64,000 nucleotides of DNA. It comes from Kordia periserrulae (GTDB lineage Bacteria > Bacteroidota > Bacteroidia > Flavobacteriales > Flavobacteriaceae). Below the pieces are notes generated by a model. That model saw only the letters and a program-made list of their open reading frames with translations, did not search any database and was not told the origin of the DNA. Where the stretch lies: positions 496,001 through 560,000 of the forward strand of contig NZ_QBKT01000001.1 of assembly GCF_003054265.1 (NCBI RefSeq), given 5' to 3'. The translations under genes and the position numbers were made by a program. Numbering within the stretch: position 1 is the stretch's first letter; each line of letters starts with the position of its first letter. Of this stretch, positions 1-64,000 are shown piece after piece.

Positions 1-405
1 ATCAGGATTTTCAGCTTCTTTAAACGGCCATAATTTACTACGCAGGTAAAATGTAATTACCATTAAATGCGCTGCAAAGAAAACGGTCATCTCAAACATA
101 ATTGGCACGAATGCTGGCATGTTTTCTAGGAAACTAAAACTTGGTTTTCCACCTATGTTTTGTGGCCAATCAACAATCATGATATAATACATCATGGTAA
201 CGGCAACTGACAGTCCAACACAACCATACATAAATGCTGTAATGGCCAATCGCGTAGGCGCTAATCCCATAGCTTTGTCTAGTCCGTGCACAGGAAATGG
301 CGTGTACACTTCTTCGATATGATGATTTTCTTGACGCACTTTTTTCACTGCTGCCATTAGCACATCATCATCAATATACATTGCTTGTATTACTTTACTA
401 CTCAT
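1..405 (-). CDS. actD: Alternative complex III subunit ActD (DUF3341), C-terminus cut by window
   Basis: Membrane subunit of the quinol:cytochrome c/oxygen oxidoreductase (alternative complex III). The visible 135 residues include the motif FPVHGLDKAMGL at about residues 42-53, characteristic of DUF3341/ActD proteins. Two hydrophobic segments follow, one around residues 55-78 and one around residues 95-120. The ATG at 405 lies inside the end of actC: the actC stop codon is at 398-400, so the genes overlap by 8 bp and are probably translationally coupled. The reading frame is open to the window edge, so the C-terminus is missing. Family function is established; membership of the operon is seen directly. 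Confidence 0.9.
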   Translation of the reverse strand, partial: MSSKVIQAMYIDDDVLMAAVKKVRQENHHIEEVYTPFPVHGLDKAMGLAPTRLAITAFMYGCVGLSVAVTMMYYIMIVDWPQNIGGKPSFSFLENMPAFVPIMFEMTVFFAAHLMVITFYLRSKLWPFKEAENPD

Positions 406-1789
406 GGTTACCGTCTCTTAGTTTTTTATATTTTTCTCCTGATGATTTTAAGATTGATTTTACTTCCGCCTGTGCAATTACAGGGAATGTTCTAGAGTAT
501 AGTAAGAACAATACAAAGAAGAAACCAATTGTACCAATAAATATTCCTATGTCTACAAACGTTGGAGAGAACATCGTCCATGATGATGGAAGGTAATCTC
601 TGTGTAATGAGGTTACGATAATTACGAAACGCTCAAACCACATTCCAATGTTTACGACAATAGAGATGATAAAAGAGAACATGATACTTGTTCTTAATTT
701 TTTAGACCACATAAATTGTGGAGAGAACACATTACATGTCATCATTGCCCAATATGCCCACCAGTAAGGTCCGGTTGCTCTGTTTAAGAATGCATATTGT
801 TCGTATTCTACTCCAGAATACCACGCGATGAATAACTCTGTAATATACGCACATCCTACGATAGAACCTGTAATCATGATTACGATGTTCATCAATTCGA
901 TGTGTTGTAGTGTGATATAGTCTTCCATATTACACACCTTTCTCATGATGATTAATAAGGTGTTTACCATGGCAAATCCTGAGAAAATTGCTCCTGCAAC
1001 GAAATACGGAGGGAAAATTGTCGTGTGCCATCCTGGAATTACCGACGTTGCGAAGTCAAACGATACAATGGTGTGTACCGAAAGTACTAATGGTGTTGCT
1101 AATCCTGCTAATACCAATGATACTTCTTCAAAACGTTGCCAGTCTTTAGCACGTCCACTCCATCCAAAACTTACCAAACTGTATATTTTCTTTTGGAAAG
1201 GTTTTACCGCTCTATCACGAATCATAGCGAAATCTGGCAATAAGCCTGTCCACCAGAATACTAAGGATACCGATAGATACGTAGAAATCGCGAATACGTC
1301 CCAAAGTAATGGTGAGTTAAAGTTCACCCAAAGTGAACCAAACTGGTTTGGAATTGGCAATACCCAATATGCCAACCATGGACGTCCCATGTGAATGATT
1401 GGGAATAAACCTGCCTGTACTACTGAGAAAATGGTCATCGCTTCCGCAGAACGGTTAATTGCCATTCTCCATTTTTGACGGAATAGTAAGAGTACGGCAG
1501 AAATCAGCGTTCCTGCGTGACCGATACCAACCCACCAAACGAAGTTTGTAATATCCCAAGCCCAACCAACAGTTTTGTTAAGACCCCAAACTCCAATTCC
1601 AGTAGATATTGTATATATAATACATCCAATTCCCCAAAGGAATGCTACCAAAGCAATTGAGAATACTATCCACCATTGCTTATTTGCTTTTCCTTCTACT
1701 GGAGCTACGATATCAAGAGTTACATCGTGATATGATTTGTCTCCAGTTACTAAGGGTTTTCTTATAGGTGCTTCGTAATGCGACGCCAT
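398..1789 (-). CDS. actC: Alternative complex III subunit ActC (NrfD/PsrC-like quinol-binding membrane protein)
   Basis: 463-residue polytopic NrfD-family protein with about ten hydrophobic segments, starting near residue 40 and ending near residue 440. In the family it binds menaquinol at the periplasmic face and passes electrons to the iron-sulfur subunit ActB. The W-rich early region (NFVWWVGIGHAGTLISA, about residues 82-98) is typical of NrfD proteins. It sits between actB (34 bp away) and actD (8 bp overlap) in the same direction, as in other Bacteroidota ACIII operons. The ATG at 1789 is followed by a hydrophilic N-terminus, consistent with ActC. No odd features. Confidence 0.93.
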   Translation of the reverse strand: MASHYEAPIRKPLVTGDKSYHDVTLDIVAPVEGKANKQWWIVFSIALVAFLWGIGCIIYTISTGIGVWGLNKTVGWAWDITNFVWWVGIGHAGTLISAVLLLFRQKWRMAINRSAEAMTIFSVVQAGLFPIIHMGRPWLAYWVLPIPNQFGSLWVNFNSPLLWDVFAISTYLSVSLVFWWTGLLPDFAMIRDRAVKPFQKKIYSLVSFGWSGRAKDWQRFEEVSLVLAGLATPLVLSVHTIVSFDFATSVIPGWHTTIFPPYFVAGAIFSGFAMVNTLLIIMRKVCNMEDYITLQHIELMNIVIMITGSIVGCAYITELFIAWYSGVEYEQYAFLNRATGPYWWAYWAMMTCNVFSPQFMWSKKLRTSIMFSFIISIVVNIGMWFERFVIIVTSLHRDYLPSSWTMFSPTFVDIGIFIGTIGFFFVLFLLYSRTFPVIAQAEVKSILKSSGEKYKKLRDGNHE

Positions 1790-1822
1790 AATCAGTTTAT
1801 AATTGTTTCTTATTAATTATTT

Positions 1823-4800
1823 TTATGCTTCTTTCGTATTTCTCACTTTTACGTGATACTGTACATTTGGTTTTGTTCCTACATGCTCCAACAAGTGATA
1901 CATACGCTCGTCTTCATGCAATTCAGCAACTTTACTTTCTTTATCATTCAAGTCACCAAATACCATTGCTCCTGAACTACAAGCAGCAGAACATGCTGTT
2001 TGGAATTCACCATCTTTGATTTGACGTCCTTCACGCTTCGCATCCAAGATTGTTTTTTGTGTTTTTTGAATACACATAGAACATTTTTCCATTACACCTC
2101 TTGAACGAACTACAACGTCTGGGTTTAATACCATACGTCCTAAATCGTCATTCATGTGGTAATCGAATTCATCATTCTTATTGTATAAGAACCAGTTGAA
2201 TCGACGTACTTTGTATGGACAGTTGTTTGCACAGTAACGTGTTCCTACACAACGGTTATACGCCATGTGGTTTTGACCTTGACGCCCGTGAGATGTTGCC
2301 GCCACAGGACATACTGTTTCACATGGTGCGTGATTACAGTGCTGACACATTACAGGCTGGAACGCTACTTGTGGATTTGCTGCTGGACTTTCCATTTCAA
2401 GGAAACCTCCTAGAGATCCGTTTTCACCAAACAATCCACTCATATTTTCTTTCTTCTCTACATCACCACTAAAGGTATCTGCTGAAGAGTAATATCTATC
2501 AATACGCAACCAGTGCATATCTCTACTGCGTCTTACTTCTGTTTTACCAACTACTGGCACATTGTTTTCTGCGTGACATGCAATTACACATGCTCCACAT
2601 CCTGTACAAGCGTTTAAGTCAATTGATAAATTAAAGTGATGTCCGACAGAACGATCAAACTCAGCCCACATATCTGCTTTTGGACTTGTTGCATCAATCA
2701 TTTCGTGATCGCGAGATACGTGTGGCATCGGATTCCACTCACGGTAATGCTCTGTATTGAAAACTTCTAATGTAGTTTCTTTTACAATATCGCCTCTACC
2801 CATTAAGGTATTGTGTAACTGAACGCATGCAAATTCATGTTCTCCACCAACTGCTTCTACAGAAACATTTTGAACATTGTTGAAGTTTTGATACACTTTG
2901 TAAGCGTTCACTCCCGTTTGCATTTCTTTTTTGATTCCAGCAGTTTTACCGTAACCTAATGCTAAACCAACGGTTCCTGGCGCTTGTCCTGGCTGAATGA
3001 TTACTGGAACTTTGATTGGCTCTGAACCGTTTACTGTAATGTTAGCATACGAACCATTCAATCCGCCGTTTGCTACATTCCAGTTTTTCAAACCTTTTGC
3101 CTCTGCATCTGCCTGAGAAACCGTTAAGTAGTTATCCCAAGAAGCTCTGGTGATTGGATCAGGGAATTCTTGCAACCAAGGGTTGTTTGCTTGCTGTCCG
3201 TCTCCCATTCCAGTTTTCGTGTACAATACCAACTCCATTCCAGAAGCTGCTGCTGTACTTGCTAATTTTTGAGCTTGTGCTGCTGCACTACTCGTCACAA
3301 CTGTTTCAGTTTCAGTTTCGTTTGTCGCTTCTGCATCTGCATCTTCCATAGCTGCGGTAGCTTCCGCTGCCAAACTTACTGTTGCTGTTGTTTTAAATAC
3401 TCCGTCATGCACTGCTTGATTCCAAGAAGTTCCTCCTAAGATATCAGCCGTCCAAGTTGCGCGTAAGTATTCGTAGTATGATTTGTCATTTCCAGTCCAC
3501 TTTAATAAAGCGTCTTGAAATTGCCTTGTATCAAATAATGGACGAATTGTAGGCTGCGTAATTCCGTAGTGACCTTTTTTGATTTCTACATCTCCCCAAG
3601 ATTCTAAGTAATGTGGAGCCGCGGCTACATATTTCGTAGTTATAGCAGTTTCATCATCTTTTTGTGTGAATGTTACTGCCAAGTCTAATTTCTTTAATCC
3701 TTCTGCAAATTCGTCTCCGTTTGCTAAAGTATATACAGGATTTACGCCTGCCATGATGATTCCGCCTACAGCACCAGCTTTCATATCACTGATGAGTTTT
3801 GCTACAGCTTTATCACTTCCTTGACGTAATTTTCGTGGTGCACTGGTATCAAATGCTTTACTTGCCAATGCTTCGTTGATTGCCAACACTAGGCTTTGCG
3901 CATCCACATCGTTGATTCCAGTTACTACAACCGCTTTAGAACCTGCTTGCTTTAGTTGACCTGCCGCATTTTTGATAGCTTGTTCTACATTTGCCGCTAA
4001 TTTTCTGCCAGAAACAGAAGTTCCAGTAATTTCAGCGTATAATTTAGCCAAGGCTACTTTTTGGTCTGCCACAGTTAATGGAACACGTTTGTCAGCGTTT
4101 GCTCCAGACAACGTCATGTTTGATTCAAACTGCACGTGTCTTGACATTTTTTTATGTCCTTTGGTTCCATGTGGAATTCTTCCTTTCGCATATCCGTCGT
4201 CATATCCGCCACCTTGCCAATCTCCTAAAAAGTCAGCACCAACTGATACAATTACTTCTGCTTTTGAGAAATCATAATCTGCCAATCCTCTTTCGCCGTA
4301 TTTTGCTTCAAAAGCGTCTAAAGCTGCCGATTCAGAAACTGCGTCGTATACAACGTGCTTCACGTTACCAAATTTCGCAGTAAATTCACCTACTAATTTT
4401 GCTACTGAAGGACTTGCAAAAGTTTGTGTCAATAACACAATTTGCTTTCCAGAAGCACTGATTTGATTTAGTTTTTGACCAACTTCCGCATCAAACGTTT
4501 CCCAAGTAGTGTCTTTACCATCAATTTTTGGCTTTTTCACTCTCATGCTATCATATAAAGATAGTACAGACGCATGAACTCTTGCATTTGCGCTTCCTTT
4601 AGTAATAGCTTCTTTGTTGTTTTCTACTTTGATTGGACGACCTTCTCTTGTTTTGATTAAGATACTCGCAAAATCGTATCCATCAGCAATTGTTGTTGCG
4701 TAATAATCTGCAACTCCAGGAATGATAGTTTCTGGCTGAATTACATAAGGAATTGATTTAACTACAGGTCCTTCACAAGCTGCTAAAGTTGCAGCAGCTG

Positions 4801-4987
4801 TACTAAAACCAACGTATTTAAGAAAGTCTCTACGAGAAGTTGAAGAAGATTCTAACGTTTCTTTGTCTCCCAAGAATTCATCTACAGGAACTTCCTCTAC
4901 AAACTCATTCTGTCTAAGCGTCTCAACAATAGAGCTATTTTCGTTTAGCTCCTCAACACTTTTCCAGTATTTCTTGTTTGATGCCAT
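1823..4987 (-). CDS. actB: Alternative complex III subunit ActB, fused molybdopterin-like and four-cluster iron-sulfur protein
   Basis: 1054-residue periplasmic electron-transfer subunit. A twin-arginine signal (SRRDFLK, near residue 52) is followed by a possible lipobox (TLAAC), so Tat export and perhaps lipidation are likely. Residues of about 90-540 form the molybdopterin-oxidoreductase-like part, which is known to lack the cofactor in ACIII. A low-complexity Ala/Glu/Thr linker near residues 540-590 precedes the ferredoxin-like C-terminus. That part has four cysteine clusters, beginning with CTGCGACVIAC, CQHCNHAPCETVC, CVGTRYCANNC and CSMC, consistent with three 4Fe-4S and one 3Fe-4S centres. 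It lies 35 bp downstream of the multiheme cytochrome gene and 34 bp upstream of actC. Confidence 0.94.
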   Translation of the reverse strand: MASNKKYWKSVEELNENSSIVETLRQNEFVEEVPVDEFLGDKETLESSSTSRRDFLKYVGFSTAAATLAACEGPVVKSIPYVIQPETIIPGVADYYATTIADGYDFASILIKTREGRPIKVENNKEAITKGSANARVHASVLSLYDSMRVKKPKIDGKDTTWETFDAEVGQKLNQISASGKQIVLLTQTFASPSVAKLVGEFTAKFGNVKHVVYDAVSESAALDAFEAKYGERGLADYDFSKAEVIVSVGADFLGDWQGGGYDDGYAKGRIPHGTKGHKKMSRHVQFESNMTLSGANADKRVPLTVADQKVALAKLYAEITGTSVSGRKLAANVEQAIKNAAGQLKQAGSKAVVVTGINDVDAQSLVLAINEALASKAFDTSAPRKLRQGSDKAVAKLISDMKAGAVGGIIMAGVNPVYTLANGDEFAEGLKKLDLAVTFTQKDDETAITTKYVAAAPHYLESWGDVEIKKGHYGITQPTIRPLFDTRQFQDALLKWTGNDKSYYEYLRATWTADILGGTSWNQAVHDGVFKTTATVSLAAEATAAMEDADAEATNETETETVVTSSAAAQAQKLASTAAASGMELVLYTKTGMGDGQQANNPWLQEFPDPITRASWDNYLTVSQADAEAKGLKNWNVANGGLNGSYANITVNGSEPIKVPVIIQPGQAPGTVGLALGYGKTAGIKKEMQTGVNAYKVYQNFNNVQNVSVEAVGGEHEFACVQLHNTLMGRGDIVKETTLEVFNTEHYREWNPMPHVSRDHEMIDATSPKADMWAEFDRSVGHHFNLSIDLNACTGCGACVIACHAENNVPVVGKTEVRRSRDMHWLRIDRYYSSADTFSGDVEKKENMSGLFGENGSLGGFLEMESPAANPQVAFQPVMCQHCNHAPCETVCPVAATSHGRQGQNHMAYNRCVGTRYCANNCPYKVRRFNWFLYNKNDEFDYHMNDDLGRMVLNPDVVVRSRGVMEKCSMCIQKTQKTILDAKREGRQIKDGEFQTACSAACSSGAMVFGDLNDKESKVAELHEDERMYHLLEHVGTKPNVQYHVKVRNTKEA

Positions 4988-5021
4988 ATTATATATATAA
5001 AATTAGCTTCTTAAATTAGTA

Positions 5022-6323
5022 TTAATAGTGACATTTTCCACATTCAAGCGCACCCATTTCAGCTGCTTTGAATGATTCAACACCATATTTTTCTTTTAAC
5101 TGCTCGTGAATTTTTTCGTAGTATGCATTTCCTCTGAAATTCACATCGGTTTCTCTGTGACAGTTGATACACCATCCCATTGTTAGTGGCGAATGCTGTT
5201 CTACAATTTCCATACTTTCAATTTCACCGTGACATGTTTGACACTCAACACCAGCTACAGAAACGTGCTGCGAGTGATTGAAATATACAAAGTCAGGCAA
5301 ATTGTGAATACGAATCCATTTTACTGGTTTTTGCTCATTCACGTAATCTTGCTGTGTTGGATCCCAACCAACAGCATCGTATAATTTTTGAATTTCTTTG
5401 TTGTAATCTACTCCGTATTTTGTGATTCCTTCCTGCTGCACTTCTTCCGCAACTTGCGCGATGTTTTTGTGACAGTTCATACATACATTTAAAGAAGGAA
5501 TTCCTGAATGCTTACTTACTCTTGCAGAAGAGTGACAGTATTTACATTCTATTTTGTTATCACCCGCGTGAATTCTGTGCGAGTAATGAATAGGCTGAAT
5601 TGGCTGGTATCCTTGATCAATTCCAATTTGCATGAAGTAGCCATACGCGAAATATGCCGCTCCTAACATAAAGAAGATTGTTGCAACAATGACTAAGAAC
5701 TGATTTTGAACAAATGCTTTCCAAATAGAAGTTTTACTAACTTCTTCTTCCAAACTCACGGTTCCATTTGCAATAGCAAACTTGCGCAATGTTTTGTTTA
5801 CTAAGAACAATCCTAACGCCAATAATCCGAATAATACGATTAAAGCAGTTAATACAATCTCAGTTGAAAATCCAGATTCTACAACCTGCGACTTACCACC
5901 ATCTCCATTATCCACTACTATTGGTGCTTTTTCCTGAGCCGTATACGCTAAAATATTATCAATATCTTCATTTGACAATGTTGGAAACGCCGTCATTTGA
6001 CGCTTGTTGTACTTTTCATACACTTCAACAGCATAACGATCTCCCGATTTGATAAGTGCGCTACTGTTTTTAATCCACTTGTACAACCATTCACGACCAA
6101 GTCCTTGCTCCTCATCTAAGCGAGCTTCAATATTTCTCAACATTGGACCTGTAGACATTGCGTCTAGTTTGTGACAGGCAGCACAGTTAGCTTTAAATGA
6201 TGCTTCTCCAGCTTTGATTGCAGCTTCATCTTGCGCAAATGCAACAGTTGAAAATGCTAACATCAGCGCTAATGCGGTTCCTAAAATTCTTGAAATTGAA
6301 TTGCGGCGATTCACCTTTTTCAT
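5022..6323 (-). CDS. actA: Alternative complex III multiheme cytochrome ActA with N-terminal monoheme cytochrome c domain
   Basis: 433-residue exported c-type cytochrome of the quinol oxidase. A cleavable-looking signal peptide (ending near VAFAQ, residue 31) precedes a class I cytochrome c domain with CAACH at residues 47-51. A transmembrane segment follows near residues 155-175, then a second near 210-232, then five CxxCH motifs: CKYCH, CMNCH, CQTCH, CINCH and the C-terminal CGKCH. The last five match the pentaheme ActA; the first heme is an added domain on the same chain. It is the first gene of the minus-strand operon, with a TAnnTTTG promoter about 80 bp upstream. Role follows from family knowledge; heme count is read directly. 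Confidence 0.92.
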   Translation of the reverse strand: MKKVNRRNSISRILGTALALMLAFSTVAFAQDEAAIKAGEASFKANCAACHKLDAMSTGPMLRNIEARLDEEQGLGREWLYKWIKNSSALIKSGDRYAVEVYEKYNKRQMTAFPTLSNEDIDNILAYTAQEKAPIVVDNGDGGKSQVVESGFSTEIVLTALIVLFGLLALGLFLVNKTLRKFAIANGTVSLEEEVSKTSIWKAFVQNQFLVIVATIFFMLGAAYFAYGYFMQIGIDQGYQPIQPIHYSHRIHAGDNKIECKYCHSSARVSKHSGIPSLNVCMNCHKNIAQVAEEVQQEGITKYGVDYNKEIQKLYDAVGWDPTQQDYVNEQKPVKWIRIHNLPDFVYFNHSQHVSVAGVECQTCHGEIESMEIVEQHSPLTMGWCINCHRETDVNFRGNAYYEKIHEQLKEKYGVESFKAAEMGALECGKCHY

Positions 6324-6403
6324 ATTTGTTATCTTCTTAATTTGGCATGATTTTTTCTAAGCTTGATTACAACTTAGGTATTAGTGCTTATTCCAAATCT
6401 GCA

Positions 6404-6411
6404 CAAAAATA
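6404..6411 (-). promoter_or_regulatory. Putative -7 element of the act operon promoter
   Basis: On the minus strand this reads TATTTTTG, a match to the Bacteroidota -7 consensus TAnnTTTG. It lies 81 bp upstream of the actA start codon. I do not see a TTTG -33 box at the ideal spacing, so the call rests on the -7 box and position only. Confidence 0.4.
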
Positions 6412-6509
6412 CAAATCACGGGCAATTTGCGAAATTATACTGAACTCTTAATTTGTAATTTATAGTAATTCTAAATAACAATTTTACCAGTTTGTTCGTT
6501 AGGTTGTTT

Positions 6510-6517
6510 TACATTTG
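6510..6517 (+). promoter_or_regulatory. Putative -7 element for the SPOR-domain gene
   Basis: TACATTTG matches the Bacteroidota -7 consensus TAnnTTTG and ends 18 bp before the ATG at 6536. A TTTG at 6491-6494 could act as -33 box, but the spacer is 15 bp instead of the usual 19. Confidence 0.42.
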
Positions 6518-6535
6518 TAATAAATTATATTCATT

Positions 6536-6934
6536 ATGAGATTTTTAGCTAAAAAAAGATATTTTTATTTGTTGATTTTGACGTTTTTTCTTGCAGAAAA
6601 TGCTGTTGCTCAGGAAGGTGAAATTTCCATTTCAAAAGACCCAAAAATTGACAAATTACTTGAATTTCAAAAAGAAATCAATCAGGAAACCGATAATGAC
6701 AATCGCTTAAAGATTCAAATTTTTAATGGCAATCTTCGAAATGCTGAAAAAGTGAAATCGCAGTTTGAGTCAAAGTATGTAGATATTCCTACAACTATTA
6801 AGTTTGAAACGCCAAATTACAAAGTTTGGGTTGGAAATTTTAGAACAAGCTTAGAAGCAGAACGGTATTTGATTGAAGTGAAAGAGACATTTCCTAACGC
6901 ATTTATTTTTACACCTCCAAAGAAGAAGAAATAG
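6536..6934 (+). CDS. Small exported SPOR-domain protein
   Basis: 132-residue protein with a signal peptide (hydrophobic core at about residues 10-20, likely cut after NAVAQ). The C-terminal half (about residues 58-127) has the SPOR fold pattern: KIQIFNG, then FETPNYKVWVGNF, then a helix with EAERYLIEVKETFP. SPOR domains bind denuded peptidoglycan glycan strands, so a periplasmic cell-wall role is likely, but the partner is unknown. It stands alone, divergent from the act operon and convergent with infB, separated from infB by a strong bidirectional terminator. The short KKKK tail is ordinary for this group. Confidence 0.8.
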   Translation: MRFLAKKRYFYLLILTFFLAENAVAQEGEISISKDPKIDKLLEFQKEINQETDNDNRLKIQIFNGNLRNAEKVKSQFESKYVDIPTTIKFETPNYKVWVGNFRTSLEAERYLIEVKETFPNAFIFTPPKKKK

Positions 6935-6960
6935 ATTTTATAGCTTACTATTATTCCATA

Positions 6961-6990
6961 AAAAAAGGATTGCGCTTGCAATCCTTTTTT
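6961..6990. terminator. Bidirectional Rho-independent terminator between the SPOR gene and infB
   Basis: A perfect 13-bp inverted repeat (AAAAAAGGATTGC, loop GCTT, then its complement) gives a T-run on both strands. It lies 26 bp after the SPOR gene stop and 22 bp after the infB stop, so it can end transcripts from both sides. Confidence 0.85.
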
Positions 6991-7011
6991 TATGTCTATG
7001 TACATTATTTA

Positions 7012-9843
7012 TTATAGTGTTTTCTTCACGGCTACTTCTTGGAAAGCTTCTACAATATCACCTTCTTTGATGTCGTTGTAGTTTTTGATTTGCAATCCGC
7101 AATCATATCCTTTGCTTACTTCTTTTACATCGTCTTTGAAACGTTTTAACGAAGCCAATTCACCTGTAAAGATGACAACTCCATCACGTATTAAACGAAT
7201 GTTAGAGTTTCTGTAAATTTTACCGTCCGTCACCATACATCCAGCAATGGTACCAATTTTAGAGATTTTGAACGTTTCTCTAATTTCAGCATTTCCTGTG
7301 ATTTCTTCTTTCATTTCAGGCGACAATAATCCTTCCATCGCATCTTTTACATCGTTGATAGCATCATAGATGATAGAGTATGTTCTGATATCGATTTCTT
7401 CTTTATCCGCTACCACTCTTGCATTTCCTGCTGGTCGAACGTTAAATCCGATGATAATCGCATCTGAAGCGGTTGCTAATAATACATCACTTTCTGTGAT
7501 AGCACCTACACCTTTGTGAATGATTTTCACTTCAATTTCTTCGGTAGATAGCTTTTGGAATGAATCTGTCAACGCTTCAACCGAACCATCCACGTCACCT
7601 TTTAGAATGATGTTTAATTCTTGGAAGTCACCAATTTTGATTCTTCTACCAATGTCAGATAACGTTGTTCTACGTTGCGTTCTTACCGATTGCTCACGCA
7701 ATAATTGTGTACGTTTTGCAGCAATTTGCTTCGCGTCTTTTTCATCTTCAAAAACATTGAATTTATCTCCCGCTTGCGGCGCACCATCTAAACCAAGTAC
7801 AGATACTGGCGTTGACGGATTGGCTCTTTTCACTTTTTTACCGCGCTCATCAAACATTGCTTTTACTTTTCCGCTATGTTTTCCTGCTAGTAAATAGTCT
7901 CCAATTTTTAAAGTTCCGCTTTGTACTAAGATGGTGGACACATATCCACGACCTTTGTCAAGGAATGCTTCTACCACAGTACCAACCGCGTTTTTATCAG
8001 GATTTGCTTTTAGTTCTAATAATTCAGCTTCTAACAATACTTTTTCCAACAATTCACCTACACCAACTCCTGTTTTAGCAGAGATATCGTGCGATTGGAT
8101 TTTTCCTCCCCAATCTTCTACCAACAAGTTCATACCTGCAAGTTTCTCCTTGATTTTTTCTGGATTTGCTGTCGGTCTATCAATTTTGTTAATCGCAAAT
8201 ACAATAGGCACTCCAGCCGCTTGCGCGTGACTGATAGCTTCTTTTGTTTGCGGCATTACATCATCATCTGCAGCAATTACAATAATTGCAATATCGGTTA
8301 CTTTAGCACCACGTGCACGCATCGCTGTAAAGGCTTCGTGACCAGGTGTATCTAAGAATGTAATACGTTGTCCGCCATCTAACGTAACACCGTATGCTCC
8401 GATGTGCTGTGTGATTCCTCCAGATTCTCCCGCGATTACGTTTTCACTACGGATATAATCTAGTAAAGATGTCTTACCGTGGTCAACGTGTCCCATCACC
8501 GTTACGATTGGCGCTCTTGGCACTAAATCTTCTGGCGCATCTTCTTCTTCTTGAATCGCTTCTTCAATTTCTGCTGAAACGAAATCAACCGTAAATCCGA
8601 ATTCTTCTGCTACAATTGTTAAGGTATCTGCATCCAAACGTTGGTTTTGCGTCACCATAATTCCAAGCATCATACATTTAGAGATGATGTCATTGACACT
8701 AACATCCATCATCGTTGCAAGTTCTCCTACAGTTACGAATTCTGTAGCTTTTAACACCTTGCTTTCTGCTGCTTGTTGCTCTAAATCTTCCTCTGCTTTT
8801 TGTCGGTGAATATCACGCTTTCCTCTACGGTATTTAGCACCTTTAGACTTGCTGCTTTTCCCTTGTAGTTTTTCAAGCGTTTCTCGTACTTGTTTTTGTA
8901 CTTCTTCTTCTGTTGGCTCAACTTTTACCAAAGGTTGCTTACGATTGCCTCCTCTGCGGCTTCCGCCACGATTATTGCCACTATTGCCGCCAGCTTTGTT
9001 TCCAAATTTACCTCCTTGACGGTTGTTGTTGGCAGCACCACCAGCACCCGTTTTAGAAATACGCTTACGTTTTTTACGCTTGTCAGCCTCCGAGTCTTTC
9101 TTAGAATCTTCTTTCTTCTTTTTGGATTTGTTGAACTGCGTCAAATCAATTTTTTGACCTGTCATTTTAGGTCCTGAAAGTTTTTGATATTTTGTTTCAA
9201 TCACTTTCTTTTCAGGTTCTTGCGAAGTATCAGCAGCAGTTTCATTTGCTACTGGTTTTTCAACAGCTTTAGGTTTTTGCACTTCTTTTTGAACCTGCTT
9301 TGGTTTTGAGAATTTCGGTCTATTAGAGATGGTTTCAGACTTTTCTGGCTTGCTTTCTTTTTCAGACTCAGCAGCCTTCTCAATAGTTTTTGGAGCTTCT
9401 TTTTGCGGAGCTTCTTCCGTTGTTTGTTCGGTAGCTTTTGGCGCTTGCTCAGCTTCTTTCTCTTCCGTTGACGACGTATCTTTTTGAGGGTTTAGATCTA
9501 TTTTTCCTATCGTTTTCGGTCCAGATAAATTTGCTTTGGCACGCACTACTTTTTCGCGCTCTTCACGTAAGCGTTGTGCTTCTTCTTGTTCTTTTACAAG
9601 TTGTTCACGCAATGCTTCTTTCTCCTTCCTTTTTTCTTCCCCAATTTCTTTGGAAGCTCTTTTTTTGCTTTTGTCAGTTTGAAATTCATCCAATAGCACA
9701 TTGTATATTTCTTGCGATATTTTAGTCGTCGGTCGTTTGTCCACAGAGAAACCATTCTGCGCCAAATGATCGACAGCTCTATCGATAGAAATGTTTAATT
9801 CGCGTAGTACTTTACTAAGCCTTATTTGTTTTTGTTCAGCCAT
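7012..9843 (-). CDS. infB: Translation initiation factor IF-2
   Basis: 943-residue GTPase that places initiator tRNA on the 30S subunit and promotes subunit joining. The N-terminal IF2N-type segment ([19 protein letters not shown]) is followed by a long charged, Lys/Glu-rich and Gly/Asn-rich low-complexity region to about residue 330. The G domain begins near residue 447 with GHVDHGKT (G1), then [16 protein letters not shown] (G3), NKID (G4) and SAK (G5). Domain II and the C-terminal initiator-tRNA-binding domains complete the protein. It is the last gene of rimP-nusA-infB, 49 bp after nusA, and ends at a strong terminator. Confidence 0.97.
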
Positions 9844-9892
9844 AAGCTATTTTAAATTTTACCCTCTTTTTTTAATAAAAAACTGCTTTTTA

Positions 9893-11125
9893 TTAATCTT
9901 CAAATTCTTCTTTTAGAATTCGAATGACCTCACCCACAGTTTCTTCCTCTAAATCTGTTTGTTTTACGAGGAAGTCCATTTCTTGATCTAAGACACTTTT
10001 GGCAGTATCTAAACCAATTTTCTTAAATTCTTCTATTACCCAAGCTTCAATTTCATCAGAGAATTCGGTTAATTCCACATCTTCTTCAACACCTTCACGA
10101 TATACGTCAATTTCGTATCCTGTAAGTTGTCCTGCTAATCGGATGTTGAAACCACCTTTTCCAATGGCTTTTGAAACTTCTTCTGGTTTTAAGAACACTT
10201 CTACACGCTTTGTTTCTTCGTTAATTTTTAACGAGCTCACCCTTGCTGGACTCAGCGCGCGCGTAATATATAGTTGTAAGTTTGTTGTATAATTGATTAC
10301 ATCTATATTTTCGTTTCCTAATTCTCGTACGATTCCATGGATACGAGAACCTTTCATTCCCACACATGCACCCACAGGGTCAATTCTATCATCATAAGAA
10401 TCAACTGCTACTTTTGCTTTTTCGCCTGGAATTCTTACTACTTTTTTCACTGTAATTAAACCGTCAAAAACTTCTGGAATTTCTTGTTCAAATAGTTTTT
10501 CCAAGAATTCAGGTGCCGTTCTCGACATGATAATCATAGGCTTGTTTCCTTTTAAGTCTACTCTATCAATAATTCCACGTACATTTTCTCCTTTACGGAA
10601 AAAGTCGGACGGAATTTGGTTTTCTTTAGGCAACACAATTTCGTTTCCTTCATCATCTAATAATATCACAGCTCTGTGTCGAATGTGATGTACCTCAGCT
10701 GTATATATTTCTCCCACTAAATCTTTAAATTGCTTGTAGATTGTAGTGTTATCATGCTCATGTATTTTAGAAATTAGGTTTTGACGTAGTGCCAAAATAG
10801 CTCTTCTTCCTAAATCTACCAATTTTACTTCTTCAGACACATCTTCTCCTACTTCAAAGTCTGGCTCAATTTTTCGTGCTTCTGAGAGTGCTATTTCTTG
10901 ATTTGGCTCTTCTACTTCACCATCGGCTACTACGATTCTGTTTCTCCAAATTTCCAAATCGCCTTTATCTGGATTGATGATGATATCAAAATTATCGTCG
11001 GATCCAAATTTCTTTTTCAATGCATTTCTAAAAACATCTTCTAATATCGCCATTAATGTTACACGATCTATTAGCTTGTCGTCCTTAAATTCTGAAAACG
11101 ACTCAATCAATGCTAGATTCTCCAT
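9893..11125 (-). CDS. nusA: Transcription termination/antitermination factor NusA
   Basis: 410-residue RNA polymerase-binding factor that modulates pausing, termination and antitermination. The N-terminal polymerase-binding domain occupies about residues 1-125. An S1 domain follows (about 130-200), then two KH domains, with GMKGSRIHGIVRELG and AIGKGGFNIRLAGQLTG as the two GxxG-type loops. There is no long acidic repeat region such as the AR1/AR2 domains of enterobacteria, which is normal for this phylum. It starts 13 bp after rimP and runs into infB, the conserved bacterial gene order. Confidence 0.96.
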   Translation of the reverse strand: MENLALIESFSEFKDDKLIDRVTLMAILEDVFRNALKKKFGSDDNFDIIINPDKGDLEIWRNRIVVADGEVEEPNQEIALSEARKIEPDFEVGEDVSEEVKLVDLGRRAILALRQNLISKIHEHDNTTIYKQFKDLVGEIYTAEVHHIRHRAVILLDDEGNEIVLPKENQIPSDFFRKGENVRGIIDRVDLKGNKPMIIMSRTAPEFLEKLFEQEIPEVFDGLITVKKVVRIPGEKAKVAVDSYDDRIDPVGACVGMKGSRIHGIVRELGNENIDVINYTTNLQLYITRALSPARVSSLKINEETKRVEVFLKPEEVSKAIGKGGFNIRLAGQLTGYEIDVYREGVEEDVELTEFSDEIEAWVIEEFKKIGLDTAKSVLDQEMDFLVKQTDLEEETVGEVIRILKEEFED

Positions 11126-11138
11126 GACATGTCTTTAA

Positions 11139-11603
11139 TTAAAATGTTACCATAACTTTAGCTTTTACAATAGTTTCATAAGGTATTTCCTGTTCTTTTT
11201 GAACTGTAACTTTACCTTTTCCAACAGGTTTTGGCTCGCGCGCTTTCCATTGGAGTTTTATTTTTTCATCATCTGCTTCCACCAAAGTACCTGTAACTTT
11301 GTTTTGGTCGTCCATGATGACTTCTAATTTTCTACCCACATTTTTCTTGTATTGACGAATGTGTGTAATTCCTTCTGATATTCCTGCAGAATATACTTCC
11401 AAAGAGAAGTCTTCTTCCTCTCTGTCAAGGTTGTGTTCAATGTGTCGACTCACTTTCATACAGTCGCTTAGCGTTACGCCATTATCGCCATCAATCACAA
11501 TGATAATCTTGTTTCCCGGCTTTATTTCCTTGGAAATAAGGAACAACGAAGATTCCTCTTCGAGCACTTCCTGTAATAAATCTGTAACCTTTTGCTTCAA
11601 CAT
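11139..11603 (-). CDS. rimP: Ribosome maturation factor RimP
   Basis: 154-residue 30S-assembly factor. The family signature is visible as VTLSDCMKVSRHIEHNLD, followed by FSLEVYSAGISEGITHIRQY, which corresponds to the conserved LEVSSPG-type segment. A longer in-frame ATG exists at 11639, but that extension would translate through the leader hairpin. MLKQKVTDLLQE at 11603 fits the start of RimP homologues, so 11603 is preferred. It is the first gene of the rimP-nusA-infB operon, divergent from the universal stress protein gene. Confidence 0.93.
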   Translation of the reverse strand: MLKQKVTDLLQEVLEEESSLFLISKEIKPGNKIIIVIDGDNGVTLSDCMKVSRHIEHNLDREEEDFSLEVYSAGISEGITHIRQYKKNVGRKLEVIMDDQNKVTGTLVEADDEKIKLQWKAREPKPVGKGKVTVQKEQEIPYETIVKAKVMVTF

Positions 11604-11617
11604 TTTTAGTATGAAAA

Positions 11618-11637
11618 GAGGGGACTTCTGTCCCCTC
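11618..11637 (-). promoter_or_regulatory. Hairpin in the 5' leader of the rimP-nusA-infB operon
   Basis: On the minus strand GAGGGGAC, loop AGAA, GTCCCCTC forms a perfect 8-bp GC-rich stem, followed by TTTTC. It sits between the proposed promoter (11667-11674) and the rimP ATG at 11603, leaving 14 nt to the start codon. It could be a weak attenuator or affect rimP translation. No gene on either strand needs a terminator here. Confidence 0.55.
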
Positions 11638-11666
11638 ATTTTTTGCCTTTACTTCGAATAACGGTG

Positions 11667-11674
11667 CAAATATA
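11667..11674 (-). promoter_or_regulatory. Putative -7 element of the rimP-nusA-infB promoter
   Basis: The minus strand reads TATATTTGCACC, a perfect TAnnTTTG match in the context commonly seen for flavobacterial housekeeping promoters. It is 64 bp upstream of the rimP ATG. No -33 TTTG at 19 bp is present. Confidence 0.55.
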
Positions 11675-11755
11675 CACATTTTTTCCAATCTTTAAAACTA
11701 TTCAACCAAAGGTTTTTATTTGTAACTTTCAACCTATATTAAAAATACAATCTTC

Positions 11756-12580
11756 ATGAAAAAAATTCTCCTTCCTACTGATTTTTCCGAACAAGCCGAA
11801 TATGCGTTAAAAGTTGCCGCTTCGTTGGCAAGACAGAATGATGCTACTATTTATTTGATGCACATGTTAGAAATGCCCTCACATTTATTGTCGGGCGATA
11901 CCAATTTGGATGTTCCTGAACAATTATTGTTTATGAAGATAGCGCATGAACGCTTTGAAAAAACCATGGCACAAGATTTTTTGAAGGGAATTAACGTGGA
12001 AATCACCGTAGAAACACACAAAGCTTTTGACGGAATTACGCAAGCCATTCACCGACACGAAATTGATTTGGTAGTAATGGGCTCTAGCGGCGCTTCTGGA
12101 TTGAAAGAAATGTTTATTGGCTCTAATACTGAAAAGATTGTACGAACTGCCGACGCACCTGTACTTGTGATTAAGAATGCTATTGAAGATTTTACCGTGT
12201 CTAATTTTGTGTTTGCTTCTGATTTTTCCGAAGATCAAAAATTAGTGTTTGAGCAAGCAATCGATTTTGCCAATAGTTTTAACGCCAAACTGCATTTATT
12301 ATTTGTCAATACACCAAATAGATTTGTAACGACTGCCATTGCCGAACAAAAGATGAATTTGTTTATTGAAAATTTTGAAGATTTGGGCGACCACGAATTG
12401 CATATTTACAATGATAATAAAATTGAAACGGGAATTTTGAATTTTTCACGCGCTATTAATGCCGATTTGATTGGAATGAGTACGCACGGGCGACAAGGAT
12501 TGGCGCATTTCTTTAACGGAAGTATTAGCGAAGACTTGGTCAATCATTCGTTGCGACCTGTGATTACGTTTAAGATTTGA
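11756..12580 (+). CDS. Tandem-domain universal stress protein
   Basis: 274-residue cytoplasmic protein with two UspA domains. Domain 1 (about residues 1-142) starts KKILLPTDFSEQAEYALK and carries the nucleotide-binding pattern GSSGASGLKEMFIGS. Domain 2 (about 148-274) has SDFSEDQKLVFEQAIDFA and STHGRQGLAHFFNGS. The G-2x-G-9x-G(S/T) pattern is therefore visible in both halves, so ATP binding is possible. USPs of this layout are common single genes in Flavobacteriaceae; the exact stress role cannot be read from sequence. It is divergent from rimP and convergent with the TolC-like gene. Confidence 0.92.
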   Translation: MKKILLPTDFSEQAEYALKVAASLARQNDATIYLMHMLEMPSHLLSGDTNLDVPEQLLFMKIAHERFEKTMAQDFLKGINVEITVETHKAFDGITQAIHRHEIDLVVMGSSGASGLKEMFIGSNTEKIVRTADAPVLVIKNAIEDFTVSNFVFASDFSEDQKLVFEQAIDFANSFNAKLHLLFVNTPNRFVTTAIAEQKMNLFIENFEDLGDHELHIYNDNKIETGILNFSRAINADLIGMSTHGRQGLAHFFNGSISEDLVNHSLRPVITFKI

Positions 12581-12620
12581 TGATTGAAAGACTGGTTAGA
12601 CAAATTTTAAAAATTTTAAA

Positions 12621-14021
12621 CTACAACATATTCGCCATAATGTTGAACAAGTTGGCTTTGGTGATGAAGTATTTGTTTTCTAAATCAATTGCTTTGATGA
12701 GATTTTCAATGAGTTTTGCTTCGCGCGAATTGACTAGAAATAGTGAACTTTCTCCCAAAAAGAATTTTCGCTCTTCCGCTCTGAGCATCACTTCATAATC
12801 ATTGACCAATTGCTCCGTAAGCTGATTTTGCAATTGATACGATTCAATTTCTTGCGTAACGGCGTTTATTTTGTTTTTGAGATTGACACGTGTTGCCGTG
12901 CGCTCAAAGTCAACATCTTGTAGTTTTAGTTTTGCCAAACGCAAATCTCCGCGTTCTTTTCGCAAGAATAATGGAAAACTGATGTTCAATCCTGCTTTGT
13001 AATTTTGCGTATTGAACGTTCCCGTTTCGTCAGGCGTTTGCGTTAAAAAATTGTATTGCAAATCTATTTGTGGCAACAGATTGTTGAGTCGTAATCGCCG
13101 ATTGAGCAACAGACTTTCGTATTTTAGGTTGAGCGACTGCATTTTCGGATGCGCTTCCACATCAAAATCAGCACTGTCAAATCCTGTGACATTTAGCACT
13201 TCATCAATTCGATTGGCTGTATCAATATCTGGGCGAATGTAGGGTTGCAATTCTACAGGCGTATCATTATTCAACCACAAAAAATTGGACAACTCCAAAG
13301 AGCTTTTGACAAACTTGATGCGCGCTTTTTCCAAATCGAGTTTTCGAGTGTTGAGCGTTAAGCTTGCTTCTAGCGTGTCAATCGCAGCTTTGTCACCTGC
13401 TCGGTAACTTTTCTTGATTCCGTCAAAACGCAATTGCGCGTTGGATAAAAACGATTGATATACTTCTCTGTTTCTGTACGATTTTAACCATGTAAAATAG
13501 GTAATGGAAGCTTCGTATAATATTTCGTTCACTAATAATTGCTGATCGGCTTGTGCTTGTTGCGTAAAGAGTTTTGCTTGTTTTAGCATTGCCATGCGTT
13601 CATTCATCAAAAAACCTCTTGCCAACGACACCGAAACGCCTGCGCTGTACAATCCGTCTGTTGGTACGCTGAATTCTGGATTTAAGAATTCGCCTGTATT
13701 TTCTTCAAAATTCGCTTTGAATTCTACGCCATACCACGTTGGAATTTTGAACGTCGCATTGAGTTTGTCGTAATATTCTGTTTTTTTGAATTTTTTCCGA
13801 TCGTAATCTACTTGCAATTTCGGATCAAAAGCACCACGCGCTTTGAGCAGTTTTGCTTCACTTTCGTTGATGATTAGGTTTGCCTGCTTTACAATTGGAT
13901 GATAGGTTTTTACATACCCAAGATATTCATCCAACGACATGACAGAGTCGAGCGGATTTTCAATTTGAGCAGTTACATTTCCACTGAAAAGAAATACAAG
14001 GAAAAGAAAAATATATCTCAT
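12621..14021 (-). CDS. TolC-family outer-membrane efflux/secretion channel
   Basis: 466-residue outer-membrane channel protein. A signal peptide ends at about residue 19 (NVTAQ). The mature protein has the long helical pattern of the OEP family, with two repeated halves rich in Leu/Ala/Gln heptads (for example LLLNRRLRLNNLLPQIDLQY near residue 330). It is the last gene of a minus-strand operon: only 2 bp separate it from the HlyD-like gene. Together with that adaptor and the ABC protein it would form a tripartite exporter. Substrate unknown. Confidence 0.88.
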   Translation of the reverse strand: MRYIFLFLVFLFSGNVTAQIENPLDSVMSLDEYLGYVKTYHPIVKQANLIINESEAKLLKARGAFDPKLQVDYDRKKFKKTEYYDKLNATFKIPTWYGVEFKANFEENTGEFLNPEFSVPTDGLYSAGVSVSLARGFLMNERMAMLKQAKLFTQQAQADQQLLVNEILYEASITYFTWLKSYRNREVYQSFLSNAQLRFDGIKKSYRAGDKAAIDTLEASLTLNTRKLDLEKARIKFVKSSLELSNFLWLNNDTPVELQPYIRPDIDTANRIDEVLNVTGFDSADFDVEAHPKMQSLNLKYESLLLNRRLRLNNLLPQIDLQYNFLTQTPDETGTFNTQNYKAGLNISFPLFLRKERGDLRLAKLKLQDVDFERTATRVNLKNKINAVTQEIESYQLQNQLTEQLVNDYEVMLRAEERKFFLGESSLFLVNSREAKLIENLIKAIDLENKYFITKANLFNIMANML

Positions 14022-14023
14022 AG

Positions 14024-15388
14024 TTATTTCTTCTTGTCTTTTGATGCTTTGTTAACAGTTTTGTCATCTGGCTGATAGAAATCTGGCGGGAAACTGTTGA
14101 GTTGTCGCCACAATTCAAACCAAATTGGCACATCATTTAGCAATGCAATCGTTCTGGCACCTGAACCTACACGAATGGCATCTGGCCATGGATTATCAGT
14201 TTCATCTGGTGCTAATAAGATTCTATATTTTCCGTTATCGCTGATAAAGTTTTCAATCGCTACTACTTTAGCGCCATAGGTTCCGTACGAAACGTTAGGC
14301 CAACCGCTAAATACGATTGCCGGCCAACCGTCAAATTGCACGCGTACTTTTTCACCTTTATGAATCAACGGTAAATCAATTGGCCGCACATACGTTTCTA
14401 CCGCCAATTCATAGTTTGATGGCATAATGTTTACCAATTGTTGTCCTTCTTTGAAGGTTTCTCCAATTCCACCTATGATTGCTTTGTTGATAAAGCCATC
14501 TTGCGGTGCAAGAATATAGCGCAAATTGTTTCGCATTTTGTAATTTGTATATTGATTCTCCAATTTGGTTACTTGCGCTTCCGTATCAAATTGACTGGAT
14601 TGCGCGGTATACAAATCACTTTGTGCTTTGGAGATTTTGTCAGCATAATTAGCTTGTGTGCTTGACAGTTCTATTCTCGCATTAATAATGTCATTCTTAT
14701 TCGCTAAATATTTGTTTTCTAGCGAAATGAGTTTGGCTTCTGTTTCTTGTAGTTTTAAACGTTTTGCTTCTACATCTTTTGTAGCAGCCAATCCTTCATT
14801 TGCAAGTGTTACCGCACGATCGTATTGTGTTTGTGCAATGCCTCTGTTGATACGAGCTGCTTCTACATCAATACTATCACCTTTAATTTTTAGTTTTGCT
14901 TGTAATAGTTTGTTTTGAACTTGCTCTAATTTTAACTCGCGTTCTCTGAATAATGCTTTAATTTGTCTTTCTAGCGCTTCTCTTTTTCCTTTGTATGCTG
15001 TGACAGATGAGGATTTCGCTACGATTTGATCGTTGGTTCTTTCGACCAATCTATCGTCAAAATATTCACTTTTTACTTCTGATATTCTTAAGATTGTATC
15101 TCCTTTTCGAACAGAATCACCTTCGCGCACGTACCATTGCTCAATACGCCCAGGAATTTGTGACTGAATGGTTTGCGGACGTTGATCTGGTTTCAAAGTA
15201 GTTACCTGTCCTTGTCCCGTAATATTTTGCGTCCAAGGTAAAAACAGAATGATGATTCCAACCACCGCAAATACAAATAAAAATCTGTTGAGTTGCTTGT
15301 AATATTTTTTGTTAAAGACAAGCTTCCCAGACGCATACTCCGTAAGTTTCACCTTTTTATTTAACTGATTATTTGTAATATTTAGCAT
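14024..15388 (-). CDS. HlyD-family periplasmic adaptor of an ABC export system
   Basis: 454-residue membrane-fusion protein. One transmembrane anchor lies near residues 33-50. A split biotinyl-lipoyl-like half motif follows (IPGRIEQWYVREGDSVRKGD, about residues 78-97). A long coiled coil covers about residues 115-280, then comes the second half motif (ILAPQDGFINKAIIGGIGE, near 290). A beta-barrel region rich in aromatic residues forms the C-terminus, with a basic tail. It lies 5 bp after the ABC protein gene and 2 bp before the TolC-like gene, so the three are certainly one transcription unit. Confidence 0.9.
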   Translation of the reverse strand: MLNITNNQLNKKVKLTEYASGKLVFNKKYYKQLNRFLFVFAVVGIIILFLPWTQNITGQGQVTTLKPDQRPQTIQSQIPGRIEQWYVREGDSVRKGDTILRISEVKSEYFDDRLVERTNDQIVAKSSSVTAYKGKREALERQIKALFRERELKLEQVQNKLLQAKLKIKGDSIDVEAARINRGIAQTQYDRAVTLANEGLAATKDVEAKRLKLQETEAKLISLENKYLANKNDIINARIELSSTQANYADKISKAQSDLYTAQSSQFDTEAQVTKLENQYTNYKMRNNLRYILAPQDGFINKAIIGGIGETFKEGQQLVNIMPSNYELAVETYVRPIDLPLIHKGEKVRVQFDGWPAIVFSGWPNVSYGTYGAKVVAIENFISDNGKYRILLAPDETDNPWPDAIRVGSGARTIALLNDVPIWFELWRQLNSFPPDFYQPDDKTVNKASKDKKK

Positions 15389-15393
15389 GTCTT

Positions 15394-17052
15394 TTAATTT
15401 TTAATTTCCCCTTTTTCCAATGTAATTCGTTCGCCGCAATATGTTTTCCAGCGTTCGTTGGTGCTGACTACAATTAACGCCCACGGATTTGACGAATCTG
15501 TTAAAAAGTCGATAATTCTATTACTTTCTTCCACATTAAATTGGTCTAATGGATCTTCTAGAATCAGCACTTTTGGATTTTTGATGATGGCCCTTGCCAG
15601 CACTATTTTTTTGGAAATATTGTATGAAATTTGCTTCCCTTCTGGATACAACACCGTATTCAATCCTTTTGATTGTTCTTTGATAAATTGCAGCAATCCT
15701 ACTTTTTCCAACGCCCAAAATATGCGATCGTCAGATATGTTTTCATTCCCAAAAGCTAGGTTTTCTCGGACAGTTCCTTCAAATGGAGTTTCTTCTGAGA
15801 GTGATAATCCTAAATGACTTCGGTAATGATTTAAAAATAAACTCGATATGGAGAATGAGTTCACATAAATACTTCCTGAAGTTGGCGCAATGACGCCTGC
15901 AATCATTCGTAATAAACTCGATTTCCCAGAACCACTTTCACCTTGAATTAAGATTCTACTTTTCGGCTTAATTTTAAACGATATTTTATTGAGAATTGGT
16001 TGTTCTCTCCCAAAAACTTCATACGAAACCTTATCGAGTTCAATATGCATTTCTTCGCTAAAATCAGGTTGTTCTCCTTCTTGCGCTTCCAATCCTTTAT
16101 CTACAACTTGCCCTAATTTTTCGATAGACGTTAATACGTCATAAAATGATTCCAATCCAACAATGAGTTTTTCTACAGAGCCAATCACTAATAAAATGAT
16201 GATTTCGGCCGCGACAAACTGTCCAATATTCATTTCTTGATTCAACACCAACGCTCCGCCAATTAGCAGTAAAGAAGCCGTAACTAGCACCTTAAAAGAT
16301 ATCATTTGAATAAACTGCAATACCAATACACGAAAGTGACTTTCACGTGCTTTTAAGTATTTTTCTACCAAAGCATCGTTTTTTTTGAGCGCCAAACTGG
16401 TATTTCCAGAAAGTTTGAAACTCACCATGGTTCGTGCTACTTCTTGAATCCAATGTGCGACTTTATATTTGTTTTTAGATTCTTCCAAGCTTGTTTGCAA
16501 ACCTCTTTTTGCCGTGTATTTAAACACTACATAAATTAAAGCCACCAACAATACCCCAAATATGATAAAGAATGGATGGTAGAATGATAGTAAAATTAGC
16601 GCAAATAAAATTTGCAATAGTGCTGATGGCACATCGATTAGTATTTTAGACAGTCCTTTTTGAATGGTTAAGGTATCAAAAAAGCGGTTTGCAAGTTCTG
16701 GCGGATAGTAATTGCGCAACTCATTCATGCGAATTTTAGGGAAGCGATAACTCAATTCGAACGACGCTCGCATAAAAATACGTTGTTGAATGGTTTCAAT
16801 GATGCGCAATTGCATTAATTGCAACGCTCCTGTAAATATAACTCCAAGCGTAACTAATATCACCAATACTACCCAAGAAGTAGATACTTGCGCTCCTTGA
16901 ATAAGGTTGATGATGGATTGAATTCCCAACGGCAAGGATAGCGCAACAATTCCTGCAAAAACGGCATAATACAATACTTGTAGAATGTCTTTTTTTTCTA
17001 ATTGAAGCAAGCCAATAAATCGCTGCCAAGGTGTTAATTGTTTATTCGCCAT
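15394..17052 (-). CDS. ABC exporter half-transporter with degenerate ATPase motifs
   Basis: 552-residue permease-ATPase fusion. About five to six membrane segments occupy residues 20-290, with an ABC domain from about 330. The Walker A motif is intact (GESGSGKSS). Other motifs are altered: the LSGGQ signature position reads ISYNISKK, the Walker B/catalytic pair reads ILEDP where DE-P is usual, and the H-loop position reads VVSTNE with no histidine. This is seen directly. It suggests slow or absent ATP hydrolysis, or a divergent subfamily. No C39 peptidase domain is present. It heads the operon with the HlyD and TolC partners. Confidence 0.85.
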   Translation of the reverse strand: MANKQLTPWQRFIGLLQLEKKDILQVLYYAVFAGIVALSLPLGIQSIINLIQGAQVSTSWVVLVILVTLGVIFTGALQLMQLRIIETIQQRIFMRASFELSYRFPKIRMNELRNYYPPELANRFFDTLTIQKGLSKILIDVPSALLQILFALILLSFYHPFFIIFGVLLVALIYVVFKYTAKRGLQTSLEESKNKYKVAHWIQEVARTMVSFKLSGNTSLALKKNDALVEKYLKARESHFRVLVLQFIQMISFKVLVTASLLLIGGALVLNQEMNIGQFVAAEIIILLVIGSVEKLIVGLESFYDVLTSIEKLGQVVDKGLEAQEGEQPDFSEEMHIELDKVSYEVFGREQPILNKISFKIKPKSRILIQGESGSGKSSLLRMIAGVIAPTSGSIYVNSFSISSLFLNHYRSHLGLSLSEETPFEGTVRENLAFGNENISDDRIFWALEKVGLLQFIKEQSKGLNTVLYPEGKQISYNISKKIVLARAIIKNPKVLILEDPLDQFNVEESNRIIDFLTDSSNPWALIVVSTNERWKTYCGERITLEKGEIKN

Positions 17053-17138
17053 ATTTTATACGTTAAAAGCGTTTAAGAAATCTATATTTTGAGTGAAAAT
17101 TATTATTCACTATTTTTTCATTTTAATATTCACGAACG

Positions 17139-17146
17139 CAAATATA
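17139..17146 (-). promoter_or_regulatory. Putative -7 element of the ABC-HlyD-TolC operon promoter
   Basis: The minus strand reads TATATTTG, a perfect TAnnTTTG match, 87 bp upstream of the ABC gene ATG at 17052. No clear -33 box at the expected distance. Confidence 0.45.
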
Positions 17147-17506
17147 ATAGTATTACTATTAATTTTGCATAAAATGATATTAATATTAACATTAATTAAA
17201 TTTATAATACTGAAAAACAGTTACTTAAAAACTAAATGCTTTATTAAATTTTAACATTCAACAGGCTCTAATTCACCGACATACATTCGTTTTAGAGCTA
17301 GTTTATCAAAGATAACTAAAATAAATAGGCAAAGCGGAAAGATTCTTTTTGAATAAGATTTTATTGTAAAAATTGAACAAAATAAAATTTAATTGTTCGA
17401 GTTATTGATGATTAAAGATTTATAAGAAACCATTCAGAAGACGATAAATTGTTAGGAGAAGTATGTAAAAATAAAAATCCTTTTTTAAAATGAAAGGAAG
17501 TTTTGT
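17147..17506. other. AT-rich intergenic stretch without recognised gene
   Basis: No supported reading frame on either strand. The first 100 bp are extremely AT-rich. At 17482-17505 there is a decayed version of the terminator found in the following tandem repeats. Otherwise I see nothing in it. Confidence 0.5.
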
Positions 17507-17850
17507 TGGCCCACTAGGGTTTATCTCGTCAAGCTCGATATAAACTTCTCGCCCTAATTATCAAAACTTAAAAACCTCTGAAAATAAAAAAGTCCTTCTC
17601 GGATTGAAAAGGACTTTCGTTGGCCCACTAGGGCTTATCTCGTCAAGCTCGATATAAACTTCTCGCCCAAATTATCAAAACTTAAAAAACCTCTGAAAAT
17701 AAAAAAGTCCTTCTCGGATTGAAAAGGACTTTCGTTGGCCCACTAGGGCTTATCTCGTCAAGCTCGATATAAACTTCTCGCCCAAATTATCAAAACTTAA
17801 AAAAACTCTGAAAATAAAAAAGTCCTTCTCGGATTGAAAAGGACTTTCGT
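17507..17850 (-). repeat. Three tandem 114-115 bp units made from the tRNA-Gln 3' end plus its terminator
   Basis: The acceptor end of the tRNA-Gln gene (plus-strand tggcccactaggg) starts at 17507, 17622, 17736 and finally at 17851 in the real tRNA, giving periods of 115, 114 and 115 bp. Each copy keeps the last part of the tRNA, followed on the minus strand by a terminator-like hairpin. The rest of each unit replaces the tRNA body with a segment able to pair GGGC with GCCC around an inner stem (GTTTAT/ATAAAC in unit 1). The copy at 17507 is the most diverged, with ACCC for GCCC and a decayed terminator. Confidence 0.85.
17819..17847 (-). terminator. Rho-independent terminator of tRNA-Gln
   Basis: On the minus strand AAAGTCCTT pairs with AAGGACTTT around an 11-nt loop, followed by a T-run. 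It begins three bases after the tRNA 3' end. Near-identical copies occur at about 17590-17618 and 17704-17732. Confidence 0.82.
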
Positions 17851-17922
17851 TGGCCCACTAGGGCTCGAACCTAGACTCTTCTGGACCAAAACCAGACGTG
17901 TTGCCAGTTACACCATGGGCCA
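17850..17922 (-). tRNA. trnQ-UUG: tRNA-Gln (anticodon UUG)
   Basis: A 73-nt cloverleaf folds on the minus strand. The 7-bp acceptor stem is TGGCCCA with TGGGCCA and discriminator A. The anticodon stem is TCTGG/CCAGA with loop TTTTGGT, placing anticodon TTG at 17887-17889. The T arm is CTAGG/CCTAG with TTCGAGC-type loop. CCA is not encoded. It has its own promoter and a terminator directly after it. Confidence 0.96.
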
Positions 17923-17939
17923 TTGCTGTAATGCGGTTG

Positions 17940-17970
17940 CAAATTTAAAACAAACTTTTTAAAGTGCAAA
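17940..17970 (-). promoter_or_regulatory. Complete Bacteroidota-type promoter of tRNA-Gln
   Basis: On the minus strand TTTG (17967-17970) and TAAATTTG (17940-17947) are separated by exactly 19 bp, the consensus layout for the Bacteroidota primary sigma factor. The tRNA starts 18 bp after the -7 box. Confidence 0.78.
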
Positions 17971-18081
17971 CATTTTTTAATTTATTTTCATCGAATTTGA
18001 TTCTTAAGGTTTTCCAAAAAAATTCACTTGATTGACTATAAATTCTTAAATTCGCCGTTAGTCTTAATTAAAAGCAATTAC

Positions 18082-21000
18082 ATGACTTCTTTGAATTTTA
18101 ATAAATGGAACACCATCTTAGGATGGGTTGTTTTTTTAATCGCGTTGATTACCTTTAGTCTTACTGTAGAACCTACAGCAAGTTATTGGGATTGCGCCGA
18201 ATATATTGCCACTTCTGCAAAACTTCAAGTAGGACATCCACCAGGAGCTCCTTTCTTTCAAATGATGGGCGCCGTGTTTGCCACATTTGCTTCTGCACCT
18301 GAAGATGTAGCCTTGATGGTAAATTATTTATCCGTTTTCTCAAGTGCCTTTACTATTTTATTTATGTTCTGGTCCATTACGAATTTGGTTCGTAAAATGG
18401 CATTGCTTAAAAAAAATGACACAGAAGAAACTCCAGAATTTACAACAGCTAAGAAAATTGCCGTTTTAGGAAGCGGCTTGGTAGGCTCATTAGCCTTTAC
18501 GTTTTCCGATAGTTTTTGGTTTAGTGCCGTAGAAGCAGAAGTGTATGCGATGGCAATTTGCATCATGTCACTCATGTTTTGGTTGGCATTGCGTTGGGCT
18601 GACGAAATGCACACACCACGAGGCAACAAATGGCTGATTTTAATTTCGTTGATTGTTGGACTTTCCTTTGGAGTACATTTTATGGGATTATTGACCATTC
18701 CTGCCATTGGAATGATTTACTTCTTTAAAAATTATAAAATTGTGACTGTTCAAAATTTCATTCTTGCCAATGTAATTTCTGTAGGTGTGTTGTTGTTTAT
18801 CTTTAAATTATTATTGCCGAATGTATTACGCCTGTTTGGATATTTGGAAGTATTTTTTGTGAATACGTTTGGAATGCCGTTCAACTCAGGTTCCATTATT
18901 GCTGGATTGTTACTGATTGCAGCTTTTTACTACGGTTTAAAATATACACGCAAGAAGAACTTTCCAATTTTAAATACCATCATATTATGTACGGTGTATG
19001 TTTTGATAGGATTCTCAACTTGGTTGATGATTCCAATTCGCGCAAACGCAAACACTATTATTAATGAAAATAATCCATCAGATGCGCGTTCGTTGTTAGC
19101 CTATTACAATTTAGAACAATACCCAGAAACACATTTGCTATACGGACCAATGTACACGGATATTTATGGCGGACTTGACGAAGATGAACCGTATGTTGAC
19201 GATGCACCAAAATACGAGCGTGATTATACGCTTGGAAAATACGTCATCGTAAATCAATGGAAAGGCGCTAAGCAAAATTCCGATAGCAAACACCGAGGTT
19301 TTCTCCCACGAATGTGGAGCTCCGAACATGCAGAAAACTATATGGACTTTAGCGGCATTCTTGATTTTGATTTAAAGCCACAATATAGAGGAGAAATAGA
19401 AGCCGTGAAGTTTGTCGATTCCATAAAAACTGCTGCGGAAGAAGGCTATATTTCACCTGAAAAATTTATTAAAATTGTTAAAAATTACCGCGATTTTATC
19501 GACGTAAAGCCGCCAACATTCTGGGACAATTTCCATTACATGATTACCTACCAAATGGGCTACATGTATTGGCGCTATTTTATGTGGAACTTCGTGGGAA
19601 GACAAGACGATATTCAAGGAAAACTAGACAACCACGGAAACTGGATTAGCGGCATTAAGCTTATTGATGAAATTCACCTAGGAAGATCGCAAGATAATTT
19701 ACCGTCGGATGTACTGAATAACAAAGCACGAAACACCTATTACTTTTTACCGTTAATTTTCGGAATCTTCGGGTTTGTATTTTTACTCATGCGTGGTCAA
19801 AAACAATTTTGGGTGCTATTTGTATTCTTCATGTTTACAGGATTGGCATTAAAAATATATCTCAACGAGCGTCCTTTTGAACCTAGAGAACGTGATTATG
19901 CCTTGGTAGGCTCATTTTATGTATTTGCCATGTGGATTGGCTACGGTGTGTACGCACTATTCGATTCGTTACGATTGTATGTTGCCAACAGAACGGCGGT
20001 TGCAAGTTCAATTACAGTAGTAGCATTATTGGCTGTTCCGTTGTTAATGGCAAGTCAAAACTGGGACGATCATGACCGTTCCAATCGCTATACGGCACAA
20101 TCTACTGCAAAAGCCTATCTCAATTCCATCCAAGAAGATGTTGGTGCGATGATTTTCACCATTGGAGATAATGACACATTCGCGCTTTGGTATGCACAAG
20201 ATATTGAAGGATACCGAACGGATGTGCGAACTATCAATACCAGCTTATTAGGAACCGATTGGTACATTGATCAAATGAAACGCAAAGCGTATGAAAGTGA
20301 AGCAGTACCGTCTGAAATGACGCATGATAAATATAAGCACGGAACGCGAAACTACATTCGTTACGAACCAAATCCTAGATTTAAGGAAGACGAAGTATGG
20401 GATTTAGATCAATTCATGAATTGGGTACTCAGCGATGGAAAAGAAACAAAATACGGATACTTGATTGATAATATTTATCGCCGACCAGATTATGATATTC
20501 CTGAAAGTCAACGCAATACCATTTATTATCCTGTATACAAAATCCGTGTTCCTGTCAATAAGGAAAATGCTAAAAAATATGTTGACCCAGAAGACCACGA
20601 TAAAATTGTAGACAGCATTATTATTGAATTGCCGCGTTCTGCCATTTACAAGAACAACTTAATGATGTTGGATATTTTGAATCAAAATGATTGGAAACGT
20701 CCTATTTATTTTACAGGTGGAAGCTTTGACAAAGCTGAATATATTTGGATGAAAGATTATTTGCAGTTAGATGGTTTGGTATACAAATTAATCCCAATCA
20801 AAACAGAATTCCCGAATGAACTCGATATGGGACAAGTCAATTCAGACTTGATGTACAAAAACGTCATGACTTGGGATTGGGGTAATTCTGGAAGCGACGA
20901 CATTTACCACGATCCACAAACGCGCCGCCAAAGTATTTCGTACCGATTGAATTTGGCGAGACTCATAGAGCAACTCATCAAAGAAGAAAAGTTTGAAAAA

Positions 21001-21354
21001 GCTGAAAATGTCATCGACTTGGCGTTTGAAAAAATGCCTATCAAGTACTTTGATTTTTATGGTTTGAACGAGCCTTTTATCGACGGTTATTTCAAAATTG
21101 GAAAAACCGAAAAAGCAACGAAATACTATTACGAAGTACGCGCGAAGTATTTAGAATATTTAGACTATTACAAACAAGTTCCAGTAAGTCAAAAATACAG
21201 AGATATTGAAGATATTTTTATGAATATTGAAAAATATAGAAGTCTCTTAGAATTGTTGGAAACTAATAAACAACAAGAACTTTTAGAAAGTGAAATGGAC
21301 GTTTTTAATGGATATATTGAAATATTCGGTCCTGTTTTGAAAAGTCTTGAGTAG
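18082..21354 (+). CDS. DUF2723 multi-spanning membrane protein (TMEM260/glycosyltransferase-like)
   Basis: 1090-residue inner-membrane protein. A DUF2723 domain covers about residues 15-190, with the early acidic motif TASYWDCAEYIATS and GHPPGAPFF typical of the family. About ten to twelve membrane helices extend to residue 650. A large soluble C-terminus (about 680-1090) contains FTIGDNDTFALWYAQ and ends in TPR-like helices. The family includes TMEM260, reported as a protein O-mannosyltransferase, so a lipid-sugar-dependent transferase role is a reasonable inference. The start at ATG 18082 (MTSLNFNKWN) is chosen over an upstream TTG at 18028. Followed 18 bp later by a polysaccharide deacetylase. 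Confidence 0.85.
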   Translation: MTSLNFNKWNTILGWVVFLIALITFSLTVEPTASYWDCAEYIATSAKLQVGHPPGAPFFQMMGAVFATFASAPEDVALMVNYLSVFSSAFTILFMFWSITNLVRKMALLKKNDTEETPEFTTAKKIAVLGSGLVGSLAFTFSDSFWFSAVEAEVYAMAICIMSLMFWLALRWADEMHTPRGNKWLILISLIVGLSFGVHFMGLLTIPAIGMIYFFKNYKIVTVQNFILANVISVGVLLFIFKLLLPNVLRLFGYLEVFFVNTFGMPFNSGSIIAGLLLIAAFYYGLKYTRKKNFPILNTIILCTVYVLIGFSTWLMIPIRANANTIINENNPSDARSLLAYYNLEQYPETHLLYGPMYTDIYGGLDEDEPYVDDAPKYERDYTLGKYVIVNQWKGAKQNSDSKHRGFLPRMWSSEHAENYMDFSGILDFDLKPQYRGEIEAVKFVDSIKTAAEEGYISPEKFIKIVKNYRDFIDVKPPTFWDNFHYMITYQMGYMYWRYFMWNFVGRQDDIQGKLDNHGNWISGIKLIDEIHLGRSQDNLPSDVLNNKARNTYYFLPLIFGIFGFVFLLMRGQKQFWVLFVFFMFTGLALKIYLNERPFEPRERDYALVGSFYVFAMWIGYGVYALFDSLRLYVANRTAVASSITVVALLAVPLLMASQNWDDHDRSNRYTAQSTAKAYLNSIQEDVGAMIFTIGDNDTFALWYAQDIEGYRTDVRTINTSLLGTDWYIDQMKRKAYESEAVPSEMTHDKYKHGTRNYIRYEPNPRFKEDEVWDLDQFMNWVLSDGKETKYGYLIDNIYRRPDYDIPESQRNTIYYPVYKIRVPVNKENAKKYVDPEDHDKIVDSIIIELPRSAIYKNNLMMLDILNQNDWKRPIYFTGGSFDKAEYIWMKDYLQLDGLVYKLIPIKTEFPNELDMGQVNSDLMYKNVMTWDWGNSGSDDIYHDPQTRRQSISYRLNLARLIEQLIKEEKFEKAENVIDLAFEKMPIKYFDFYGLNEPFIDGYFKIGKTEKATKYYYEVRAKYLEYLDYYKQVPVSQKYRDIEDIFMNIEKYRSLLELLETNKQQELLESEMDVFNGYIEIFGPVLKSLE

Positions 21355-21372
21355 TTTTTAAATCTAACCTTC

Positions 21373-22023
21373 ATGAAACTCTATACCGCTAAAACTCCCA
21401 AACTGGCAAAATGGTTATTTCCATCGCTGGTTTGGGAGTTTTCGGTTACTGAAAAAAAACTTTTTCTAACGTTTGACGATGGTCCCATTCCAGAAGTAAC
21501 GCCGTGGGTTTTAGCACAACTTGCCACATACAACGCCAAAGCTACTTTTTTTTGCATTGGGGATAATGTGGAGAAACATCCAGCAATTTTTCAACAAGTA
21601 GTGGCTGCTGGACACGCTATTGGCAATCATACACAGCAACATCTAAATGGCTGGAAAGTTTCCAAAGAAACATACATCGACAACATTTGTGAAGCACAAA
21701 AAAGCATCGAAAACCACTTAGAAAATGCTGCGGAAGCGTCCAAACTATTTCGTCCGCCTTATGGAAAATTGACGCCACAACTCTGCAAAAGAATCCAAAA
21801 ATTAGGTTATAAAATTATTCTGTGGGATGTGTTAAGTGGCGATTTTGACAAGAAATTATCGCCAGAAAAGAGTCTTTCAAATGTTGTTAACAATGCAGAG
21901 GCAGGAAGCATCGTCGTATTTCACGATAGCCTCAAAGCATTTGAAAAATTAAAATATGCGCTTCCGAAAGTATTGCAGCACTTTCATGAATTAGGATATA
22001 CGTTTGAACGAATTCTGCTTTAA
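21373..22023 (+). CDS. Polysaccharide deacetylase (NodB domain, carbohydrate esterase 4)
   Basis: 216-residue metal-dependent deacetylase. The NodB motifs are visible: FLTFDDGPIPEVTPWVL (motif 1, metal-binding Asp pair), IGNHTQQHLNGW (motif 2, HxxxH), RPPYGKLTP (motif 3) and VVFHDS near the C-terminus. No signal peptide is evident, although the hydrophobic KLAKWLFPSLVWEF stretch near the start could associate with the membrane. It starts 18 bp after the DUF2723 gene and probably shares its transcript. Its last 4 bp overlap the convergent thioredoxin-fold gene. Confidence 0.9.
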   Translation: MKLYTAKTPKLAKWLFPSLVWEFSVTEKKLFLTFDDGPIPEVTPWVLAQLATYNAKATFFCIGDNVEKHPAIFQQVVAAGHAIGNHTQQHLNGWKVSKETYIDNICEAQKSIENHLENAAEASKLFRPPYGKLTPQLCKRIQKLGYKIILWDVLSGDFDKKLSPEKSLSNVVNNAEAGSIVVFHDSLKAFEKLKYALPKVLQHFHELGYTFERILL

Positions 22024-22316
22024 ACGTGCTCAGAAATCAATCCGATTAAAGTATTAGCATCTTGCTCGCCGCTTTGTCTCCACACCATTTCACCATGCTT
22101 GTAAATCATCAATGTGGGAAGTCCTTTCACGCGTAAGGCTTCTGCCAATTCTTTATTTTTATCCACGTCTATTTTAATTACTTTGGCTTTGTCGCCAAGA
22201 GCTGCTGCAACATCGCGCAATACCGCATGCATTGCTTTCGATTGCTCATTCCATTCTGTATAAAAGTCTAACAAAATTGGAATATTTGCACTAATTAAGT
22301 CACCAAACTTAGACAT
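22020..22316 (-). CDS. Thioredoxin-fold protein lacking the CxxC active site
   Basis: 98-residue cytoplasmic protein with a full thioredoxin fold pattern: ILLDFYTEWNEQSKAMHAVL, then KVIKIDVDKNKELAEALRVK, then the cis-proline segment GLPTLMIYKHGE. The WCGPCK active site of thioredoxins is replaced by WNEQSK, so disulfide reductase activity is not possible by the standard mechanism. Fold and missing cysteines are seen directly; function is unknown and could be chaperone-like or regulatory. ATG at 22316 (MSKFGDL) is preferred to an upstream TTG at 22322. Convergent with the deacetylase, overlapping by 4 bp. Confidence 0.87.
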   Translation of the reverse strand: MSKFGDLISANIPILLDFYTEWNEQSKAMHAVLRDVAAALGDKAKVIKIDVDKNKELAEALRVKGLPTLMIYKHGEMVWRQSGEQDANTLIGLISEHV

Positions 22317-22381
22317 AAGCAAATGTTTTTATTTTATGGAATTATTACATTTTTAACCTAAAAAATAACAATCCGCTATTA

Positions 22382-22389
22382 CAAATGTA
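22382..22389 (-). promoter_or_regulatory. Putative -7 element for the thioredoxin-fold gene
   Basis: The minus strand reads TACATTTG, a perfect TAnnTTTG match, 66 bp upstream of the ATG at 22316 and in the gap after the metallophosphoesterase gene. Confidence 0.42.
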
Positions 22390-22403
22390 CTATTTTCTTG
22401 CGA

Positions 22404-23714
22404 TTATGCCACTTTCTCGCGTTTTTTCAGTTCTATCACGGTAATTTCAGGCCAAATTCCAACACGTCCAGGAAACGCCAACACACCAAATCCGCGGTTT
22501 ACATGCAAGTATTTCCCTGCTTCTTCATACAAACCTGCCCAACGTGGATATCGATATTTTACAGGACTCCACTTGAAATTTAAAAACGGAATTTCAATGC
22601 CAAACTGCATTCCGTGTGTATGTCCGGCAAGCGTCAATTGAATTTTTTTCTCAAAATTGATGATATTACTTTCATCGACCACATCGGTTGGACGAATGAC
22701 TTCCTTTCCTTCTTTATTTTTTGGAAACTGCATTTCTTTATAGTCAAAGTGCGAAGGATCATGCGAAAGCAACACATTAAATTCTCCATCAACAACGTTT
22801 TCTGTAGCTTTTTTTAAACTTCCCTTCTTGGGAAAGTGTCCAGAAGCACCCCAATTTTCAACACCTAAAATATGTAACTTTTCACCGTTGCGTTCTATTG
22901 TTTTTTTATCGTTTAACAATAGATTGAACCCAATGTCTTTATGAACTTGTTCTATTTTTTTGTGATTTTCTAGAATTTCTGCTTTCGTTTCATACGCATA
23001 AAAACCATAATCGTGATTTCCCAGTACGGAATATTTTCCATCTTTGGCTTCTAAACGTTTAAAGGTATCAATCCACGGATGCATTTCTTCCGCCACAGCG
23101 TTTACAATATCGCCTGTAAAGAGAATGACATCACTTTGTTGCTCGTTGATCAAATCGACCGCGTATGCTACTTTTTCTTTATTGTCAAAACTTCCCGCAT
23201 GAATGTCTGAAATTTGCGTAAGCGTATAACCATCAAACGCAGCAGGCAAATCGTCAAAAAACATCGTATGCTTAATGACTCTAAAGTCGTATCGTCCTTT
23301 AAAAACGCCGTATAAAAATCCCGCAAAGGGAATAGCGGCAATACCCAATGCCAGTTGACTAATAAATTTTCGCCTGCCTGGTAAGGCTTCTGTGGCAGAC
23401 ATTCCGCTGTGTTGAAAATAGTTGAACAATCCTGTAAAAAAACGGAAAATATCTTCTATAAATAAAATCGCAAGAATAAACAATTTCGGCACGGTCAGCG
23501 TCAGCAACATGGCAATGGCATATCCTAATGATAAACTAAAACGACCTTCACGCTGCGCAATGCTCATTTGATAGAAAAAAACACCATAAACAAGTACCGT
23601 AAATACCCAAAATCCGATGAGTATAAATTTGTTGGCAGTCAATGTACGAATGGAAAAAAAAGTGTACAGTTCTAGAATAAAAACCAGCACTATAGGAATG
23701 ATGAATCGTAGCAT
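22404..23714 (-). CDS. Membrane-anchored calcineurin-like metallophosphoesterase
   Basis: 436-residue protein. Three hydrophobic segments in the first 100 residues and another near 118-140 (ISQLALGIAAIPFAGFLYGV) anchor it. The phosphoesterase domain follows, with all metal-site motifs: ISDIHAG, FTGDIVNA, VLGNHDYG, LLSHDP and LAGHTHGMQFG. This arrangement is like the YkuE/YaeI family, some members of which hydrolyse phospholipid-linked or UDP-sugar pyrophosphates; the substrate here cannot be named. Single gene with its own promoter-like box, downstream of cphA in the same direction but 243 bp away. Confidence 0.9.
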   Translation of the reverse strand: MLRFIIPIVLVFILELYTFFSIRTLTANKFILIGFWVFTVLVYGVFFYQMSIAQREGRFSLSLGYAIAMLLTLTVPKLFILAILFIEDIFRFFTGLFNYFQHSGMSATEALPGRRKFISQLALGIAAIPFAGFLYGVFKGRYDFRVIKHTMFFDDLPAAFDGYTLTQISDIHAGSFDNKEKVAYAVDLINEQQSDVILFTGDIVNAVAEEMHPWIDTFKRLEAKDGKYSVLGNHDYGFYAYETKAEILENHKKIEQVHKDIGFNLLLNDKKTIERNGEKLHILGVENWGASGHFPKKGSLKKATENVVDGEFNVLLSHDPSHFDYKEMQFPKNKEGKEVIRPTDVVDESNIINFEKKIQLTLAGHTHGMQFGIEIPFLNFKWSPVKYRYPRWAGLYEEAGKYLHVNRGFGVLAFPGRVGIWPEITVIELKKREKVA

Positions 23715-23728
23715 TTTGTAAATTTTAA

Positions 23729-23736
23729 CAAATGTA
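23729..23736 (-). promoter_or_regulatory. Putative -7 element for the metallophosphoesterase gene
   Basis: The minus strand reads TACATTTG, matching TAnnTTTG, 15 bp upstream of the ATG at 23714. Confidence 0.4.
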
Positions 23737-23872
23737 ATTTTTCTTCAATGAACGCTTTTTGTTTTTAGAGGAACTTTAACATTCGCTGCACTCAATTCTA
23801 GGGTTTAAAAATTCATTGATTCAAGTTTTTTTCACGCTTTGCTTTTAGATTGTTGGACTTGTCAGTTAGAGC

Positions 23873-23921
23873 GCAGTTGAGAACAACTTAGAAACTTTGG
23901 TTTCGGCTGTATCTCAACTGC
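23873..23921. repeat. Intergenic inverted repeat (10-bp arms)
   Basis: GCAGTTGAGA at 23873-23882 pairs perfectly with TCTCAACTGC at 23912-23921 around a 29-nt loop. It lies 37 bp downstream of the cphA stop and may be a transcript-end hairpin or a dispersed palindromic repeat. There is no T-run directly after it. Confidence 0.6.
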
Positions 23922-23957
23922 ACTTAATTTGACATCTATGTGATTTTTAAAAATCTT

Positions 23958-26609
23958 TTACTTATTCGGAATATCGTCTGGTGTAAAATCGTACAGTTTA
24001 TTGGATTCTTCTTCTTTAAGTTTTTTCACCAAATCCAACGCATCTGGAACCACATCGCTACACAACACAATTAGTGAACCGTTTTTGGCATTTTCTACCG
24101 CGTGCAAAATGGCTTGTTTTTCGGATGGAATGACCGTTGTTTTCTTGTTTGGATCGTGCATTTTAATGCCGTCTTCCAACATTTTGATGAGTTCTGCTTC
24201 CGTTTTTCCGCGCAATTGTTTGTCTTGACGAATAATCACTTCATCAAACATTGCTGCTGCCAATGCGCCCATTTCGTTATTATCTTCCACGCGTCTGTCG
24301 CCAATTCCTGCAATAATTCCGACTTTTTCAGTAGCTTCCAAATTGTCAACAAATTGTTTCAGCGCGCGCATTCCTGCAGGATTGTGTGCATAATCTACTA
24401 AAATTTGGAAGTTTTTGAATTTGAACAGATTCAAACGTCCAGGTGTTTGTGAAGCGGAAGGAATAAAGGTTTCTAACGCAACTTTCATGTCTTCCAGCGT
24501 AAATCCTTTTAAATATCCCGCAATCACTGCTGGCAACACATTTTGAATCATAAAGGTTGCTTTTCCGCCAAAAGTTAACGGCACATTGACTGCTTTGATG
24601 ATGCGCATTTTCCATTCGCCTCTACACAAAGTGATGTAACCATTTTCATAAATAGCACAAATACCACCGCGTTTTTGCATGGCTTTGATGTGCGGATTGT
24701 TTTCGTCGAGCGAGAATAATGCTACGTTGCATTCTACATTTTTACGCATTGCATAGACTAGTTCGTCGTCTGCGTTTAAAATTGCGGTTCCATCTGGCAA
24801 AACTGTTTCTGGAATGACACCTTTTACTTTTGCCAATTGCTCAATGGTATGAATTCCTTTCAAGCCTAAATGATCAGCCGCTACATTGGTTACAATTCCG
24901 ATATCGCAGTTTTTAAAGCCCAATCCTGCACGCAACAATCCGCCACGTGCACATTCCAACACCGCAAAATTTACCGTTGGATCTTTGAGTACAAATTCTG
25001 CACTTGCCGGACCTGTACAATCGCCCGTCATCAGTAATCTATTTTGAATGTACACGCCATCACTTGTAGTATAACCCACTTTATAACCTTTCATTTTAGC
25101 CATGTGCGCGATGAGTCGCGTTGTGGTTGTTTTTCCATTGGTTCCCGTAATCGCAATGATTGGAATTCGGGAAGTTGATCCTGGAGGAAATAGTTTGTCA
25201 ATTACAGGAGCTGCCACGTTTCTTGGCAATCCTTCCGTTGGCGCTAAGTGCATACGGAATCCTGGCCCTGCGTTGACTTCCAATACGGCGCCGCCTGTTT
25301 CTGACAACGGTTTGCTGATGTCGGAAGTCATGACATCAATTCCGCAAATATCTAAGTCGATAATTTTTGAGATACGTTCTGCCATAAACACATTGGCTGG
25401 ATGTACGATGTCAGTAACGTCTTCAGCCGTTCCACCTGTACTGAGGTTTGCCGTGTCTTTTAACATCATGACTTCATCTTTTTCCAAAACGGTTTCTAAG
25501 GTATATCCTTTTGCGGCGATGAGCGTTTCGGTCAACGTATTGACCTTAATCATCGTCAATACTTTTTCGTGTCCATACCCTCTGCGTTCGTCTTTGTTAA
25601 CCTCATCAATTAATTCTTGAATCGTTGATTTTCCATCTCCAATCACATGTGCTGGTGTACGTTTTGCCGCTGCAACCAATTTATTATTGATAACTAACAG
25701 ACGATAATCATCTCCCGTTATATATTTTTCTACGATGACCGACCTCGAAACTTCTTGTGCTTCTTTAAAGGCTACCAAGGCTTCTTCATACGAATTGATA
25801 TCTACTGTAATGCCGCGTCCGTGATTTCCGTTAATGGGTTTTATTACCAAAGGAAATCCTACATAGCGACAAGCGTCTTTTAAATTGCTTTCGCGACGAA
25901 TGATATCTCCGCGCGGCACTTCTACTTCGGCTTGTTCTAGTAAGTACTTGGTATCTTCTTTATCACAAGCGATTTCCACACCAATATTGCTGGTTTCACT
26001 CGTTACCGTTGCTTGAATACGCTTTTGATTTGCCCCGTAACCTAATTGACAGAGTGAGTAACGGTTCAATCGAATCCATGGAATGCCTCTGCTTGCTGCT
26101 TCTTCTACAATAGAACCTGTGCTTGGTCCTAAACGTTCTTCTTCACGAATTTCGCGCATTTCTTGAATATCCGACGCTAAGTCGTATTCTTCGCCAGCAA
26201 TCAACGCTTCACAAATACGAACGGCAGCTTTAGCGGCATAGCGTCCTACTTTTTCTTCCATATAGGAGAACACTACATTGTACACACCTTCTTCGCCATA
26301 GCCACGCGTTCTACCAAATCCTGTGTCCATTCCCGCCAAGGTTTGTATTTCAAGCGCAATATGTTCAATGACATGTCCCATCCAAGTACCTTCATCGACA
26401 CGCATAAAAAAACCACCTTCGCAACCTTCCGAACAACGGTGTGAATACATGGAAGGAAACATGGCTTTGAGTCGGTCGCCAAAACCGTCAACTTTGTTTG
26501 TTGGATAGTGTTCCATTTCTTGTAAATCCAACACCATTACGATGAGTTTATGTCTTCTTACCGACCAGTAATTTGGGCCGCGCATTGCATTGATACTTCT
26601 AATTTCCAT
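23958..26609 (-). CDS. cphA: Cyanophycin synthetase
   Basis: 883-residue enzyme that polymerises aspartate and arginine, without ribosomes, into multi-L-arginyl-poly-L-aspartate, a nitrogen and carbon reserve. The N-terminal domain (about 1-160) carries HVIEHIALEIQTLAGMD. The ATP-grasp domain (about 215-480) has GNHGRGITVDI and LEVNAGPGFRMHLAP, which adds Asp in the family. The Mur-ligase-like domain starts near residue 490 with the P-loop ITGTNGKTTTTR, and has VDYAHNPAGMRAL towards the C-terminus, the Arg-adding part. The length matches known CphA1 proteins. It is divergent from the cyanophycinase gene. Confidence 0.95.
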   Translation of the reverse strand: MEIRSINAMRGPNYWSVRRHKLIVMVLDLQEMEHYPTNKVDGFGDRLKAMFPSMYSHRCSEGCEGGFFMRVDEGTWMGHVIEHIALEIQTLAGMDTGFGRTRGYGEEGVYNVVFSYMEEKVGRYAAKAAVRICEALIAGEEYDLASDIQEMREIREEERLGPSTGSIVEEAASRGIPWIRLNRYSLCQLGYGANQKRIQATVTSETSNIGVEIACDKEDTKYLLEQAEVEVPRGDIIRRESNLKDACRYVGFPLVIKPINGNHGRGITVDINSYEEALVAFKEAQEVSRSVIVEKYITGDDYRLLVINNKLVAAAKRTPAHVIGDGKSTIQELIDEVNKDERRGYGHEKVLTMIKVNTLTETLIAAKGYTLETVLEKDEVMMLKDTANLSTGGTAEDVTDIVHPANVFMAERISKIIDLDICGIDVMTSDISKPLSETGGAVLEVNAGPGFRMHLAPTEGLPRNVAAPVIDKLFPPGSTSRIPIIAITGTNGKTTTTRLIAHMAKMKGYKVGYTTSDGVYIQNRLLMTGDCTGPASAEFVLKDPTVNFAVLECARGGLLRAGLGFKNCDIGIVTNVAADHLGLKGIHTIEQLAKVKGVIPETVLPDGTAILNADDELVYAMRKNVECNVALFSLDENNPHIKAMQKRGGICAIYENGYITLCRGEWKMRIIKAVNVPLTFGGKATFMIQNVLPAVIAGYLKGFTLEDMKVALETFIPSASQTPGRLNLFKFKNFQILVDYAHNPAGMRALKQFVDNLEATEKVGIIAGIGDRRVEDNNEMGALAAAMFDEVIIRQDKQLRGKTEAELIKMLEDGIKMHDPNKKTTVIPSEKQAILHAVENAKNGSLIVLCSDVVPDALDLVKKLKEEESNKLYDFTPDDIPNK

Positions 26610-26762
26610 GTGTTATCTTGGTTTGGTGGTTAATTCACTTGTTTTATCACAAGCCTAGTGATAAATATAGAAAAATTTCACAGATTTCTGTATTGATTTC
26701 TGCATTCTGTTGATATCCTTTAAGATTAGACTAAAAAAGAAACGCCACTCCAAAATTTGTAT

Positions 26763-26770
26763 TATTTTTG
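26763..26770 (+). promoter_or_regulatory. Putative -7 element for the cyanophycinase gene
   Basis: TATTTTTG matches TAnnTTTG and ends 16 bp before the chosen ATG at 26787. It lies in the 177-bp divergent region between cphA and cphB. Confidence 0.42.
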
Positions 26771-26786
26771 CAACCACAAAAATCAC

Positions 26787-27656
26787 ATGAACATGCAGCA
26801 GATTAAAGGAACATTAATTCCGATTGGAGGTAATGAAGACAAAGGCATTGAGGAAGATGAAATGTACACACTCGATTTTATTGATGAGGGTATTTTATTT
26901 CATGTAGTCAAAGAAGCTGGTGGCGAAAATGCGAATATTGTAGTGATTCCAACTGCCTCAAGTATTCCTGTAGAAGTTGGTGAAAATTATTTGACCGCTT
27001 TCCGAACGTTGGGTTGTAACAACGTGACAGTACTGGATATTAGAAGCAAAAAAGACGCAGAAAAAGAATCGTCAATTGCATTGATTGAAAACGCAAATTG
27101 CATTATGTTTTCGGGCGGTGATCAGTCGAAAATTACGGATAAGATTGGCGGTACTAAAATTCATGAGATTTTAGTGCATCGCTATCAAAATGAGGTTGGT
27201 TTTGTGATTGCGGGAACGAGTGCTGGCGCCATGGCAATGGCAACCGAAATGATTGCAGGCGGAAGTGCTTCAGAATCGTTTATTAAAGGCGCCGTACGCA
27301 TGTATAAAGGTTTGGGATTGATTCCTGAGTTGATGATTGACACCCATTTTATTCGCCGAGGACGTTTTGGTCGCCAGTCAGAAGCAGTGGCAAAATTTCC
27401 AAATTTGATTGGTATTGGCTTGGCAGAAGATACGGGGATGATTATTAAGAATGGTAACGATTGTACTGTAATTGGTTCAGGCATGGTGATTGTGTTTGAT
27501 GGTTCGACACTGACGCATAATAATGAAAAAGTTTTGCAAGAAGGAACACCTATGACGATGGCAAATATGACCATTCATGTACTTTCAAACGGTGATCAGT
27601 TTGATATTCAAAATCGGAAAGTAACGGTATTGCCTATTGAGGCACCGTTTATTTAG
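26787..27656 (+). CDS. cphB: Cyanophycinase
   Basis: 289-residue serine peptidase (S51 family) that cleaves cyanophycin to beta-Asp-Arg dipeptides. The catalytic-serine elbow is AGTSAGAMAM near residue 141. The conserved early motif GTLIPIGGNEDKG and FSGGDQSKI are also present, as is DTHFIRRGRFGR. The start is set at ATG 26787 (MNMQQIKGTLIPIGG), because the frame upstream offers only TTG. It faces away from cphA across a shared promoter region, and the isoaspartyl peptidase that would split the dipeptide lies 410 bp downstream on the other strand. Confidence 0.94.
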   Translation: MNMQQIKGTLIPIGGNEDKGIEEDEMYTLDFIDEGILFHVVKEAGGENANIVVIPTASSIPVEVGENYLTAFRTLGCNNVTVLDIRSKKDAEKESSIALIENANCIMFSGGDQSKITDKIGGTKIHEILVHRYQNEVGFVIAGTSAGAMAMATEMIAGGSASESFIKGAVRMYKGLGLIPELMIDTHFIRRGRFGRQSEAVAKFPNLIGIGLAEDTGMIIKNGNDCTVIGSGMVIVFDGSTLTHNNEKVLQEGTPMTMANMTIHVLSNGDQFDIQNRKVTVLPIEAPFI

Positions 27657-27710
27657 ACTGTTAGATGTTAGATCGGCTACGCCTTTTAGACTTTTTTGTG
27701 CGCTTTGCTT

Positions 27711-27877
27711 TTTGGTATTTTGGTATGTTCGTATGCTGGTATTGCTTTGCTTTTGGTATGCTTCGCACGAATTGTCATTCTTGTGACTTGTACTGAGATT
27801 TTCGAAGTAAGTTAGGAATCTGCTTTTAGTGTGAAATTTTTTATGACTTTTTTATTTGGAAGAATGTACTTTGAAAG
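27711..27877 (+). repeat. Long dispersed repeat, copy A, containing the GTCATTC palindrome
   Basis: About 167 bp similar to 48728-48890 in inverted orientation. Inside, 27774-27822 is a diverged copy of the palindrome that reads gtcattcctgcgacttg at its left end elsewhere. The flanks (ttttggtattttggtatg on one side, gaagaatgtactttgaaag on the other) are also shared. The rest of the 27657-28066 gap holds only this, a direct repeat and low-complexity sequence; I see no gene. Confidence 0.7.
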
Positions 27878-28058
27878 CAATTGACACATTGCTACATTTT
27901 CAAATTATCAAATTGAGTACGCTTGCTTTGCTTAATTTAAAGATTGAAAAATTAAATGATTCAAAAATTTTCTTTGAATAACTTCTTTTTCTGTTTTTTC
28001 AGGAAATAACCTTTGAAAGCAATTGACACATTGCTACATTTTCAAATTATCAAATTGA
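27869..28058. repeat. Pair of exact 48-bp direct repeats
   Basis: The 48-bp segment beginning ctttgaaagcaattgacaca occurs at 27869-27916 and again at 28011-28058. The second copy runs straight into the 42-bp palindrome at the 3' end of the isoaspartyl peptidase gene. Confidence 0.85.
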
Positions 28059-28094
28059 AGAAGTAGCTATTTATAAATAGCTACTTCTTCAATT
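28053..28094. repeat. Perfect 42-bp palindrome over the stop codon of the isoaspartyl peptidase gene
   Basis: The 21 bases 28053-28073 are the exact reverse complement of 28074-28094. The palindrome covers the last codons (IEEVAIYK) and the TAG stop at 28067-28069. It has no T-run typical of an intrinsic terminator. Confidence 0.9.
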
Positions 28095-28996
28095 CCGTTG
28101 GAAGATTTACACGCTCGGTACATGCCTTCGGTATTGAAAGGCATCGCGATGTTTCCTTTGGCATCTATAGCGATGAGTCCGCCGTCGCCACCGAGTTTAA
28201 GGATGCGTTTGTTGATGACTTCATCCGCCGCTTTTTCTAGCGAATAGTTTTTGTATTCCATTAAACAAGAAACATCATACGCCACCACACCACGAATGAA
28301 GTATTCGCCACTTCCTGTACAAGAGACTGCACAAGTGTTGTTGTTTGCATAATTTCCAGCACCAATCATGGGCGAATCGCCAACGCGTCCAAAACGCTTG
28401 TTGGTCATGCCACCTGTAGATGTTGCAGCTGCAATATTGCCATCAGCATCACATGCTACAGCGCCAACCGTTCCAAATTTGGAGTCTTTTTTTAGAGAAT
28501 GATCGAGTTGAAAACTATCCGTATGTTTGATTTCTTGCCATTGTTGATATCTGAATTCATCGTAAAAATATGAGGGTTCTTCAATTTCATAGTTATGCAT
28601 TTTTGCGAAATACATTGCGCCTTCGCCTGCCATAAATACATGCTCACTTTTCTCCATTACATCACGTGCCAACGATATTGGATTTTTGATGCCTGTTATG
28701 AGCGAAACAGCACCTGCATTAAGGTGTTTTCCTTCCATGATTGCGGCGTCCATTTCGTGTGTTCCTTCTGCGGTAAAGACACTTCCTTTTCCTGCATTGA
28801 ATAGATGTGAATCTTCCAGCAATTTTACAGCGACTTCCACAGCTTCTACCGAAGATTTTCCTGCTGCCAAAACTTCATACCCAGCATCTAAGGCTTTTTG
28901 CAAAGCAGCTTTGTATTGCGCTTCTAATTCAGGCGTCATCATTCCTTTGACCAATGTTCCTGCGCCGCCGTGAATGGCAATTGAGATTGTTTGCAT
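28067..28996 (-). CDS. iaaA: Isoaspartyl peptidase / plant-type L-asparaginase
   Basis: 309-residue Ntn-hydrolase that splits isoaspartyl dipeptides. The autocleavage site is KFGTVGAVACDADGN (nucleophile Thr near residue 170), followed by the family motif AAATSTGGMTNK. GRVGDSPMIGAGNYANN and GSGEYFIR form the substrate pocket region. The N-terminal IAIHGGAGT is diagnostic. In cyanophycin metabolism such an enzyme hydrolyses beta-Asp-Arg released by cyanophycinase, and its place beside cphA and cphB supports that use. The last codons lie within a perfect palindrome. Confidence 0.93.
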   Translation of the reverse strand: MQTISIAIHGGAGTLVKGMMTPELEAQYKAALQKALDAGYEVLAAGKSSVEAVEVAVKLLEDSHLFNAGKGSVFTAEGTHEMDAAIMEGKHLNAGAVSLITGIKNPISLARDVMEKSEHVFMAGEGAMYFAKMHNYEIEEPSYFYDEFRYQQWQEIKHTDSFQLDHSLKKDSKFGTVGAVACDADGNIAAATSTGGMTNKRFGRVGDSPMIGAGNYANNNTCAVSCTGSGEYFIRGVVAYDVSCLMEYKNYSLEKAADEVINKRILKLGGDGGLIAIDAKGNIAMPFNTEGMYRACKSSNGIEEVAIYK

Positions 28997-29240
28997 ATAT
29001 CAAAAATTTGATGCTCGAAAAGTACAAATTTGAAATCATTTCACGAAAAACTCATCCATAAGATTTTGATTCTTTTGTAACTATGTGCTAAAACAAACCA
29101 TCTATACAAAAAACACCCCTAAGTATATAGTTAACAAATGTTCCGTGCAGATTATTTGTATTTTTAATTGCCCAAAAAAATCACTACCATAACCATTTTT
29201 AACATACATGCTGACTATTTGAACAGAAAAAAATCAGGTT

Positions 29241-31595
29241 ATGAAAAAATTACTATTCTTCTATTGTATTTATATCAGTTTTTGTTGTATTTCTACAGCA
29301 CAAACTTGCATCACTGGTACGGTAACTTTGTCTTCTCAAACAGCGGTTGATAATTTTGTGGCTACTTATTCTGGCACATGTGATACGGTGGAGACACTCA
29401 ATATTTCATCTACAACAATAACAGATTTGTCAGGGCTATCATTTTTGACCACCGTTACGGGCGACTTATATATAAGAGTACGAACCATTACAACGTTGGC
29501 TGGTTTGGAAAATATCACTACAGTTGGTGGAAATTTACAGATATATGACTGTGAAGCAATTACAGACTTAAACGGATTGTCTGGACTTACCTCTATTGGA
29601 ACGTATTTCTCAATTCAGCTTACTGAGAGCCTTACAGACTTAACTGGCCTCGGCAACTTGGTAAGTATAGGTTCTTATTTTTCCGCTCGTTTTAATAATG
29701 GTTTGCAAAGTTTTTCTGGACTTACTAGTTTGACTTCTATTGGAGATTATTTAGAAATTATATATAACGACGATTTACTAAATACCAATGGCTTTTCAAA
29801 TCTTGCCAGTGTAGGTGGAAACATCTCTATTAATTCAAATGCTTCGCTAACTACTGTGAGTGATTTTGCCAGTCTTTCTACTGTTGGAGGAAATATAAGT
29901 ATTTCTAGTAATGGTGCACTAACACAAGTGACAGGATTTAACGCTTTAACGTCCGTAGGAGGATATATAAGCATAGCTAATAATTCTTCCTTACTTGATA
30001 TTTCGGGGTTTTCAAACGCCATGACCGTCACCAATTATATTTATATAAATACGAACAACGCTTTAACAGATATTTCTGGGTTTAATGGTGTAACTTCTAC
30101 AGGAGGCTATATTAATATTTATCGAAATAATGGCTTAACCAGTATTACAGGCTTTTCCAACATTACTTCGGTAGGCAATAATCTTAGTATTGATGACAAT
30201 CCTATGTTAACCAGCGTGTCCGGATTTGGAAGTTTAACGACTATCACAGCAAATCTTTATATTGGAAGAAATGATAACTTGGCGAGTATTACTGACTTTA
30301 CAAACCTGAATTCTATAGGAGGCTTTTTTTATTTGGATGACGATTATGCATTGACTGACATCAGTGGTTTTGCTGCTTTAACTACCGTTACTGGTGATTT
30401 TTATATTGATAATGCTGACGGACTTACAAACTTGAGCGGATTGGACAACTTATCCTCTATAGGTGGTAATTTTCAAATCATAAATAATGATGCGCTAACT
30501 AATATAGATGAGTTAAGTGCTGTAACTGGAACGCTAGGAACTGTTACTTTATCTAATAATCCTTCATTGTTAACGATTCAAGGACTCAATGGTATTACTA
30601 CAGCAAGTTCTTTATCTGTTTACTCAAATACATCATTAACCAACGTTGACGGATTGAGTAATATGACTACAATCAATGGTTCTGTAATTTTTTCAGGGAA
30701 TAGCGCGTTGGCAAATCTCGACGGATTGTCGAATGTAACTACTTTAAGCGGTAATTTACAGATTAATCTTAACAATGCGCTTACTTCTATTGCGGGAATT
30801 GGCAGCATTACTTCACCATCAATTAGCAGTTTGACCATTAGCAATAATGCAATGTTGAACGATTTAACTGGTCTTAACCTAAGCTTGGTCACAGGAAATA
30901 TTTCCATTTCCTCAAATAACGCTTTGACTAGTTTTGCTGGAATTACCTCTACGGATAGCCTTAATGGAAATTTAAGCATTAACTCCAATACTGCTTTAAC
31001 CGATATTGATGACTTGCTTGGCGATGTTATTTATATTGAAGGAAACTTGACGATTAGTAACAATTCAACGCTAGACGAATGTTGTGTGGTTACAAATTTT
31101 ACAAATGGCGATTCATATATTAACGGAAGTTTGTCCATTTCTGGAAATAATACCAATTGTGCGTCTTTAGCTGCTATTATTCCGTATTGCAATACGACTC
31201 AAAGTGATACCGACGATGATGATGTTATTGATTCTATAGATAATTGTAGCGATGTAAGCAATCCTGATCAAACAGATACGGATGGCGACGGCATTGGCGA
31301 TGCATGTGATAACTGTCCTGAAAATGCAAATCCTACCCAAGACGACGCTGATAATAACGGAATTGGGGATGTTTGCCAAAGTGATATGAGTGTAGACACG
31401 GGAACCAATGCTGGCGGCGTAGGAATTGGTACTACCACACCAAACTCCCAACTAGAAATTACAACAGGCGATGTATTTATCAACAATAAGTACAGAGGAA
31501 TTATTATGAAAGCCACCAATGGAAAGTGCTTTCGCTATCAACCCGATAAAGACGGGAAACTACTGGGTAAAGAAATTACGTGCCCAGACAACTAA
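29241..31595 (+). CDS. Secreted leucine-rich/receptor-L-domain repeat protein with thrombospondin type 3 repeats
   Basis: 784-residue exported protein. The signal peptide ends near residue 20 (CCISTAQT). Residues of about 40-620 hold some 20-25 tandem repeats of about 23-25 residues with the pattern L-G-N-I-x-I-x-x-N-x-x-L-T-x-I-x-G, giving a parallel beta-solenoid. At about 650-705 come calcium-binding type 3 repeats (DTDGDGIGDACDNCPE). The tail has VGIGTTTPNSQLEITTGD, a motif common in Bacteroidota surface proteins. I see no standard type 9 secretion sorting domain. Likely surface adhesion or binding; partner unknown. Followed by a strong terminator. Confidence 0.85.
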   Translation: MKKLLFFYCIYISFCCISTAQTCITGTVTLSSQTAVDNFVATYSGTCDTVETLNISSTTITDLSGLSFLTTVTGDLYIRVRTITTLAGLENITTVGGNLQIYDCEAITDLNGLSGLTSIGTYFSIQLTESLTDLTGLGNLVSIGSYFSARFNNGLQSFSGLTSLTSIGDYLEIIYNDDLLNTNGFSNLASVGGNISINSNASLTTVSDFASLSTVGGNISISSNGALTQVTGFNALTSVGGYISIANNSSLLDISGFSNAMTVTNYIYINTNNALTDISGFNGVTSTGGYINIYRNNGLTSITGFSNITSVGNNLSIDDNPMLTSVSGFGSLTTITANLYIGRNDNLASITDFTNLNSIGGFFYLDDDYALTDISGFAALTTVTGDFYIDNADGLTNLSGLDNLSSIGGNFQIINNDALTNIDELSAVTGTLGTVTLSNNPSLLTIQGLNGITTASSLSVYSNTSLTNVDGLSNMTTINGSVIFSGNSALANLDGLSNVTTLSGNLQINLNNALTSIAGIGSITSPSISSLTISNNAMLNDLTGLNLSLVTGNISISSNNALTSFAGITSTDSLNGNLSINSNTALTDIDDLLGDVIYIEGNLTISNNSTLDECCVVTNFTNGDSYINGSLSISGNNTNCASLAAIIPYCNTTQSDTDDDDVIDSIDNCSDVSNPDQTDTDGDGIGDACDNCPENANPTQDDADNNGIGDVCQSDMSVDTGTNAGGVGIGTTTPNSQLEITTGDVFINNKYRGIIMKATNGKCFRYQPDKDGKLLGKEITCPDN

Positions 31596-31602
31596 ACTAC
31601 GA

Positions 31603-31628
31603 AAAAAGCGGCTTCTGAGCCGCTTTTT
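31603..31628 (+). terminator. Rho-independent terminator after the repeat-protein gene
   Basis: AAAAAGCGGCT, loop TCTG, AGCCGCTTTTT forms a perfect 11-bp stem with a T-run, 8 bp after the stop codon. It is symmetric, so it may also end the minus-strand transcript of the small peptide gene at 31645. Confidence 0.88.
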
Positions 31629-31644
31629 CATTTTTAAAATCGTA

Positions 31645-31794
31645 TTATTTATCCGTTTTAATTGTATATAAAGTATCTGGACAATCACAAATAGACTCAT
31701 AATGTGTGCCGCCACCTTTTACAGTCATCGTTGCTTTCGGATTTGAAATCGTTTTTTTGTTAAGTTTAAGTGATGTTAGGTTTCTTTTTTTCAT
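31645..31794 (-). CDS. Small peptide, probable modified-peptide (lanthipeptide-like) precursor 1
   Basis: 49 residues. The leader MKKRNLTSLKLNKKTISN is almost the same as that of the peptide at 31938 and resembles Bacteroidota precursors annotated as class I lanthipeptides. After KGGG comes a core-like tail with T, S and two Cys (HYESICDCPDTLYTIKTDK). The upstream DNA is also shared with peptide 2, including GTACGGG exactly 59 bp before the ATG. No modifying enzyme (LanB, LanC, YcaO) is in the window, so modification is inferred only from the leader. Confidence 0.68.
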   Translation of the reverse strand: MKKRNLTSLKLNKKTISNPKATMTVKGGGTHYESICDCPDTLYTIKTDK

Positions 31795-31852
31795 GATATA
31801 TAATTTAAAAAGTTAATACATTTTAAACTTATAAAATGAAATCAGAAACTAT

Positions 31853-31859
31853 GTACGGG
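31853..31859 (-). promoter_or_regulatory. GTACGGG element upstream of peptide gene 1
   Basis: GTACGGG (plus-strand reading) begins 59 bp upstream of the ATG at 31794. Around it about 25 bp match the region before peptide gene 2. Possible regulator or promoter element. Confidence 0.45.
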
Positions 31860-31937
31860 AAAACCGTATTTAACATTCAAATTATCATAGCAAAAAGAAA
31901 AATGAACCAAAATTCGCTGTAAATTAATTTGGAAAGA

Positions 31938-32093
31938 CTATTTAAATTGACACTCTCTAAACGAAGTTGGGTAACTGGATGTTTGTCCGCCACACGTTTC
32001 TGCTCCCGAGCCACCAACGATGACTGCTACTGTTTTAAAGTTAGAAATGGACTTTTTACGAAGCGCTAATGTACTAAGATTTCTTTTTTTCAT
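31938..32093 (-). CDS. Small peptide, probable modified-peptide (lanthipeptide-like) precursor 2
   Basis: 51 residues. The leader MKKRNLSTLALRKKSISN is followed by a short hydrophobic stretch with Gly-Gly (VAVIVGGSG) and then a core-like tail AETCGGQTSSYPTSFRECQFK without its last residues, rich in Ser, Thr and two Cys. The pairing with the neighbouring peptide suggests a duplicated precursor family. The gene ends 144 bp upstream of peptide 1 and is transcribed in the same direction. Both leader and upstream DNA are conserved while the tails differ, which is the usual pattern for peptide natural products. Confidence 0.68.
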   Translation of the reverse strand: MKKRNLSTLALRKKSISNFKTVAVIVGGSGAETCGGQTSSYPTSFRECQFK

Positions 32094-32151
32094 GTCTGCA
32101 TAATTTAAAAGTTACTACTACTTTAATATATGAAATGAAATCAGGAATTGT

Positions 32152-32158
32152 GTACGGG
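32152..32158 (-). promoter_or_regulatory. GTACGGG element upstream of peptide gene 2
   Basis: GTACGGG begins 59 bp upstream of the ATG at 32093, the same distance as for peptide gene 1. The flanking sequence gaaatcag to tgtacggga is shared. Confidence 0.45.
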
Positions 32159-32236
32159 AAAGCCATACTTAAATGACGTACTAAAAAAGAACCAATAAGT
32201 TTTGTAGATTTACCAACCTAACCAATAAATTCCATC

Positions 32237-33034
32237 ATGTCTTCTAAAAGTTACGTACTGTATATTATTTTCATATCTGTCATAATTAGCTGCGCACCTT
32301 CTTTCGATTTGGAAAAAGAAAATACTAACCTCATTACTTCTTTACAAAAATTATCAAATCCTGAAAAAAGAGTAGACGTTTTTTATCCCGCTTCATACAA
32401 TACTGATAGTATCAAAGCGTTGATTGTTGAAGAAAATAAAGGCTTGCTTCATGCTATTAATAAAATGGGAAAACATTCTAATGTACAAATTAATACTGTC
32501 AGTTCGGCTATCACTATACAAGAACGTCTTTTTAGAATTGTAAATGCCAGTTCAACTTACAAATTGAATCTAAACCAATATATGCTTAGTGAAGAAGAAC
32601 TTAAAAAAAGTTTGGATAATAATCATATTGATTATGTTGAAAAAGATAGCATTTTAACAATCAAAACTAATGCTGATTATGTTGCCATTTTTCATGATAA
32701 TCGTTGGGAATATTTCGATTTTAATGTTTCCATATTATACGATGCGTATGGTTTAAAAGATACCAAAAAATTGGTGCAATTGTATTATAATGAAGTTTTT
32801 GAGCCTGCAAAAGAAAAGTGGGATGCAGAAAGCATTACTGACTTTAAAAATATCTACAATGAAAATAAAGACTTGCCTCAGTATCAAAAGTTAAATTATG
32901 ATGCCTATTGTGATTGTTTGATATTACACTATGAAAAGTTTGACGATGACAAAACCTATACTGAAGATTTTTTTATGAGTGAAACATATCTGAACAAAAT
33001 GTACAGTTGCCGAATTTTAACCACTCAAGAATAA
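32237..33034 (+). CDS. Lipoprotein of unknown function
   Basis: 265 residues. A lipoprotein signal peptide with lipobox VIISC (Cys at residue 19) predicts an acylated periplasmic or outer-membrane protein. The mature part is polar, rich in Lys, Asn and Tyr, with helix-forming segments (about residues 55-110) and no domain I recognise. Base composition fits its neighbours. It lies between the peptide genes on the other strand and polA 66 bp downstream, with no evident operon link. Function unknown. Confidence 0.8.
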   Translation: MSSKSYVLYIIFISVIISCAPSFDLEKENTNLITSLQKLSNPEKRVDVFYPASYNTDSIKALIVEENKGLLHAINKMGKHSNVQINTVSSAITIQERLFRIVNASSTYKLNLNQYMLSEEELKKSLDNNHIDYVEKDSILTIKTNADYVAIFHDNRWEYFDFNVSILYDAYGLKDTKKLVQLYYNEVFEPAKEKWDAESITDFKNIYNENKDLPQYQKLNYDAYCDCLILHYEKFDDDKTYTEDFFMSETYLNKMYSCRILTTQE

Positions 33035-33069
33035 TTCCCCAATTCCATATAGATTCTAGCGATTATTGT

Positions 33070-33077
33070 TAACTTTG
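33070..33077 (+). promoter_or_regulatory. Putative -7 element for polA
   Basis: TAACTTTG matches TAnnTTTG and ends 23 bp before the polA ATG at 33101. No -33 TTTG at the ideal spacing. Confidence 0.42.
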
Positions 33078-33100
33078 GAATTCTTTCAAATGTATCATTC

Positions 33101-35932
33101 ATGGCAGACCAAAAACGACTTTTTTTACTGGACGCGTACGCGCTTATTTTTAGAGGATATTATGCATTTATCAAAAACCCGAGAATCAACTCGAAAGGTT
33201 TTGATACTTCCGCAATTATGGGATTTATGAACTCATTATTAGATGTAATAAAACGCGAACGTCCTGACCATTTAGCGGTATGTTTTGACAAAGGTGGAAG
33301 TGTGGATCGTGTCGAAGTTTTTCCTGAATACAAAGCGAATCGACAAGAAACACCAGAACCGATTACACTCGCCATTCCGTACATTGAAAACATCTTAAAA
33401 GCCATGAAAATTCCAGTGATTGTCAAAGCAGGTTTTGAAGCCGATGACATTATAGGAACTCTTTCTAAAAAAGCCGAAAAAGAAGGCTATCAAACGTTTA
33501 TGGTAACGCCCGATAAGGATTTTGCGCAGTTGGTTTCTGAAAATATCTTTATGTATCGTCCAAAATTTGGTGGCGGTTACGAAACGTGGGGCATAAAAGA
33601 AGTACAGGAAAAATTTGGCGTAGAACGCCCTGAACAAGTGATTGACTTTTTAGGAATGATGGGCGATTCTGTCGATAACATTCCTGGATTGCCTGGCGTG
33701 GGAGAAAAAACAGCAAAAAAGTTTCTCGCTGCGTATGGAAGCATGGAAGGTTTGCTAGAAAATTCACATGAATTGAAAGGCAAAATGAAGGAAAAGATTG
33801 AAGCCAATGCTGAATTAGGCTTGCTATCTAAACAACTCGCAACCATCATGCTCGATGTTCCGGTGGAATTCAACGAAGAAGATTTTGAAATGTGCGATCC
33901 AGATTTGGAAGCTGTAAAAGAAATTTTCACCGAATTGGAATTTAGACGCTTGCTAGACAACTTAATAAAAACATTTGCACCACAAGAAGAAAGCACTGCG
34001 GAAGCAGACAACACAACTGCTACAAAAACCACTCAAAAAACAACGACTAACGGACAATTTGATTTATTTGCTACACCTGGAAGCGGAAATGTAAGCGAAG
34101 AAACTACAACTTCTGGTTATCAAACCATCACAACAACCGACCATTTTTATCAATTGGCAAACACACCAATGTCGCGAAAAATACTGCTTCAAAAGTTACT
34201 AAAACAGCAAAGTGTATGTTTTGACACCGAAACCACAGGCTTAAAAGCACTCGAAGTAGCATTGGTTGGCGTGGCATTTTCATGGGAAAAAGGCAAAGGA
34301 TACTATGTGCCGTTTCCTGAAGACCAAGCAGAAACGAAAGAAATATTGGAGGAATTCCGCCCGTTTTTTGAAAGCACTTCCATTGAAAAAGTTGGACAGA
34401 ATTTAAAATACGACATCAAAGTCTTATCAAATTATGATATGACCGTAAAAGAACCACTTTTTGACACCATGATTGCGCATTATCTCATCAATCCTGATAT
34501 GCGACACAATATGGACGTACTGGCGGAAACCTACTTGAACTATCAACCAGTTTCCATTACAGAATTGATTGGAAAGAAAGGTAAAAATCAACTGTCGATG
34601 CGCGAAGTTCCTTTGGAAGAACAAACTGAATATGCAGTTGAAGATGCCGACATCACCTATCAGTTGAAGGAACACTTTATCAAAGAATTGGAAAGTGGCA
34701 ACTTAACCAAATTGTTTACTGATGTAGAAGTGCCTTTGGTAAGTGTGCTTTCAGCGATGGAAATAGAAGGAATCAATCTTGACCCAAACTTTTTAGCAGA
34801 ACTATCTAAAGACCTCACCACCGATATTGAGCGATTGGAAAAAGGCATCTACGAGCAAGCAGGAGAAGAATTCAACATTGGTTCGCCAAAACAACTCGGT
34901 CCAATTTTGTTTGACAAATTAAAACTGGTCGACAAACCTAAAAAGACCAAAACAGGACAATATTCTACCGCAGAAGATGTGTTGTCATACTTAGCAAAAG
35001 ACCATCAAATTGTAGCGGATATTTTAGAGTGGCGACAATACAAAAAATTACAAAGTACGTACGTGGATGCGCTTCCAAATGAAATCAACCCAAAAACAAA
35101 TCGAATTCATACCGTATACGCACAAGCAGTTGCCGCTACTGGAAGATTAAGCTCTAACAATCCAAACTTACAAAACATTCCAATTCGTACAGAACGCGGG
35201 CGACAAGTTCGAAAAGCGTTTGTACCGCGAGACGAAAACTACGTATTACTCGCTGCCGATTACTCGCAAATTGAATTGCGTATCATTGCCGCATTGAGCA
35301 AAGAAGACACGATGATTCAATCATTCAAAGATGGTACGGACATTCACGCGTCTACAGCTTCAAGAGTGTTTAATGTGCCGTTGGAAGAAGTCACACGCGA
35401 ACAACGAAGCAACGCCAAAACCGTCAATTTCGGAATCATTTATGGAGTTTCTGCCTTCGGACTGAGCAATCAAACTTCCTTAACACGAAGCGAATCCAAA
35501 GAATTGATTGACACCTATTACGAAACCTATCCAAAACTCAAAGCCTACATGGCAAATCAGGTAGCGTTTGCGCGCGAAAAAGGCTATGTAGAAACCGTAT
35601 TGGGAAGACGTCGTTACTTAAAAGATATCAATTCAAGAAATGCCATTGTACGTGGTGCGGCTGAACGAAACGCGGTCAATGCGCCAATTCAGGGAAGCGC
35701 GGCAGACATTATCAAATTGGCGATGATTAACATTCACAAGCGTTTTGAAGCAGAAAGTTTCAAATCAAAAATGCTGTTGCAAGTACACGATGAATTGGTC
35801 TTCGACGCACACAAAGACGAACTCGAAATCATCAAACCAATCATCAAAGAAGAAATGGAAAACGCGTTCAAAATGGAAGTTCCACTAGACGTTGAAATCG
35901 GCATTGGACAAAACTGGCTCGAAGCGCATTAG
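33101..35932 (+). CDS. polA: DNA polymerase I with active proofreading motifs
   Basis: 943-residue repair and Okazaki-fragment polymerase. The 5'-3' exonuclease covers about residues 1-290, starting LFLLDAYALIFRGYYAF and including GFEADDIIGTL and MGDSVDNIPGLPGVGEKTA. A low-complexity Thr-rich linker lies near 300-345. The 3'-5' exonuclease keeps its acidic residues (VCFDTETTGL; YAVEDADITYQL), so proofreading is probably active. The polymerase domain shows motif A (LLAADYSQIELRI), the O-helix (RSNAKTVNFGIIYG) and motif C (LLQVHDELVFDAH). Monocistronic; downstream lie repeats. Confidence 0.97.
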   Translation: MADQKRLFLLDAYALIFRGYYAFIKNPRINSKGFDTSAIMGFMNSLLDVIKRERPDHLAVCFDKGGSVDRVEVFPEYKANRQETPEPITLAIPYIENILKAMKIPVIVKAGFEADDIIGTLSKKAEKEGYQTFMVTPDKDFAQLVSENIFMYRPKFGGGYETWGIKEVQEKFGVERPEQVIDFLGMMGDSVDNIPGLPGVGEKTAKKFLAAYGSMEGLLENSHELKGKMKEKIEANAELGLLSKQLATIMLDVPVEFNEEDFEMCDPDLEAVKEIFTELEFRRLLDNLIKTFAPQEESTAEADNTTATKTTQKTTTNGQFDLFATPGSGNVSEETTTSGYQTITTTDHFYQLANTPMSRKILLQKLLKQQSVCFDTETTGLKALEVALVGVAFSWEKGKGYYVPFPEDQAETKEILEEFRPFFESTSIEKVGQNLKYDIKVLSNYDMTVKEPLFDTMIAHYLINPDMRHNMDVLAETYLNYQPVSITELIGKKGKNQLSMREVPLEEQTEYAVEDADITYQLKEHFIKELESGNLTKLFTDVEVPLVSVLSAMEIEGINLDPNFLAELSKDLTTDIERLEKGIYEQAGEEFNIGSPKQLGPILFDKLKLVDKPKKTKTGQYSTAEDVLSYLAKDHQIVADILEWRQYKKLQSTYVDALPNEINPKTNRIHTVYAQAVAATGRLSSNNPNLQNIPIRTERGRQVRKAFVPRDENYVLLAADYSQIELRIIAALSKEDTMIQSFKDGTDIHASTASRVFNVPLEEVTREQRSNAKTVNFGIIYGVSAFGLSNQTSLTRSESKELIDTYYETYPKLKAYMANQVAFAREKGYVETVLGRRRYLKDINSRNAIVRGAAERNAVNAPIQGSAADIIKLAMINIHKRFEAESFKSKMLLQVHDELVFDAHKDELEIIKPIIKEEMENAFKMEVPLDVEIGIGQNWLEAH

Positions 35933-36030
35933 CCGCAGGCGTCATGCTGAACTTGATTCAGCATCTTATTATTGATGCACGATTGTTGATTTTTGATGTA
36001 CGATTTATTTGATGTACGATTGTTTGTTTT

Positions 36031-36188
36031 GTCATTCCTGCGACTTGTACTGAGCTTGCCGAAGTAAGGCAGGAATCTGTTTGATATGCGATTGTTGATT
36101 TTTGATATACGATTTATTTGATTGACGATTGATTGTTTTGTCATTCCTGCGACTTGTACTGAGCTTGCCGAAGTAAGGCAGGAATCTG
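36031..36188 (+). repeat. Two copies of a 49-bp palindromic repeat in a 109-bp tandem array
   Basis: The segment starting gtcattcctgcgacttgtac and ending aaggcaggaatctg occurs at 36031-36079 and 36140-36188. Its ends pair (ATTCCTGC with GCAGGAAT). Related copies are at 27774, 48781 (inverted) and 56777. The spacers consist of gattgttgatttttgat-type low-complexity sequence. The 35933-36478 gap holds this, the inverted repeat after it and no recognisable gene. Confidence 0.85.
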
Positions 36189-36282
36189 TTTGATATACGA
36201 TTGTTGATTTTTGATATGCGATTTTGTCTTTTCGAGGAAGCATGACGAAGTAATCTTTTACTATGCTTAATCAAATCGTCTC

Positions 36283-36384
36283 TTCGAGTGGTTTTTCGTA
36301 ATAAAATGAAGAAAAATTGTATCGAGAAGTACTTTGAAATTCACAGCTGTTCTCGATACAATTTTCTATCGAAAATTACTCGAA
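36283..36384. repeat. Imperfect inverted repeat with TTCGAG...CGAGAA arms
   Basis: The arm at 36283-36328 is an imperfect complement of 36350-36384. Both contain the cgatacaatttt/aaaattgtatcg core. A related single arm occurs at about 38998-39050 after the KAP NTPase gene start, and shorter traces at 59760-59805. Confidence 0.7.
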
Positions 36385-36454
36385 CTGACAGTTTAGGATT
36401 TCGTTCCTTTGCTACAATAAGATAGCATTTTGAGAAAATATAGGGAAAAAGAAA

Positions 36455-36472
36455 AGCGAACCGAAGTTCGCT
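36455..36472 (-). terminator. Rho-independent terminator after the double-glycine peptide gene
   Basis: On the minus strand AGCGAAC, loop TTCG, GTTCGCT forms a 7-bp stem followed by TTTTCTTTTT. It starts 7 bases after the stop of the peptide gene at 36479. Confidence 0.78.
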
Positions 36473-36478
36473 CAAAAG

Positions 36479-36631
36479 TTAACATCCAATTAAAGTGTCA
36501 TAACAAGGACTCTCCTGTGGGTAAGGATATTCAGGACCATCACATTGACATTCAAATCCACCTTTTATTGCAGATTGCTCCTTTTTATTCAATAATTGAA
36601 CTCCTTCGAGTAGTAAAATGTTGTTTAGCAT
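36479..36631 (-). CDS. Small peptide with double-glycine leader (bacteriocin/RiPP-type precursor)
   Basis: 50 residues. The leader MLNNILLLEGVQLLNKKEQS ends in AIKGG, the classic pattern for cleavage after Gly-Gly at residue 25, resembling Bacteroidota peptides with an LEGVQ-L-K-x-EQ-x-x-I-x-GG leader. The 25-residue tail FECQCDGPEYPYPQESPCYD (then TLIGC) has four Cys, suggesting disulfides or thioether rings. It has its own terminator and an upstream GTACGG element. Its size and the absence of a neighbouring processing peptidase make this a prediction, though the leader pattern is strong. Confidence 0.75.
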   Translation of the reverse strand: MLNNILLLEGVQLLNKKEQSAIKGGFECQCDGPEYPYPQESPCYDTLIGC

Positions 36632-36683
36632 GATGTGAATTTTTGGTTAAAAACATAAGATAACACAACTAATGATAAACCTA

Positions 36684-36690
36684 GTACGGT
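36684..36690 (-). promoter_or_regulatory. GTACGGT element upstream of the double-glycine peptide gene
   Basis: GTACGGT begins 53 bp upstream of the ATG at 36631. It is one base different from the GTACGGG elements 59 bp before the two lanthipeptide-like genes. Confidence 0.38.
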
Positions 36691-36801
36691 TTGACCTTAC
36701 TTAACAGTAAAATAGCAGATTTTTGTCAATAGAAATTGATAGAAACAGTCATACTAACAACGAATTGTAAGACGCAAAAGAATAACTTTTCAAACAAAAA
36801 A

Positions 36802-36844
36802 AGAGACTGTCTTTAAAGTATAAATTACTTCAAAAACAGCCTCT
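36802..36844 (-). terminator. Long-stem terminator after the lipocalin-like lipoprotein gene
   Basis: On the minus strand an 18-bp stem with three G-U pairs (AGAGGCTGTTTTTGAAGT against ACTTTAAAGACAGTCTCT), a 7-nt loop and a following T-run lie 29 bp after the stop codon at 36873. Confidence 0.85.
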
Positions 36845-36872
36845 ATCCCTTAAGCTTACAGGCTTGCTTATT

Positions 36873-37391
36873 TTATTGCTTTGTGTACACGACTCTCACA
36901 TCTTCTTGAGCAACAGCGTTAAATCCGCCTGAATAAATTTGAAATCCTTGCGGAATTAGCAATGAAAGTTGACTATCAGAGTCAATCGTTACGGTAACGG
37001 TATATCCATCGTCTTCTATTAATGATAGATTGGAACCATTTACCGTCCAATTTGATGGAAAAATGTCGGTTTCCATCTCACAATTTAACGTGTACGTAAA
37101 CTCGTTTGTAGTTCCTGCAACCAACTCAGCTACGACGAATAAAAACGAATTAGACGTTACCAACGCAGTACCGTCTGCGTTGATTTGAATGGTTTCGTTT
37201 TGATAACAATTTGTTTCGGAAATGAGCTCATTGCTCGCTGTTCCGTCGCCGTTAAAATCGTAGGCGTTTTCTACTTCAAACGCGGTCATTCGCCACGTTC
37301 CTACTAATGGATCAACTGTTGTTACGTCATCGTCTGATGAACATGCAAATAATCCTAAACTCAAAACGGATAGTAAAATTAATTTTTTCAT
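36873..37391 (-). CDS. Lipocalin-like lipoprotein
   Basis: 172 residues. The lipobox LFAC at Cys 17 is followed by SSDDD, a polar linker typical of surface or outer-membrane lipoproteins in this phylum. The domain begins DPLVGTWRMTAFEVENA and continues with beta-strand pattern, including ETIQINADGTALVTS and NWTVNGSNLSLI, as in the lipocalin-like/DUF5004 group of Bacteroidota. Ligand unknown. It is a single gene with its own terminator, and lies 73 bp downstream of the KAP NTPase gene on the same strand. Confidence 0.75.
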   Translation of the reverse strand: MKKLILLSVLSLGLFACSSDDDVTTVDPLVGTWRMTAFEVENAYDFNGDGTASNELISETNCYQNETIQINADGTALVTSNSFLFVVAELVAGTTNEFTYTLNCEMETDIFPSNWTVNGSNLSLIEDDGYTVTVTIDSDSQLSLLIPQGFQIYSGGFNAVAQEDVRVVYTKQ

Positions 37392-37464
37392 ACTGTTATA
37401 TATTTTTTAATTGATGATGCGAAAGCTACATCAAAATACATGCCGAAAATTAGTACAAAAGAAA

Positions 37465-38934
37465 TTATAAAATCTGCTTAACGCCTTGGTAGATGTCTGA
37501 AATGGATTTGTTGGAGTAGCTTTTAAGTGTTTTAAAAAAATCTAAATTTTCACCCACATATTTTAAAAAGTAGTAATCTATTCTTTTTTCTTCTAAATAA
37601 ATTGATTTAAAAATTTTATCGTGAGCATAAAACCCTTCCGCTACATCAGTAAGATTTGCAGGGCAAAAAATAAGCATTAATCTAGCAAAACCAACACTTC
37701 GTTCTGGAAGTATGTTAGTTAAGAATATTTTTTCAAATTCTGTTTTATATAAATTATCTTCTAAGCTATTATTCACTCTTCCCCATTTATTGTTAATTGA
37801 ATCAGGATTCATTTTAAAGACTGCTTCCCTAAAAGTTTTTGTTTTTAACTTAAAATCAAAAAGTATTTTAAATAATTCTGGATTGAATTCCTTTACGGTA
37901 ATCAGATATAAGGTTAAAATCGTCTCAAAATAATTTTCGTTAGATGATTTCTCAGTGTAAATATTTCCTGTATATTCTAAAAATGGATGAGCTTCTGGCA
38001 AACTTTCTTTTGCATTCGCTAACAACAAATATTTATTCAACACCTTTTTCAGCTTTCGCGGATTGGTAAAGTGAAGCGCCCGGAAGAAATTTGCAATTCT
38101 TTCATTGAGTTTTTCTCCTGCTACATCACGCTCATCAAAATAATGAGAAACCAGTTTTAACACACTTTCATGTTTTGGCATGGAGAACGAAATATCAAAA
38201 ATTTTCTCCAAATATTCTTCTGACTTCACCGCATCTTTGTATTTGGTTTGAATCGCTTGTTGGACGGCTTTTTTATCGATGCCAAAAAAGAAAATCGTTT
38301 TCTTTCCGTAGGTAAAGAATAGTTTTATGGCAGACAGTAAATTCAGTACGTTTTCAGGCTCGCAACGATCTAAATCGTCAATAAAGATGATGTTGTATTT
38401 TTTCTTTTTTTTCTTTGTGGTGTGACATTCCCAACGAACAAATTCTGTTTTAAATTTTTCTAAAGCTTCATAAAAAGAAAGTTCTCCTTTTTCAAACTCT
38501 TTTACAAGTTCTGATGGGTTAAAATCCACACTCGGACCATTTTCGTAAAGCTGATACTTAACTTTTATAGATTTTCCAAAACCACGAAATAGTTTTACTG
38601 CGTATTTTACAAAATCCTTACTAATAGTATCAGCTTCACTTTCCTTCAATAAAAAATCTAACAACGTTTGCGGCAAATTATCGTCTTTTTCAAACTGCCA
38701 TGTATCAAAGAAAAAGGTGTTAAAATCTTCTTTTAACTCACGTTCCAAATACTTCATCAACGTACTTTTTCCACTTCCCCAATCGCCATACAACACAAAC
38801 ATTTTAATTTCATGAAATTGATCTGTATTGCTTTCCAAAATGGTTTTGATGAGTTCCGCTTTGTCAATAACGCCTAAATAATCGTTTTCCTTTTTTAAAT
38901 CTTCTATAGGTAAGTTGTTCAGTAATTTTGCCAT
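37465..38934 (-). CDS. KAP-family P-loop NTPase
   Basis: 489-residue P-loop ATPase. Walker A is LYGDWGSGKSTLMKYLE near residue 50, and Walker B is NIIFIDDLDRCEPENVLNLL near residue 180, followed by a sensor-like FFFGIDKKAVQQAIQ. This combination defines KAP NTPases (ARMS/PifA). Family members include the phage-exclusion protein PifA and membrane-associated signalling proteins. I do not see the paired transmembrane insertion common in the family, so a soluble form is likely. No partner gene adjoins it; an immune function is possible but only inferred from the family. Confidence 0.85.
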   Translation of the reverse strand: MAKLLNNLPIEDLKKENDYLGVIDKAELIKTILESNTDQFHEIKMFVLYGDWGSGKSTLMKYLERELKEDFNTFFFDTWQFEKDDNLPQTLLDFLLKESEADTISKDFVKYAVKLFRGFGKSIKVKYQLYENGPSVDFNPSELVKEFEKGELSFYEALEKFKTEFVRWECHTTKKKKKKYNIIFIDDLDRCEPENVLNLLSAIKLFFTYGKKTIFFFGIDKKAVQQAIQTKYKDAVKSEEYLEKIFDISFSMPKHESVLKLVSHYFDERDVAGEKLNERIANFFRALHFTNPRKLKKVLNKYLLLANAKESLPEAHPFLEYTGNIYTEKSSNENYFETILTLYLITVKEFNPELFKILFDFKLKTKTFREAVFKMNPDSINNKWGRVNNSLEDNLYKTEFEKIFLTNILPERSVGFARLMLIFCPANLTDVAEGFYAHDKIFKSIYLEEKRIDYYFLKYVGENLDFFKTLKSYSNKSISDIYQGVKQIL

Positions 38935-38959
38935 GAAACGTGTTTTTCTAAATGTAAGA

Positions 38960-39160
38960 AAATATCTTTTATTATGAACAGTAAGTTTTGAACATCATAG
39001 CTATTCTCGATACAATTTTTCTTCATTTCATTCCAAAAAATCACTCGAATTGACGGTTGTAGTTTTACAGAAGAAAGCAAATTCAAGAGCACTTGAGTAG
39101 AAAAAATTCTAGTCAAGAGCACAGATTCTCTACTCAAGAGCAAAAATTCCTAAACTTTTA
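38960..39160. repeat. Intergenic repeat fragments
   Basis: Around 38998-39055 is an arm related to the inverted repeat at 36283-36384 (ttctcgatacaattttt then tcactcgaattgac). 39076-39150 has three near-copies of a 20-base phrase (aagagcac followed by tagaaaaaattc, tagattctctactc and similar). No gene is visible. Confidence 0.55.
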
Positions 39161-39192
39161 AACGCCGAGCAACGCGAGTAAACGCATCAACT

Positions 39193-41820
39193 TTACAACA
39201 CAAATCGATAGGTAAACTTCATCAAAAAGATATTCTCTGGTTGCTGTCCCAAAATCTGATTGTCTAAACTTTGCAAAATGTGATTGCGTGTGTTCCCAAA
39301 ACCTGTGGTTCCTTGCGACCACACTAAGAAGAGTTCGGAGCCTGGAATGTATTCCCAACGCAAAACCAAATTGGAACGAAACTGCACAAACGCAAAATCA
39401 GGATTTCCGATAGAATAGTTGACATTGCCGTCTGCACCTTCGTCAACGAGATACGAATTGGAAGCCGTGTCAAAGCTAATTTCATTGGGCTGATATTGAT
39501 AAAAACGGTCGTTTAAATTGTCTGCAATGGAATTGGTAACGTATTTAAAATCCTTGTAGCGACCAACAGAAACAAACGGTTCGCCATAATACTGAATCGA
39601 TAAATTCGGATTGATGGTATAATTGAAACGAATTGCCGCACTCAAGGTTTGGTTGTCAATATCTCCTAAAATATAGCGTGTGGTTCCGTTATTATTTACT
39701 TCCGTTACATACTGCGTTTTGTTTGGATTGTTGTTATAGCTTGGACTGATGGAAATACGCATGGCATTCGTAGGTTGATAGGTAACATCACCACTGACTT
39801 CAAAAAACCTGAAATTGTTTTGTTTTGCTTGCGAATACACCATTCCCCAACTTGTACGCAACTTTTTACGCTCGTCTGTTCCGAAAAAAGCATAGCCAAA
39901 GTTTTCATCAGAAAATCGCCAACGCGGTCCGCCACGTAAAAAAGTATTCGTAAAAATTCTAGGTTTGTGCGCGCCGCCAAAATCAATCCACCAATTGTTT
40001 AGGAAGCGTAAATTTCCGTTGATTTCATATTGAATTCGGTTGTAGTTCCCTTCAAAATCGTAGGTAGTAAATTGTGAAAATCGTGCTGAAATTCGCCTAA
40101 AATTTCCAAAAGATTTGGTCGTTTGATACCGAACGTTTGCATACTGACGAACTTCATCTGCTTGCCGTAAAAAGCCGATGTCGTTCAATTCCAATTCTGG
40201 CGAACGCCAAATAACGCCTGCATCATAACGCCAAGTTCCGCTTCCTGCTTTTCCAAATTCTAACTTTCCTCCGGTTCCTGTCAAGGAAGTACGATTCGGA
40301 TCAACGTCTACATGTCCTGCATCCACACGCTGAAACAAATGCGTTAACGAATTTTGGGTAGCCGCAATCGCTTCTTTGCTTCCTTCTATATGACTTGCTA
40401 CGATATTTCCTTGTAAATAATAGGTTCTATCTTTCCAATTGTGTGTAAAATCTAATCCGCCCGTATACGCTGAACGATGCAAAAAGTTGAGATTGTCTTC
40501 CAAACGTCGGTTGGTTGCGGTGAAAATTCCGCCAATAAAAGTATTGCGCTCGTTGAAGTCTTTTTGCAAGCGACCGACAAAATAATTCGTCAACGGTTCT
40601 ACGAGCTCTTTTCTGCGTGTTCCGTTGTTGTCAATTTCGGCAAATTCGCGTCCTGTCACACTCTCCAACACACCAATGGACCAACCATTTTTAGTTTTTC
40701 CACTGAATTTTGCTGCGCCAATAATGGTGGAGTTTTGCGGTTGATTGACAAATTCTTGTGCTTGTGTGTTGGGAAAACCTTGTGGATTTCGCCCAATACG
40801 CCTTGAATAAAACACATTGTCTTGTCCGTTCGCAAATTGATAATCGAAAATATTTTTATTCTCCACAAAAAACGGTCGTTGCTCGCGGAAGAAAATCTGA
40901 AAACCGTCCAAGGCAATTGCGGCAGGATCGGCTTCTACTTGTCCAAAATCTGGATTGATGGTAAAATCTAAAGTCAAATCGTTCGTCACGCCAATTTTTC
41001 CATCCAAACCTGCATTTAATGAAAAATCATCACCATCACGAAACGGATTGCCATTTTCTTCTGGATAGGTATCATATTGCGTTAACAGAAACGGCTGAAT
41101 TTCCAATTGTTTTTGCGGAATGATATTTTTCAAACCGTGCAATTCGCCAAATTCACTTACCCAACCTGGCGCATCCAATGGAATTCGTTGCCATGTAGAG
41201 CGTTCTTCTTTTCTAAAAAAACGACGCTGCACTTGCAATCCCCAAATTTGTTCGTCACTTTTTCCAAAACGCAATTGACTGAACGGAATTTTCATTTCGG
41301 CAGACCAACCTTCGCTATCTACACTGGTTTTGGTGTACCAAATCGGATTCCAACTTCCGTCCCAATTATTTCCGTTATTCGAGATAAACTCGTCACCTTT
41401 TACGCCAGCCGCAGTCACAGTAAACGAAAAACCAGAGCGTAAATCGTGGTAACTATCAATATTAATTTCTACCCAATCGCCATCAAAACCATCGCGACGC
41501 GACAAGCGTTTTACAATTTTTTCGGGATTTTTATCCAACGCACGAACTGCTACATACAAAAACTTGGCATCGTACATAATTTTAAACTTTGTTTGCTCGG
41601 TTGGCGGCGTATTTTCGTCGGGGCGATTTTCAATAAAATCGCTTGCCCATTCCACTGAATTCCAACTTTCATCGTCGATAATTCCGTCTATTTTGGGTGC
41701 TTCGCCTTGTAGTACGTTCGTGGTGTAAATTCGTTTTGGAATTGATTTGGAGGTTTCTTGTGAAAATCCCCAAAAGGGAATGCACAAAAACCCCATACAA
41801 AACCATAGGAAAGATTTCAT
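39193..41820 (-). CDS. DUF5916 outer-membrane beta-barrel protein with N-terminal CBM9-like domain
   Basis: 875 residues. A signal peptide ends near residue 22 (WGFSQE). Residues of about 35-215 form a carbohydrate-binding family 9-like domain (PKIDGIIDDESWNS, then DWVEINIDSYHD). The remaining 650 residues form a DUF5916 barrel with alternating strands and many aromatic positions, ending in TYRFVL, a C-terminal Phe/Leu pattern typical of outer-membrane proteins. These proteins are widespread in Bacteroidota, and some are linked to carbohydrate or peptide uptake; the substrate is not known. Single gene. Confidence 0.85.
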   Translation of the reverse strand: MKSFLWFCMGFLCIPFWGFSQETSKSIPKRIYTTNVLQGEAPKIDGIIDDESWNSVEWASDFIENRPDENTPPTEQTKFKIMYDAKFLYVAVRALDKNPEKIVKRLSRRDGFDGDWVEINIDSYHDLRSGFSFTVTAAGVKGDEFISNNGNNWDGSWNPIWYTKTSVDSEGWSAEMKIPFSQLRFGKSDEQIWGLQVQRRFFRKEERSTWQRIPLDAPGWVSEFGELHGLKNIIPQKQLEIQPFLLTQYDTYPEENGNPFRDGDDFSLNAGLDGKIGVTNDLTLDFTINPDFGQVEADPAAIALDGFQIFFREQRPFFVENKNIFDYQFANGQDNVFYSRRIGRNPQGFPNTQAQEFVNQPQNSTIIGAAKFSGKTKNGWSIGVLESVTGREFAEIDNNGTRRKELVEPLTNYFVGRLQKDFNERNTFIGGIFTATNRRLEDNLNFLHRSAYTGGLDFTHNWKDRTYYLQGNIVASHIEGSKEAIAATQNSLTHLFQRVDAGHVDVDPNRTSLTGTGGKLEFGKAGSGTWRYDAGVIWRSPELELNDIGFLRQADEVRQYANVRYQTTKSFGNFRRISARFSQFTTYDFEGNYNRIQYEINGNLRFLNNWWIDFGGAHKPRIFTNTFLRGGPRWRFSDENFGYAFFGTDERKKLRTSWGMVYSQAKQNNFRFFEVSGDVTYQPTNAMRISISPSYNNNPNKTQYVTEVNNNGTTRYILGDIDNQTLSAAIRFNYTINPNLSIQYYGEPFVSVGRYKDFKYVTNSIADNLNDRFYQYQPNEISFDTASNSYLVDEGADGNVNYSIGNPDFAFVQFRSNLVLRWEYIPGSELFLVWSQGTTGFGNTRNHILQSLDNQILGQQPENIFLMKFTYRFVL

Positions 41821-41978
41821 ATTGTCGTTTTTTGAATGATTGATTGTTATAAAAGTAGCAAACCTTGTAAAATAACGTCAAAATTTAGTTAAATATTAAC
41901 ACTTATTAAGAAGTACAATAAATAATAAACAATACCAGTTTTATTGTTTATACTCACGTAAAGAAGTTTAATTTTACC

Positions 41979-41986
41979 TACATTTG
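41979..41986 (+). promoter_or_regulatory. Putative -7 element for the nucleotidyltransferase-radical SAM operon
   Basis: TACATTTG matches TAnnTTTG and ends 20 bp before the GTG start at 42007. No -33 TTTG at 19 bp. Confidence 0.42.
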
Positions 41987-42006
41987 ATTCGAAAAACAAC
42001 AAAATT

Positions 42007-42912
42007 GTGAGTGCCTTACAAACCATATTATATTTTTCGCTTTTCAAGTATCCTTTGACGCGGACGGAAATTTTTCAGTTTTCCAACAATCCGAATCAGA
42101 AGGAAATTGACCGTGAAATTGATGTACTTCTGGAAAAAGGCATCATTTTTAATTTTGATGGTTTTTATATTGACGTCAACGATCCTGACCGTGTAGAACG
42201 TCGTTTAAAAGGCAATGAAATGGCGCGAAACATTATGCCAAAAGCGGTAAAAGTTTCGAGAAAAATTGCCAAATTCCCGTATATCAAAAGTGTTTCCTTA
42301 TCAGGTGCTTTGTCCAAAGGATATTACGATGACGAAGGCGATTTTGACTTTTTTATCATTACCAAACCCAATCGTTTGTGGATTGCACGTACGTTGTTGG
42401 TTTTATATAAGAAAATCTTTTTGTTGAACTCTAAGAAGTATTTTTGTGTGAATTATTTCATCAGCACAGACCAATTGGAGATTGTAGAACAAAATTTATT
42501 TACGGCAACCGAAATTGCGACGCTGATTCCGTTGTATGGAAAAGAAACCTTTGAAGACTTTTTAGCAGCAAATTCGTGGGCAACACCGTATTTTCCGAAC
42601 AAACCCAAAGTCAAAACAAGTACGATTAGAGAAACGCCGAAAAGCAAACTCTCAAAAATGATTCAACGTGTATTTGATGGTGGTTTTGGATTGAAGCTTG
42701 ATAACTATTTGCAAAAACTAACCATCAAAAAGTGGATGCGAAAGTTTAAACATTTAGAGAGAGAAGATTTTAATATTGCGATGAAATCTACCAGACATGT
42801 TTCTAAACATCATCCGCAAAACTATCAAAACAAGGTGACGAAACGTTTGCGAGAACGGTACAATGAAGTTATTGAACAACACGATTTGAAATATCCTAAA
42901 AAACATGCTTGA
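42007..42912 (+). CDS. Nucleotidyltransferase-fold protein
   Basis: 301 residues starting at GTG. The first about 75 residues look like a winged-helix (PLTRTEIFQF, then IDVLLEKGIIF). A polymerase-beta-type nucleotidyltransferase site follows: SLSGALSKGYYDDEGDFDFF, with the G-(x)-S pattern and Asp-x-Asp at about residues 98-117. Whether it transfers nucleotides is unknown, but the metal-binding acids are intact. Its last 8 bp overlap the radical SAM gene, so the two are translationally coupled and likely to work together. Confidence 0.75.
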   Translation: MSALQTILYFSLFKYPLTRTEIFQFSNNPNQKEIDREIDVLLEKGIIFNFDGFYIDVNDPDRVERRLKGNEMARNIMPKAVKVSRKIAKFPYIKSVSLSGALSKGYYDDEGDFDFFIITKPNRLWIARTLLVLYKKIFLLNSKKYFCVNYFISTDQLEIVEQNLFTATEIATLIPLYGKETFEDFLAANSWATPYFPNKPKVKTSTIRETPKSKLSKMIQRVFDGGFGLKLDNYLQKLTIKKWMRKFKHLEREDFNIAMKSTRHVSKHHPQNYQNKVTKRLRERYNEVIEQHDLKYPKKHA

Positions 42913-44368
42913 TATTGTTTTTTCACATTCCTATTACTATAAGTTTGATGCAAAGCAATGGAAAAATCAAACACCGTATCCGCCCTTAGGAACGCTCTAT
43001 GCCGCTTCGTATTTGCGCGAAAACGGTTATACAGTTGGTGTATTTGATGCGAACTTACTCGACGACCCAAAAACGATACAACCATATTTAGAGAAACAGC
43101 AACCAAAAATATTTGTATTATACGATGATGGCTTTAATTATTTGACAAAAATGTGCTTAACCACCATGCGCGAAGCCGCTTTTGAAATGATTACAATTGC
43201 TAAATCGTTAGATTGCAAAGTGATTGTGTGTAGCTCGGATTCTACCGATCATTATGAAAAATATTTGGCGGCTAGCGCTGATTTTGTCATTCAAGGAGAA
43301 GGTGAAATTTCGTTGAAAGAACTAGTCGATGCATTGTCAACTAATGAAGATACGTCACAAATTAAAGGCTTGGTTTTTGAGAATGATGGCGAAATTGTCA
43401 AAAATCCAAAGCATCCTGTATTGCGAAATTTAGACGAATTGCCAATGCCTGCGTGGGATTTGATTGATATTGAACCGTATAGAAAAATCTGGGAAGCTGG
43501 TGGCAATGAATTTACGCTGAATATGGCAACCACGCGCGGTTGTCCGTTTAAATGCAATTGGTGTGCAAAACCGATTTATGGCAATCGTTACAATTCGCAT
43601 TCGCCGGAATATATTACGAAGCACATCAAATATCTCAAAGAAAATTATGGCGTGACGCGCTTTTGGATGTGTGATGATATTTTTGGCTTAAAGCCGAATT
43701 GGGTGCAAAATTTCAACAAGGAACTTAAAAAAGAAGACCTGAAAATTTCGTATTACATTCAAAGTCGTGTTGATTTGTTATTGAAAGAAGATACGATTGA
43801 AGCGTTGGCAGAAAGCGGACTGGAAGAAGTTTGGGTAGGTGCAGAAAGTGGCTCACAAGCGATTTTGGACGCGATGGACAAGGAAACGAAAGTGGAACAG
43901 ATTTATGAAGCTACACGTTTGTTAAAAGAGAAAAATGTGCGTGTGGCGTTCTTTATTCAATTTGGGTATTTGGAAGAAACCAAAGAAGACATTCAGAAAA
44001 CGATTGACATGATTAAAGAGTTGGTTCCTGACAATATTGGCGTGTCGGTTTCGTATCCGTTGCCTGGTACAAAATTTTATGAAAAAGTCAAAGATGATTT
44101 ACAACTTAAAGCCAATTGGACGGATTCTGATGATTTGGCGATGATGTTTAAAGGAACCTATAACACGCAATTTTACCGAAAATTACAGCGCTACGTACAT
44201 AAAGAATTTCGTAAAAGTCAAGCGTTTCAAAACTTTAAAAAGTTTTTCAAAAATCCATTTTCTATTTCCAAAGCAGAATTACGTTCCATGATTTTACTTG
44301 GGTATTACGTGCCTTCTGCCTTTATCGACAAGTTACAACTCAAAAACATGGAAAATACCAATGCATAG
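42905..44368 (+). CDS. Cobalamin-type (B12-binding) radical SAM enzyme 1
   Basis: 487 residues. An N-terminal Rossmann-like cobalamin-binding-type domain (about 1-150) carries TPYPPLGTLYAASYLRENG. The radical SAM core begins near residue 205 with TTRGCPFKCNWCAKP, the CxxxCxxC iron-sulfur motif. VWVGAESGSQAILDAMDK is the conserved later motif of the BchE/HpnJ-like class. This class performs methylations, cyclisations and other C-H chemistry. Substrate unknown. It overlaps the nucleotidyltransferase gene by 8 bp and the methyltransferase gene by 8 bp, forming a tight operon. Confidence 0.9.
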   Translation: MLDIVFSHSYYYKFDAKQWKNQTPYPPLGTLYAASYLRENGYTVGVFDANLLDDPKTIQPYLEKQQPKIFVLYDDGFNYLTKMCLTTMREAAFEMITIAKSLDCKVIVCSSDSTDHYEKYLAASADFVIQGEGEISLKELVDALSTNEDTSQIKGLVFENDGEIVKNPKHPVLRNLDELPMPAWDLIDIEPYRKIWEAGGNEFTLNMATTRGCPFKCNWCAKPIYGNRYNSHSPEYITKHIKYLKENYGVTRFWMCDDIFGLKPNWVQNFNKELKKEDLKISYYIQSRVDLLLKEDTIEALAESGLEEVWVGAESGSQAILDAMDKETKVEQIYEATRLLKEKNVRVAFFIQFGYLEETKEDIQKTIDMIKELVPDNIGVSVSYPLPGTKFYEKVKDDLQLKANWTDSDDLAMMFKGTYNTQFYRKLQRYVHKEFRKSQAFQNFKKFFKNPFSISKAELRSMILLGYYVPSAFIDKLQLKNMENTNA

Positions 44369-45146
44369 CGATTTTGATGTAGCAGCGGCGCAATATGACG
44401 CTATTTTTACGTATTCCAACATTGGGAAAGCACAGCGAAAACTGGTTTTTAAGTATATCAATCCAATCATTAAACAAGATAAAAAACTATCTATTTTAGA
44501 GTTAAATTGTGGAACTGGCGCAGACGCGATTGAATTTGCAAAGTTAGGTCACGACGTCATTGCCACAGATATTTCTTCGGGAATGATTGAAGTTGCCAAC
44601 GCAAAGCCACATCCTGAGAATGTGCAGTTTCAAGTGCAAGATATCAATACCATTACCAAAGATACGTTCCACAAGCAATTCGATGTTATCTTTTCAGATT
44701 TTGGGGGAATTAATTGTTTATCACATGAGCAATTGCAAACATTTTTTAAAAATGCTGCGGACTTGCTCTTACCAAACGGGACATTAGCCATTGTTCTCAT
44801 GCCAAAAAATTGTCTGTGGGAACGTTTCTATTTCACACTAAAAGGCGACAGAAAAAAGGCAACGCGTAGAAACACTACCAAAAGCATTGTTGCGAATGTA
44901 GATGGTGTTGGCGTAGACACGTGGTATTACAATCCGAAAGACATTTCTGCAGCAGCGAACAACTATTTCAACACTAAAAAAATAAAACCCATTGGCGTGA
45001 CCATTCCGCCCTCGTATCTGGAGCAATCGTTTGTAGCAAAATTTCCAATGCTGAATATTTTCAAAGGAATTGACTCAATAGTAACAGCTTCTTCCCTAGC
45101 AAAGTATGCAGATCATTTTTTGATTGTCCTTGAAAAAAGAAGCTAG
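44361..45146 (+). CDS. Class I SAM-dependent methyltransferase (operon 1)
   Basis: 261 residues. The SAM-binding motif I is LELNCGTGADAIEFAKLG near residue 50, and motif II acid is IATDISSGMIEVA. The middle has DVIFSDFGGINCL. The chosen start is ATG 44361 (MHSDFDVAAAQYDAIF), inside the last codons of the radical SAM gene; an upstream in-frame start would overlap by 71 bp more and lacks family similarity. Likely methylates a product of the same operon; the acceptor is unknown. Confidence 0.87.
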   Translation: MHSDFDVAAAQYDAIFTYSNIGKAQRKLVFKYINPIIKQDKKLSILELNCGTGADAIEFAKLGHDVIATDISSGMIEVANAKPHPENVQFQVQDINTITKDTFHKQFDVIFSDFGGINCLSHEQLQTFFKNAADLLLPNGTLAIVLMPKNCLWERFYFTLKGDRKKATRRNTTKSIVANVDGVGVDTWYYNPKDISAAANNYFNTKKIKPIGVTIPPSYLEQSFVAKFPMLNIFKGIDSIVTASSLAKYADHFLIVLEKRS

Positions 45147-45455
45147 TGAGTCATCTCGACTACGCTCGATGTGATAATTTTCAACCACCATTCTAAATAA
45201 GCAGATACACGAATTGAAATTTTAGAACTCAGTAAAACATCTTTATATTTACGATTGAGAATTCACGATAACGAATAACGAATAACGAATAACGAATAAC
45301 GAATAACGAATAACGAATAACGAATAACGAATAACGAATTAGGAATTAGGAATTAGGAATTAGGAAAATTACAAACTAACGAAAAACAAACAACACAAAA
45401 CCTTGAATCATTGAATCTTTAAATTCTTGAATTGAGCATAGCGAAAAGCGACAAA
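45147..45455. other. Intergenic gap between the two radical SAM operons
   Basis: Contains the heptanucleotide arrays at 45270-45360 and, before them, a short phrase (tcatctcgactacgctcgatgtg) related to dispersed repeats at 59824 and 63297. No coding frame is supported. Confidence 0.6.
45270..45360 (+). repeat. Heptanucleotide tandem arrays: ten AACGAAT then three TAGGAAT
   Basis: AACGAAT is repeated exactly ten times at 45270-45339. At 45340 the unit changes to TAGGAAT, repeated three times to 45360, followed by a partial TAGGAA. It lies 96 bp before the second radical SAM gene start. Confidence 0.95.
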
Positions 45456-46841
45456 ATGAGCATTCTCCTCACACATACCTACTACTTATACGAAGATGCC
45501 AAAGAGCAACGCATCATGCGTCCGTATGCGCCGTTGGGATTGTTGTATATTTCTTCGTATTTGAATGAGCATCAGGTTGAAAATCATGTGTACGATTCCA
45601 CATTTTACTCCAAACAAGAACAGCTCGATTTCATCAAAGCAACACAACCAAAAGTCGTTGCGATTTACACGAATTTGATGACAAAAATCAATGTGATTTC
45701 GTTAGTTCAAATCCTAAAAACGGAAGCTGCATACGGTTTTCCAACGATTATTTTGGGCGGGCCCGATATTACCTATAATTGTAAAAATTACCTCAACACT
45801 GGCGCCGATTTTTTAATTATTGGCGAAGGCGAACAAACGACGTTGGAACTCTATCAAGCAATTATCAATGGCGAAAATGTGAGTGAAATTCACGGAATTG
45901 CCTACTTAGAAAATGGTGAAGTTGTAAAAACGCCAGCGCGTATGCGTATGAAAAGTTTGAAAGAATTACCATTGCCCAACAGAGCTGCAATTCCCGTAGA
46001 AAAATATTTGGACGCTTGGAAAACATATCACGGGAAAAGTTCGATGACAGTAAGTACACAACGCGGTTGTCCGTATACGTGTAAATGGTGTAGCACGGCG
46101 GTATATGGACAAAGTTACCGCAGACGTCCCGCTGATATGGTGGCTGCCGAATTGAAACTATTGAAAGACACCTACAATCCGGATGGAATTTGGTTTGTGG
46201 ACGATGTGTTTACGGTAAGTCACAAATGGTTGGAACAATTTCATGAAGAAGTCATCAAGCAAGATGCGATTATTCCGTTTGAATGCATCACGCGCGCAGA
46301 ACGTTTGAATGATAATGTATTGCAATTGCTAAAAGAAGCTGGTTGTTTCCGAATATGGATTGGTGCCGAAAGTGGTTCACAGAAAATCATTGATGCGATG
46401 GATCGTCGCGTAGATGTGGATGTGGTGAAAACTGCCATTCAAAAAACCAATGCCTTGGGAATGGAAAGCGGCACGTTTATCATGGTCGGTTATCCTGGTG
46501 AAGACGAACAAGATATCAACGAAACGATTGATTATTTAAAAGCCGCCAATCCAACACATTTTACCATTACGGTGGCGTATCCTATCAAAGGAACGTCGTT
46601 GTACAACGAAATTGAAGATAAAATTACCGTGCAACCAGAATGGAATACCTCCACAGATAGAGATATTGACTTTACACGCACCTATTCACGAAAATTTTAC
46701 GATTTTGCTGTGCGAAGAATTGTCAATGAAGTCAATTACAACAAAGAATTACGCAAAGGAAAAGATAAAAGTTTGTTGACAACTATAAAGTTAAAAACGA
46801 AATCTTTGCTTGCGCAAACTGCCATGAAATTGTATAAATGA
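45456..46841 (+). CDS. Cobalamin-type radical SAM enzyme 2
   Basis: 461 residues from ATG 45456 (MSILLTHTYYLYED); an upstream TTG at 45432 is less likely. The N-terminal cobalamin-type domain has RPYAPLGLLYISSYLNEH and ILGGPDITYNC. The radical SAM site is STQRGCPYTCKWCSTAVYG near residue 200, with CxxxCxxC. IWIGAESGSQKIIDAMDRR parallels enzyme 1. Similar in order and length to enzyme 1 (42905), so the two operons look like paralogous sets. Its stop overlaps the next gene's ATG by 4 bp. Confidence 0.9.
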   Translation: MSILLTHTYYLYEDAKEQRIMRPYAPLGLLYISSYLNEHQVENHVYDSTFYSKQEQLDFIKATQPKVVAIYTNLMTKINVISLVQILKTEAAYGFPTIILGGPDITYNCKNYLNTGADFLIIGEGEQTTLELYQAIINGENVSEIHGIAYLENGEVVKTPARMRMKSLKELPLPNRAAIPVEKYLDAWKTYHGKSSMTVSTQRGCPYTCKWCSTAVYGQSYRRRPADMVAAELKLLKDTYNPDGIWFVDDVFTVSHKWLEQFHEEVIKQDAIIPFECITRAERLNDNVLQLLKEAGCFRIWIGAESGSQKIIDAMDRRVDVDVVKTAIQKTNALGMESGTFIMVGYPGEDEQDINETIDYLKAANPTHFTITVAYPIKGTSLYNEIEDKITVQPEWNTSTDRDIDFTRTYSRKFYDFAVRRIVNEVNYNKELRKGKDKSLLTTIKLKTKSLLAQTAMKLYK

Positions 46842-47590
46842 ACCTAGATTTTAGTCGAATCACGCAACAAGAAGGTGTGTATTATTTAACGCCTGAAGAT
46901 GCTGGTTTTTCCAAGCATTATCTCGCTGTGCGCGAAAAGGAAAATCGCATCTTAACGGACGCTGACATACGAAAATTGCCTTTTTTAAATCGTGATGAAT
47001 GGCCATATCGTGTGAAATCTACAGAGCGATTTATCAAGTATATAGCTATAAAAAAACGACCACAAACCATTTTGACTATTGGTTGCGGAAACGGTTGGTT
47101 TTCAAACAAAATTGCAGAAGTTTCTTCTGAAAATAACGTCATTGGTTTGGATGTTAATCGTGAAGAATTGGAGCAAGCAGCGCGTGTTTTTAGAAAAGAA
47201 AATCTGTATTTTATGTATGCGGATATCTTCAAAGTCTCTAAAAAATGTGAAACACTGTTTGACATCATCACGCTCAATGGCGCGATTCAATATTTTGAAG
47301 ATTTTGAAGAACTTATCACGCTTTTACAATCATTTTTGACTGAAAATGGCGAAATTCATATCATCGACAGTCCTTTTTATAAAACCAACGAAATTGCTGC
47401 TGCAAAACAACGTACAAAAGCGTATTATAAAGACTTGGGCGTTCCTGAAATGACAGCACATTACCATCATCACGATGAAAAACTGGTCGCTAATTTTGAA
47501 GTTTTGTATCAGTGTAAGCGCAACATCATTCACAAAATTTTAGGCAAAAAAGATTCGCCTTTTTCTTGGTATCGATACATAAAAAGTTAA
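46838..47590 (+). CDS. Class I SAM-dependent methyltransferase (operon 2)
   Basis: 250 residues. Motif I is ILTIGCGNGWFSNKIAEV near residue 80, with the acidic end of beta-2 in VIGLDVNREELEQA. FDIITLNGAIQYFEDFEELI is the motif IV region, common in Methyltransf_11/25 proteins. The ATG overlaps the radical SAM stop (ATGA), and the SGNH hydrolase gene starts 3 bp after its stop. The cluster context suggests the acceptor is a glycan or lipid made here. Confidence 0.87.
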   Translation: MNLDFSRITQQEGVYYLTPEDAGFSKHYLAVREKENRILTDADIRKLPFLNRDEWPYRVKSTERFIKYIAIKKRPQTILTIGCGNGWFSNKIAEVSSENNVIGLDVNREELEQAARVFRKENLYFMYADIFKVSKKCETLFDIITLNGAIQYFEDFEELITLLQSFLTENGEIHIIDSPFYKTNEIAAAKQRTKAYYKDLGVPEMTAHYHHHDEKLVANFEVLYQCKRNIIHKILGKKDSPFSWYRYIKS

Positions 47591-47593
47591 CGA

Positions 47594-48691
47594 ATGGCAC
47601 GTAAAAAATTTTTAAGAAAAGTAACCTATTACGGTTTGTTCACCATCATCATTTTGGTGATTGCGGAAATTGTATTGTCGTTGTTGAATGTTGTGCCGAG
47701 CGATTATTATGTAAATACGCCAAATTCAGGTTTTACGTGGGAAATCAATCATGATGAAATCATTGGGATTCATCAAGATTCGGAAGTTTCTTTTGATGCA
47801 TTGGGCGCGCGTTCTATTTCAAATTATGAAGAAGCAAATCACAAAATGTTTGTTTTGGGCGGAAGTACCGCAGCATGTTTCGCGCTAACCCAAGAAAAAA
47901 CGTGGGCAGCATTGATTGAAAAAAAGTTGGGCGATACATTTTGGATTGGAAATTTTGGACGACCAGGAAATAATAGCAATCACCACGTATTGCAACTGGA
48001 GCAATTGTTGAAAAAGCCAGCATTACAAGACACCAAAACCGTACTTGTGATGCAAGGTGTGAACGATTTAGTTGCCTATTTAATTTCGGAAGAACGCTAT
48101 CTAAACTTGCCAGAAGCGAAAGTAAAAAGCTTTGCCTTTCAGCATATTCCAGACGATCATTTACCTTGGTACAAACGCTTCACCTTGTACAAACTCGCTT
48201 CGAGAGCGAAGAAAAATATTTCGTTCTATTTCAATCACAAAGACCATTTGACAAAGACCGTTTTAGACATCAGAGCGTTGAAAAAGCAATCTAAAATCAT
48301 TCCCGAATTGCCTGATTTGACCAAAGGTTTGACGCGATATGAAGAAAATATCAAACGAATGATTCAAATAGCAAAAGAGAAAAACATTCAACTCGTTTTT
48401 ATCACACAAGCCACGATGTGGAAACCGAATTTGGAACCGCAATACGAAGAATTGATGATTACCAGCGGTTTTCAAAATAACGAAGCTTTTTACAGTACCA
48501 CAGCGTTGTATGGCGGTATGGAAGCATTTAATCAAAAGTTAAAAACAGTTTGCGCGCAAGAAAATATTCCGTGTATTGACTTACAACTACCAAAAACCAC
48601 CGAATCGTTTTACGACGATTTTCACTTTAACGAATCGGGTGCGGAATTGACTGCGCAGCAGATTTCAGAGAAGCTCTTGGAGTTTCTTTAA
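47594..48691 (+). CDS. Membrane-anchored SGNH/GDSL hydrolase-like protein 1
   Basis: 365 residues. One N-terminal signal anchor (about residues 12-32, LFTIIILVIAEIVLSLL). The catalytic SGNH fold has block I variant FVLGGSTAACFAL, and FGRPGNNSNHH (block II/III Gly and Asn). The Asn-bearing VMQGVNDLVAYL follows, and the C-terminal DDFHFNESGAE gives the Asp-x-x-His dyad. The protein is therefore probably periplasmic, acting as esterase or O-acyl transferase on surface glycans. Block I is GGST, not GDS. It is the third gene of operon 2 and resembles the protein at 60922 in layout. Confidence 0.83.
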   Translation: MARKKFLRKVTYYGLFTIIILVIAEIVLSLLNVVPSDYYVNTPNSGFTWEINHDEIIGIHQDSEVSFDALGARSISNYEEANHKMFVLGGSTAACFALTQEKTWAALIEKKLGDTFWIGNFGRPGNNSNHHVLQLEQLLKKPALQDTKTVLVMQGVNDLVAYLISEERYLNLPEAKVKSFAFQHIPDDHLPWYKRFTLYKLASRAKKNISFYFNHKDHLTKTVLDIRALKKQSKIIPELPDLTKGLTRYEENIKRMIQIAKEKNIQLVFITQATMWKPNLEPQYEELMITSGFQNNEAFYSTTALYGGMEAFNQKLKTVCAQENIPCIDLQLPKTTESFYDDFHFNESGAELTAQQISEKLLEFL

Positions 48692-48727
48692 TTTGAAAAT
48701 TTGATGATTTGTAAATGTGTAAATGGA

Positions 48728-48890
48728 CTTTCAAAGTACATTCTTCCTAAAAAAAGCATGAAAACTTTCATACTAAAAGTAGATTCCTGCCTTATTTCGG
48801 CAAGCTCAGTACAAGTCACAAGAATGACAATTCAAGGAACAAACCAAAAGCAAAGCACTACCAACATATGAACATACCAAAATACCAACA
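48728..48890 (-). repeat. Long dispersed repeat, copy B (inverted relative to copy A)
   Basis: 163 bp similar to 27711-27877 in the opposite orientation, including the palindrome (48781-48828) and both flanks. The surrounding 48692-49026 gap otherwise holds low-complexity sequence (atcgtaaatcgtaaatc) and no gene. Confidence 0.72.
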
Positions 48891-49026
48891 AGCGAAGCGT
48901 TCAAAAAAAGTCTGAAAATCCAACAGCGAAGCAATCTAAAGCGAAGCGTTTCTAAAAATTTACGCTGAGCTGAGCGAAGTGAAGCAAATCAAAAATCGTC
49001 AATCGTAAATCGTAAATCCAAAATCC

Positions 49027-50454
49027 CTAGGCTAATTGCTGTTTTTTAAAGAAGGTATCAACAATCTTCTTCTCCACTGGCATGTTGAAATACTTGTGTT
49101 TCAAACGCCATCTCGCGACTAATTGTAGCGGTTTGTAAATCCATTTTTGGTTGGAATAGGCAAATTTTAAGTAGAACTTGAATTTCTCAAAGAATGCATA
49201 TTTTTCCTCGCTCACCCAAGGTCCAGACGAACCTACAAAGTCAAAATCTGACCATTCGTGAACAGTTTCTGGAAGTTTGTAGCCTTGTTTTACAACATTG
49301 TCGGTAATCGTTGTTCCTGGATACGGTTTAAAGTAAAAAATAGGCGTATGAAAGTTGGGATGCATGCTATTCAAATCGAGTGCAACTTTAACCGTTTCTC
49401 GAATACTTTCGTCTGTTTCTTCTGGGAAACCTACGATAAACGGGAATTGTACGGCAATGCCTAAATCTTTGCAACGCTCGGCACACATATATACTTGCTC
49501 AATTTTGATATCTTTTTTCAACCAATTCATCATTTCTTGCGAACCAGATTCGACACCTATCAACAAACGACGCAAACCAGATTTCGCACAGATTTTAAAA
49601 TCTTCCACCGACATTCGCGAACCTTGATCGGCGCGCATAGTAGCTGCCCATGTAAAGTTTAAACCTTTCTCAATCATACGTTCGGAAATTTCAATCACAC
49701 GATCGCGATACGTGAAATAGGTTTCATCTTGCAGATTCAAATCGGTAAACTGATATTTTTCGTGTAAAGCGGCTAATTTATTCACCATGATTTCAGGTGA
49801 AATTGCCGTCCATTTTCTGTTGTACACAAACGGATCCGCACAAAATGTACATCTAAAATAACATCCTGTCGAAGAAATATAATCGAGTTGACGTCTGCCT
49901 TTCTTTTCAAAGTATTTTTCAACGTCAATCAGTTCGTAATTGATATCCGCAAAAGTGTCCATCGCCACAATAGTTCGCGGCGGATTTTTGATAATTTCGC
50001 CTTCGTCATTACGATAGCAAATTCCTTTTACTTGTGATAAATCGCCGTTGGTTGCATACACTTCTACCAATTCACGAAACGTATCTTCACCTTGTCCTTG
50101 CGCGGTAACATCAATACAAATTTCGTCTTTTAAGGTCTGTTTTGGAAACAGCGATGTATGCCAGCCGCCCCAAATAACAGGAATGTCTTGGCGCATTTTT
50201 TTTACCGCTTGCGTTACTTTTAGCGCATCTTTTATCGGTCTTCCCGTTAATACGGTCGTTCCAAAACACAAAGCGTCGTCAATATGTGATTGAATTGTTT
50301 CGAGCGGATTTTCATCAATACGCCCGTCCACAATAATAACTTCATATTTCTCTGGGTCAAGCACAGAACCTATCGCCAACAAGGCAAGTGGCATGTCAAA
50401 AAAGACAGCTATTGGATTGTACAGTAAGATTTTTTGCTTTTTCAAAACGGGCAA
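49027..50454 (-). CDS. Cobalamin-type radical SAM enzyme 3
   Basis: 475 residues. N-terminal cobalamin-type domain with VIWGGWHTSLFPKQTLKD. The iron-sulfur motif is SSTGCYFRCTFCADPF near residue 200 (CxxxCxxC), and RLLIGVESGSQEMMNWLKKD follows. The only start is TTG at 50454 (MPVLKKQKILLYN), because a TAA stop lies directly before it and the next ATG is beyond the conserved N-terminus. It is transcribed opposite to the two radical SAM operons, with a glycosyltransferase gene upstream on the same strand 22 bp away. Confidence 0.88.
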   Translation of the reverse strand: MPVLKKQKILLYNPIAVFFDMPLALLAIGSVLDPEKYEVIIVDGRIDENPLETIQSHIDDALCFGTTVLTGRPIKDALKVTQAVKKMRQDIPVIWGGWHTSLFPKQTLKDEICIDVTAQGQGEDTFRELVEVYATNGDLSQVKGICYRNDEGEIIKNPPRTIVAMDTFADINYELIDVEKYFEKKGRRQLDYISSTGCYFRCTFCADPFVYNRKWTAISPEIMVNKLAALHEKYQFTDLNLQDETYFTYRDRVIEISERMIEKGLNFTWAATMRADQGSRMSVEDFKICAKSGLRRLLIGVESGSQEMMNWLKKDIKIEQVYMCAERCKDLGIAVQFPFIVGFPEETDESIRETVKVALDLNSMHPNFHTPIFYFKPYPGTTITDNVVKQGYKLPETVHEWSDFDFVGSSGPWVSEEKYAFFEKFKFYLKFAYSNQKWIYKPLQLVARWRLKHKYFNMPVEKKIVDTFFKKQQLA

Positions 50455-50475
50455 TTATTTTTATAAAGATAATGA

Positions 50476-51216
50476 CTATTTGAATATTTGAAATGACTTT
50501 AGTTTGTTTTTATGTAGAAAATATTGAATTGACACTTTCAACACGCCCAAACCATAAGTAACACTGCGTTGAAAATTGATGGACGAGCTTTCGCTAGAAT
50601 AGGTTGTCGGACAGGTAATTTCAGCAATTTCATAGCCTTTGTTAAAAATTTGACACAACATTTGATTGTCAAAAATAAAATCGTCCGAATTATACTCTAA
50701 TGCGAGTGAATTCAGCACTTCCTTAGAAAACGCACGAAATCCTGTATGGTATTCCGACAATTTCTGATTGATGACAATATTTTGAAATAAGGTTAAAAAA
50801 CGATTGGCTACATATTTGTACATCGGCATGCCGCCGCGCAACGCACCTTTTCCTAAAATTCGCGAACCCATCACTACAGGATACACATCATTTGCAATCA
50901 AATACGCCATAGAATGTATCAACTTTGGTGTGTATTGATAATCGGGATGCAGCATTACAACAATATCGGCTCCTAGCGATAATGCTTTTTTATAACAACT
51001 CTTCTGATTGGCTCCATAGCCTTTATTTTGATCGTGTTTTACTACATGTTCAATACCCAACTCGTTGGCTACACGCAACGTTTTATCGGTACTACAATCG
51101 TCTACCAACACCACGTCATCTACAATATCGAATGGAATTTCGTTGTAGGTTTTTTGCAAGGTTTCCGAAGCGTTGTATGCAGGAAGAACAACAATAAGTT
51201 TTTTGGAGTTAATCAT
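50476..51216 (-). CDS. Glycosyltransferase family 2
   Basis: 246-residue GT-A fold enzyme from ATG 51216 (MINSKKLIVVLPAYN). The signature sequence is VVLPAYNASETLQKTYNEI, then VLVDDCSTDKTLRVA, with the acidic pair DPDYQY-like HPDYQYTPKL near residue 90. No C-terminal membrane helix, but the basic tail (HKNKLKSFQIFK) may associate with the membrane. Resembles dolichol-phosphate mannosyltransferase-like enzymes of the GT2 family. It likely feeds the neighbouring GT39-type enzyme with a lipid-linked sugar (inference). Followed 22 bp later by radical SAM 3. Confidence 0.88.
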   Translation of the reverse strand: MINSKKLIVVLPAYNASETLQKTYNEIPFDIVDDVVLVDDCSTDKTLRVANELGIEHVVKHDQNKGYGANQKSCYKKALSLGADIVVMLHPDYQYTPKLIHSMAYLIANDVYPVVMGSRILGKGALRGGMPMYKYVANRFLTLFQNIVINQKLSEYHTGFRAFSKEVLNSLALEYNSDDFIFDNQMLCQIFNKGYEIAEITCPTTYSSESSSINFQRSVTYGLGVLKVSIQYFLHKNKLKSFQIFK

Positions 51217-51306
51217 GGTTTTGGCGTAATTGCACAAAAAATAATGCTAATTTTTTACGTTCGCCAATTTAACAACTATATTTAGATACACAAAACAAAA
51301 CTACTA

Positions 51307-52743
51307 TTGAAACCTTCTAAATTAACGACTTTTTTTTACCAGAAAGCAACGCTTTTTTGCATTCCGTTGCTCATCATGATAACATTTCAAATAGTAGGTT
51401 TTGATGGTTTGTACGGTCAAGACGCGTATGAATATTTGCGCTACAGCAATGCCATTCAAGAGTATATGACGGACGGCGTGCATCCAGGAACGTATTATTG
51501 GCCTGTTTTATATCCGACACTGGGAAGCTTGCTTGGTTTTTCGTTTGGAAGCACCGCATTTGCCTTGCAACTGATAAGTTGTTTAAGTTTTTCAATTGCG
51601 AGCGTATATATTTTAAAAACCATTCGAATTGTATATCCAAAAGCAGCACTCCGTTTTTTGTATGTGTTACTTTTTGTGGTATTTTGTCCGTTTTTATTAA
51701 AAATGGGACTCATCGTAATGTCTGATGCTTTAGCGTTGGTTTTTGTTGTATTGAGTGTTTATTTTTTCTTTAAATCCTATTACAAAAACACCAACCTTGC
51801 TCCTATTTTTATATTTGCTACGTGTGCATTGATGACGCGTTATGCTTCGTTGTTTATTACCTTTCCAATTGTTGTTTACAGTTTGATGCTGGTATGGAAA
51901 CGAAAGCAGTTTTTGCAATTAATAACAGCTGTATTTTTGAGCGCGATTGTAAGCATTCCATTTATTATTTTTCAATGGGGCGCATTGTTTGAAGCGACTG
52001 CAAATCCGTTTTTACAAACCTGGTCGGTTGGAAATTATTTCAAAACAAGTTTTACCACACAAGATGGTTCTGCAAATTATACACTTCCAAATTTAATACA
52101 TGCGCTTTCGGTATTTTTTCATCCTGGTTTTCTCTTTTTAGGAAGTATTTTAAGTGTGATTTCACTTAGAAATTATAGATTGCTTTTTACATTTCCACAA
52201 AAACTATTGTTCGTTTGTATAGGATTGTATTTGTTGTTTTTGGCAGGAATTCCGTTTCAAAATCCGCGCATTACGGGATTGGTTTTTCCACTGGTATTAC
52301 TACTTTTATTTCCTGCGTTTGTACGATTGATGAAGTTCGATTTTTTAAAACGATTCCGCACTCCGTTTGTAATTTCAGCCATCGTTTTACAATTGGTGTT
52401 TTTTGTAATGACATTTCAACTGATTTTTACACGCGCCATTACAGAAAAAGAATTGGCAGCGATGATACAACCGTATGAAGGCACTACGTTGTACAGTTTT
52501 GATGTAGATTTGGCGATGAAAGGTCGCGGATTGGACTTTGAGTATAAAAACATGTACTTAGAACGCTACGAGAACTTTCAAGCAAACGATTTGGTTTTGT
52601 TTGATGCGGCACGTTATCAAACACAATGGAAGGACAAAAATCCTATGCTAAACTGGAATTTCATCGTTCAAAATTATCAACTAAAAACCCTAGAAAATCA
52701 TCCAAAAGGCTGGAAATTGTATCAGATTCAAGCTAAAAAATGA
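51307..52743 (+). CDS. ArnT/PMT-like membrane glycosyltransferase (GT39-type)
   Basis: 478 residues with about 11-12 membrane helices. An early acidic loop, LYGQDAYEYLRYSNAIQEY near residue 40, corresponds to the catalytic Asp region of GT-C transferases that use a lipid-linked sugar donor. The C-terminal 90 residues are soluble. The start is TTG at 51307; a stop lies 24 bp upstream in frame, and the first ATG would cut the first helix. It is divergent from the GT2 gene at 51216, and the pair probably makes and uses a polyprenyl-phosphate sugar. Confidence 0.8.
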   Translation: MKPSKLTTFFYQKATLFCIPLLIMITFQIVGFDGLYGQDAYEYLRYSNAIQEYMTDGVHPGTYYWPVLYPTLGSLLGFSFGSTAFALQLISCLSFSIASVYILKTIRIVYPKAALRFLYVLLFVVFCPFLLKMGLIVMSDALALVFVVLSVYFFFKSYYKNTNLAPIFIFATCALMTRYASLFITFPIVVYSLMLVWKRKQFLQLITAVFLSAIVSIPFIIFQWGALFEATANPFLQTWSVGNYFKTSFTTQDGSANYTLPNLIHALSVFFHPGFLFLGSILSVISLRNYRLLFTFPQKLLFVCIGLYLLFLAGIPFQNPRITGLVFPLVLLLLFPAFVRLMKFDFLKRFRTPFVISAIVLQLVFFVMTFQLIFTRAITEKELAAMIQPYEGTTLYSFDVDLAMKGRGLDFEYKNMYLERYENFQANDLVLFDAARYQTQWKDKNPMLNWNFIVQNYQLKTLENHPKGWKLYQIQAKK

Positions 52744-52778
52744 TTTTTTACTAGTTCTAGCAAAGAAATCTTTCCAAT

Positions 52779-53666
52779 TTAATTATCAGGCATATCTTTT
52801 GGCGATTTCGGAATATTCGATTGTGTATGCTCGTTTTTATTTCCGCCCAAAAATAGTACAACGCCTTTCGCAAAATCAAAATTATAGTTGAATGGCGTAA
52901 CTAAGGCACCATTATTCTCTGTGCCGTTCTCACAAATATTCCCCGAAGCTTTGGTACTTCCTTTATATGTCGAATAGCCACTATACACTCCTTTTCCTTG
53001 ATAATTCACCGCAGGCGGCGTAAAACCGACAACCGATAATGGCACTTGATCACACGGACTAATGGTCCTTCCGTAAAACTCCACAAAATTAGTAATCGAA
53101 TGTATGTCAATTTTTTTATAGCCTAACGGAACTTTTATTTTCCCGATAAAGTGTTCTTTTAAATTGCCTTGCGCATCAGCTTCAATCAACCATCCGCCCC
53201 ACCATTGACCATCTTCAACAGTTTCCAATCGCCAAACTCTATATCTGTAAAACTTTGTAGCATCTATTTTAATGGCTAACTCGCAGGTTTCACCAACACC
53301 TTCGCCACCAAATTTGCGACATTTAGTGCCTTTCGATGCTGTCGCATTCCATAGCGAAAATCGCACATTGGTTGCGCCGTTATTTTGTTCTTGTAGTCCT
53401 AAATAACCACCAACACCTGGGTTGTCTACCCAATCCCATTGCACTGGCCAAAAAGAACTCGCATTTGATTTGGAAATCCATACTTGCTGGTCAATATTCC
53501 AAACGTCTGTTGGACTTTCTTCAAAGCTCCAACGGACATATTGAGATGCCCATAATTGCTGTTGCGCCATGGCTTGATTGACGCTAAAACAAAGTAGTAC
53601 TACACAGCATATACGTTGTAGTATTGACATAGTTACTGATGAATTTATTGTGTTTTGAAGCTTCAT
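52779..53666 (-). CDS. Secreted DUF3472-like protein
   Basis: 295 residues. Signal peptide ends near residue 35 (NQAMAQQQ). The pattern VRWSFEESPTDVWN, then GGYLGLQEQNNGATNVRFSLW and FGGEGVGETC, followed by WWGGWLIEA, resembles DUF3472 domains. This assignment is from memory of the motif order. Aromatic-rich beta-sandwich, so likely a carbohydrate-associated exported protein. Two starts are possible (53666 and 53630); the second gives the more usual signal peptide. Convergent with the GT39-type gene, 35 bp apart. No enzymatic motif recognised. Confidence 0.62.
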   Translation of the reverse strand: MKLQNTINSSVTMSILQRICCVVLLCFSVNQAMAQQQLWASQYVRWSFEESPTDVWNIDQQVWISKSNASSFWPVQWDWVDNPGVGGYLGLQEQNNGATNVRFSLWNATASKGTKCRKFGGEGVGETCELAIKIDATKFYRYRVWRLETVEDGQWWGGWLIEADAQGNLKEHFIGKIKVPLGYKKIDIHSITNFVEFYGRTISPCDQVPLSVVGFTPPAVNYQGKGVYSGYSTYKGSTKASGNICENGTENNGALVTPFNYNFDFAKGVVLFLGGNKNEHTQSNIPKSPKDMPDN

Positions 53667-53840
53667 ATTGAAATATTTTATGATGAAAGATACGTATATA
53701 TAATAGAATTCTTAGTGTCGTTTGACATTTTCAAACAATCTACTTAGAAAATTTCACGATGAGATAAACAGCGTGCATTCTTAAATGTATTTCAAAAGGA
53801 AACTTTATATTGCAACTTTATACTCTATTTTTGAAAATGT

Positions 53841-54827
53841 ATGCTTTGGATGCGCATCAAATATCGGCTCGGATTACTGTACAAAACCATCTTGTTCAAA
53901 CTTGGTTTTGGAAAGTTTTTGTTGCGAAATCGCTATGGCGAACGTATTTTGGTGTATCACGGAATTGATGAAGTTGGCGAAACCAAGTACAATAGCCGAT
54001 TCATCTCGAGAGCATTTTTTGAAGAATTCATCAAATATATTACCACGCATTACAACGTAATTTCACTAGACGATTTTTATCAGAAGAAATTCAAAAAAGA
54101 TACACTGAACATTGCGTTGACTTTTGACGATGGATATTTGAACAATTACAAATATGCCGTTCCAATTTTAGAAAAATATAAGGTTCCTGCCAGTTTTTAT
54201 ATTACTACGATTCACGACAAAGCACCGTATTTATGGGCGGATTTTCTGGATATTGTTTCGTATCACACCAACAAAAAAGAAGTCATTTTAGAGCGAAATC
54301 TCTATCAAAAAAACGATAAACACGAATTTATTTGGAACGGCATCTCTATGAAAAATGTCGCAAAAGCATTGCCGTATGACGTTTTGAAAATGATTTATGA
54401 AGTTTTTAAAGACGATTGGGAAGCCTTGCCACCAAAAAAATACGAGGATTATTGGATGCTGATGAACGCACAACAAATTAAAGAAATTGCTGAAAATCCG
54501 TTGTTTACCATTGGCGCGCATGGCGAAACACACGCGAGTTTGGTAGATATTCCACTCGAAGAAGCAAAAAAAGAAATTTTACACAGCAAAACACAACTCG
54601 AAAACATCTGTAAACAACCCATTACTGAATTTGCATTTCCGTTTGGGTATTACAATCAGGAATTAGCTGATTATTGTACAGACATAGGATTTGAGCGACT
54701 ATTATTGGTAGATTACAATACTAAAGAAGATGCTGAAAATGACGCGTGGAAAAACCGTTTTGTGATGAATCCGTACATTTCCATGGAACAACAATTGGCG
54801 TGTTTATTAAAAGGTTCTTACTTTTAA
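53841..54827 (+). CDS. Polysaccharide deacetylase 2 (NodB domain)
   Basis: 328-residue CE4-type deacetylase. The N-terminus is basic with a short hydrophobic stretch. Motif 1 is IALTFDDGYLNNYKYAVPI near residue 95 (Asp pair), and motif 2 is IGAHGETHASL near residue 220, with His-x-x-x-His. FAFPFGYYN is motif 3. Removal of N-acetyl groups from hexosamine in a glycan is the family role. It is the first of three genes with almost no spacing (3 bp to GNAT, 0 bp to FkbM), so a single operon. A TATTTTTG box at 53826 lies only 8 bp before the ATG, so a leaderless start is possible. Confidence 0.88.
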   Translation: MLWMRIKYRLGLLYKTILFKLGFGKFLLRNRYGERILVYHGIDEVGETKYNSRFISRAFFEEFIKYITTHYNVISLDDFYQKKFKKDTLNIALTFDDGYLNNYKYAVPILEKYKVPASFYITTIHDKAPYLWADFLDIVSYHTNKKEVILERNLYQKNDKHEFIWNGISMKNVAKALPYDVLKMIYEVFKDDWEALPPKKYEDYWMLMNAQQIKEIAENPLFTIGAHGETHASLVDIPLEEAKKEILHSKTQLENICKQPITEFAFPFGYYNQELADYCTDIGFERLLLVDYNTKEDAENDAWKNRFVMNPYISMEQQLACLLKGSYF

Positions 54828-54830
54828 AAA

Positions 54831-55760
54831 ATGAAGGTGTACAAAGACATATATCAACTGAAACGCGTAGATAATAACGATTTTCCAGCCATCAAAGAAC
54901 TCTTTTGGAAAGTCTTTAAAAAGAAAGTCACGCTCAAGTATTTGCAAAACAAATACAACACGTCGCACGTAGGTGTAAAGTATATTTGTAGCATTGCCTA
55001 TTGTGACGAAATTCCTGTAGCGTTTTACGGAGCGATTCCACAAAAATTTAAAAATAACAACGAAGAAATCTATGTCGCACACGCCTGCGATTCGTACACA
55101 CTTCCCAATCATCAGCGAAAAGGTTTGCATTATGAATTGGCGAAATTGGCATACGAAATCATGAAAGAGCACGACATGAAATATGTGTATGCATTTCATA
55201 GCGAAAACACCTATTTCAGCACCAAAAAGCTGGGTTGGAAAGAGCACGAACGCTTGCAACGATTTCATGTAAAAGTCAACACTTTGCCTATTGGAAAAGG
55301 GTTGAATAAACTGCGTTGGACGAAATTGTACGATGTGTTTTTTAGTCAAAAAGTTCCCGCGAAAGCATTAGAAAAACTAAATTCAGAACACAAAGAAAAA
55401 TTCCGATTGAAGTTTGATAACGACTTCATTCAGTATAAAAACAGTTTCAAAAGTCATTACTGTGTACAAATTGGCGAGTGTGTGTTTTGGTTAAAAATTC
55501 AGGCAATTATGCATGTGGGCATGTTCTACGCGCCTTCTGCGGAAGCGTTGCAAAAAGCTCTCAAAAAACTAAAACGAAAAGCATTTTTCTTAGGCATTAC
55601 GGAACTTTTATTTCAAGTGGATCAGCATTCTGTCATGGCAACACAATTACAAACCATTACGCAACCAAAAGAATCGTGGTTGGTGGGTTATTTAGATTTT
55701 GATCCGCAAATTGACCTAAAAGATTTTATATTTACCTACTCAGATTTAGACACTTTTTAA
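54831..55760 (+). CDS. GNAT-family N-acetyltransferase-like protein
   Basis: 309 residues. The first 130 residues fit a GNAT fold: IKELFWKVFKKKVTLKYLQN, then AHACDSYTLPNHQRKGLHYE, the acetyl-CoA pyrophosphate-loop pattern (Q-R-K-G-L). The C-terminal half is lower similarity and may be a second acyltransferase-like domain. Context, between a deacetylase and an FkbM methyltransferase, suggests that it modifies sugars of the same glycan. The start lies 3 bp after the deacetylase stop. Acceptor unknown. Confidence 0.78.
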   Translation: MKVYKDIYQLKRVDNNDFPAIKELFWKVFKKKVTLKYLQNKYNTSHVGVKYICSIAYCDEIPVAFYGAIPQKFKNNNEEIYVAHACDSYTLPNHQRKGLHYELAKLAYEIMKEHDMKYVYAFHSENTYFSTKKLGWKEHERLQRFHVKVNTLPIGKGLNKLRWTKLYDVFFSQKVPAKALEKLNSEHKEKFRLKFDNDFIQYKNSFKSHYCVQIGECVFWLKIQAIMHVGMFYAPSAEALQKALKKLKRKAFFLGITELLFQVDQHSVMATQLQTITQPKESWLVGYLDFDPQIDLKDFIFTYSDLDTF

Positions 55761-56606
55761 ATGCAAATTCAGCTAAAAAATCACACTTTTCAGATTGATC
55801 CTGGACAAAATAAACACTATTGGACGTATATCAATTCCATCGATTGGGAACCGCATACCTTTGCTATTTTTGACTATTTTGTAACGGAAGATTCTGTGGT
55901 ATTGGACATTGGTTCGTGGAGTGGCGTGTTGACGTTGTATGCGGCAAAGACTGCTAAAGAAGTACATGCGCTTGATCCAGATCCGGTGTGTTTTCGGGAG
56001 TTGAATGTGAATGTAGATTTAAATCCCGCTGTGGCGGAAAAAATACAAACCTATCAAACGGCGATTTCAAATACGAAAGAAAGCGTTCGTTTGTCTGCAC
56101 GCGCGCAATACGGAGCTTCGTCGAGTAGCATTTTAGAACGCAAACGCGATACTGAAAACTCTTTGGAAATCAACACGCTTTCGTTGGAAGATTTTTTGGA
56201 TTCGGAAAACATTCAAACCGTAGATTTTATTAAAATGGACGTGGAAGGTGCCGAATTTAAAATTTTACCAACAATTGGAAAGGCGTTGCAAAAAGTCAAC
56301 TATCCAACATTGTATGTGTCCTTTCATTATCATTTTTTGAATGAAAACATGTACCACAAATACATTCCGTCTACATTTTTAAACAAATTACTCATGCGAT
56401 TGGAACACACGTTCGGGTTTTCCCTTTTCAAAAAACGAATTCGAAAAGAAATCGAGCATTTATTCCAAGATGTAAAAGCATATCGCTACATTTATAAAAC
56501 CGACGGAACGCCGATAACTTATGAAACATTACAACAAAACCCACAATTGATTAAAACAACCGATTTGGTGTTTACGAATTTGGAGTGGGATGTGTCAAAC
56601 TTGTAA
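55761..56606 (+). CDS. FkbM-family methyltransferase
   Basis: 281 residues. Motif I is SVVLDIGSWSGVLTLYAAK near residue 50, followed by VHALDPDPVCFRELNVNV. The FkbM hallmark VDFIKMDVEGAEFKILPTIG is near residue 160. FkbM enzymes O-methylate sugars and polyketides, so it likely methylates a hydroxyl of the glycan made here. The ATG follows the stop of the GNAT gene directly. After it comes the palindromic repeat array with the GIY-YIG gene. Confidence 0.9.
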   Translation: MQIQLKNHTFQIDPGQNKHYWTYINSIDWEPHTFAIFDYFVTEDSVVLDIGSWSGVLTLYAAKTAKEVHALDPDPVCFRELNVNVDLNPAVAEKIQTYQTAISNTKESVRLSARAQYGASSSSILERKRDTENSLEINTLSLEDFLDSENIQTVDFIKMDVEGAEFKILPTIGKALQKVNYPTLYVSFHYHFLNENMYHKYIPSTFLNKLLMRLEHTFGFSLFKKRIRKEIEHLFQDVKAYRYIYKTDGTPITYETLQQNPQLIKTTDLVFTNLEWDVSNL

Positions 56607-56614
56607 TATATTTT

Positions 56615-56776
56615 GTCATTCCTGCGTAGGCAGGAATCCATACTGAACTATGCAATTTTGTAGTTCATCAAAAAAATTAACAAAAATGTAAAAAATAGAT
56701 TCCGCAACAAGTGCGGAATGACAAAATGAAACAAATTGTCATTCCTCTCAAGCAGAACAAAAAAAGAATCCAAATA
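56615..56776 (+). repeat. Palindromic unit 1 (empty copy, 162 bp)
   Basis: Left palindrome gtcattcctgcgtaggcagg (56615-56639 with its end), filler of about 58 bp with an inner hairpin (tgaacta/tagttca), right palindrome gattccgcaacaagtgcgga (56698-56722 with its end), then a 54-bp linker ending at 56776. The same order occurs in units 3 and 4. Confidence 0.85.
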
Positions 56777-57220
56777 GTCATTCCTGCGACTTGTACTGAG
56801 CTTGTCGAAGTAAGGCAGGAATCCACAAGAAACAATATGTACAAAACAATTCATCAATATTATGTCTATATTCTTTCTAACAAAAAGAATGGAACGTTAT
56901 ACATTGGTATCACAAATAATCTTGAAAGAAGAGTTTTTGAGCATAAAAACAAATTGGTTGATGGTTTTACTAAAAAATATAATCTTACCAAACTCATGTA
57001 TTATGAAATATTTCAACATGTTGACGAAGCCATAAAAAGAGAGAAAAGGCTAAAAAAATGGAAAAGACAATGGAAAATTAATTTAATTGAAGAGAAGAAC
57101 CCTAATTGGAAAGATATAGCTTCTGATTGGGCAACAAACATGGATTCCGCAACAAGTGCGGAATGACAAAATGAAAACAGCTTGTCATTCCTCTAAAGGA
57201 GAACAAAAAAGAACCCAAAT
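56777..57220 (+). mobile_element. Palindromic unit 2 carrying a GIY-YIG nuclease gene (444 bp)
   Basis: Bounded by the left palindrome at 56777-56824 (variant with the longer gtcattcctgcgacttg form) and the right palindrome at 57143-57167, followed by the shared linker to 57220. It has the same ends as units 1, 3 and 4, but the 58-bp filler is replaced by a 330-bp gene. There are no transposase motifs and no obvious target duplication. Confidence 0.6.
56837..57166 (+). CDS. GIY-YIG endonuclease domain protein
   Basis: 109 residues, a single GIY-YIG domain of the UPF0213/YhbQ type. The catalytic region starts YYVYILSNKKNGTLYIGITN, followed by NLERRVFEHK with the conserved Arg. Conserved Lys/Glu-rich helix KREKRLKKWKRQWKINLI follows. 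ATG 56837 is preferred; the frame extends upstream only through repeat DNA. The last residues (NMDSATSAE) and the TGA stop are encoded by the right palindrome, so the gene is tied to the repeat. No partner protein. It is likely a mobile or repeat-borne nuclease, not part of the glycan cluster. Confidence 0.85.
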   Translation: MYKTIHQYYVYILSNKKNGTLYIGITNNLERRVFEHKNKLVDGFTKKYNLTKLMYYEIFQHVDEAIKREKRLKKWKRQWKINLIEEKNPNWKDIASDWATNMDSATSAE

Positions 57221-57560
57221 GTCATTCCTGCGTAGGCAGGAATCCATACTGAACTATGCAATTTTGTAGTTCATCAAAAAAATTAACAAAAAATGTAAAA
57301 AATAGATTCCGCAACAAGTGCGGAATGACAAAACGAAAACAACTTGTCATTCCGCTCAAGCAGAACAAAAAAAGAACCCAAATGTCATTCCTGCGTAGGC
57401 AGGAATCCATACTGAACTATGCAATTTTGTAGTTCATCAAAAAAATTAACAAAAATGTAAAAAATAGATTCCGCAACAGGTGCGGAATGACAAAATGAAA
57501 ACAACTTGTCATTCCTCTCAAGCAGAACAAAAAAACCAAGATTCCCGCCTACGCGGGAAT
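57221..57560 (+). repeat. Palindromic units 3 and 4 (empty copies) plus terminal palindrome
   Basis: Unit 3 starts at 57221 and unit 4 at 57384, a 163-bp period. Their right palindromes are at 57305-57329 and 57467-57491. The array ends with gattcccgcctacgcgggaa at 57540, an inverted variant of the left palindrome. Together with the end of unit 2 this fills the gap before the glycosyltransferase gene; nothing else is seen there. Confidence 0.88.
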
Positions 57561-57565
57561 AGATA

Positions 57566-58615
57566 ATGAACAAACCAACCCAACATATCGTATTTTTAAC
57601 ACCAGGTTTTGCGGAATCCGAAGCGGATTCTACTACAATTCCTGTGCTGCAAGTATTTTTAAAAAGTATCCGAAAAGCATTGCCAGAAGCAAAATTAACC
57701 TTACTTGCTTTTCAGTTTCCATTCACAAAAAAAAGATACCATTGGCACGGTATTGAAGTGATTCCGCTAAACGGAAAAAATAAACGCCTCCGAAAACTAC
57801 AAACGTGGCGAAAAGCAGCAAAAACACTTAAAAAACTACACAAAATCCAAAAAATAGATACGATTCATAGCTTTTGGATTGGTGAATGTGCACGTATCGG
57901 ACAAAAGTTTGTGGATAAGTATAAAGTGAATCATGTTGTGACGGTGATGGGGCAAGATGCTTCGATTAAAAATTCGTACGGCGTGTATTTGGAAAATTCG
58001 AATGCCAGATTGGTCACGCTTTGCGAAAACCATCAGAAGACATTGCTTAAAAATTACGGTTTTATTTCCACAATCATTCCTTGGCATTTAGACGTTTCTG
58101 ATGTTCCTCCATTGCAGCAAAACACGATTGATATTTTGGGTGTTGGCGCTTTAAATTCGGTTAAAAATTACAGCGATTTTGTAGATATCATCGCAGTATT
58201 AGCGAAAACGCACCCGAACCTCAACGTTACAATTATAGGCGATGGCGACCAACGAAATGCTATTGAAACAAAAATCAAAAGTCTAGGCTTGGAAGACACC
58301 ATTACACTATTGGGAACGCTTCCTCGAAACGACGTTTTTCAAAAAATGGTGCAATCGAACATCTTGTTGCACACAAGTCATTATGAATCCTTTGGTTTTG
58401 TATTTTTAGAAGCCTTGTATTCGGGAATGCACATTGTTTCAACAAACGTTGGACTTGCCAAAGCATCTGACAAATGGAAGGTTTGCCATGAAAAAATGGA
58501 ACTCATTGAAGCTTGCGAATCGCTACTTTCGCAAAAGAACGTATCCAAAGAGCGCGTACTTTTGAGTTCAGAAACCGAAACTATCAACGCTTATCTATCT
58601 TTGTATCATGCGTAG
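57566..58615 (+). CDS. Glycosyltransferase family 4
   Basis: 349-residue GT-B fold enzyme. The first 170 residues form the acceptor domain. The donor domain begins around DILGVGALNSVKNYSDFVDI, and contains VTIIGDGDQRNAIETKI and LLGTLPRNDVFQKM. The C-terminal signature is HTSHYESFGFVFLEALYSGM, the E-x7-E motif of retaining GT4 enzymes. It has no membrane segment. Its stop overlaps the flippase start by 8 bp, so the two are coupled. The ATG at 57566 lies just after the palindromic array. Confidence 0.9.
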   Translation: MNKPTQHIVFLTPGFAESEADSTTIPVLQVFLKSIRKALPEAKLTLLAFQFPFTKKRYHWHGIEVIPLNGKNKRLRKLQTWRKAAKTLKKLHKIQKIDTIHSFWIGECARIGQKFVDKYKVNHVVTVMGQDASIKNSYGVYLENSNARLVTLCENHQKTLLKNYGFISTIIPWHLDVSDVPPLQQNTIDILGVGALNSVKNYSDFVDIIAVLAKTHPNLNVTIIGDGDQRNAIETKIKSLGLEDTITLLGTLPRNDVFQKMVQSNILLHTSHYESFGFVFLEALYSGMHIVSTNVGLAKASDKWKVCHEKMELIEACESLLSQKNVSKERVLLSSETETINAYLSLYHA

Positions 58616-59747
58616 ATTGCTCACCATCGGAATCAACACCATTCAAGGATACGCCAATCCTGCATTCAATTTTTTGATTGTGGTTTTTGGGGTGAAAATC
58701 TTTGGAAAAGACGATTGGGCAAGCTTAATCAACGTGATGATTTGGGTATTTTTTCTCTCGTTTATTTTTGGTTGGGGAAATCGCGATTATTTGTTACGCA
58801 CCTACAGTAAAAACCCAGGCAACATGTACCGCGCATTTTTTAGCAATCTCTTTTCAAGAAGTTTGTTGTTGCCCTTTTCGGGAATTTTCTTTTTGTTCTT
58901 TCCAGTAGAAATCGCAATATGGTCTGTCATTTTAATTTGCTTGCTGTTTTTGTATAATTCGTTGAACACGTTGGTCATTTATCATCAAAAATTTGGCGCG
59001 CAGTTAGTGGCAGAAATTCTTGGTTTTGGTATCATTTTCGGAAGTATTTTTTATCTGGAAACATTTGAGCTTGAAACTTTTTTGCAAGTATATTGTATTG
59101 CCACATTGCTTAAATTTATAGTGTTAAGCGCACAATTGCAATATTGGAAAGAACCTATTAGCGCGACAATTTCCTTGCAAGAATTCAAACTAGGATTGCC
59201 TTTTTTTATTTTGGGATTAAGCGGCTGGCTGATTTCCAAAACAGACATTTACATGGTCGATTTGTACCTAAAACCTTCACAATTGGCAGAGTATCAATTG
59301 CTGATTACCGCATTTTTAATGTTGCAAGCGTTGGCAGCGTACATCACCATTCCGTTTACCAAACATGTGTATCGCGTGTCGGATGAAGTTGTGCAAAAAA
59401 TAAAATACAAACTCTATTTAGTATCACTTCCATTAACGATTCTCGGCGGATTTACAATCTGGTTAATCATGGAATATTTTGTGAAATTGGGCTTTAGTTA
59501 CGAATATTATATTGTAGGTTCATCCATCGCATTGCCCTGTTATTTTTACACGTTGAACGTGATGGAACTCATGAAAAATCACCAAGAACGCATCATTATT
59601 TACATTAGTTTTTTTGCTTTTTTTATCAGCGTCAGCATGATAGTATTGTTGATAGAAATCTATGAAATTTTTGGCGTGTTGCTAAGTGTTTCCATCACGC
59701 AATGGTTGGTATTGTTGGTGTATAAATTGCAACGAAAGTTTGGATGA
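58608..59747 (+). CDS. Polysaccharide flippase-like membrane protein (MATE/Wzx-type)
   Basis: 379 residues with about 10-12 hydrophobic segments and few charged loops. The N-terminus (LLTIGINTIQGYANPAFNFL) and the segment FILGLSGWLISKTDIYMVD fit the oligosaccharide-flippase superfamily, though it is somewhat shorter than Wzx proteins (about 420-480). It would move a lipid-linked oligosaccharide across the inner membrane. Directly coupled to GT4. No polymerase (Wzy) is seen in the window, so chain assembly may be ligase-type or elsewhere. Confidence 0.72.
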   Translation: MRRLLTIGINTIQGYANPAFNFLIVVFGVKIFGKDDWASLINVMIWVFFLSFIFGWGNRDYLLRTYSKNPGNMYRAFFSNLFSRSLLLPFSGIFFLFFPVEIAIWSVILICLLFLYNSLNTLVIYHQKFGAQLVAEILGFGIIFGSIFYLETFELETFLQVYCIATLLKFIVLSAQLQYWKEPISATISLQEFKLGLPFFILGLSGWLISKTDIYMVDLYLKPSQLAEYQLLITAFLMLQALAAYITIPFTKHVYRVSDEVVQKIKYKLYLVSLPLTILGGFTIWLIMEYFVKLGFSYEYYIVGSSIALPCYFYTLNVMELMKNHQERIIIYISFFAFFISVSMIVLLIEIYEIFGVLLSVSITQWLVLLVYKLQRKFG

Positions 59748-59974
59748 TTTCCAGTCGTCACTTCGAGTAAAATCTTAAAAAGATTTTGTGTCGAGAAGTA
59801 CTCTGAAACTACAAGTTTTGACTTCACAGTGATTTCGACTGCGCTCAATCTGACAATTGAAACTAATGTCTAAAAACTGAAGAACGAGATTGCTTCGTCA
59901 TGCTTCCTCGCAAAGACGTTTCAAAATAAAATACTAAAAGTGTTTACACTGAGCCTGTCGAAGTGAAAACCAAT
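59748..59974. repeat. Intergenic dispersed-repeat fragments
   Basis: Contains tcgagaagtactctgaaact (similar to 36323), tttcgactgcgctcaatctgac (similar to 63297) and actgagcctgtcgaagtg (similar to the inner part of the 49-bp palindrome). No gene on either strand. Confidence 0.6.
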
Positions 59975-60811
59975 CTATTTCTTCTTTCTACGGAATAAAT
60001 TCAACACTTTACTCACAAAATCATCATTGATTCCCAACGTACCTTTTACCCACGTATATGCTGCAATGAGTTTTTTATCGAGCCAAATAAAAACGGCTTT
60101 AAAACCATCACCAGGACGTGCTCGGTAATTGGTAGAACGCCGTTTGAACGAACCCGATTTTTCTTCGGTAAAGTAATACAAGGCAATCGATTTACGCGTA
60201 ACGTCTTCTGGACAGGTGATTGGGTCAGGGAAACCATGATACGAATCTTCATCCGTGTTAAAAATGACAATCCGATTGAAAATGGGTTGTACTTTTACCG
60301 CGCATTTCGACATGTCTTTTTCCCAAAGTTCCAACGCGCCGCCGTACGATTCGTCCCAATCTTTGTTTAAATACACCAACACATTTACACGACGTCGCCA
60401 GTTTTTTTTGTGCGGATGCACGGTAAAATCTGCATGAATATTTAAAAAACCGCCTTTTTCACTTTGGTGAATACCGCCGCCTTCAATGGTTTTATCGGGC
60501 AAGAGATTGGAAATTCCTGTGAGTTGTTCCAGATATGTGATGAATTCTGGAGAATTCAATTCGTGGATGATTTCGTCGCGAATAAATGCTGGAATCAGCT
60601 CTAACTTGTTGAGTCCGTGTTTCTTTTCGTTGACATGAATGTAATGAATCCAGCCATCATCTTTGATTTTCGGAAATACTTCCAAGGCTTTTTCCGCCGC
60701 AGCGACTTCCAAAAAATCATCTACCACGATATGCGGATACGGTGACGCTTTTTGGTATTGTTCTATGGCTGATGGAAGTTGCGCATTCCATTTGGAATAG
60801 TCAAAAATCAT
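59975..60811 (-). CDS. 2-oxoglutarate/Fe(II)-dependent oxygenase-like protein
   Basis: 278 residues. The double-stranded beta-helix metal site is visible as LNIHADFTVHPH (His-x-Asp), with the distal His in SYHGFPDP, and a likely 2-oxoglutarate-binding Arg in VTRKSIALYYF. VNVLVYLNKDWDESYGGALE is a family feature of 2OG-Fe(II) oxygenase superfamily (prolyl 4-hydroxylase-like). It could hydroxylate a sugar, lipid or peptide; no substrate can be named. It is the only minus-strand gene between the flippase and the SGNH gene, with a basic C-terminal tail. Confidence 0.83.
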   Translation of the reverse strand: MIFDYSKWNAQLPSAIEQYQKASPYPHIVVDDFLEVAAAEKALEVFPKIKDDGWIHYIHVNEKKHGLNKLELIPAFIRDEIIHELNSPEFITYLEQLTGISNLLPDKTIEGGGIHQSEKGGFLNIHADFTVHPHKKNWRRRVNVLVYLNKDWDESYGGALELWEKDMSKCAVKVQPIFNRIVIFNTDEDSYHGFPDPITCPEDVTRKSIALYYFTEEKSGSFKRRSTNYRARPGDGFKAVFIWLDKKLIAAYTWVKGTLGINDDFVSKVLNLFRRKKK

Positions 60812-60921
60812 GAGTTGGTTTCAAATTTTCGTGCTAAAAGTACTAAAAATAGTCAGTCGCGAATAGCAATTTTCCGTGCTTTTTTAATTTTTTATTTGTT
60901 CCTTTGTTTGAAACCATTTCC

Positions 60922-61980
60922 ATGAAATACAAACGACTTGTTGGAATAAATTTACTTGTTTTAAGTGGATTGTTACTGCTGTTGACAATGATTTTGTATT
61001 TCGTGGAAGTCCATCGCATCAACAGTTTTTTTTCATTTACGAGTGAGAAACAAGCGGAATATTTCATTCCCGATGCTACCGCGATGTTCGTCCACAAACC
61101 GAATATTCATTTGTATGACAATTGGGGAACGCCGCAACAAAAAATGTCTACCGAACGCAGAACTAATAATGTAGGATTTCGCGAAGATGATGACATTACC
61201 ACCAAACAAAAAAACGAATTTCGAGTTTTAGTTACGGGCGATTCGCATACGGATGGTGTGCTGCGCTACAACACGCAATCGTTTGTGAATATTTGGGAAG
61301 AAAAACTAAATGCTGCAGATAGCACCATGTTTTTCAATTGTATGAATGGTGGTGTTGGGTATTACACATTTCGCAACTATGATGGTTTTTTAAAAAAATA
61401 CACTTATTTACAACCAGATGTGTTTTTAATCAATGTGTTTGCAGGAAATGATTTTCGAGAAGCAGCCATGTTTGAGGACAATCGTACAGGTTTTTCCAAC
61501 GTTTATAAAAGTTTGCGAATGCGCTTCCGCAGAAAGTTTCAATCAAATGCACAAAAGCAAATTCCCTACACGCAAGGATTGGAGCAATTACTCTATTTTG
61601 AGTCGTTTCCAGATGAAAAAGAACGCACTATGGAAATTGCACAAGGTTATCTATTGCAAATTAAAGAATGGTGCAAACAGCATCATATTCGACTCATTGT
61701 TACGGTATTGCCTTCAAAATTGGACACCAATGCAGACTTTCGTCAAGAAATACAACACTTATTCAAACTTGATGAAAAAACTATGCAAAGCACGCAAGAA
61801 TTAACCCAAACATTTATCAAATTCCTTCAAACAGAACAGATAGAACATTACGATTTGCAACCTTTATTACAAAACGCTACTGAAAAAGTATATTGGGATG
61901 CAGACTTACACATCAATCCAAAAGCGCATGAAATGATTGCGGAGTTTCTCAATACACATATTGCATTTCCGTCAAAATAA
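60922..61980 (+). CDS. Membrane-anchored SGNH/GDSL hydrolase-like protein 2
   Basis: 352 residues from ATG 60922 (an upstream TTG at 60904 is unlikely). N-terminal anchor around residues 8-26. Block I is VLVTGDSHTDGVL (GDS nucleophile), block III INVFAGNDFREA (Gly-x-Asn), and block V DADLHINPKAHEM (Asp-x-x-His), so all catalytic residues are present. The architecture is similar to the protein at 47594: an N-terminal anchor and a periplasmic esterase-like domain, so likely acting on surface glycan acyl groups. Single gene; the following histidine kinase is 98 bp downstream. Confidence 0.85.
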   Translation: MKYKRLVGINLLVLSGLLLLLTMILYFVEVHRINSFFSFTSEKQAEYFIPDATAMFVHKPNIHLYDNWGTPQQKMSTERRTNNVGFREDDDITTKQKNEFRVLVTGDSHTDGVLRYNTQSFVNIWEEKLNAADSTMFFNCMNGGVGYYTFRNYDGFLKKYTYLQPDVFLINVFAGNDFREAAMFEDNRTGFSNVYKSLRMRFRRKFQSNAQKQIPYTQGLEQLLYFESFPDEKERTMEIAQGYLLQIKEWCKQHHIRLIVTVLPSKLDTNADFRQEIQHLFKLDEKTMQSTQELTQTFIKFLQTEQIEHYDLQPLLQNATEKVYWDADLHINPKAHEMIAEFLNTHIAFPSK

Positions 61981-62078
61981 CTATATTTCTTACAGTATTT
62001 GCATCACAAATTGCATATTTATACAGTTTATAGTACATTTACTTTCAACAGTCCCGAATTTAAGAACAACAACTCTTT

Positions 62079-63083
62079 ATGCACTTTTACGACTACCTTA
62101 TTGCTGCACTTATTTTGTTGGGTGCGTTTATCATGTTGTTAAGTGCGCGATATACCAAAAAGATTTTCAACACACTTCCCGATAGTCAACTACAAGGAAA
62201 TTGGAAAAAACTCCGCATTTTAATGCTGATTTTTTTAGTGGGATATTTGGCAGTAGCAACCGTAGTGATTTTGGGACAAACGGACTTGTTAGCGGTGCTT
62301 TCGGGTGTTATCTTTTTTATGGGATCGCTCTTTGTGTTTATTGTAGTTCGCACTGGATTGGATAGTTTTAAACGTTTAAAAGAACTCAATCAAAATTTAG
62401 ACGACACCGAGCTCAAAAACAAGGAATTAGAGCAATTTGCTTATATCACATCGCACGACTTAAAAACACCGATTCGCGGTATTTCGAGTTTGGCGTCTTT
62501 TATTAAGGAAGATTTGGAAGCTGGTGAAACAGATGACGTGTATGACCATCTAGAAACCATGCAAGGACGCGTGAAACGACTAGAAAATTTGATTGATGGT
62601 ATTCTGCATTATTCCAAAATTGGAAAAATCAATCCTGAGTCGGTTGATTTGAACAAAATGCTACGCGGAGAAACTAAAAGTTATCCAAATCCCGACAAGG
62701 TAAAAATTGTCAAAAAAAGCACACTTCCTACGGTATATGGTGATAAAATTCAGTTGTCGCAAGTCCTATCAAATTTAGTCGGAAATGCTGTAAAATATAA
62801 CGATAAAGACGTTTGTAAAATCACGATTTCCAGCACAGAAACCTCCGATTTTTACGAAATTACCTTTGCTGACAACGGACCAGGAATTGCTCCGAAATAC
62901 CATCAAAAAATCTTTGAAGTTTTTCAAACGTTGGACGATAAAAACAAAAACGAAAGCACGGGATTGGGCTTGTCTATCGTCAAAAAAATTCTAGAAAAAC
63001 ATCAAGGCAGCATTCGCGTGGAATCGGATGGAAAATTAGGAACAGCATTTGTGATTTTATATCCGAAGCGTTTAGTGAAATAA
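62079..63083 (+). CDS. Membrane sensor histidine kinase
   Basis: 334 residues. Three hydrophobic segments (about 6-24, 45-66 and 71-92) form the membrane part with very small loops, so a classic large sensor domain is absent. A short coiled coil (about 95-120) leads to the HisKA site AYITSHDLKTPIRG, with phospho-acceptor His 126. The ATPase domain has the N box LSQVLSNLVGNAVKYN, ADNGPGIAP (G1) and STGLGLSIVKKILEKHQG (G2). No response regulator lies beside it, so the partner is elsewhere. The genes regulated are unknown. Confidence 0.9.
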   Translation: MHFYDYLIAALILLGAFIMLLSARYTKKIFNTLPDSQLQGNWKKLRILMLIFLVGYLAVATVVILGQTDLLAVLSGVIFFMGSLFVFIVVRTGLDSFKRLKELNQNLDDTELKNKELEQFAYITSHDLKTPIRGISSLASFIKEDLEAGETDDVYDHLETMQGRVKRLENLIDGILHYSKIGKINPESVDLNKMLRGETKSYPNPDKVKIVKKSTLPTVYGDKIQLSQVLSNLVGNAVKYNDKDVCKITISSTETSDFYEITFADNGPGIAPKYHQKIFEVFQTLDDKNKNESTGLGLSIVKKILEKHQGSIRVESDGKLGTAFVILYPKRLVK

Positions 63084-63109
63084 ATTGATTAAAATCACCA
63101 ATTCATCAC

Positions 63110-63220
63110 ATGAAAAAAAGACTTCAAAAATTTTTTAAGAAGCAATATAAAACTATTGAAAATGACACTTTTAAAATCGTAGACCACAATCCTAATTATT
63201 TGATTCAGAAGGTGAATTGA
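63110..63220 (+). CDS. Possible 36-residue basic peptide
   Basis: ATG 63110 to TGA 63220, starting MKKRLQKFFKKQYKTIENDT. It is Lys-rich and lies 26 bp after the kinase gene. No family is recognised and the frame could be chance, but its base use resembles neighbours. The remainder of the 63084-63415 gap holds low-complexity sequence (cagagttcag phrases; tcgactgcgctcctgaactgac, a dispersed repeat). Confidence 0.3.
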   Translation: MKKRLQKFFKKQYKTIENDTFKIVDHNPNYLIQKVN

Positions 63221-63415
63221 AACTATAATTAGATTTGAGATATGAGTAGTGAGATAAGTCCAGAGTTCAGAGTTCAGCTAGAAATACAAAAGGTTCTCGA
63301 CTGCGCTCCTGAACTGACATTTTGAAGTCTCTCAATTCTCAATACTAACATCTAAATACTAAAAAACATCTAGATTCCAGACTCTAAAAATCCTGACTCC
63401 TGAATCTAAAAAAAA

Positions 63416-64000
63416 TCACTTCACCAAATAAAAAACGCCTTCTCCAAACAACCAACGCGAATATTTGTACTTTTTTACTATTTTTTGATGCTTTGCTGGT
63501 TTGAAAACTAGCGTGTATGTTGGCGTGACTTGCTCCCACCATTTTTCTTGTGTTTCGGAGAAAAAATTCCACGTAACATATTCTACGCCGCCTTGCAGTT
63601 GATTTTTAGGAACGGTTTCTGTGAGTTCGTGTATCACTTCCCAACGTGCGCGATTCCATGATAAATAATCATGCACGGCGCATACAGAAAACCACGTCAA
63701 AATTCCCAAGAAACCATACGTGGCATATTGATAGCTTTTTTTGAAAACTTTTGTTGAATTCGCACCCAAAAAGACAATCGCGATAGGAAATAAGGGCAGC
63801 AAATATCTATCGTACACGCCAACCATTAAAAACGGCGTCAAATACACAACAAAAAATACAAACGATAAAATGACAAGCGAATTGACCTGCCTTTTACGAA
63901 ACACACCAAGAACCATATTTCGAATATGAAAAACCAATGTTACACTTGAAAATACGCCGATTGTGGTAATAATTTGCCAAAACCATTTCGGCATTGTCGG
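63416..64000 (-). CDS. C-terminal part of a membrane glycosyltransferase-like protein, 5' end outside window
   Basis: At least 194 codons open to the window edge. Several hydrophobic segments are visible (FVFFVVYLTPFLMVGVYD, LLPLFPIAIVFLGA, YGFLGILTWFSVCAVHD). GVYDRYLLPLFPIAI is a common pattern near the C-terminus of GT39-type (ArnT-like) transferases. The catalytic N-terminus is not visible, so the call is tentative. An ATG at 63994 is unlikely to be the true start, since the frame continues beyond it. Confidence 0.62.
   Translation of the reverse strand, partial: PTMPKWFWQIITTIGVFSSVTLVFHIRNMVLGVFRKRQVNSLVILSFVFFVVYLTPFLMVGVYDRYLLPLFPIAIVFLGANSTKVFKKSYQYATYGFLGILTWFSVCAVHDYLSWNRARWEVIHELTETVPKNQLQGGVEYVTWNFFSETQEKWWEQVTPTYTLVFKPAKHQKIVKKYKYSRWLFGEGVFYLVK

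Follow-up and report, generated by a model that had tools for sequence, protein, structure and literature searches.

A GIY-YIG nuclease gene bounded by inverted GTC-tagged REP hairpins in Kordia periserrulae is a candidate partner for CGTC REPs

A gene encoding a 109-residue GIY-YIG nuclease in Kordia periserrulae lies between inverted, GTC-tagged REP hairpins, and repeats of this kind recur on both sides of related genes across bacteria. We propose a REPtron-like organization for the locus, with a GIY-YIG nuclease in the place of a RAYT, in which the protein and its cognate GTC-tagged REPs are inherited together and the facing REPs form the ends of the unit; on balance, we consider this the probable explanation. 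The proposal draws on the association of gene and repeats, the agreement between its two ends, a boundary on the upstream side that falls at the tag, the existence of sites that have the unit and of others that lack it, a conserved nuclease under selection, and the absence of a Y1 transposase gene from the window genome, where the window is the whole 64,000-nucleotide stretch of DNA that we analyzed.

The array spans positions 56615-57543 of the window and comprises four tandem units starting at 56615, 56777, 57221 and 57384. The spacings of these starts (162, 444 and 163 bp) confirm the preliminary description of this DNA, which had reported four tandem units with periods of 162-163 bp and one 444-bp unit carrying the gene. 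The left palindromes of the units have the form GTCATTCCTGCG..GCAGGAATC, and the right palindromes the form GATTCCGCAACAAGTGCGGAATGAC, with unit 4 differing by one base. The array and its neighbors are laid out as follows:

55761-56606, plus strand: upstream neighbor gene, a syntenic anchor; presumably an FkbM-type methyltransferase, by resemblance
56615-56638, plus strand: REP type A of unit 1, with GTC tag, 8-bp stem, 4-nt loop and CCA tail
56639-56697, no strand assigned: spacer ("filler") of unit 1, with its own hairpin and without similarity to the gene
56698-56722, minus strand: REP type B of unit 1, with 8-bp stem and 5-nt loop
56777-56823, plus strand: long-loop form of REP A in unit 2, 47 nt, lying 13 bp 5' of the GIY-YIG start codon
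56837-57166, plus strand: GIY-YIG nuclease gene of unit 2, 109 aa
57143-57167, minus strand: REP type B of unit 2, supplying the gene's last codons and stop
57221-57244, plus strand: REP A of unit 3
57305-57329, minus strand: REP B of unit 3
57384-57407, plus strand: REP A of unit 4
57467-57491, minus strand: REP B of unit 4
57566-58615, plus strand: downstream neighbor gene, a syntenic anchor; a glycosyltransferase, we assume from resemblance

The left and right palindromes are two subtypes of one GTC-tagged REP, set face to face. Type A, on the left side of each unit, reads GTC-ATTCCTGC-loop-GCAGGAAT, and type B, on the right side, reads GTC-ATTCCGCA-loop-TGCGGAAT; the GTC tags of both hairpins point outward in every unit, and each unit of the array is thus an inverted REP pair. 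REP A has a stem of 8, a loop of 4 and a CCA tail, the long-loop REP of unit 2 being the exception, and REP B has a stem of 8 and a loop of 5, with a CTA tail in units 1, 3 and 4 and a CCA tail in unit 2. The gene begins 13 bp past the left repeat and ends inside the right repeat with its reading frame intact, and the sequence of the right palindrome encodes its final codons and TGA stop, as had been noted from the sequence at the outset. Elsewhere in the window, a single GTC-tagged hairpin with another stem (CGTCATGCTGAACTTGATTCAGCATC) lies at position 35941.

The three simple REPs that we tested fold as DNA, with z-scores of -5.5 to -6.0. A left palindrome had been described as shared by the four units, and it is indeed present in all of them, but the copy in unit 2 is the 47-nt long-loop form, whose folding does not exceed that of shuffled sequences (z -1.25, with 27 of 200 shuffles doing as well). 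That the REP upstream of the gene in the window folds no better than shuffled sequence counts against the REPtron-like reading. A long-loop pattern has 11 matches in the window genome, 10 of them close variants of the unit 2 form, which indicates that the gene's left end is a repeat of a form amplified within this genome. Examples of long-loop REP A elsewhere in the genome are at C1:218368, C1:532031, C1:532140, C1:562693 and C1:562831. Other Flavobacteriaceae have different long-loop forms, the pattern matching in 11 of 199 genomes with K. periserrulae included, and the long-loop forms look as if another palindrome had entered the loop.

The filler common to units 1, 3 and 4 is conserved, and the hairpin ascribed to it was borne out when we folded the unit 1 copy against shuffles. 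We found no similarity above shuffles between the filler and the GIY-YIG gene. The idea that the empty units are deletion derivatives of the gene-bearing unit is therefore unsupported in the window, and we rejected the filler as a deleted gene copy there; at locus L113, however, two tandem units lack the middle of the gene. The unrelatedness of filler and gene is a further point against the REPtron-like reading.

Repeats of this kind are scattered through the genome. The pattern GTCATTCCN{4,24}GGAATC has 69 exact matches on 10 contigs of the 4.7-Mb window genome, and its reversed control has none in the same genome, so the repeats are not due to chance. Judged by eye, three of the 69 matches are not palindromes, leaving about 66, and about a dozen REP pairs with outward tags can be counted in the same way. 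In another Kordia genome, about 10 short REP pairs are packed into 2.2 kb (G006:C185:118006-120238).

The accessible part of a published survey describes CGTC REPs as carrying an unpaired xGTC tag, often in TGTC or CCTC variants, followed by a stem of 8-9 bp that begins with AT, a loop of 4-5 nt and a CCA tail; inverted (HH) dimers predominate, heterodimers occur, and spacers may hold a hairpin (Di Nocera et al, 2013; PMC3733652). The window palindromes fit this published description in tag, stem, loop, tail and arrangement as dispersed inverted pairs: they share the xGTC tag, the 8-bp stem starting with AT, the 4- or 5-nt loop, the CCA-like tail, the heterodimers and the hairpin spacers. The window tag is TGTC, a listed variant of CGTC, and CGTC itself is found at other loci with the gene (for example L144, L145, L147, L150 and L155). 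The same text describes CGTC REPs as apparently without a dedicated transposase, and the term "GIY" has no occurrence in it (PMC3733652). The preliminary description had missed this fit to a superfamily whose dedicated enzyme was published, as far as the accessible text goes, as missing. Searches of Rfam returned nothing at the gathering threshold.

The protein matches the GIY-YIG family PF01541 (E 4.4e-18; 65.8 bits against a cut-off of 22.6), and Pfam detects neither a second domain nor a match to PF01797. The expected catalytic positions Y11, Y22, R32, E69 and N88 are conserved in the window protein, and the two tyrosines, the arginine, the glutamate and the asparagine, whose catalytic roles we assume, are 98-100% conserved among the 196 proteins (of 213) that are free of stops and 80-135 aa long. 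The closest named relatives of the gene are from Kordia, at 96% identity. Ratios of dN/dS are 0.07-0.13 among the Kordia genes and 0.02-0.41 in five non-Kordia pairs, two of which (0.27 and 0.41) are weak evidence of constraint. No PADLOC model matches the protein, and phage records gave no match at 1e-5.

To place the locus in a wider context, we used a panel of 215 loci: the window gene, 80 loci on genome contigs, 29 from a search of 60 relatives, 89 from Bacteroidota (29 and 60 loci among the matches listed, from a 296-genome sample) and 16 from plasmids (of 34 records with the gene). These loci hold 226 genes, 221 after removal of identical ones, of which 213 were usable, with flanks of at least 120 bp and no N. 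The gene-palindrome link put forward in the preliminary description proved to be real and widely recurring: 150 of the 213 genes have repeats on both sides when a gene is counted either for flanks that form an inverted repeat with each other or for strict tagged hairpins in both flanks, and 86 when the tagged hairpins are the sole measure. The flanks of 137 of the 213 GIY-YIG genes share an inverted repeat (score at least 14); the controls reached this in 0.2% of 639 shuffles, none of 38 window ORFs and 5 of 84 ORFs from the same loci. One REP type is common to many loci, and flanks taken from different loci accordingly reached this score in 16% of 2130 cross pairs. A first cross-flank test, run on 76 of 80 loci after four with short flanks were dropped, had given scores of at least 18 at 56 of the 76 loci and at 1 of 68 outer controls.

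The association is strongest among the nearest genes, 74 of 83 having repeats on both sides by the same two-sided measure and 81 of 83 having an inverted repeat or tagged hairpin on at least one side. Of the two outcomes that the preliminary description had named as making the link coincidental, neither was seen. The two-sided rate was 12 of 25 in the sample of relatives, 52 of 89 across Bacteroidota and 12 of 16 for plasmid genes, falling to 7 of 16 when tagged hairpins are required in both flanks; these partial rates count against the REPtron-like reading. Low-scoring GIY-YIG genes (20 loci plus L002) were tried as a negative control and rejected: 10 of 21 reach a score of 14, L002 not among them, and several carry other GTC-type repeats by eye. 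Ordinary ORFs were therefore chosen as the control. Distant single-domain GIY-YIG genes (L258-L277) often adjoin other GTC-type repeats (GTCAGTTCGAG.., GTCACCCTGAG.. and similar), and the association may accordingly cover a larger group.

Plasmid records with the gene family include Sinorhizobium meliloti, Azospirillum lipoferum, Novosphingobium aromaticivorans, Sphingobium and Neisseria. The survey of CGTC REPs abbreviates its species, and the genus names behind the abbreviations are those we presume. In its accessible part, it names S. meliloti, A. lipoferum, N. aromaticivorans, S. chlorophenolicum and Neisseriae (PMC3733652).

Several individual loci show other arrangements. On S. meliloti pSymB (L146), the gene lies among repeats with CCTC-like tags in the opposite orientation, and pieces of the region match 132 plasmid records; we presume that these repeats are perhaps RIME. 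A relative of the gene in Neisseria gonorrhoeae (L149) lies among CGTCATTCCC hairpins that fit dRS3, in an orientation that is not outward as elsewhere. At a Photobacterium locus (L143), it is a neighboring short ORF (1747-1996) that has a strong inverted repeat between its flanks (score 26.5), the GIY-YIG gene there scoring below 16; our guess is that this locus is an integron cassette array. On a Planktothrix agardhii plasmid (L142), the gene is found between genes annotated as an MmeI-type restriction enzyme and a DISARM helicase.

Genomes with the gene also tend to be those rich in the repeats. Among 60 genomes, K. periserrulae included, at least five REP pattern matches occur in 16 of 26 with a close gene (E <= 1e-20) versus 2 of 34 without (Fisher 3e-6); outside Kordia, leaving out this genus being the one way in which relatedness was handled, the figures are 7 of 16 versus 1 of 33 (9e-4). 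The two exceptions with at least five matches and no close gene (G008 and G038) both have weaker GIY-YIG matches. Five genomes have a close gene and no GTCATTCC-type match (G013, G019, G027, G046 and G056). By eye, other GTC-type repeats are present at L042, L046, L055 and L057, and none at L041.

We compared the two ends of the units at the 80 of 213 loci with strict tagged hairpins on both sides. The stems of the two sides agree at a mean of 7.09 of 8 nt, versus 5.63 when permuted (0 of 5000 permutations), and at the 33 loci where the stems are not ATTCC on both sides the agreement is 6.36 versus 4.34 (again 0 of 5000). Identical stems on both sides are seen in Rhizobium (ATCCCAGG), Azospirillum (ATCCCCGC), Sphingobium (ACCCCGGG) and Novosphingobium (GCCCCGTG). 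The flanking repeats match each other, yet differ between lineages. On a protein tree with crude 5-nt stem labels, which 66 of 196 proteins lacked, stem type follows the tree in the division of ATTCC from all other stems (22 changes; shuffled mean 37.6, minimum 30), and stem types within the non-ATTCC group give no signal (21 changes versus 22.2 shuffled).

The boundaries of the unit were examined in 2652 gene-covering alignments of up to 700 bp between pairs among 84 double-hairpin genes, each pair being counted both ways, so that the alignments are not independent; 86 alignments over 700 bp were excluded as shared context. The upstream start falls within -6 to +5 bp of the GTC tag in 2015 of the 2652 alignments. 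The downstream end lies within -1 to +14 bp of the tag in 965, and 1589 end at least 16 bp before it, which means that the downstream end is not sharply defined. In two genomes (G317 and G023), the exact pattern of the flanking REP, one of two picked by hand and searched in a way that would miss degenerate copies, occurs only at the two positions beside the gene. There, the repeats belong to the unit, and insertion of the gene at a site already rich in repeats does not explain the arrangement.

Sites without the unit were found at orthologous positions, as the preliminary description had suggested looking for. The Kordia locus has the gene in 4 of 11 genomes (the window genome, G000, with G010, G001 and G006) and is anchored and gene-free in 6 of 11, the upstream anchor not being found in the remaining one (G008); a relative of the downstream neighbor is present in all 11 Kordia-genus genomes searched. 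The gene-free intergenic regions measure 51-340 bp by alignment ends, and in some of them REPs are present, either of this type or of another. The Azospirillum lipoferum unit is located between sufB and sufC, its gene having an inverted REP pair to either side, and three aligned relatives, whose flanks are 95-98% identical, have neither gene nor REPs at the site. A gene-free inverted REP pair (L030) is present in 2 of 11 Kordia genomes (G000 and G010) and absent from 8, six with both anchors and two with the left anchor only, G002 being left out. Empty sites at conserved positions, a feature of transposable elements, are thus seen at the Kordia locus, in A. lipoferum and at L030. Gene-bearing units also occur in tandem, at L069, L084, L091 and L108. 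The window genome has only one close copy of the gene, and this, together with synteny in four species, indicates that the gene is not visibly active there.

In the mechanism that we consider most likely, the GIY-YIG protein would recognize, cleave and spread the REPs. The protein may bind or nick the REP hairpin next to its GTC tag when the hairpin is exposed as single-stranded DNA or as a cruciform. GIY-YIG enzymes hydrolyze DNA and are not known to carry out strand transfer, so movement would need host repair, which weighs against the proposal: host replication and repair may copy or anneal the broken ends into new sites. The gene-bearing unit would move occasionally, and the short inverted REP pairs, using the enzyme in trans, would be mainly what spreads. 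The same process could also duplicate units in tandem.

Three other explanations deserve weighing. The low Kordia dN/dS, the synteny in four species and the conserved catalytic positions would suit a structure-specific nuclease domesticated by the host, whose task in genome maintenance would be to trim or resolve the hairpins and cruciforms that REPs form, with the adjoining REPs as its substrate and perhaps its regulators, and no present transposition. Similarities to known proteins lean weakly the same way, the nearest solved structure by sequence being the UPF0213 protein BH0048 (1zg2, E 1e-4), and a match to SLX1 being not significant (E 0.3). Presence and absence at conserved sites, gene units in tandem or with an internal deletion, an upstream limit that falls at the tag in comparisons across loci, and the confinement of the G317 and G023 repeats, by exact pattern, to the gene's sides all fit a mobile unit instead, and we regard domestication as unlikely. 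The same confinement weighs on a homing-like route, in which the nuclease would cut a gene-free REP or REP pair and double-strand-break repair would copy the unit in, the gene invading existing pairs without ends of its own: G317 and G023 offer no other exact match to invade (degenerate copies lay outside the search), and the three aligned gene-free Azospirillum relatives show no REP at the site. Free-standing GIY-YIG homing endonucleases do exist, gene-bearing and gene-free units of the same frame adjoin in the window, and the protein has a weak match to a group I intron endonuclease model (24 bits against a cut-off of 56); even so, we find this route improbable.

It is also conceivable that REPs capture unrelated DNA, and that a RAYT or other transposase moves the REPs with the GIY-YIG gene merely caught between two of them. 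Y1-family matches do occur in 23 of 60 relatives, but the window genome has no Y1 transposase gene (0 PF01797 matches), and genomes G003, G007 and G009 carry 27, 3 and 18 REP matches with zero Y1 matches. Among 20 Y1 loci examined, none has strict tagged hairpins on both sides, in keeping with the published account of CGTC REPs, and one has them on one side (within 450 bp); by the same hairpin criterion, 92 of 210 GIY-YIG genes have them on both sides and 129 of 210 on at least one side. The same gene family is, moreover, paired with different REPs across phyla, and, on a search that covered the Y1 class of transposases, we consider a passenger role for the gene very improbable. The REPtron-like unit with its own nuclease remains the reading that we favor, and the interpretation given in the preliminary description is, overall, partly supported.

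Free-standing GIY-YIG homing endonucleases share the GIY-YIG catalytic domain and are suspected of cut-and-copy spread, in which they resemble the window protein; this protein differs in its length of about 109 aa, its lack of a second domain by Pfam, the absence of a visible intron, and its hairpin boundaries. The UPF0213 single-domain GIY-YIG proteins (PDB 1zg2) are like it in size and domain, judging by sequence, and we know of no repeat association for them. The comparison with REPs and RAYTs made in the preliminary description is apt for the organization, but the enzyme is unrelated to RAYTs (PF01541, not PF01797). As far as the accessible parts of the relevant papers go, REPtrons and REPINs share with our locus a small nuclease gene that has inverted REPs on its flanks, an excess of REP pairs over the few copies of the gene, clusters of REPINs arrayed in tandem next to it, and a matching of gene and repeat types (Bertels and Rainey, 2011, PMC3116915; HuH survey of 2018, PMC6006769). 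RAYTs are HUH/Y1 tyrosine transposases that go with GTAG-type REPs, whereas the window protein is a GIY-YIG nuclease with a GTC tag (PMC3116915; PMC6006769). CGTC REPs were published, in the text accessible, without an associated transposase gene, a negative observation more than a defining feature of the class, and here a GIY-YIG gene is bounded by such REPs (PMC3733652). No publication linking GIY-YIG genes to REPs was among the matches listed, in literature covered mostly outside subscription papers. REPs with a dedicated enzyme were already known; what is new is the association of a GIY-YIG gene, unrelated to RAYTs, with CGTC REPs.

The GIY-YIG gene is a strong candidate for the partner that a large class of repeats scattered through bacterial genomes has so far lacked, and provides a specific, small and testable candidate enzyme for CGTC REPs, with a matching substrate for each protein. 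Whether single-domain GIY-YIG nucleases are the cognate enzymes of GTC-tagged REPs across bacteria, as a widespread class of minimal mobile system that pairs a roughly 100-aa protein with hairpin ends, arose independently of RAYTs and is tuned to a different hairpin in each lineage, we judge to be an even call. If they are, GIY-YIG nucleases would play the part for CGTC REPs that RAYTs play for GTAG REPs, adding a second, unrelated enzyme family to REP biology and making a minimal nuclease-hairpin pair available for study. A large class of dispersed bacterial repeats would then be explained, including the neisserial dRS3 and Rickettsia repeats that the accessible part of the survey places within the CGTC-REP class (PMC3733652).
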